Positions 1 through 22,333 of a stretch of 22,333 nucleotides of DNA are shown one piece after another. Source of the stretch: a virus; the IMG/VR virus record IMGVR_UViG_3300034103_000738, positions 1-22,333 of that record; one strand, 5' to 3'. Position numbers and translations under genes: made by a program. The notes under the pieces were generated by a model, which saw nothing but the letters and a program-made list of their open reading frames with translations, was not told the origin of the DNA and searched no databases. Positions within the stretch are counted from its first letter, which is position 1. Each line of letters begins with the position of its first letter.

Positions 1-1874
1 ACATCTTCCAGAACGACAACAACGGCTTCCTGATCTGCTACTCGGTCTTCAAGGACGCCCTGCGCGGCGCGCTCGGCGTCGCCAAGTACGTTTGGGAGGA
101 GAGGGTCGAGGTCAAGACCGAGTACTTTACCGGGCTCGATGACTCGGCGCTGACGGTGCTGCTCTCGGAGCCGGATGTCGTGGGGAGCGCCATCTCGGCG
201 ATGGACGACCCGTCGTACCAACCGCCGGTGGACCCGATGACGGGCGCGCCGGTGGTGGACCCGATGACGGGCCTGCCGCCGCCGGCGCCGCAGATCTACT
301 CGGTCGAGCTCAAGCGCGAGACCAAGAACGGCCGGGTGCGCATCGAGGCGATCCCGCCCGAGGAGTTCCTGATCGACCGACGCGCGCGCTCCGTCGAGGA
401 CGCGACCCTGGTCGCGCACCGGCGGATGATGCGCGTCTCTGACCTCGTGGCGCTCGGCTACGACAAGGATGAGGTCGAGGCGCAGATGGGCGTCTACGAG
501 CTCGACACGAACGACGAGTACCTGGCGCGCAACCCCTACGCCCAGTCCTATGGCCCGGGCGGCACGCAAGACGACAAGCGCGTGCTCTACTGCGAGGCCT
601 ACATCCGGGTCGACTACGACAAGGACGGCATCTCGGAGCTGCGCAAGATTTGCACCATCGGCCCGAGCTACAAGATGGTGATGAACGAGCCGTGCTCGCA
701 CTCGCCGTTCGCGCTCTTCTGCCCGGACCCGGAGCCGCACGCGCTCATCGGGCTTTCTATGTTCGACATGACCGCCGACCTGCAGAAGATTAAGTCGGCG
801 ATCATGCGCAACATGCTCGACTCTCTGTCGCTCGCCATCCACCCGCGGGTGGGCGTGGTCGAGGGACAGGTCAACATGGACGACGTGCTTAACACCGAGG
901 TGGGCGGCGTCATCCGTATGCGTCAGGCCGGCGCGGTCCAGCCGTTCGCCGTGCCGTTCGTCGGCCAGGCCGCCTTCCCGATGCTTGGGTATCTCGATGA
1001 GGTACGCGAGACCCGCACCGGCATGAGCAAGGCCTCGATGGGCCTTGACGCCGACGCACTACAGAGCACCACCCGCGCGGCGGTAGCCGCGACGGTAAGC
1101 GCAGCGCAGCAGCACCTTGAGCTGATCGCCCGGATCTTCTCCGAAACCGGGATGCGCGCCCTGTTCAAGGGTATTCTCAAGCTCGTCGTAGAAAATCAGG
1201 ACCGAGCGCGGGTGGTGCGCCTCCGCAACCAATGGGTGCCGATCGACCCACGGTCGTGGGATGCGAACATGGATGTCGAGATTGATGTCGCCCTCGGCGG
1301 CGGCACCGAGGAGCAGCAGGTCTCTGTGCTGACCTCCATCGCCCAGAAGCAGGAGCAGATCCTGCAGACGATGGGGCCGCAGAACCAGCTGGTGACGCCG
1401 CAGCAGTACCGGAACACCCTGGTGCGGCTGGTGCAGGCCTCCGGCTACAAGAACGCGGACGAGTTTTTCTCGAACCCGTCGATGATGCCGCCGCAGCCGC
1501 CCCCGCCGCCCCCGCCGCCTGACCCGGCGATGATCTTGGCCGAGGTGGAGCGCCAGAAGATTATGGCGGACATCCAGAACAAGCAGGCGGAGCTGGAGCT
1601 CAAGCGCCAGCAGATGCTGCTCGAGGATGACCGCGCGCGCGACAAGCAAGAGGCGGAGATGATGCTGCGCGCCTATGAGATCCAGCTGAAGAGCGGCACG
1701 GCGGTGGATGTCGAGAGCATCAGGGCGATGATGGCCGAGCCGCGCGTGGCGAGCCCGAGCGTGCAGCGCCCGGTGATCCCTGAGATTCTGCCGCCGGAGC
1801 CGCTGCCGCCTATGATGCAGCCGCCTGTTTCTGTTGAGTCGGCGGCCATGCCGCCGCAGTTCCCTGGTGTTTAA
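1..1874 (+). CDS. Portal protein, P22-type (5' end missing)
   Basis: The reading frame is already open at base 3 and runs to the TAA at 1872-1874, so the gene begins upstream of the window. An in-frame GTG at 156 is internal, because the codons before it (FQNDNNGFLICYSVF, then KTEYFTGLDD) read like the conserved portal wing/stem region. Portal proteins form the dodecameric ring at one capsid vertex through which DNA is packaged and ejected. Supporting motifs are IPPEEFLIDRRA, the stretch MFDMTADLQKIKSAIMRN, and RTGMSKASMGLDADALQSTT, which is typical of P22-like podoviral portals. After about base 1480 comes a proline run (11 prolines within 13 residues, 1486-1530), then a Lys/Glu/Gln-rich helical stretch and a Pro/Met-rich tail; these could form a C-terminal barrel-like extension. 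Family assignment is strong; the subfamily is inferred. Confidence 0.9.
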   Translation, partial: IFQNDNNGFLICYSVFKDALRGALGVAKYVWEERVEVKTEYFTGLDDSALTVLLSEPDVVGSAISAMDDPSYQPPVDPMTGAPVVDPMTGLPPPAPQIYSVELKRETKNGRVRIEAIPPEEFLIDRRARSVEDATLVAHRRMMRVSDLVALGYDKDEVEAQMGVYELDTNDEYLARNPYAQSYGPGGTQDDKRVLYCEAYIRVDYDKDGISELRKICTIGPSYKMVMNEPCSHSPFALFCPDPEPHALIGLSMFDMTADLQKIKSAIMRNMLDSLSLAIHPRVGVVEGQVNMDDVLNTEVGGVIRMRQAGAVQPFAVPFVGQAAFPMLGYLDEVRETRTGMSKASMGLDADALQSTTRAAVAATVSAAQQHLELIARIFSETGMRALFKGILKLVVENQDRARVVRLRNQWVPIDPRSWDANMDVEIDVALGGGTEEQQVSVLTSIAQKQEQILQTMGPQNQLVTPQQYRNTLVRLVQASGYKNADEFFSNPSMMPPQPPPPPPPPDPAMILAEVERQKIMADIQNKQAELELKRQQMLLEDDRARDKQEAEMMLRAYEIQLKSGTAVDVESIRAMMAEPRVASPSVQRPVIPEILPPEPLPPMMQPPVSVESAAMPPQFPGV

Positions 1875-1891
1875 CTTTCGAGGGCAGATAG

Positions 1892-2197
1892 ATGACGATC
1901 AAAGCTGAAGACCTTAACGGTCAATACTTGGACGCGGTGGGGCTGGGCGCCTCGCAGGCCGTCGCCTACACGGGCACGGCGGCGGCCTCCAACGCATTCA
2001 ACGCGCAAACCAGAGTGGTGCGAGTGGTGGCGACCACCGACTGTTTCATCTCCACCGGCGCGAACCCGACCGCCACGACGAGCAGCGCGTACCTGCCTGC
2101 GGGCACGGTTGAGTATATCCGCGTCAACCCGCAGGATAAGATCTCTGCGGTGCGGCGCAGCGCCGACGGCACGCTGTACGTGACGGAGACAAACTAA
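1892..2197 (+). CDS. Small beta-rich virion protein (possible decoration protein)
   Basis: A 101-aa protein starting at ATG 1892, with a GAGGG-type ribosome site about 7-10 bases upstream. It is rich in Thr, Ala and Val with alternating hydrophobic residues, and has the pattern 'CFISTGANPTATTSSAYLPAGTVEYIRVNPQDKISAVR...GTLYVTE'. Small phage proteins of this shape (a single beta-sandwich with an 'I/V-x-TG-x-NP...LPAG...I-x-V-x-P-G/Q-D' layout) are often found next to head genes and are usually annotated as unknown structural proteins. It has no signal peptide, Cys pair or membrane segment. It overlaps the following lectin-like gene by one base (TAATG), so the two are probably co-translated. 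A decoration or fibre-base role is an inference from position and composition. Confidence 0.65.
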   Translation: MTIKAEDLNGQYLDAVGLGASQAVAYTGTAAASNAFNAQTRVVRVVATTDCFISTGANPTATTSSAYLPAGTVEYIRVNPQDKISAVRRSADGTLYVTETN

Positions 2198-3498
2198 TGC
2201 TCAACAGCCAAGGATCGCTCAACAGGCTAGGCGCTAACCTGCGCAACCCTTACGGGCCGTCTGCGGCTTCGCTTAATCTCGACTTCACGGCGTCCAACAC
2301 GCTTGATCCCCGCATCACCTTCACCCGCGCAACCACGGCGACGTTCTTCAACTCGTCTGGCGTACTGTCTACGGCGGCATCTGGCGCGGCTCGTTTCGAC
2401 TACAACCCCACGACGCTTGCACCGCAGGGCTTGCTCATTGAGGAGCAGCGGACGAATTCCATCCGCAACAACACGATGGTGGGTGCAGTGGCGGGTACGC
2501 CGGGGACTAACCCGACAAATTGGGATATTACTGTTAGCCCTTCTGGCATCACAACAGAAATTGTTGGAACAGGCGTAGAAGATGGAATCACATATATAGA
2601 TGTGCGGTATTTCGGCACGGGAAGCGGCAGTGCATCACCGCAAATTCGCCCGGAGACAACTACTGGTATTGTTGCTGCGGCAGGGCAAACTTGGACTGCA
2701 AGTTATTATTTAAGAATTGTGGGTGGGTCTACTACGGGTTTATCAGCGTTTTCTCAAATTTGGCAAGAACGAGACGCCGCAGGGGTCTCATTAAATACGG
2801 TTGTTGTTACCATTTCTGCCCCAACCACAGCAGCATTAAAAACGCAACGCAGCATTTTAACGCGAACATTGACAGACGCTGGCACGGCTAGGCTGACAAA
2901 CCGAATTCAATTTACTTGTGCAAACGGAGTGGCAGTAGACATCACCCTCCGCATCGGCCTGCCCCAACTAGAACTTGGCGCATTCGCCACGAGCGTTATC
3001 CCCACGACGACCACCGCCCTCACGCGCAACGCAGATGCAGCGAGCATGACGGGGACTGATTTCTCGTCGTGGTACAACCAGACGGAGGGGACGTTTGTTG
3101 TAAATTTTGCAATTCCAAACGCAACGGATTCGCGCAGTCAATTAACAGCAGGTGATGGAACCGCAAATGAACGGATAATTATTACTAATAGTTCGTCTTT
3201 GGCGGGAACGGCTTTTCGCGTAGTGGATGGCGGCTCTGACCAATGCGATATAAGCAGGTCGCAATCATTTGCAAATAACGCAACAGTTAAAGTTGCGGGT
3301 GCATACAAAGTCAATGACTTTGCAATTTCTCAGAATGGCGGCTCTGTGGGAACAGACACAAGCGGGACGTTACCGACCGTCACAACCTTGTTTATTGGGA
3401 CAAATGGAGTGGCTCAATATTCAAATTCTTACATAAGCCGCATCGCCTACTACCCCGTCCGCCTCGCCAACACCACCTTACAGGCACTCACGGCATGA
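2197..3498 (+). CDS. Lectin-like fibre/adhesion protein (concanavalin-like fold)
   Basis: A 433-aa protein starting at ATG 2197. The N-terminal third has the pattern 'LNLDFTAS...LDPRITFTRATTATFFNSSG' followed by 'RFDYNPTTLAPQGLLIEEQRTN', a recurrent signature of phage and prophage proteins with carbohydrate-binding modules. Around residue 257 there is QLELGAFATSVIPTTTTALTR, after which NADAASMTGTDFSSWYNQTEGTFVVNF opens a LamG/concanavalin-A-like domain to the C terminus. Such proteins are thought to bind glycans on the host surface or in mucus, displayed on the virion. Codon use is mosaic: the conserved motif blocks are GC-rich, but about 2510-2930 and 3095-3440 are much more AT-rich than the flanking genes, which suggests exchanged segments. 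The gene overlaps its downstream neighbour by four bases (ATGA). Fold-level call is good; the ligand is unknown. Confidence 0.7.
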   Translation: MLNSQGSLNRLGANLRNPYGPSAASLNLDFTASNTLDPRITFTRATTATFFNSSGVLSTAASGAARFDYNPTTLAPQGLLIEEQRTNSIRNNTMVGAVAGTPGTNPTNWDITVSPSGITTEIVGTGVEDGITYIDVRYFGTGSGSASPQIRPETTTGIVAAAGQTWTASYYLRIVGGSTTGLSAFSQIWQERDAAGVSLNTVVVTISAPTTAALKTQRSILTRTLTDAGTARLTNRIQFTCANGVAVDITLRIGLPQLELGAFATSVIPTTTTALTRNADAASMTGTDFSSWYNQTEGTFVVNFAIPNATDSRSQLTAGDGTANERIIITNSSSLAGTAFRVVDGGSDQCDISRSQSFANNATVKVAGAYKVNDFAISQNGGSVGTDTSGTLPTVTTLFIGTNGVAQYSNSYISRIAYYPVRLANTTLQALTA

Positions 3499-3809
3499 GC
3501 GACTACTACCTCCGCGCAACCACCGCCGCAGCCCTCTACAGCGCACTAGAGGCGGCAGGGGTCGTCACCCAAGGCGAGGACGGCTGGTACGTTACAGACG
3601 GCCACAGGTACGCGCTCGATGTCATAGGCGCGATCTACGCGCCGACCGGCAAGATGCTGCGAGGGAATGAGGGCGAAGTGCCGGAAATGAAACTGCTAGA
3701 CGGTTTTCATGCTAATTTGCGTGTTATAGATGCAAGCAATTTTGATGCTAATATGCTTAACAAAATAGCAATCAATGTGCCTACTAATCCGGCAAGAGGG
3801 TGGGCGTAG
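3495..3809 (+). CDS. Small phage protein of unknown function
   Basis: A 104-aa protein starting at ATG 3495, overlapping the lectin-like gene by ATGA. The first two thirds (YYLRATTAAALYSALEAAGV, then GWYVTDGHRYALDVIGAIY) resemble small proteins often encoded directly after fibre or lectin genes, possibly partners or chaperones of those proteins. The last about 35 codons (from about 3690) switch abruptly to AT-rich usage and encode 'MKLLDGFHANLRVIDASNFDANMLNKIAIN', in contrast with the GC-rich start. This suggests the 3' end was exchanged by recombination with another phage. No catalytic motif is visible. Function cannot be assigned. Confidence 0.6.
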   Translation: MSDYYLRATTAAALYSALEAAGVVTQGEDGWYVTDGHRYALDVIGAIYAPTGKMLRGNEGEVPEMKLLDGFHANLRVIDASNFDANMLNKIAINVPTNPARGWA

Positions 3810-3994
3810 TGAAGGAGCTGAACCCGTTTTCTGCGCCCGTCCCCAACCCTGCCCCGCAGGGTTACGCGCCGCAGTACATCAACCAATTCCAGAACCAGAA
3901 CCGGCTGTACTTCACGCAGATCGACAATGTGAACCGCGAAATCTTGCCGGCTATTCATAGCTTGAATGTTTTGCATTGGATCTCGGTGAACTGA
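3809..3994 (+). CDS. Small unknown protein
   Basis: A 61-aa protein most likely starting at GTG 3809, which shares one base with the previous stop (TAGTG); an in-frame GTG at 3800 is possible but lies inside the upstream gene. It has a Pro/Asn/Gln-rich first half (NPFSAPVPNPAPQGY, then QYINQFQNQNRLYF) and an amphipathic second half. It overlaps the following ATG by one base, placing it in a translationally coupled run. No known domain is recognised. The short length and missing motif make this a hypothetical gene, supported mainly by perfect overlap geometry on both sides. Confidence 0.5.
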   Translation: MKELNPFSAPVPNPAPQGYAPQYINQFQNQNRLYFTQIDNVNREILPAIHSLNVLHWISVN

Positions 3995-4335
3995 TGGCGA
4001 ACTTCCAAGACATCGTGGGCCTGCGCCTCGGGCGCGCGCAACTGACGACCAGTTACGCGACCGTGTACACCTGCCCGGCGGACAAGCGCGCGTACATCAA
4101 GGACATCAACCTGTGCAACGCGCACTCAGGCAACAGCGACGCGTCTGTGGCGATTGTGCCGACCGGCCAGACCGCAGGCGTAGCGTTCGAGATATTTAGC
4201 GAGTTTCAGATGAACGCCAACACCACGCACAGGTGGACCGGGCTGCAGATAATGAACGCCGGGGACACGATCCAGGTGAAGGGCAGCGACGCTAACCACA
4301 TAACGGTATACATCAGCGGCGCGGAGGCCGTGTAG
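3994..4335 (+). CDS. Small beta-sandwich virion protein (possible head decoration/fibre)
   Basis: A 113-aa protein starting at ATG 3994, overlapping the previous stop by one base (TGATG). The frame is open further upstream from TTG 3976, but the overlapping ATG fits neighbouring gene spacing better. The core reads 'RLGRAQLTTSYATVYTCPADKRAYIKDINLCN...SVAIVPTG...GDTIQVKGSDANHITVYISG', a layout seen in many small phage proteins ('S-Y-x-T-V-Y-x-x-P-A-x-K...V-K-D-I...L-C-N...V-x-I-V-P') associated with virion surfaces. Alternating polar and hydrophobic residues predict a compact beta-sandwich. It is the second such protein in this portal-to-scaffold cassette (the other is at 1892). The decoration role is inferred. 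Confidence 0.65.
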   Translation: MANFQDIVGLRLGRAQLTTSYATVYTCPADKRAYIKDINLCNAHSGNSDASVAIVPTGQTAGVAFEIFSEFQMNANTTHRWTGLQIMNAGDTIQVKGSDANHITVYISGAEAV

Positions 4336-4336
4336 C

Positions 4337-5119
4337 ATGAGCAACGCATTCATGGGGCAGAGACAGCAGGCCTCGCCGATGGGCTACGGCGGCTACAGCG
4401 GCGGGTACTCGCCCCCGCAGAGGATCGAGCCGTCCTATGGCGGCTACGACCCGTTCGGCGGCGGCGGCTATGGCGGCGGAATGGGTGGCTATGGCGGCGG
4501 CATGGGCGGCTTCAACCCGTTCGGCGGTGGCGGCTACGGCACGCAATTCGGCGGCTATGACATGGGCGGCGGAGGCGGCTTTGGCGGCTACGGCGGCGGG
4601 ATGCGCGCGCCGGCCTACGAGCCGACCATCAACGACGCATTCTCCCGCTACTTCTCGCAGCAGTACTATGGCGGTCCTGCCTTCGACCCGTTCGCGGCGA
4701 CCTCCTTTTTTGGCGGCGGGTATGGCGGCGGATTCGGCGGTGGTGGTCGCCGTGGCGGCGGGATGGGCGGCCGGATGCGCCGCCGGCGGCAGATGTTCGA
4801 GGACCTCTTCCAGCCGGAGAATACGCCGCTGTCGCAGCCGCAGCCGATGCCTGCACCGGTCGGCTACGCGACCGGCCCCGGCGGCGGCGCGTACCAGCCG
4901 GGTGGCGGCGGGCAGCGCATCGAGATGGGGCCGGTCACGCCGCAGCCTGAGATGCAGATTCGCCGTGATGCGCCAGATGTGATGCCGCAGCCGTACATGG
5001 GTATGGGTGGGTTTGATTCCATCATGCCGGTGCAGGTGCAGGACACGCCGGTGTATGCTCCGGCTGGGCCGTCATACTTCGACGACCGATTCTTTAACCG
5101 AGGAGGCATGTACAGATGA
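4337..5119 (+). CDS. Gly/Tyr-rich low-complexity protein with RG-rich patch
   Basis: A 260-aa protein starting at ATG 4337, one base after the previous stop. Residues about 17-95 are almost entirely Gly, Tyr, Met, Phe and Pro in units such as GGYGGGMGG and DPFGGGGYGG. Residues about 96-125 form a more ordered aromatic stretch (INDAFSRYFSQQYYGGPAFD). A second Gly block leads into an arginine-rich patch at about 137-152 (GRRGGGMGG then RMRRRRQ). The C-terminal 100 residues are Pro/Gln-rich. No enzymatic motif, signal peptide or membrane segment is present. The composition resembles flexible adhesive or phase-separating GY/RGG domains, but no homologous family is recognised. It overlaps the next gene by ATGA. 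The function is unknown; its place in the head-gene region suggests a virion or assembly role. Confidence 0.6.
   Translation: MSNAFMGQRQQASPMGYGGYSGGYSPPQRIEPSYGGYDPFGGGGYGGGMGGYGGGMGGFNPFGGGGYGTQFGGYDMGGGGGFGGYGGGMRAPAYEPTINDAFSRYFSQQYYGGPAFDPFAATSFFGGGYGGGFGGGGRRGGGMGGRMRRRRQMFEDLFQPENTPLSQPQPMPAPVGYATGPGGGAYQPGGGGQRIEMGPVTPQPEMQIRRDAPDVMPQPYMGMGGFDSIMPVQVQDTPVYAPAGPSYFDDRFFNRGGMYR
4437..4780 (+). repeat. Imperfect GGC/GGN-TAT simple repeat inside coding sequence
   Basis: Two blocks (about 4437-4605 and 4703-4775) are built from short GGCGGC and TATGGCGGC units encoding Gly-Gly-Tyr-Gly. The units are imperfect but always in frame. Such triplet-type repeats can expand or contract by slippage without breaking the frame. 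Confidence 0.6.
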
Positions 5120-5265
5120 AAACCGGACTCTACGCAAACATCAACGCCAAGCGCGCGCGGATCGCCGCCGGCAGCGGCGAGAAGATGCGCAAGCCTGGCG
5201 CCAAGGGCGCGCCGACCGCCGCGGCCTTCAAGGCCTCGAAGAAGACGGCGAAGAAGCGCGGGTGA
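5116..5265 (+). CDS. Very small basic protein (49 aa)
   Basis: The frame starts at ATG 5116, overlapping the previous stop (ATGA), and ends at TGA 5263-5265. The sequence begins MKTGLYANINAKRARIAAG and ends in an Ala/Lys tail (AAFKASKKTAKKRG) like a histone H1 or nucleoid-protein tail. There is roughly one Lys/Arg per three residues and a single acidic residue. Short proteins beginning 'K-x-G-L-Y-A-N-I' with the segment 'GEKMRKPGAKGAPT' recur in podoviral head regions as unknown proteins. The strong positive charge suggests binding to DNA or to acidic scaffold/portal surfaces, which is inference. The next gene starts inside its stop codon (GTGA), indicating coupled translation. Confidence 0.7.
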   Translation: MKTGLYANINAKRARIAAGSGEKMRKPGAKGAPTAAAFKASKKTAKKRG

Positions 5266-5588
5266 AGACGCCGGCGTGGCAACGCGCCGCCGGGAAAAAC
5301 CCGCGCGGCGGATTGAACGCCAAGGGGCGCGCGTCGTACAAGGCGCAGACCGGCGGCACGCTGAAGGCGCCCGTCAAGGGAGCGCCAGATTCGCCGCAGG
5401 AGCTGCGCCGCAAGGGTTCATTCTTGACGCGAATGGGCTCCATGCCCGGGCTTCTGGTGGACGAGCAGGGCGACAAGACCCGCCTCAAGCTGAGCCTCGA
5501 GGCGTGGGGGCACCGTGGAGACAAGGCCAGCGCCGTCGCCAAGGGGCGGCAGCTTTTAAAACGATACCGAGGGACGAAGGGTGGCTGA
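5262..5588 (+). CDS. Basic phage protein, DUF6321-like
   Basis: The gene starts at GTG 5262, overlapping the upstream stop as GTGA, and encodes 108 aa; the frame is open far upstream inside the Gly-rich gene but that part is not used. The opening residues TPAWQRAAGKNPRGGLNAKG followed by RASYKAQTGG, and a central 'RRKGSFLTRMGSMPG', match what I recall of the small phage family DUF6321. The second half 'DKTRLKLSLEAWGH' is also typical. The protein is strongly basic and Gly/Lys-rich at its start. Neighbours are another tiny basic protein and the HhH-GPD-like gene, whose GTG start lies within its last codons. The family has no established function; a virion-associated nucleic-acid-binding role would be a guess. 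Confidence 0.7.
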   Translation: MKTPAWQRAAGKNPRGGLNAKGRASYKAQTGGTLKAPVKGAPDSPQELRRKGSFLTRMGSMPGLLVDEQGDKTRLKLSLEAWGHRGDKASAVAKGRQLLKRYRGTKGG

Positions 5589-7026
5589 ACGAAAGGCATG
5601 GTGGGAGATCCTGCGCGACCAGTTTGCGTCGCGCGGGCTGCTTGACCCAGAGTCGGAGCGGCTGCAAGAGGCCGCGCAGGCGGCCCCTGCCGTGCAGCGC
5701 CAAGCGCGCGGGCTGCTGTCTCTCGACCCGCAGGCCGAGAGCGACACGGCGCTCGAGATGGGCCTCGGCTCGCTCCCCGGCGTCGGCCAGGCGATGGCGC
5801 TGCGCGATCTGGAGCGCGCGCGCCGTGACAGAGACCCCGTTGCGGGGGCCCTTGCCGCGAGCAACTTCATCCCGTTTGGAAGCATCCTTTCTCGTATGCG
5901 GCGAGGCGGAGACGACGGGCAGGTGGCAATGGCCGCCGACGGAAGCTCGTTTCCGACGGAAATGCAGCCCCCGAAGGATGAGCAATACTTCAACCTTGAG
6001 GGGTTGACCACGCAGCCATCTAGAAAGGTCGAGATTCCGAGGTATGAGCCTCCGCGCGGCGCCCCCGGGTATATGCAGCGGCTGGCAAAAAATCAAAAGG
6101 CCTATGACCAGATTTTAAACTGGGCGCGCCGAGGCATGACCGAAGAGGGCCTCGGGTGGTACAACACGGACGCACTCAGGGATGAGTTTGTCAAAGAATT
6201 TGGCGAAGATGTCGGCCAGAAAAACTACGAGAAGTACATAGACCTTGTTGCGGCCACCAGCGCCGGCGCAAAGACCCCGGCAAACGCAAAGATCGCCTCT
6301 TATTACTACCAGCAAGCGGTAAGGGGCGAGCCCGCCGTCAAGCCGCCGAAGGGCTCCGGCTATGGGCACAAGGCCCAGAACCTGCACTTCAAGAACGCCG
6401 CAGAAATACTCGCCGGCGGCCAGCTTGACCCGATAAAAAACCCCAAGAGATTCACCTTCGGCGAAAACTTGAAGGGGAACTGGGACTATGCGACGGTGGA
6501 CAAGCACAACGTCAGGGCGTTTGCTATCGCATCCAAGGACCCGGAGTTCATAAACAGCAGGCTGGCCGACCCAAAGGGCACCCCGAAGCCTTCGTGGTGG
6601 AACGAAAAAAAGCACGGCGCGTGGGATGCTCAATCTTTCAACCCAAGGGAGTTTGTACAGACCAACAAGGTGAAGTGGGAGACAATCCCGCCGACCTGGT
6701 TCAAGGAAGCGCCGAGCAAAACAGACTACAAGGCATTCGAGGAGCTGAACAAAAGACTCGCGAAAGACCTTGGGGTATCGCCGGCGGCCGCCCAGGCTGC
6801 ACTCTGGCTCGGCGCCGGAGAGGTCACCGGGCTCGGGTCTCCGCCTATTGCCTTCATGAAGGTCCTCGAGGAAAGACTCGCCGCCACCGCAAAAAAGCGC
6901 GGAATCACGAGAGAGAAGGCGCTGAAGGACTTCATCCAAGGAAAGGCGCCGCTCGCGAAAAACAAGCAGCAGCAGGTCCAAGATGGGCTGCTGTCACAAC
7001 AAGATCAGGGGAGCATGTATGCCTAG
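5581..7026 (+). CDS. Phage protein with HhH-GPD DNA-glycosylase-like motifs
   Basis: A 481-aa protein starting at GTG 5581, overlapping the previous gene by eight bases. Residues 60-105 are Gly/Ala-rich and hydrophobic (GLGSLPGVGQAMALRDLERA then ASNFIPFGSIL), as in phage internal virion proteins. Residues about 160-320 look like a helical globular domain: YIDLVAATSAGAKTPANAKIA, then G260-Y-G-H-K264-A-Q-N, then a 'FGENLKGNWDYATVD307KHNVR' stretch. The pair GxGxKxxN...VDxHxxR recalls the helix-hairpin-helix and catalytic Lys/Asp region of endonuclease III-like DNA glycosylases, with a longer insertion between. A third block, PAAAQAALWLGAGEVTG (residues 401-417), follows. Related phage proteins of unknown function have, to my recollection, the same three blocks. 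Codons after about 5940 include many AGA/AGG, unlike the flanking genes. Enzymatic activity is an inference. Confidence 0.6.
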   Translation: MAERKAWWEILRDQFASRGLLDPESERLQEAAQAAPAVQRQARGLLSLDPQAESDTALEMGLGSLPGVGQAMALRDLERARRDRDPVAGALAASNFIPFGSILSRMRRGGDDGQVAMAADGSSFPTEMQPPKDEQYFNLEGLTTQPSRKVEIPRYEPPRGAPGYMQRLAKNQKAYDQILNWARRGMTEEGLGWYNTDALRDEFVKEFGEDVGQKNYEKYIDLVAATSAGAKTPANAKIASYYYQQAVRGEPAVKPPKGSGYGHKAQNLHFKNAAEILAGGQLDPIKNPKRFTFGENLKGNWDYATVDKHNVRAFAIASKDPEFINSRLADPKGTPKPSWWNEKKHGAWDAQSFNPREFVQTNKVKWETIPPTWFKEAPSKTDYKAFEELNKRLAKDLGVSPAAAQAALWLGAGEVTGLGSPPIAFMKVLEERLAATAKKRGITREKALKDFIQGKAPLAKNKQQQVQDGLLSQQDQGSMYA

Positions 7027-7198
7027 CAAGTCCGCCAAACAAGCTCGCCTCATGGCAGCCGCCGCGCACTCCAAGGAGTTTGCCAAGAAGGTGGGCGTGC
7101 CGATGAAGGTCGCCAAGGAGTTCAACAAGGCCGACAAGGGCGGCAAGCTCTTGAAGCGCGCCATGAAGAACCGCCCCAAGAGCGGGCTTCTGGCTTGA
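7019..7198 (+). CDS. Small basic conserved phage protein (59 aa)
   Basis: The start is ATG 7019, eight bases inside the end of the preceding gene; the in-frame codons further upstream are not needed. The sequence opens MPSKSAKQARLMAAAAHSKE and continues with 'FAKKVGVPMKVAKEFNKADKGGKLL', a pattern that recurs in small podoviral proteins near head genes. It is Lys-rich and predicted helical with no acidic cluster. It ends in a TTGA overlap with the next gene. The function is unknown; charge and context fit a nucleic-acid or virion-binding helper. Confidence 0.75.
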   Translation: MPSKSAKQARLMAAAAHSKEFAKKVGVPMKVAKEFNKADKGGKLLKRAMKNRPKSGLLA

Positions 7199-7464
7199 GC
7201 GAGCGCAACCCGTACATCGACGCCGGCAAGGGGGTGCAGGCCAAGGAGCTGCTCGAGAACCCCATCATGGTCGAGGCCTTCGCCGAGCTTGAGCGCCGGT
7301 ACATGGATGCATGGCGGCAGAGCAAGCCCGCCGACCAAGAGGAGCGCGAGCGTCTGTGGCTCGCGGTCGGCATCCTGGCCGAGATCCAGCGTCACCTGCG
7401 GGTGGTGATCGACAACGGCGCCATCGCCAACCGAGACATCGACAAAATCTCTGGTAGACGGTGA
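7195..7464 (+). CDS. Small helical phage protein (89 aa)
   Basis: The most plausible start is the rare TTG at 7195, which overlaps the preceding stop (TTGA) and keeps the conserved-looking start 'SERNPYIDAGKGVQAKELLENP'. The remainder (VEAFAELERRYMDAWRQS, then ERLWLAVGILAEIQRHLRVVI) is amphipathic helix. Short proteins of this type, 'LLENP...AFxxLE...W...ERExLWxAxxxLxxIxxxL', are commonly found just before phage scaffold genes. No motif indicates a function. An internal ATG at 7267 would remove a third of the protein and is less likely. Confidence 0.65.
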   Translation: MSERNPYIDAGKGVQAKELLENPIMVEAFAELERRYMDAWRQSKPADQEERERLWLAVGILAEIQRHLRVVIDNGAIANRDIDKISGRR

Positions 7465-7474
7465 CAATGGGGTC

Positions 7475-8443
7475 ATGAGCACTACCGGCACGGGTACACC
7501 CCCGGGAAACGTACAGTCCACGCAAGATGTCTTCGAGCAGATGCTCGCCGCCGACGAAGGCGAAAACGAGCAGCCCGAAACGGAAGGCGTGGTGGAAGAT
7601 GAGCCCGAGTTAGCGGCAAGCGAGTCCGCCGACGAGGGCGAGCAGACCGAAGGCGAGGAGGATGCCGAAGAGGCGCCCCAGCCGGGCCAGACATTCCGCG
7701 TCAGGGTTGACGGGGAAGAAGTCGATGTCCCGCTGGATGAGCTGCTGAAGGGCTACTCACGCACCGCGGATTACACGCGCAAGACGCAGGCGATCGCCGA
7801 GGCCCGGAAACAGGCACAGCAAGAGTCGGCCCTGGCGCGGGAAGAGCGGCAACGGTATGCGCAGACCTTGGCAGCCCTGGAGGGCACGCTCAAGTCGCTG
7901 CAACCGCCCGAGGTTGACTGGGAGAGGCTCTACGCAGAGAACCCGGTCGAGTGGGTGAGACAGCGCGAGCTAGTGCGGTCCAGGCAAGAGCAGGCGGCAT
8001 GGGTCCAGTCCCAGAAGCAGGCTCTGGTGGAGCAGCAGCAGGCGGAAGAGAGAGCGGAGGCCGAGAAGACCCTCGAGTCCGAACGAAGCAAGCTCTTGGA
8101 GGCCATGCCAGAGTGGCGCGACGCTGACAAGGCGCGCGCCGAGAAGGCGAAGATCGTCGAGTATGCCACCGAGCGACTCGGTTTCACGACCGAAGAGATC
8201 TCGGACATCTACGACGCCCGGGCCGTCCTGGCGCTGCGCAAGGCGATGATGTTCGACCAGCTGATGAGCAAGCGCGATCAGATGCGTCCGCAGATCATCC
8301 AGAAGGCCAAGCCCATGAGGGCCGGGGCCGCCTCCACGCCGCAGTCGTCCAAGGTCGTCGCATCGAAGGCCGCTTTTTCAAGACTCGCAAATAGTGGCAG
8401 CAAGCGCGACGCTGCTGCCGTGTTTGAACAATTCTTGGAGTAA
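7475..8443 (+). CDS. Capsid scaffolding protein
   Basis: A 322-aa protein starting at ATG 7475, ten bases after the previous stop and six bases before the major capsid gene. Residues 26-72 are extremely acidic (ENEQPETEGVVEDEPE, EGEEDAEEAPQ). Residues 73-112 contain TFRVRVDGEEVDVPLDELLKG and SRTADYTRKTQAIAEARK, a signature of phage scaffold proteins. Residues 110-215 form a Gln/Glu/Ala-rich coiled coil. The C terminus is basic with scattered Ser/Lys and ends 'AAAVFEQFLE', as expected for a capsid-binding tail. Scaffold proteins guide procapsid shell assembly and are then removed. Position immediately before the capsid gene is canonical. Confidence 0.88.
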   Translation: MSTTGTGTPPGNVQSTQDVFEQMLAADEGENEQPETEGVVEDEPELAASESADEGEQTEGEEDAEEAPQPGQTFRVRVDGEEVDVPLDELLKGYSRTADYTRKTQAIAEARKQAQQESALAREERQRYAQTLAALEGTLKSLQPPEVDWERLYAENPVEWVRQRELVRSRQEQAAWVQSQKQALVEQQQAEERAEAEKTLESERSKLLEAMPEWRDADKARAEKAKIVEYATERLGFTTEEISDIYDARAVLALRKAMMFDQLMSKRDQMRPQIIQKAKPMRAGAASTPQSSKVVASKAAFSRLANSGSKRDAAAVFEQFLE

Positions 8444-8449
8444 CTTCTA

Positions 8450-9430
8450 ATGTCCCAGACCAGCAATACGTTTGATACCTTCAGCGCAAAAGGTATCCGT
8501 GAGTCCCTCTCGAATGTGATCTACAACATCTCGCCGGAAGAGACGCCGTTCATGTCGAACATCGGCCGCGAGAACGTCAAGAACACGTTCTTCGAGTGGC
8601 AGACGGACGCCCTCGCTGCGGCCTCCACGACCAACGCGCAGATCGAAGGCGACGACGTGTCGTCCTACGATTCGACCACGGCGACGGTTCGTGTCGGCAA
8701 CTACACGCAGGTCAGCCGCAAGACGCTCATCCTCTCGGGCACGCTCGAGTCGGTGGACAAGGCTGGCCGTCGCTCGGAGCTGGCCTACCAGCTTGCCAAG
8801 CGCTCGGCCGAGCTCAAGCGCGACATGGAGAGCATCATGCTCACCAACCAGGCCGCCTCGGGTGGCTCGGCTGGCGTGAGCACGGCGCTCCGTAAGACGG
8901 GCTCGCTGTTGGCCTTCTTGAAGACCAACACGGACAAGGGCACGACCGGCGCCGATCCGTCGTACACCACGCAGCCGAACGCGACCCGCACGGACGCGAC
9001 CGATGCCAACCTGCGCACCTTCACGGAGTCCATCCTCAAGTCGGTCATCCAGAAGGTCTGGGCGTCCGGCGGCACCCCCAAGGTGCTGATGGTTGGCCCG
9101 GTCAACAAGCAGCGCGTGTCGGGCTTTGCCGGTATCGCGGAAATCCGCAAGGAAGTGGTCGGCAACCGTGCCGCTACCATCATCGGCGCGGCTGATGTCT
9201 ACGTTTCCGACTTCGGCAACGTGAACGTCGTCCCGAACCGCTTCCAGCGTGAGCGTGACGCCTTCGTGCTCGACCCCGAGTACGCGGCCGTTTCGTTCCT
9301 GCGCCCGTTCAGCACGGTGCAGCTCGCCAAGACCGGCGACGCCGAGAAGCGCATGATCCTCGTCGAGTGGGGCTTGAAGGTTAACACCGAGGCCGCGCAC
9401 GGCCTTGCGGCTGACCTCACCACGACCTGA
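8450..9430 (+). CDS. Major capsid protein, DUF5309/SU10 type
   Basis: A 326-aa protein starting at ATG 8450, with GGAG about nine bases upstream. The N terminus (FDTFSAKGIRESLSNVIYNI, then SPEETPFMSNIGRENVKN) and the pattern 'TFFEWQTDALAA...NAQIEGDD' are characteristic of the SU10/DUF5309 HK97-fold capsid family. Further matches are YTQVSRKTLILSGTLESVDK, the long helix ELAYQLAKRSAELKRDMESI, and near the C terminus KTGDAEKRMILVEWGLKVNT. It forms the capsid shell. The codons are the most strongly GC-biased of the window, consistent with high expression. A hairpin terminator follows 20 bases after the stop. Confidence 0.93.
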   Translation: MSQTSNTFDTFSAKGIRESLSNVIYNISPEETPFMSNIGRENVKNTFFEWQTDALAAASTTNAQIEGDDVSSYDSTTATVRVGNYTQVSRKTLILSGTLESVDKAGRRSELAYQLAKRSAELKRDMESIMLTNQAASGGSAGVSTALRKTGSLLAFLKTNTDKGTTGADPSYTTQPNATRTDATDANLRTFTESILKSVIQKVWASGGTPKVLMVGPVNKQRVSGFAGIAEIRKEVVGNRAATIIGAADVYVSDFGNVNVVPNRFQRERDAFVLDPEYAAVSFLRPFSTVQLAKTGDAEKRMILVEWGLKVNTEAAHGLAADLTTT

Positions 9431-9450
9431 TCGGGGTGATGTAAACTCGG

Positions 9451-9479
9451 GGGCGCCGGTAATTGTGCCGGCGCCCTTT
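9451..9479 (+). terminator. Hairpin terminator after the major capsid gene
   Basis: A perfect 9-bp stem GGGCGCCGG (9451-9459) and CCGGCGCCC (9468-9476) encloses an 8-base loop and is followed by TTT. It lies 20 bases after the capsid stop and 15 before the next start. The short T tract suggests partial read-through, limiting but not abolishing downstream transcription. It could alternatively stabilise the 3' end of the capsid mRNA. Confidence 0.75.
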
Positions 9480-9493
9480 GAGTTGAGGTAAAT

Positions 9494-9814
9494 ATGCAAT
9501 CTTCGGGCAAGAAGCTTTTCGACTTTGACCCGACGACAGGCACCACGAAGTGGTGGCACTACAACGCCGACTCTGACGAGGCGACCATCGAGACGGTCTT
9601 CGAGGTCGGCGACATCGTAGAGCAGAACAAGGCCCAGTATTCAGCGACCGACGAGAGGACGCGCTGGGGCGAGTGGAGCAAGGTGGCCTCGATACCGATG
9701 CCGTTGTTCTACCGGCTGAAGAGTCAGGGCATCGTTGACGACCCGAAGAAGATGAAGGCCTGGCTGAACGACGCAGACAACAGGTTTTTTAGAACACGAC
9801 CGGGGCGCGTATGA
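9494..9814 (+). CDS. Conserved phage head-region protein
   Basis: A 106-aa protein starting at ATG 9494 after a GAGG ribosome site. The pattern 'KKLFDFDPTTGTTKWWHYNADSDEATIETVFEV', a central segment with ERTRWGEWSKVASIPMPLFYRL, and the C terminus 'WLNDADNRFFRTRPGRV' are hallmarks of a widespread small phage protein located between the capsid and tail adaptor genes in podoviruses. Its role is not established. The stop overlaps the following glycosyltransferase start (ATGA). The family match is confident by pattern; the function is unknown. Confidence 0.75.
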   Translation: MQSSGKKLFDFDPTTGTTKWWHYNADSDEATIETVFEVGDIVEQNKAQYSATDERTRWGEWSKVASIPMPLFYRLKSQGIVDDPKKMKAWLNDADNRFFRTRPGRV

Positions 9815-10476
9815 GCCGCTCGGTCGCAATTTTAGTCCCAGCAAGGGACACGGTGATGACCTCGTTCGCCTATGACCTAGCGCGCGCGATGTCGTTCCAC
9901 ACCGCGACAACGGACGACCGTGTGCTGCTTTACACCTCGCACGGGACTCTGATCGCCTCTCAACGGATGGAGCTTGCGCGGCAGGCTCTGGAGGAGAAGG
10001 CGGACTATCTCCTCTGGCTTGACTCAGACATGCGGTTCCCGAGGGAGACCATCGGGCACCTCATGCTGCGCGACAAGCCGATCGTGGCCGCGAACTATGC
10101 GACGCGCCGTATGCCGGTCAAGCCGGTGGCGATGATGGACAACGACGGCGAGATCGGGCGGGTGTATACCGCGCCGGACTCTGAGGGGCTCCAGCCGGTG
10201 GATTACATCGGCATGGGGGTGATGATGGTGAAGCGCGAGGTGTTCGAGAAGGTGGAGGCGCCGTGGTTTGCGATCCCCTACAGCACCATCGGGAATCACT
10301 ACATCGGCGAGGACGTGTTTTTCTGCCGCAAGGCGCGCGAGGCGGGATACGAGGTACTCGTGGACCATGACCTCTCGCACCAGGTTAAGCACATCGGGAC
10401 CTTCGAGTATTCACACGAAGGCGCATGGGCGATGAAGGAACAGGTGGATGGCTCTAACATCATACAGCGCGCTTAG
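9811..10476 (+). CDS. GT-A type glycosyltransferase
   Basis: A 221-aa protein starting at ATG 9811, coupled to the previous gene. The first strand 'SRSVAILVPARDTVMTSFA', the metal-binding DxD motif at D71-S-D73 within DYLLWLDSDMRFP, the later segment IGMGVMMVKREVFE, and G166-E-D168 in YIGEDVFFCRKAREAGYEV fit a family 2-like GT-A fold with nucleotide-sugar and metal binding. A C-terminal His pair (SHQVKHIG) is also typical. The target is unknown: it may glycosylate a virion protein or a host surface component. It is soluble, with no membrane anchor, which favours a phage protein or DNA-linked target over lipid-linked O-antigen. It sits between head completion genes and overlaps the adaptor gene by 29 bases. 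Confidence 0.8.
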   Translation: MSRSVAILVPARDTVMTSFAYDLARAMSFHTATTDDRVLLYTSHGTLIASQRMELARQALEEKADYLLWLDSDMRFPRETIGHLMLRDKPIVAANYATRRMPVKPVAMMDNDGEIGRVYTAPDSEGLQPVDYIGMGVMMVKREVFEKVEAPWFAIPYSTIGNHYIGEDVFFCRKAREAGYEVLVDHDLSHQVKHIGTFEYSHEGAWAMKEQVDGSNIIQRA

Positions 10477-11080
10477 GGCGAGCATCGCCGACTGGCTGAA
10501 CCGGGACGACCTGACGTCGGTCATCCCGGACTTCATCTCGTTGGCCGAGGCGCAGCTCGAGCGCCGTCTGCCGACCCAGAAGATGGTCAAGCGCGTGGAT
10601 ATTACTATCAGCGCGCAGTTCACCACGCTCCCGTCTGACTTTCTGTCTGCAAAGTCGCTGGTGCTGACCTCGACGGCGCCCGTGCAGCAGCTCGTGTTCT
10701 TGACCGAGGACGAGCTTGACGCGAAGAAGACCGTCTACCGCACGACCGGCAAGCCGCAATATTTTGCGCTGATTGTAGACCAAGTCGAGACGCTGCCGCC
10801 GCCCGACACTAGCTACACCGCAGAGCTGACATATGTGGCAACTCTTGCCAAGCTCTCGGATTCCAACGCATCGAATTGGATCTTGGAGCGGCACCCTGAT
10901 GTGTACCTCTACGGGTCGCTGCTGCAGGCGGCCCCGTACCTGCGCGACGACGAGCGCGTCGCCCTCTGGACCCCGCTCTACGGGCAGGCCATCGAGGACA
11001 TGATCCTGCAGAACGAGCGCGCGGCATTCAGCCAGGGGCGCATTTCCATGACAGTCAAGCCGACGCGGGTGATCCCGTAG
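10448..11080 (+). CDS. Head-tail adaptor protein, SU10 type
   Basis: A 210-aa protein starting at ATG 10448, with AAGGA about ten bases upstream; the start lies 29 bases inside the glycosyltransferase gene. Opening 'TSYSALRASIADWLNRDDLTSVIPDFISLAEAQLERRL' is the diagnostic helix pair of the phage adaptor family that docks below the portal. Later 'TTLPSDFLSAKSLVL', 'YYV/TYVATLAKLSD' type strands and the helical 'HPDVYLYGSLLQAAPYL' are also typical of the family. The ring of adaptor subunits connects portal and nozzle and helps retain the packaged DNA. The match to known patterns is strong. Confidence 0.85.
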   Translation: MALTSYSALRASIADWLNRDDLTSVIPDFISLAEAQLERRLPTQKMVKRVDITISAQFTTLPSDFLSAKSLVLTSTAPVQQLVFLTEDELDAKKTVYRTTGKPQYFALIVDQVETLPPPDTSYTAELTYVATLAKLSDSNASNWILERHPDVYLYGSLLQAAPYLRDDERVALWTPLYGQAIEDMILQNERAAFSQGRISMTVKPTRVIP

Positions 11081-11157
11081 TTTAGCGCTGCCGGCAAAGA
11101 CTAAAAAATTCACACAGAGAATCCGGCCTATTTAGGGGCCGCCTGAGGGTAGCAAGC
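11081..11157 (+). other. Short intergenic region before the tail fibre gene
   Basis: This is the longest gap between structural genes (77 bases). It contains an A6 run, a weak 5-bp hairpin CGGCC/GGCCG (11124-11141) and a GAGGG ribosome site at 11145-11149 for the fibre gene. TTCACA and TATTTA are only 14 bases apart, so no convincing sigma70 promoter can be claimed. Confidence 0.3.
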
Positions 11158-12306
11158 ATGGCTGACACAACCACCACCAACCTTGGCCTGACGAAGCCGG
11201 AAGTCGGCGCATCGGCGGACACCTGGGGCGGCAAGATCAACACCAACCTGGACCTCGTGGACGGACTGTTCGCCGCCGCCGGCAGCGGCACCTCGGTGGG
11301 GCTCAATGTCGGCGCCGGCAAGACGCTGGCGGTGGCCGGGACGATGACAGTTACCGGATCTGCGTCGGTGGTTTTCGCTGCCGGTTCTGCCGCAGCGCCG
11401 TCTATCACCACGACCGGCGACACCAACACCGGCATCTTCTTTCCCGCCGCAGACACGATTGCGTTTACGGAGGGCGGCGTTGAGGCGGCTAGGTTTGATA
11501 GTTCCGGCAACCTCGGCATCGGGACGAGTTCGCCTAGCGCAAAACTCCATGTTGTCGGCAGTCAATACCGTCAGAACGATTCCACGGGTTCGTTCGGCTT
11601 CACGCTCAACACGACGAGCAGCACCACGACGCTTGCCACGCTGTTTGGTGGGTCATCTTTTGCTATTCAAACTGGTGGAAGCGGTACAAATCAACTCACG
11701 CTCGACTCCTCCGGCAACCTCGGCATCGGGACGAGTTCGCCTACAACTAGAATTCACGCAGAACGCTCAACTGATGGCGTTATTGGAACTTTTCGCGGGA
11801 CTTCAAACGCTCAATATCTTGTTGGTATTGCAAGCGGAGTTGTTACGCACGATGCGTCCAACGGCAGCGCCACACATACATGGCAAACCAACAGCACAGA
11901 ACGCGCCCGCCTCGACTCCTCCGGCAACCTCGGCATCGGGACGAGTTCGCCGGGGCATCGTCTTGCGGTCGATGTAGGCGCAGGGGCGCAAAACATCTTT
12001 GCCGCGCAGCAGACGGGCGTTTCCAACGGCTACACCATTACCAGCAACGGCACAAACTTGACCCATTCGTGGCACACGGCTGGAAGCATCACCGCGCAAA
12101 TCACGGCGAACGGCAGTTTTGCCGCAGGCGCACAAGGCGCACTCGCCACGACCGCGACCAACGGCTTTCTCTATGTCCCAACCTGCTCGGGTACGCCGAC
12201 CGGAACGCCGACCGCCATCACGGGCCTTGCACCCATCGTCGTAGATACCACCAACAACAAACTTTACTTCTACAGCACCGGCGTTTGGCGCGATGCTGGC
12301 CCGTAA
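11158..12306 (+). CDS. Tail fibre protein with internal repeats
   Basis: A 382-aa protein starting at ATG 11158 with a good GAGGG site. The N terminus ([20 protein letters not shown] then [15 protein letters not shown]) is the standard tail-attachment start of phage fibres. The shaft has three copies of '[13 protein letters not shown]', each followed by a short variable segment, as in trimeric beta-structured fibres. The end [19 protein letters not shown] and '[17 protein letters not shown]' resembles fibre tips that contact the receptor. There is no peptidase S74 chaperone domain at the C terminus, although one occurs in the gene at 15591. The variable segments between repeats are AT-richer than the repeats. 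Role: host recognition at the tail tip. Confidence 0.85.
11503..11951 (+). repeat. Three in-frame direct repeats in the fibre gene
   Basis: Copies lie at 11503-11535, 11701-11742 and 11911-11951. All share the core CCGGCAACCTCGGCATCGGG and the following ACGAGTTCGCC without mismatch; copies 2 and 3 are identical over 41 bases. Spacing is 207 and then 210 bases, i.e. 69 and 70 codons. Such identity at the DNA level, in a protein whose intervening segments differ, provides homology for recombination. Confidence 0.9.
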
Positions 12307-12321
12307 CACACAGGAGCGCAC

Positions 12322-12468
12322 ATGGAAATCACCCTTAAACTGACCCGCGACGAAGTGCAGGCTATCTTGCAAGTGCTTGGGCAGTTGCCGACGAGCAGCG
12401 GCGCGTGGCCTTTGGTGGTGAAGGTCAAGGAGCAGGCCGACGAGCAGCTCAAGGAGCGGGAGCCGTGA
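12322..12468 (+). CDS. Small phage protein (48 aa)
   Basis: The gene starts at ATG 12322 with an AGGAG site, fifteen bases after the fibre stop. It encodes MEITLKLTRDEVQAILQVLG, then QLPTSSGAWPLVVKVKEQAD and a Glu/Lys end. Small proteins of the form 'L-x-L-T-x-x-E-V-x-x-I-L-x-x-L-G-x-L-P-T...P-L-x-x-K-I/V' recur directly after phage fibre genes; their role is unknown. A two-helix fold is likely. The stop overlaps the next start (GTGA). Confidence 0.7.
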   Translation: MEITLKLTRDEVQAILQVLGQLPTSSGAWPLVVKVKEQADEQLKEREP

Positions 12469-12641
12469 CAGTCCCGATCGAGCGCGTGGGCGATGTCGCA
12501 GCCGCCGGCAGCGTGACCGCCGCCAGCGTGTCGTGGATGACCCAGGCCAACGAGGTCATCTCGCTGGTCGCCGGGCTCATCGCGATCGCGGCCGGCTGCT
12601 TCGCGATCGCCGTACACTTCAAGAATTTGAGGAAGCCCTGA
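12465..12641 (+). CDS. Single-TM membrane protein (holin-like or lysis accessory)
   Basis: The probable start is GTG 12465 (GTGA overlap), giving 58 aa; the frame is open further upstream but that part lies within the preceding gene. The N-terminal 30 residues are polar. Residues about 31-51 (ISLVAGLIAIAAGCFAIAVHF) form one transmembrane helix, followed by a short basic tail KNLRKP. The endolysin starts one base inside its stop. Position and topology fit a class III-like holin or another membrane lysis factor. It is one of two small membrane proteins flanking the endolysin, and the sequence does not tell which is the true holin. Confidence 0.6.
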   Translation: MTVPIERVGDVAAAGSVTAASVSWMTQANEVISLVAGLIAIAAGCFAIAVHFKNLRKP

Positions 12642-13126
12642 TGGAGCCACGCTGGCTTATCGCCGCGCGCGCCTTCCTCGGCCTGCGGGAGATACCCGGC
12701 AAGGCGACCGCGCCCACCATCGCCCGCTGGCTGCGCGAGCTCAAGGCGTGGTGGTCGGATGATGAGACCCCGTGGTGCGGCACCTTCGTCGCCGCCGTGC
12801 TCGAGGGCGAGGGCATCAAGCGCCCAAAGCATTGGTACCGCGCCAAGGCGTGGCTCGACTGGGGCGATTATATCCGTGAGCCCGCCGTGGGCGCTGTCGT
12901 TATCCTTGATCGCAAGGGCGGCGGCCACGTCGGGTTCGTGGTCGGAAACGACGAAGCCGGGCGCCTGATGGTGCTCGGCGGGAACCAGGGCAACGCCGTG
13001 ACGGTGGCTCCCTTTGATCGCGCCCGGGTGCTCGGCTACCGCTGGCCCCCGGGCTTCACCGTGCTGGGCGGCCCTATGCCGCTCATCGCATCCAACGGGG
13101 CGAAGGCCTCGGCCAATGAAGCATAG
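12641..13126 (+). CDS. Endolysin, NlpC/P60-like (TIGR02594-type)
   Basis: A 161-aa protein starting at ATG 12641 (TGATG overlap). Motifs in order: REIPGKATAPTIARWL, then 'WWSDDETPWC46GTFVAAVL' with the likely catalytic Cys, then 'PAVGAVVILDRKGGGH96VGFVVG' with the catalytic His, and GGNQ with N115 as the probable third residue, followed by GYRWPP. This order is typical of the TIGR02594 phage cell-wall peptidase family, which cleaves peptidoglycan peptide bonds. There is no signal peptide, so export needs a holin. Neighbours on both sides are small membrane proteins, and spanins follow. Confidence 0.88.
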   Translation: MEPRWLIAARAFLGLREIPGKATAPTIARWLRELKAWWSDDETPWCGTFVAAVLEGEGIKRPKHWYRAKAWLDWGDYIREPAVGAVVILDRKGGGHVGFVVGNDEAGRLMVLGGNQGNAVTVAPFDRARVLGYRWPPGFTVLGGPMPLIASNGAKASANEA

Positions 13127-13135
13127 GAGACGAAC

Positions 13136-13312
13136 ATGAACGCAGAACAAATCGCCGGAATCGTCCGCGCCGTCGTGGCCGCCATCGGCGGCTACCTTGT
13201 CGGCAAGGGCCTCGCCGACGCCGAGACCGTCGCCGCCGTGGGCGGCGCGCTCGCCACCCTCGCCGTGGCGGCGTGGTCGGTGCTGTCGAAGCAGAAGCCC
13301 GAGGCGGCGTGA
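13136..13312 (+). CDS. Holin-like membrane protein (Pam3-gp28-like)
   Basis: A 58-aa protein starting at ATG 13136, with AGGAGA overlapping the endolysin stop. Two hydrophobic segments are visible: IAGIVRAVVAAIGGYLVG (residues 5-22) and TVAAVGGALATLAVAAWSVL (32-51), with a polar turn and a basic tail SKQKPEAA. The layout 'NAEQIAGIVRAV-x-A-x-GGYLVGKGL...DAETV' is like the small phage holins I recall being annotated as the Pam3-gp28 family. A holin forms the inner-membrane lesions that release the endolysin. The next gene starts in its stop codon (GTGA). Confidence 0.75.
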   Translation: MNAEQIAGIVRAVVAAIGGYLVGKGLADAETVAAVGGALATLAVAAWSVLSKQKPEAA

Positions 13313-13746
13313 GGATCTGGCTGGGGGCGGCTCTGGCGCTTGCGCTGGCCGCCCTCGGCTGGGCCGGTCACCGGTCGGCCTACCAGAGCGGCCACGGGGC
13401 TGGCTCGGCGGCCGTGAGGGCAGAGTGGCACCTTGAGCGGGCGAAGGCCGCAGAGGCCGCCAGAGAAGCCGAGGCGCTGATTTACGCCCGGCACCAGGAG
13501 GTGGAGCGTGGACTCACGGACAAGTTGGACGATGCTGATCGCCGCGGGCGCGACCTTGCTCGGCGGCTGCGCACACAAGCCTGTCCCGTGCCCGGTGCCG
13601 CGCACGACACCGCCGCCGCGGCTGATGGTGCCGCCGGAGAGCCCAGCGACGCGGGAGAGGTTGATGCAGCTCTTGCCTCCCACCTTGCCGCCTGCGAGCG
13701 CGACGCGGCCCGATTCGCCGAGCTCCAGAGACTGACAGAGGACTGA
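13309..13746 (+). CDS. Rz-like i-spanin
   Basis: The start is GTG 13309, sharing bases with the holin-like stop (GTGA); the product is 145 aa. Residues 3-19 (IWLGAALALALAALGWA) form an N-terminal membrane anchor. The following 75 residues are rich in Ala, Glu, Arg and His with heptad-like spacing (RAEWHLERAKAAEAAREAEA), as in the periplasmic coiled coil of Rz inner-membrane spanins. A second small gene (the o-spanin) lies entirely inside it in another frame, the classic Rz/Rz1 arrangement. i-Spanins join inner and outer membranes in the last lysis step. The sequence family cannot be named, since spanins diverge fast; architecture is the evidence. Confidence 0.8.
   Translation: MRIWLGAALALALAALGWAGHRSAYQSGHGAGSAAVRAEWHLERAKAAEAAREAEALIYARHQEVERGLTDKLDDADRRGRDLARRLRTQACPVPGAAHDTAAAADGAAGEPSDAGEVDAALASHLAACERDAARFAELQRLTED
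13496..13501 (+). promoter_or_regulatory. Ribosome binding site of the embedded o-spanin
   Basis: A perfect AGGAGG lies inside the i-spanin gene, six bases before the GTG at 13508. Its presence in a coding region decides the start of the out-of-frame gene. Confidence 0.8.
13508..13735 (+). CDS. Rz1-like o-spanin lipoprotein, embedded in i-spanin gene
   Basis: A 75-aa product in the +1 frame relative to the i-spanin, wholly inside it, with a perfect AGGAGG upstream. Residues 1-21 form a lipoprotein signal peptide: DSRTSW, hydrophobic TMLIAAGATLL, and lipobox L18-G-G-C21. The mature 55 residues are proline-rich (KPVPCPVPRTTPPPRLMVPP; 13 prolines or more), as in Rz1. The mature lipoprotein should be anchored in the outer membrane and bind the C terminus of the i-spanin. 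This directly implies a Gram-negative host. An automatic annotator would probably drop this gene as an overlapping ORF. Confidence 0.85.
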   Translation: MDSRTSWTMLIAAGATLLGGCAHKPVPCPVPRTTPPPRLMVPPESPATRERLMQLLPPTLPPASATRPDSPSSRD

Positions 13747-13747
13747 T

Positions 13748-15226
13748 GTGGCACTTATTCCGCTGACCATCCAGCCGGGCGTGTACCGCAACGGCACCGA
13801 GTACCAGAGCCGCGGGCGCTGGCGTGACGCCTCGCTCGTGCGCTGGTACGAGAACACCATGCGCCCCGTGGGCGGCTGGCGTAAGCGCGCCTCGGGGCAG
13901 GTCACGGGCAAGTGCCGCGGGTTTCTGGCGTGGCGCACGAACGCCAACGCGCGCTGGATCGGCATCGGCACGCACACCAAGCTCTTCGTTATGAACGAAG
14001 CCGGGACCATCACCGACATCACCCCGACCAGCTTCACGACCGGCAACGCCGACGCGGTGCTGAACCTGGGCTATGGCGGCGGCCCCTACGGGTTGTTCTC
14101 CTATGGCACCCCGCGCCCGGACACGGGCACGGTGACGCCCGCCACGACCTGGACGCTCGACAACTGGGGCGAGTACCTGCTGGCGTGCAGCAACGCCGAC
14201 GGCAAGATCTACGAGTGGGACCTGCTCGTGGCGAACGACGGCGTGGCGCTTGCTAACGCGCCGGTCAGCAACAAGGCCGTGCTCGTGACGGCCGAGCGGT
14301 TCGTGTTCGCACTCGGCGCCGGCGGCAACGCGCGAAAAGTAGCCTGGTCCGACCAAGAGGACAACACGACTTGGACGCCCTCGATCACGAACCAGGCGGG
14401 CGATATCGAGCTCGAGACGGTCGGCTCCATCGTGACCGGCAAGCGCCTGCGCGGCGTGAACCTGATATTCACGGATGTCGATGTTCACACGGCCCAGTTT
14501 CAGGGTCCGCCGTATGTGTACGGCTTCGAGCGCATCGCAACCGGCTGCGGCGTAATCAGCGCGCAGGCGGTGGCGGCGGTGGAGTCGGTCGCCTACTGGT
14601 GGTCGCCCTCTGGCTTCTTCATGTACGACGGATTCGTGCGCCCGCTCAAGTGCGAGGTGCTCGACTATGTGGTGAACAACCTCTCGCAGACCCAGCGCTC
14701 GAAGGTGTACGCCGTCGCAAACAACCAATACGGCGAGATCTGGTGGCTCTACCCGAGCGCCTCAAACAGCGAGTGCGACTCGTATGTATCGTACAATTAC
14801 CGCGAGGGGCATTGGAGTATCGGAGCCCTCGACAGAACCGCCGGCACCGACCGCGGCGTCTTCAGCTACCCGCTGATGGTCTCGCCGGACGGCTATGTCT
14901 ACGAGCACGAGGTCGGCGTCACCTACGACGGCACGGCGCCGTTCGCGCGCTCTGGCGCCATTGAGCTAGGCGGCGGCGAGCGGCTGATGGTGGCGCGGCA
15001 GGTTATCGCCGACGAGAACGCGATGGGCGCGGTGTCGCTGCAGTTCATCACCAAGTTCGCGCCGAACGGCGCGGAGACGACCAAGAGCTACACCATCGAC
15101 TCCATCTACACCCCGGTGCGGTTCACCGGGCGGCAGGTCGAGATGCAGATCACGGGCGCGTCTCCGGCCACGGACTGGCGCGTCGGGACGATGCGGCTCG
15201 ATGCCGTGGCGGGGGGAGAGCGATGA
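13748..15226 (+). CDS. Tail hub/nozzle-like structural protein (beta-propeller-like)
   Basis: A 492-aa protein starting at GTG 13748, with GAGGA five bases before. The N terminus (IPLTIQPGVYRNGTEYQSRG then RWRDASLVRWYENTMRPVGG) is highly characteristic of phage tail proteins in the packaged-DNA stabilisation/nozzle group (P22 gp10-like). The middle has repeated strands ending in W-x-x-A/G patterns: GFLAWRTNANARWIGIGTHT, EYLLACSNADGKIYEWD, 'AWSDQEDNTTWTPS', 'VAYWWSPSGFFMYDG' and 'GEIWWLYPSASNSE', consistent with a beta-propeller. The C-terminal third is another beta domain. The protein probably plugs the tail below the adaptor. The family role is inferred from pattern and order. Confidence 0.75.
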   Translation: MALIPLTIQPGVYRNGTEYQSRGRWRDASLVRWYENTMRPVGGWRKRASGQVTGKCRGFLAWRTNANARWIGIGTHTKLFVMNEAGTITDITPTSFTTGNADAVLNLGYGGGPYGLFSYGTPRPDTGTVTPATTWTLDNWGEYLLACSNADGKIYEWDLLVANDGVALANAPVSNKAVLVTAERFVFALGAGGNARKVAWSDQEDNTTWTPSITNQAGDIELETVGSIVTGKRLRGVNLIFTDVDVHTAQFQGPPYVYGFERIATGCGVISAQAVAAVESVAYWWSPSGFFMYDGFVRPLKCEVLDYVVNNLSQTQRSKVYAVANNQYGEIWWLYPSASNSECDSYVSYNYREGHWSIGALDRTAGTDRGVFSYPLMVSPDGYVYEHEVGVTYDGTAPFARSGAIELGGGERLMVARQVIADENAMGAVSLQFITKFAPNGAETTKSYTIDSIYTPVRFTGRQVEMQITGASPATDWRVGTMRLDAVAGGER

Positions 15227-15594
15227 AAGAGGTCGAGGGCATCGAGCACATCGCGCCCTTCCGCGAGCCTATTGAGCGCGCGCTCGCCGAGGGCTACGGC
15301 CAGATGGGCTACCACGACGTGCTCGACGGAATCGCGCGCGGCGAGTACCAGTTTTGGGCCTCGAACGATTCGTGCGTGGTGACGACCGTTGACATCTTTC
15401 CGCGCATCAAGCAGCTCACCGTCATCATCGGCGCGGGCGACCTGCGCGAGATTGATGATGTGATACGCCCGGTCATCGAAGCCTGGGCGCGCAGCATCGG
15501 CTGCGACACTATGCTGATAATGGGACGCCCTGGCTGGCAGCGGGCGCTTGAGGGCTACAGACGCACCGCGGTGGTGCTAGAGAAGAAACTATGA
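15223..15594 (+). CDS. GNAT-like small phage virion-region protein
   Basis: A 123-aa protein starting at ATG 15223 (ATGA overlap) after a strong GGGGGGAG site. The layout 'YQFWASNDSCVVTTVDIFPRIKQLTVIIGAGDL' followed by helix 'IRPVIEAWARSIGCDTMLIMGRPGWQRALEGYRRTAVVLEKKL' is shared by a widespread phage family with a minimal N-acetyltransferase-like fold, as in T7 gp13-like proteins. The usual acetyl-CoA loop R/Q-x-x-G-x-G/A is not clear, so catalytic activity is doubtful. It lies between the nozzle and the coiled-coil internal protein, as in many podoviruses, and may assist internal protein assembly. Confidence 0.65.
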   Translation: MKEVEGIEHIAPFREPIERALAEGYGQMGYHDVLDGIARGEYQFWASNDSCVVTTVDIFPRIKQLTVIIGAGDLREIDDVIRPVIEAWARSIGCDTMLIMGRPGWQRALEGYRRTAVVLEKKL

Positions 15595-17303
15595 GCAAGA
15601 TTTTTTCGTCCAAGAAGAAGGAAGTCTCCAAGACGGAGATCGACCCGAGGATCTACGACAGCGTGCTGCGGAACCTGCAGTTCGCCGAGGAGGTCTCGGC
15701 GATTCCCTACGAGCCGTACCGCGGGATGATGGTCGCGCCGTTCACGCGCGACTATATGGAGGGCGAGGCCGCGACGCGCCGCATCGCGCGCGAGGGCGGC
15801 TTTGTACCAGAGGTAGAGCAGGCCGCGCGCAACGCGCAGGCGCTGATGGGCTACCAGCCCGAGCGTGTCTCGGCTGGTCGCATTGGCACGCAGTTCGGCG
15901 CGCGCGACATCGGAGCGGAGCGCGTCGGTGCGGCCCTTGGGCGCGGCCCGGAGCGCATCTCTGCCGGCCGCGTCGGGACCACCTTTGGCGCGCGCGATAT
16001 CAGCGCGCCGGGCGCTGCGCCGATGGCGCAGGGCGCGTCGGTGCTGGGGCGTGACATTGGGGAGTACATGAACCCCTACGAGCGCCAGGTCATCGAGGCA
16101 GGCCTCGGCGATATCTCACGCGCCGAGGAACAGGCACGCGGCGGGCGCTCCGCGCGCGCCACCGCGGCCCGCGCATTCGGCGGCTCGCGCGCCGCGATCG
16201 AGGAGGGCATCGCCGCGGGTGAAGCCGCCCGCGAGCGTAACCGCTTCGTGGCCGAGCAGCGCGCGCAGGGCTTCCGTGAGGCGTCGGCGCAGCGCGAGGC
16301 AGACGTCGCGCGGCAGCAGCAGGCTGGACTCAGCAACCAGGCGGCGGCGCAAAATGTGATGGAGCTCGCCCAGCGCGGCGAGATCACGAACCAGCAGCGC
16401 GACCTTGAGCTCGCTCGGCTTGGGCTGACGGGTGAGACGACGAATGTTCAGGCCGGGCTTGAGGCCGCGCGCGCGAACCAGCAGGCGCAGCAGGATTACA
16501 TGCGGATGGGCCTGTCGGCAGAGGAGGCGAACCAGCGCGCCATGCTCGACGCATCTGGTCGTAACCAGCAGGCGGAGCTTGAGGCGCAGCGCCTGGGGAT
16601 GACCGCGCAGCAGTTCAACGAGCAGCAGCAGATGGAGGCCGCGCGCGCGAACCAGGGCGCCGGCTTGCAGGGCGCAGAGTTCCGGCTTGGAGCCGGGCGC
16701 GACCTGGCGGGCTACGGCCAGACGGCGCTCGAGAACCGCTACGGGGCGGGGCGGGCGATGATGGGCCTCGGCACGCAGCAGCAGCAGCTCTACCAGCAGT
16801 TCCTCAACGCGCAGCGCGAGGAGGACTTCCGGCGGCAGCAGTACCCGCTGCAGCAGCTCGCCATCCGGCAGGGTGCGGTGTCGGCGTCGCCGTACAACGT
16901 GACCCAGACCGGGACCGTGACGGGTCGCCAGTCGCCATTTGATATTGGTATGCGATTGGCTTCTATGATCCCGATGGGCGGTGCGCCCGCTCCAGGCTCC
17001 GACGAGCGCATGAAGCGCAACATCGGCGGCATCAAGAACCCGCTCGACAAGGTGCGCCGGCTCAAGGGCATCGAGTTTGAGTGGCAGGACGGCTACGGCG
17101 AGAACGAGGGCGAGGACAGGGGCGGCGAGGAGGACATGGGCATGTCGGCCCAGTCCGTCGAGCGCGCCATGCCCGAGGCCGTCTCGCGGCGCGAGTCGGA
17201 CAACATGCGCCAGTATGATCTGCCGCAGGTGGTCGGACTGCTCACCGAGGCCGTGAAAGAATTGGACAAGAAGGTCGGCGGCAAGCGCCGCGGGAGGGCG
17301 TGA
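15591..17303 (+). CDS. Coiled-coil virion protein with C-terminal peptidase S74 chaperone domain
   Basis: A 570-aa protein starting at ATG 15591 (ATGA overlap). Residues 91-150 hold two 30-residue repeats (ERVSAGRIGTQFGARDI and ERISAGRVGTTFGARDI). Residues about 180-420 are rich in Gln, Ala, Glu and Arg with recurring ARANQQA and LGLT/LGMT units, a long helical region like those of internal tail-tube proteins. At S470 begins a short S74-like intramolecular chaperone: S470-DERMK475-RN, then 'LDKVRRLKGIEFEWQDG', 'MSAQSVERAMPEAV' and 'LPQVVGLLTEAVKEL'. Ser and Lys are five residues apart as in known self-cleaving members, so autoproteolysis is possible. S74 domains usually cap tail spikes and fibres and aid trimerisation. 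Here it caps a helical protein, suggesting a trimeric or fibre-like structural part. Confidence 0.75.
   Translation: MSKIFSSKKKEVSKTEIDPRIYDSVLRNLQFAEEVSAIPYEPYRGMMVAPFTRDYMEGEAATRRIAREGGFVPEVEQAARNAQALMGYQPERVSAGRIGTQFGARDIGAERVGAALGRGPERISAGRVGTTFGARDISAPGAAPMAQGASVLGRDIGEYMNPYERQVIEAGLGDISRAEEQARGGRSARATAARAFGGSRAAIEEGIAAGEAARERNRFVAEQRAQGFREASAQREADVARQQQAGLSNQAAAQNVMELAQRGEITNQQRDLELARLGLTGETTNVQAGLEAARANQQAQQDYMRMGLSAEEANQRAMLDASGRNQQAELEAQRLGMTAQQFNEQQQMEAARANQGAGLQGAEFRLGAGRDLAGYGQTALENRYGAGRAMMGLGTQQQQLYQQFLNAQREEDFRRQQYPLQQLAIRQGAVSASPYNVTQTGTVTGRQSPFDIGMRLASMIPMGGAPAPGSDERMKRNIGGIKNPLDKVRRLKGIEFEWQDGYGENEGEDRGGEEDMGMSAQSVERAMPEAVSRRESDNMRQYDLPQVVGLLTEAVKELDKKVGGKRRGRA
15861..16040 (+). 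repeat. 30-codon tandem repeat in the S74-domain gene
   Basis: Two adjacent 90-base units (15861-15950 and 15951-16040) encode GlnPheGlyAlaArgAspIle-type blocks with 13 of the first 17 residues identical. The DNA copies have diverged at wobble positions, so the duplication is old and held by protein-level selection. Confidence 0.75.
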
Positions 17304-17304
17304 G

Positions 17305-17586
17305 GTGGACTTTTTCAAGAAGCTGACGGACCGCGCGGCGCAGCGCAGGATTGACGCCGACGAGGAGATGTTCAAGCGCTACGGCACGCGGTACGCCGAG
17401 GGCACCGGCGTAGAGCGCGGAATCATGCGCCTTGCCGCGCAAAGCGAAGACGCTGAAGAGATGGACCTGACGCCGACCTTTAGGGCCAAGGTTGGCGAGC
17501 CTACCGGCGCCAATCCGCTTGATATCTACCGCAAGATGTACAGCACCTACGGCGGCCGCAAGACGCGCGGCCTGCTCTTTGATTGA
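17305..17586 (+). CDS. Small hypothetical virion-region protein
   Basis: A 93-aa protein starting at GTG 17305 with a GGGAGGG site ten to fifteen bases upstream. The sequence is charged and helical (FFKKLTDRAAQRRIDADEEM, then FKRYGTRYAEGTGVERG) and ends 'DIYRKMYSTYGGRKTRGLLFD'. It has no known motif or membrane segment. It lies between the S74-domain gene and the first internal protein gene, with the downstream start 11 bases after its stop. The role is unknown; codon use agrees with the neighbours. Confidence 0.6.
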   Translation: MDFFKKLTDRAAQRRIDADEEMFKRYGTRYAEGTGVERGIMRLAAQSEDAEEMDLTPTFRAKVGEPTGANPLDIYRKMYSTYGGRKTRGLLFD

Positions 17587-17597
17587 GGACCACGAAC

Positions 17598-18944
17598 ATG
17601 GCAGAGAAAACAAAAAAGCCCGGATTTTTTAGCCGCTACATCGGCGGGCTGCTTGGCGAGGACGCCGAGTCCATGACCGAAGACGAGCGCCGCCGGGCGA
17701 CCTTGAGCTTGCTGGGCTCGATTGGCCGCAACTATTTGTCACCCGGCTCGGGCGACGAGATGCTTGCCACCATGCGCGCCAGTCGCGCCGCAGAGCGTGA
17801 GGCCGCCGGCCTCGCCCGCCGACAGGCCGCCGCCGAGGCGCTGATGCCGCAGGTGGCGGGGCGTCTTTTTGGTGGCACCCCAGGAAATCTTGAGAGTCTT
17901 CCTGGGATTAGCGGCGAGGGCGGTCAGCTGACCGCTAGTAATCGCCTCAGAACGCTTGAGAGTCTGCCCGGAGAGGGCGGAGAGGGTGGTCAGCTGACCG
18001 CTCGCTATCGGCCGAGGACGCTCGAGAGCCTTCCTGGAATTAGCGGGGAGGGTGGGCCGCTGACTTCTCGCTACCGACAGGACCCGATGGAGGCGATGTC
18101 TATGCTCTACAGATCGCAGGCTGGGCGGGATGCTGCCAAGCTAGCGCCGGATCTTGCCGCGCTGGCTAAAGAGGGCACCCTCGGGAGCATCGTCGGCGGC
18201 TCGGTCGTCAATCGACTGACCGGCAAAGTTACGACGCCAGCCAAGGCGCCGGAGCCTAGGACCCTTATCAACGAGATAAGGCTTGGAGATAGAGTAATCG
18301 CCTATTTCAGCGACGGGAGTAGCGAAGAGTTTAAGGTGGGAATGGAGCCCGGCGCGCGCGCGAGGGGAGGCGGTGGCGGCGCTGGAGGCGGTGCTGGAGG
18401 TGGTGGGGCAGAGAGCTTTGGAAAAGAGGACGCCACCACGCTGCGCAAAGAGGCCACGACGCAGTTGTCCGAATACCAGAAATTCGGGGATGCGTGGGGG
18501 CGGGTGCAAGAGGCAGCCATGAACCCCAGCCCCGCAAACGACATCGCGCTAATCTTCGCGTATATGAAAATTCTAGACCCCACCAGCGCGGTGCGAGAGG
18601 GCGAGTTTGCGACGGCGGCAAACGCCGGCAGCATCCCGCAAAGAGTCTGGGCTAGATACAACAAACTCATGCGCGGCGAAGAGCTTAATGCTGAACAGAG
18701 AAACGATTTCCTGTCATCGGCGTATGGGCTTGTCAGAAGCCAGCACAGAAACGCACAGCGAATCGTAGACAGATATGGCAACCTGGCTGCAGGTTACGGT
18801 GTAAACCCAAAAGCGGTGGCAGAGAATCCTCTCGCTTGGGCCATTGCGCCCAAAGTCAGTAATCAGCAAGAGTTTGACAGGCTGGCGCCGGGAACCTTGT
18901 TTGAAGATGCCACCACCGGCAAGTTGAAAGTAAAGCCGAGGTAA
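17598..18944 (+). CDS. Probable internal virion/ejection protein with 22-aa repeats
   Basis: The start ATG 17598 has GAGGA eight bases before and is preferred over the in-frame TTG 17583 that overlaps the previous stop; the product is 448 aa. Residues 98-161 are three tandem 22-residue repeats (LESLPGISGEGG...). A poly-Gly stretch with Ala (GGGGGAGGGAGGGG) lies near residues 256-272. The C-terminal part contains 'IALIFAYMKILDPTSAVREGEFATAANAGSIPQRVWARYN' and 'LNAEQRNDFLSSAYGLVRSQHR', a block shared by many phage proteins encoded after the nozzle and thought to be virion-internal. No transglycosylase motif is visible. Base composition becomes more AT-rich after about 18420. Role inferred from order and pattern. 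Confidence 0.65.
   Translation: MAEKTKKPGFFSRYIGGLLGEDAESMTEDERRRATLSLLGSIGRNYLSPGSGDEMLATMRASRAAEREAAGLARRQAAAEALMPQVAGRLFGGTPGNLESLPGISGEGGQLTASNRLRTLESLPGEGGEGGQLTARYRPRTLESLPGISGEGGPLTSRYRQDPMEAMSMLYRSQAGRDAAKLAPDLAALAKEGTLGSIVGGSVVNRLTGKVTTPAKAPEPRTLINEIRLGDRVIAYFSDGSSEEFKVGMEPGARARGGGGGAGGGAGGGGAESFGKEDATTLRKEATTQLSEYQKFGDAWGRVQEAAMNPSPANDIALIFAYMKILDPTSAVREGEFATAANAGSIPQRVWARYNKLMRGEELNAEQRNDFLSSAYGLVRSQHRNAQRIVDRYGNLAAGYGVNPKAVAENPLAWAIAPKVSNQQEFDRLAPGTLFEDATTGKLKVKPR
17889..18080 (+). repeat. Three 66-base tandem repeats in the internal protein gene
   Basis: Units start at 17889, 17955 and 18021; the period is exactly 66 bases (22 codons). Each begins CT(T/C)GAGAG and includes GGTCAGCTGACCGCT or a variant. 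The second unit has GEGGEGG in place of GISGEGG. The third is the most diverged and ends the array. Confidence 0.85.
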
Positions 18945-18949
18945 AAAAC

Positions 18950-20935
18950 GTGAGCGAAAAGAAAATGGATTGGAGAAACGCACCTCTGGCTGGCGCAGGT
19001 GAAGAGCCCGATGCCATTCAGATGACCCCAAGGCAGAAGGAAGAGCGAAAAGTTGGTCTCGCTCAACGCACTGCAATAGAGGGCATCACGCAGGGAGTTT
19101 TCGGGATTCCCGCCTTTGCTGGAGATGTTTTGTTTGGAGCCGCTCCTAGCCTACTGACGCAAGCTTTCGGCGGCGAACCATACACGGGGAGCCGCCTGAC
19201 CCCTTTTTCGTCTAGCGTTAGATATGCAGGCGAAAGCCTGGCGGATTTGCTAGGTAAGCCAAAGCCAGAAACTGAGGCGGAGAAAACAGCTGTTAGATAT
19301 GGAACCACCGGAATTGCCGCCCTTGGCGGAGCCGGAGTGGCTACTCTTGCCTCAAGGTTGCTTCCAAGAGTTGTTTCTGCGCCTCCCGTTTCTGGAGATC
19401 TCTTGAGGCCAAATGTGATCGCCCCCGCAGAACGCTCTAGGGTCGCAGCTGCAGAGCTTGGGGCCGCCCCGACGGCGCAGACAGGAGCATCACTTGGCGG
19501 AGAGCTCGGCGGGGACATTGGCGTATTAGCGGCGGGAGATGACGCAGACCAAAAAAGATCCGCCGCATTCAGAACCGGCGGCTCTATTTTGGGCACTTTT
19601 TTGGGCGGGTCTACTGCTGGCGTGTCAAGTGCCGCAGGATCAACCGCCTCCCAGCCGTTTACTGCCCCAGGCAGAGATATCAGCGTCGGCTCGCTTTTAA
19701 GAAACATGGCGACCAACCCTGATCAAGCAATATTGAATCTTCAAAGGTCCAGAGCGAATGTCCCAGGGGTTCAGCCTTTGACAGCTGACTCTGCTAGAGA
19801 TATCGGACTGGCAGGGTTTGAGACCGGCGTACGGTCTAGCGCTGACATGACCAACCTTATCGCCGCGCAGAGGCTTGCTAATGCGAGGGTGCTTCGTCAA
19901 GAGATGGACAGACTTGCGCGCACATCTGACCCTGCGGAGCGAGATGCAGTCATCAAAAAGATGCAGGATATCCGCAACGAAATGACGAGGCCGATGCGCG
20001 AGCAGGCCCTTGCATCAATGGACGCAAACATATCTCCAGAATTAGCCCAGAGAGGGATTTCCCTTTCGATAGATGATGTGCTTAAAAAAATCAAATCTAG
20101 CGAAAGGGGCGCTGGAGAAGGCGCCGGCGCGGTCATTAATTGGACCCGTGGAAGGCTGAATGATGAGATTTTAGGCAAGGATGTTGAAGGAAACTTCTTC
20201 AAAAGGCTTTACGAAATTCGCAAGGATTTGCGTGAAAAAACCCTTGCCTCTACAACTGAAGAACAGACTCGCGTATTTAAGAGCGGGGCACCTGTAGCAG
20301 AGGACATAATCCGCGCAATCGACGATATCCTGGATTCGGCTGCTGGCGGAAATAAATCGTGGCAAAGTTATCTTGAAAACTTCGCAGAATCCAGCAGGCG
20401 CCAGGAGCGCATCGGATTGTTGCAGGATATTCAGCAGCGCAGCATAGGAACCACAGCAGACATTGAGTCTGGCAGGTTTATGCTATCTGCTCCGGCCATG
20501 ACTAGAATCATAAGGTCTCGGCAAAGCGAAATAAATGACACGCTCACCAGCGTGCAACAAAAAAGGCTAAATAACATCCTTCTGGATTTGCAGCAGGGCT
20601 CGGCTCCTTCTGCGCCTGGCGCAAGGCCGCCAACGTCTGGAACCATAAAGAACATCACGATGGCAAACTTGATTGGCCGGACTCTTGGTGGACAGGCATC
20701 TAATTCTGCGGCCCTTCGTACGTTGATAAAGCCGCTCGAATGGCTGACAAATGTGCCAGAAGAAAAGGCTCAGGAGCTTCTGGTCCAAGCGATGATTGAC
20801 CCAAAACTTGCGGCCCTTTTAATGCAGAAAGCAGACCCTAAAAATGTCACAACATTTAGCGATTCTCTGCGAGAGTCAGCCAGAGGGTCTATATATGCGA
20901 CACCAAGAAGCGGCCTTTTAGGTCAAGGCGAATGA
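18950..20935 (+). CDS. Large internal virion/ejection-like protein
   Basis: A 661-aa protein starting at GTG 18950 with GAGG eight bases before. The N-terminal 240 residues contain Gly/Ala-rich hydrophobic segments (GITQGVFGIPAFAGDVLFG; GTTGIAALGGAGVATLASRL; GGSILGTFLGGSTAGVSSAA), which could insert into a membrane. The remaining 420 residues are helical and charged (MTNLIAAQRLANARVLRQEM, DDVLKKIKSSERGAG, EDIIRAIDDILDSAAGG, MTRIIRSRQSEINDTLTSVQ). Such proteins are often the last structural gene of podoviruses and are proposed to form the DNA ejection channel. No enzymatic motif is visible. Codon use differs from upstream genes: AGA/AGG and AT-ending codons are common. A hairpin follows 30 bases after the stop. 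Confidence 0.65.
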   Translation: MSEKKMDWRNAPLAGAGEEPDAIQMTPRQKEERKVGLAQRTAIEGITQGVFGIPAFAGDVLFGAAPSLLTQAFGGEPYTGSRLTPFSSSVRYAGESLADLLGKPKPETEAEKTAVRYGTTGIAALGGAGVATLASRLLPRVVSAPPVSGDLLRPNVIAPAERSRVAAAELGAAPTAQTGASLGGELGGDIGVLAAGDDADQKRSAAFRTGGSILGTFLGGSTAGVSSAAGSTASQPFTAPGRDISVGSLLRNMATNPDQAILNLQRSRANVPGVQPLTADSARDIGLAGFETGVRSSADMTNLIAAQRLANARVLRQEMDRLARTSDPAERDAVIKKMQDIRNEMTRPMREQALASMDANISPELAQRGISLSIDDVLKKIKSSERGAGEGAGAVINWTRGRLNDEILGKDVEGNFFKRLYEIRKDLREKTLASTTEEQTRVFKSGAPVAEDIIRAIDDILDSAAGGNKSWQSYLENFAESSRRQERIGLLQDIQQRSIGTTADIESGRFMLSAPAMTRIIRSRQSEINDTLTSVQQKRLNNILLDLQQGSAPSAPGARPPTSGTIKNITMANLIGRTLGGQASNSAALRTLIKPLEWLTNVPEEKAQELLVQAMIDPKLAALLMQKADPKNVTTFSDSLRESARGSIYATPRSGLLGQGE

Positions 20936-20964
20936 CGACAGACGTGAAACGTTACAATGGCAAG

Positions 20965-20987
20965 GCCCGGCTCTATTAGAGCCGGGC
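20965..20987 (+). terminator. Hairpin terminator at the end of the structural operon
   Basis: A perfect 9-bp stem GCCCGGCTC (20965-20973) and GAGCCGGGC (20979-20987) encloses TATTA. It is followed by TAT, without a real T tract. It lies 30 bases after the last structural gene and marks a likely transcription boundary before the next module. Confidence 0.7.
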
Positions 20988-20988
20988 T

Positions 20989-21017
20989 ATCCAACAGTAC
21001 CTCATGCGTGGTATACA
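20989..21017 (+). promoter_or_regulatory. Weak candidate promoter after the hairpin
   Basis: TATACA at 21012-21017 looks like a -10 box, with the weak CCAACA at 20991-20996 fifteen bases upstream. It is placed where a new transcription unit would begin. The -35 match is poor and the spacing short, so this is only a candidate. Confidence 0.2.
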
Positions 21018-21073
21018 AGCGCCGCTCGCCAGGCGTGCAATGATGTCGCGTGGCACCCGAGGGATCGCAACCT

Positions 21074-21439
21074 ATGCCCCAGCAGCAGGCCTCCTCTCGT
21101 CGGAAGACTGACCGCACCAGCCGCCACGAGCGGCTGCAGATTCCGCGTCGGTTCCAGTTGCACGGCCACCAGATAGCCGTGCGCATCCTGCCGCGCACCC
21201 GCTGGCCGCACCCCAAAGACACCGTCGGGATGTACGACCCGACCTGTCACCGCATCGACCTGCGCGGCGATCAGGGCGACACCGAGCTGCAGCAGACCTT
21301 CTGCCACGAGTGGGCGCACGCGCTGCTCGACGAGATGAACCATCCCCTGTCACACGACGAGGTGTTCGTGGATAACCTGGCGAGCCTGCTCCATCAGTCC
21401 CTGACGACCTTCGACTCTGGAGCCAAGCCGTGCCGCTGA
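21074..21439 (+). CDS. Small HEXXH zinc metallopeptidase-like protein
   Basis: The chosen start is ATG 21074 with GAGGGA nine bases upstream, giving 121 aa; an in-frame GTG at 21050 would add eight residues. The N terminus is basic (SSRRKTDRTSRHERLQ). The middle holds 'GMYDPTCHRIDLRG'. The zinc motif is H78-E-W-A-H82, followed by L-L-D-E-M-N and a possible third ligand E96 in PLSHDEVFVDNLASLLHQSL. This layout is shared by small phage and prophage proteins related to the ImmA/IrrE or SprT-like minimal metallopeptidases. Its substrate is unknown; possible targets are a host or phage regulator. It overlaps the next gene by ten bases, so the two are probably co-expressed. Confidence 0.7.
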   Translation: MPQQQASSRRKTDRTSRHERLQIPRRFQLHGHQIAVRILPRTRWPHPKDTVGMYDPTCHRIDLRGDQGDTELQQTFCHEWAHALLDEMNHPLSHDEVFVDNLASLLHQSLTTFDSGAKPCR

Positions 21440-22333
21440 CCGCATCGGATCAGGAGTTCATCGCCGCCTGGCGGCGGCTCAAGAAGGCCACGCTCGTCTC
21501 CAAGGCGCTCAACATCGGACTGCGCAGCGTCTACAGCCGCCGCCGGTCGATGGAGGCGAAATACGGCATGGCGCTCGAGGCAATCAACCCGATCCGCGGC
21601 ACGGGAGAGCAGAGCCTCGCCGGACGCCGCGCCAACGCCCTCGCCGCAGAACGCGCCGAGAAGTACGAGGGCGAGATGCACGACACCGTCGCGGACGGCG
21701 TGGTGCTGGTGGCCTCCGACTGCCACTACTGGCCCGGCATCGTCACCGTCGCGCACGAGGCATTCTGCCGTCTCGCCAAGGCGCTCAAGCCCGCCATGAT
21801 CGTGCTCAACGGCGACATCCTCGACGGCGCGCGCATCAGCCGCCACCCGCGCATCATGTGGGAACAGCAGCCGCAGCTGAAGGACGAGATCCACGCCGTG
21901 CAGGACCGGTGCGCCGAGATCGAGCGAGCGGCAGGCAAGGCCAAGCTCGTGCGCACGATTGGTAACCATGACGCACGTTTCGAGAACTACCTCTCCGGCC
22001 GCGTCTCCGAGGTCGAGGGGATGCCGGGCTCGACGCTGCTCGACTTCCTGCCCAAGTGGCGCGCCGGCTGGGCGCTGCACCTCAACGCCAAGACCGACGG
22101 CTGGGTCTGCATCCGTCACCGCCCGGTCGTGGGCGGCATCCACGCCGCCATCAACTCCACGCTCAAGGCTGGCGTGAGCTACGTCCACGGCCACCTGCAC
22201 CAGCTCAAGGTCACGCCCTGGGCGGACTACCGCGGCCGTAGATACGGCGTAGACACCGGCACGATGGCCGACGTCGGCGGCCCGCAGTTCACCTACGTCG
22301 AGGCGGGCCCGCTCAACTGGGCGTCGGGCTTCG
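21430..22333 (+). CDS. Metallophosphoesterase with N-terminal HTH-like region (3' end missing)
   Basis: The frame opens at GTG 21430 (GGAG seven bases before) and runs without stop to the window end: 301 complete codons. Residues 7-46 (DQEFIAAWRRLKKATLVSKA then LNIGLRSVYSRRRSMEAKYG) read like a helix-turn-helix of the type found in phage terminase-like or regulatory proteins. From residue 91 a calcineurin-like phosphoesterase domain follows: VVLVASD97CH99, then LNGD129ILDG, then IGN179H180DARF, H230 in CIRHRPVVGG, and GH255LH257Q. All five metal-binding blocks are present in the usual order, so it is probably an active two-metal phosphodiesterase or phosphatase. The substrate is unknown; nucleic acid is suggested by the HTH. 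The gene continues beyond the window. Confidence 0.8.
   Translation, partial: MPLTASDQEFIAAWRRLKKATLVSKALNIGLRSVYSRRRSMEAKYGMALEAINPIRGTGEQSLAGRRANALAAERAEKYEGEMHDTVADGVVLVASDCHYWPGIVTVAHEAFCRLAKALKPAMIVLNGDILDGARISRHPRIMWEQQPQLKDEIHAVQDRCAEIERAAGKAKLVRTIGNHDARFENYLSGRVSEVEGMPGSTLLDFLPKWRAGWALHLNAKTDGWVCIRHRPVVGGIHAAINSTLKAGVSYVHGHLHQLKVTPWADYRGRRYGVDTGTMADVGGPQFTYVEAGPLNWASGF

Follow-up and report, generated by a model that had tools for sequence, protein, structure and literature searches.

The window, by which we mean the whole stretch of DNA analysed here, is a virus record with a length of 22,333 bases and contains, within its head-gene operon, a gene for a protein of 481 residues which profile annotation places between the SU10-type portal and scaffold genes. 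The original prediction for this gene, that of a protein with motifs of an HhH-GPD DNA glycosylase encoded among virion genes, was correct in its description of the locus. The open reading frame is present and carries G260-Y-G-H-K264-A-Q-N and V306-D307-K-H-N-V-R312 at these residues, the portal, scaffold, major capsid and adaptor genes lie in the same operon, and the proteins on either side are both small and rich in lysine and arginine, as had been claimed (Table 1).

Table 1. Coordinates of the gene, its parts and its neighbours in the window
Feature	Position	Strand	Basis or remark
Portal protein, SU10 type (context)	156..1874	+	Profile matches
Small K/R-rich protein upstream, constant cassette flank	5097..5588	+	Start codon uncertain
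Whole gene, presenter module and DUF7178 domain, 481 aa	5581..7026	+	Open reading frame, GTG start
N-terminal presenter module, residues 1-109, kept during C-terminal exchange	5581..5907	+	Sister contigs
Swap cassette, residues ~105 to stop	5880..7018	+	DNA identity breakpoints with sister contigs
DUF7178 domain, residues 144-467, predicted OGG2-like HhH-GPD fold	6010..6981	+	Pfam match, AlphaFold2, Foldseek
Motif GYGHKAQN of the original prediction, residues 260-267	6358..6381	+	K264 variable, non-catalytic
K289, invariant, candidate catalytic lysine (compare Nth K120 and MjaOGG2 K129)	6445..6447	+	
D307-K-H309, candidate catalytic aspartate	6499..6507	+	D and H invariant
Y383 and E387, invariant	6727..6741	+	OGG2-like spacing
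Q405 and W409, invariant	6793..6807	+	Positions of OGG2 Asp194 (OGG1 Gln315) and base-stacking Trp198
Small K/R-rich protein downstream, constant cassette flank	7019..7198	+	
Head scaffolding protein (context)	7475..8443	+	Profile matches
Major capsid protein, SU10 type (context)	8450..9430	+	Profile matches
Adaptor (head gene)	10448-11080		Profile matches

Some other genes of the window merit description in their own right. A glycosyltransferase-like gene (9811-10476; Pfam Glyco_transf_21, phrog_1574), placed between the capsid gene and the adaptor gene, shows 87-100% conservation among close relatives. Immediately 5' of the cassette region, a repetitive Gly/Tyr-rich protein (4337-5119) is of variable length and only 39-69% identity in phages whose neighbouring genes are >90% identical. 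The gene at 2197-3498 has a GC3 of 0.51 against 0.8-0.9 in its neighbours, close relatives being divergent at this point or partly without the gene, and it is probably another recently exchanged gene. The protein encoded at 12533-13126, with a PWCGTFV motif, is by eye likely to be of the endolysin type, while a small open reading frame near the end of the window (21050-21439) presents a HEWAH motif as in zinc metallopeptidase-like proteins.

Residues 180-314 of the 481-residue protein match the Pfam family DUF7178 (PF23802; E 6e-6) and phrog_3842 (E 7.5e-5), two entries without an assigned function. Compared alone with PF23802, residues 144-467 score 28.4 bits (E 1.8e-6), which is above the curated cut-off of 27, the full protein reaching 26.7 bits; the profile is matched at E <= 1 by 26 of the 33 relatives that were aligned. 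Relatives occur in Microcystis phage MJing1 and in the Roseobacter phages CRP-212, CRP-901 and CRP-3, and 270 loci were confirmed among viral contigs in a single scan guided by a profile, 80 of them being retained. Bacterial and archaeal species genomes, scanned with alignment A3 in a search that relies on short patterns, yielded 35 pattern stretches and no relative, and scans of NCBIfam and PADLOC gave no useful match. Literature searches found no paper on DUF7178 and none on Microcystis phage MJing1.

The AlphaFold2 model of residues 144-467, obtained with the 33 relatives, is all-helical (pLDDT 94.2, pTM 0.90). Its only credible fold match in the PDB by Foldseek is the 8-oxoguanine glycosylase OGG2 from T. 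maritima (3n0u; probability 0.90, TM by target 0.59), for which the E value of 0.61 is not significant alone; a second chain of the same entry is matched with a probability of 0.72 and a TM by target of 0.52, and the remaining PDB matches in the list, for the most part large helical proteins, have TM <=0.25. In the model the helix of residues 145-155 (model numbering) opens with K289, and D307 is found just ahead of the next (165-175), a predicted placement of the kind expected of HhH-GPD enzymes. The window protein was not matched by the PF00730 profile at E <= 10, although the profile did find matches in all 14 control genomes, and PDB sequence searches with P0001 and with profile A1 returned no meaningful match. 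The proposed HhH-GPD likeness is supported in part: the fold search with the predicted structure points to OGG2, though with an insignificant E value, PF00730 is silent, and the lysine concerned is K289, which is not the one originally put forward.

This last point emerges from the conservation of residues in the alignment of 33 diverse DUF7178 members, which extends down to ~30% identity. Position 264 is a lysine in only 12 of the 33 relatives, the remainder having leucine (9), methionine (5), isoleucine (3), valine (3) or glutamine (1), which rules out K264 as the catalytic lysine. Without a conserved K264, 'GxGxK' does not qualify as the catalytic HhH block. The predicted Lys/Asp pair survives in its second member, D307 being invariant, but its partner is K289, which shows in 33/33 relatives the conservation that had been looked for at K264. 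Besides K289 and D307, the residues H309, Y383, E387, Q405, W409 and G411 are invariant in all 33. The distance of 18 residues from K289 to D307 is the same as that from K120 to D138 in E. coli Nth (sequence checked against 2abk), and the catalytic lysine and aspartate of OGG2, the former mutated to Gln in PDB 3knt, are also 18 apart. As K289 has the right spacing to D307 and K264 is variable, GYGHKAQN is assigned to the segment before the hairpin, where it probably corresponds to the non-catalytic GLYNSKAENI in Nth and GHRFYRKRAEYI in MjaOGG2. The hairpin signature itself (LPGVG or KGIG) is absent before the lysine, the window protein reading QLDPIKNPK with N-P-K conserved and no GxG. Absent too is the C-terminal lysine through whose carboxyl group OGG2 senses 8-oxoG, and the chain continues for 72 residues beyond W409.

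Since the Foldseek E value is insignificant alone, an independent sequence comparison with OGG2 was made using a profile of 82 proteins, 79 of them from genome contigs and three from PDB records. DUF7178 and OGG2 share the spacings K-18-D-2-H and Y-4-E-18-D/Q-4-W. The top profile-profile block is the Y...E...W helix with a score of 30.0 (controls: maximum of 27.3 when the columns of the DUF7178 alignment were shuffled 200 times, and 12.1 for the reversed alignment). With invariant columns only, two colinear ungapped segments together hold seven identities (K, G, D and H, followed by Y, E and W), a constellation reached by 0/1000 shuffles with strict invariants (maximum 5) and by 2/1000 at the 90% threshold; OGG2 having been chosen from the fold search, this test is independent in its data and not in the choice of family. 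That the HhH-GPD likeness arises by chance from an unrelated helical fold would agree with the negative PF00730 and PDB sequence searches and with the weak Foldseek E value, but the rarity of the constellation among shuffles and the low TM of the other helical matches listed make this highly unlikely. The profile comparison with Nth/MutY recovers the VDxHxxR block only.

In OGG2, Trp198 stacks on 8-oxoguanine and Asp194, four residues before it, has its structural counterpart in Gln315 of human OGG1 (PMC3397491); the position equivalent to Asp194 is occupied in DUF7178 by the invariant Q405. As aligned here, DUF7178 retains the lysine of OGG2 at K289, its aspartate at D307 and its base-stacking tryptophan at W409, and the C-terminal domain looks like a functional DNA base-removing enzyme, kin to the 8-oxoguanine glycosylases. 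On the alignment and the model, the domain is best described as OGG2-like and not as an OGG2, and 8-oxoguanine is not claimed as its substrate because the hairpin signature and the C-terminal sensor are absent.

The C-terminal part of the gene is a cassette that can be swapped, and DUF7178 is one of its alleles. The DNA identity of the window with sister contigs (~86-96%) ends at 5825-5906, that is at codons ~82-109, and returns (~85-97%) at 7015-7037, where the next gene has its start codon, and the N-terminal 105 residues are found in contigs with differing C-termini in which gene order and flanks are unchanged. About ten contigs (L001-L010) have the DUF7178 payload at this locus and seven (L015-L017 and L106-L109) an ADP-ribosyltransferase-like (ART-like) payload, with a third module in at least three contigs (L019, L020 and L272), a fourth in three (L021-L023) and a fifth in one (L110), which matches the C-terminal part of phrog_2579 (E 1.6e-20). 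ART-PolyVal is matched by 22/25 members of the ART module family (best E 1.8e-7), and DUF3990 or PARP by some of them as well, while the sister alleles at this locus fall below the curated cut-off. A PDB profile search with the ART-like sister payload was empty, and its predicted structure, with a pLDDT of 70.5, is not good enough to be searched for fold matches; the ART assignment therefore rests on the Pfam profile matches. The modules also occur with other N-termini: the DUF7178 module (84% identical) stands behind a different presenter in L011, L012 and L014, and the ART module behind several others. Two of the alternative payloads gave no database or family match and have almost no relatives beyond this locus; these family-less modules (L019:2130-2549 and L022:470-955) are candidate early effectors.

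The codon-bias shift claimed for the later part of the gene is present as a drop in GC3, but is only modest, GC3 being 0.80 over residues 1-109 and 0.72-0.75 over residues 144-467, whereas in the sister allele L107 GC3 falls much more steeply, from 0.80 to 0.49. Such a drop at the junction, modest here and strong in sister alleles, is consistent with acquisition of the cassette. The exchange also bears on the proposal that the domain is a degenerate, non-catalytic HhH-GPD fold with a DNA-binding or structural role in the head. While the lost hairpin signature and the location within the head operon would fit such a role, the Lys, Asp and Trp positions stay invariant down to ~30% identity, which would be unexpected after catalytic loss, and a structural part of the head should not be replaceable by unrelated domains in near-identical phages; we consider this proposal quite improbable.

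Further indications come from the fusion partners of the domain. DUF7178 is fused C-terminal to SLT transglycosylase domains in two contigs (L045 and L050), and is found behind a cell-wall hydrolase and a methyltransferase-like domain in CRP-3 and behind a GNAT-like domain in L040. In the viral library, the domain has structural neighbours in proteins annotated as ART-PolyVal, RelA/SpoT, SleB or 'large polyvalent'. For phage 'polyvalent' proteins with such features packaging and injection have been proposed (PMC5512222), and the trait of these injected effectors, an effector domain that sits among virion genes and is joined to other effector or lytic domains, is present here. We infer from the gene position and the fusion partners that the window protein is carried in the virion. 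The same enzyme might instead be made and used in the infected cell, for example in repair during phage replication, its position among head genes then reflecting late expression, and intracellular phage repair glycosylases such as T4 endonuclease V do exist (PMC7824862). An injected effector, however, better fits the position between portal and scaffold, the fusions to SLT and cell-wall hydrolase domains and the swaps with ART-like payloads, and purely intracellular use appears rather unlikely.

The explanation we favour, with a probability of roughly 0.55, is that of a virion-delivered 'polyvalent' effector in which a short presenter is joined to an exchangeable OGG2-like base-excision payload. 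The N-terminal ~105 residues would probably form a packaging and ejection module, and, as gene position and fusion partners suggest, the protein would be loaded in the procapsid and reach the cell alongside the DNA. If the chemistry follows that of OGG1 and OGG2, the domain on DNA would flip a base out and stack it against W409, Q405 lying at the edge of the base, D307 would cut the glycosidic bond, and K289 would serve either to position the base or to form a Schiff base able to nick the site. The likeliest target would be a purine, perhaps guanine in an oxidised or some other modified form, and the DNA acted on could be incoming phage DNA, for repair, or host DNA, for take-over or counter-defence. 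The exchange of the domain for other enzymes suggests that the virion is loaded with interchangeable enzymes which would act in the host when infection begins. We put forward more tentatively the wider scheme, in which payloads including an active base-excision enzyme, ADP-ribosyltransferases and other modules may be injected via a common short presenter, with glycosylase chemistry taking place on host or incoming DNA at genome entry; such a system would be the phage-borne counterpart of polymorphic toxins. DUF7178, a family without an assigned function that one scan confirmed at 270 viral loci, gains a testable enzymatic identity, and a locus pairing one short presenter with varied payloads provides a possible systematic route to early-infection effectors.

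The window domain matches PF23802 and phrog_3842, to which a glycosylase-like assignment is added here. With OGG2 (3n0u, TmaOGG2; 3fhf, MjaOGG2) DUF7178 has in common the predicted fold and the spacing of Lys, Asp, His, Tyr, Glu and Trp, but differs in the lack of the KGIG hairpin signature and of the C-terminal lysine sensor of 8-oxoG, in an insert of ~50 residues between Asp and Tyr, and in the Gln which replaces Asp194. The likeness to Nth and other HhH-GPD proteins (PF00730) lies in the Lys-to-Asp distance of 18 and the VDxHxxR block, while the PF00730 match (E <= 10), the LPGVG hairpin and the Fe-S cysteines are wanting. Polyvalent proteins (PMC5512222) resemble the locus in virion-gene context, modular effectors, ART payloads and fusions to lytic domains, whereas here a short presenter bears a single exchangeable payload, and the text on polyvalent proteins does not mention a glycosylase. 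While the polyvalent-effector concept and the DUF7178 family name are already known, both the glycosylase-like reading of the domain and the swap locus seem to be new with respect to the literature consulted. Brig1, a bacterial anti-phage DNA glycosylase (PMC11078745), and T4 endonuclease V are DNA glycosylases acting in phage-host conflict or phage DNA repair, neither of them described as the exchangeable C-terminal payload of a virion-region protein. Brig1 serves bacterial defence whereas the DUF7178 protein is phage-encoded. DNA glycosylases have recently come to light as weapons of bacteria against phages, and the present findings suggest that phages, too, may bring one into the cell.
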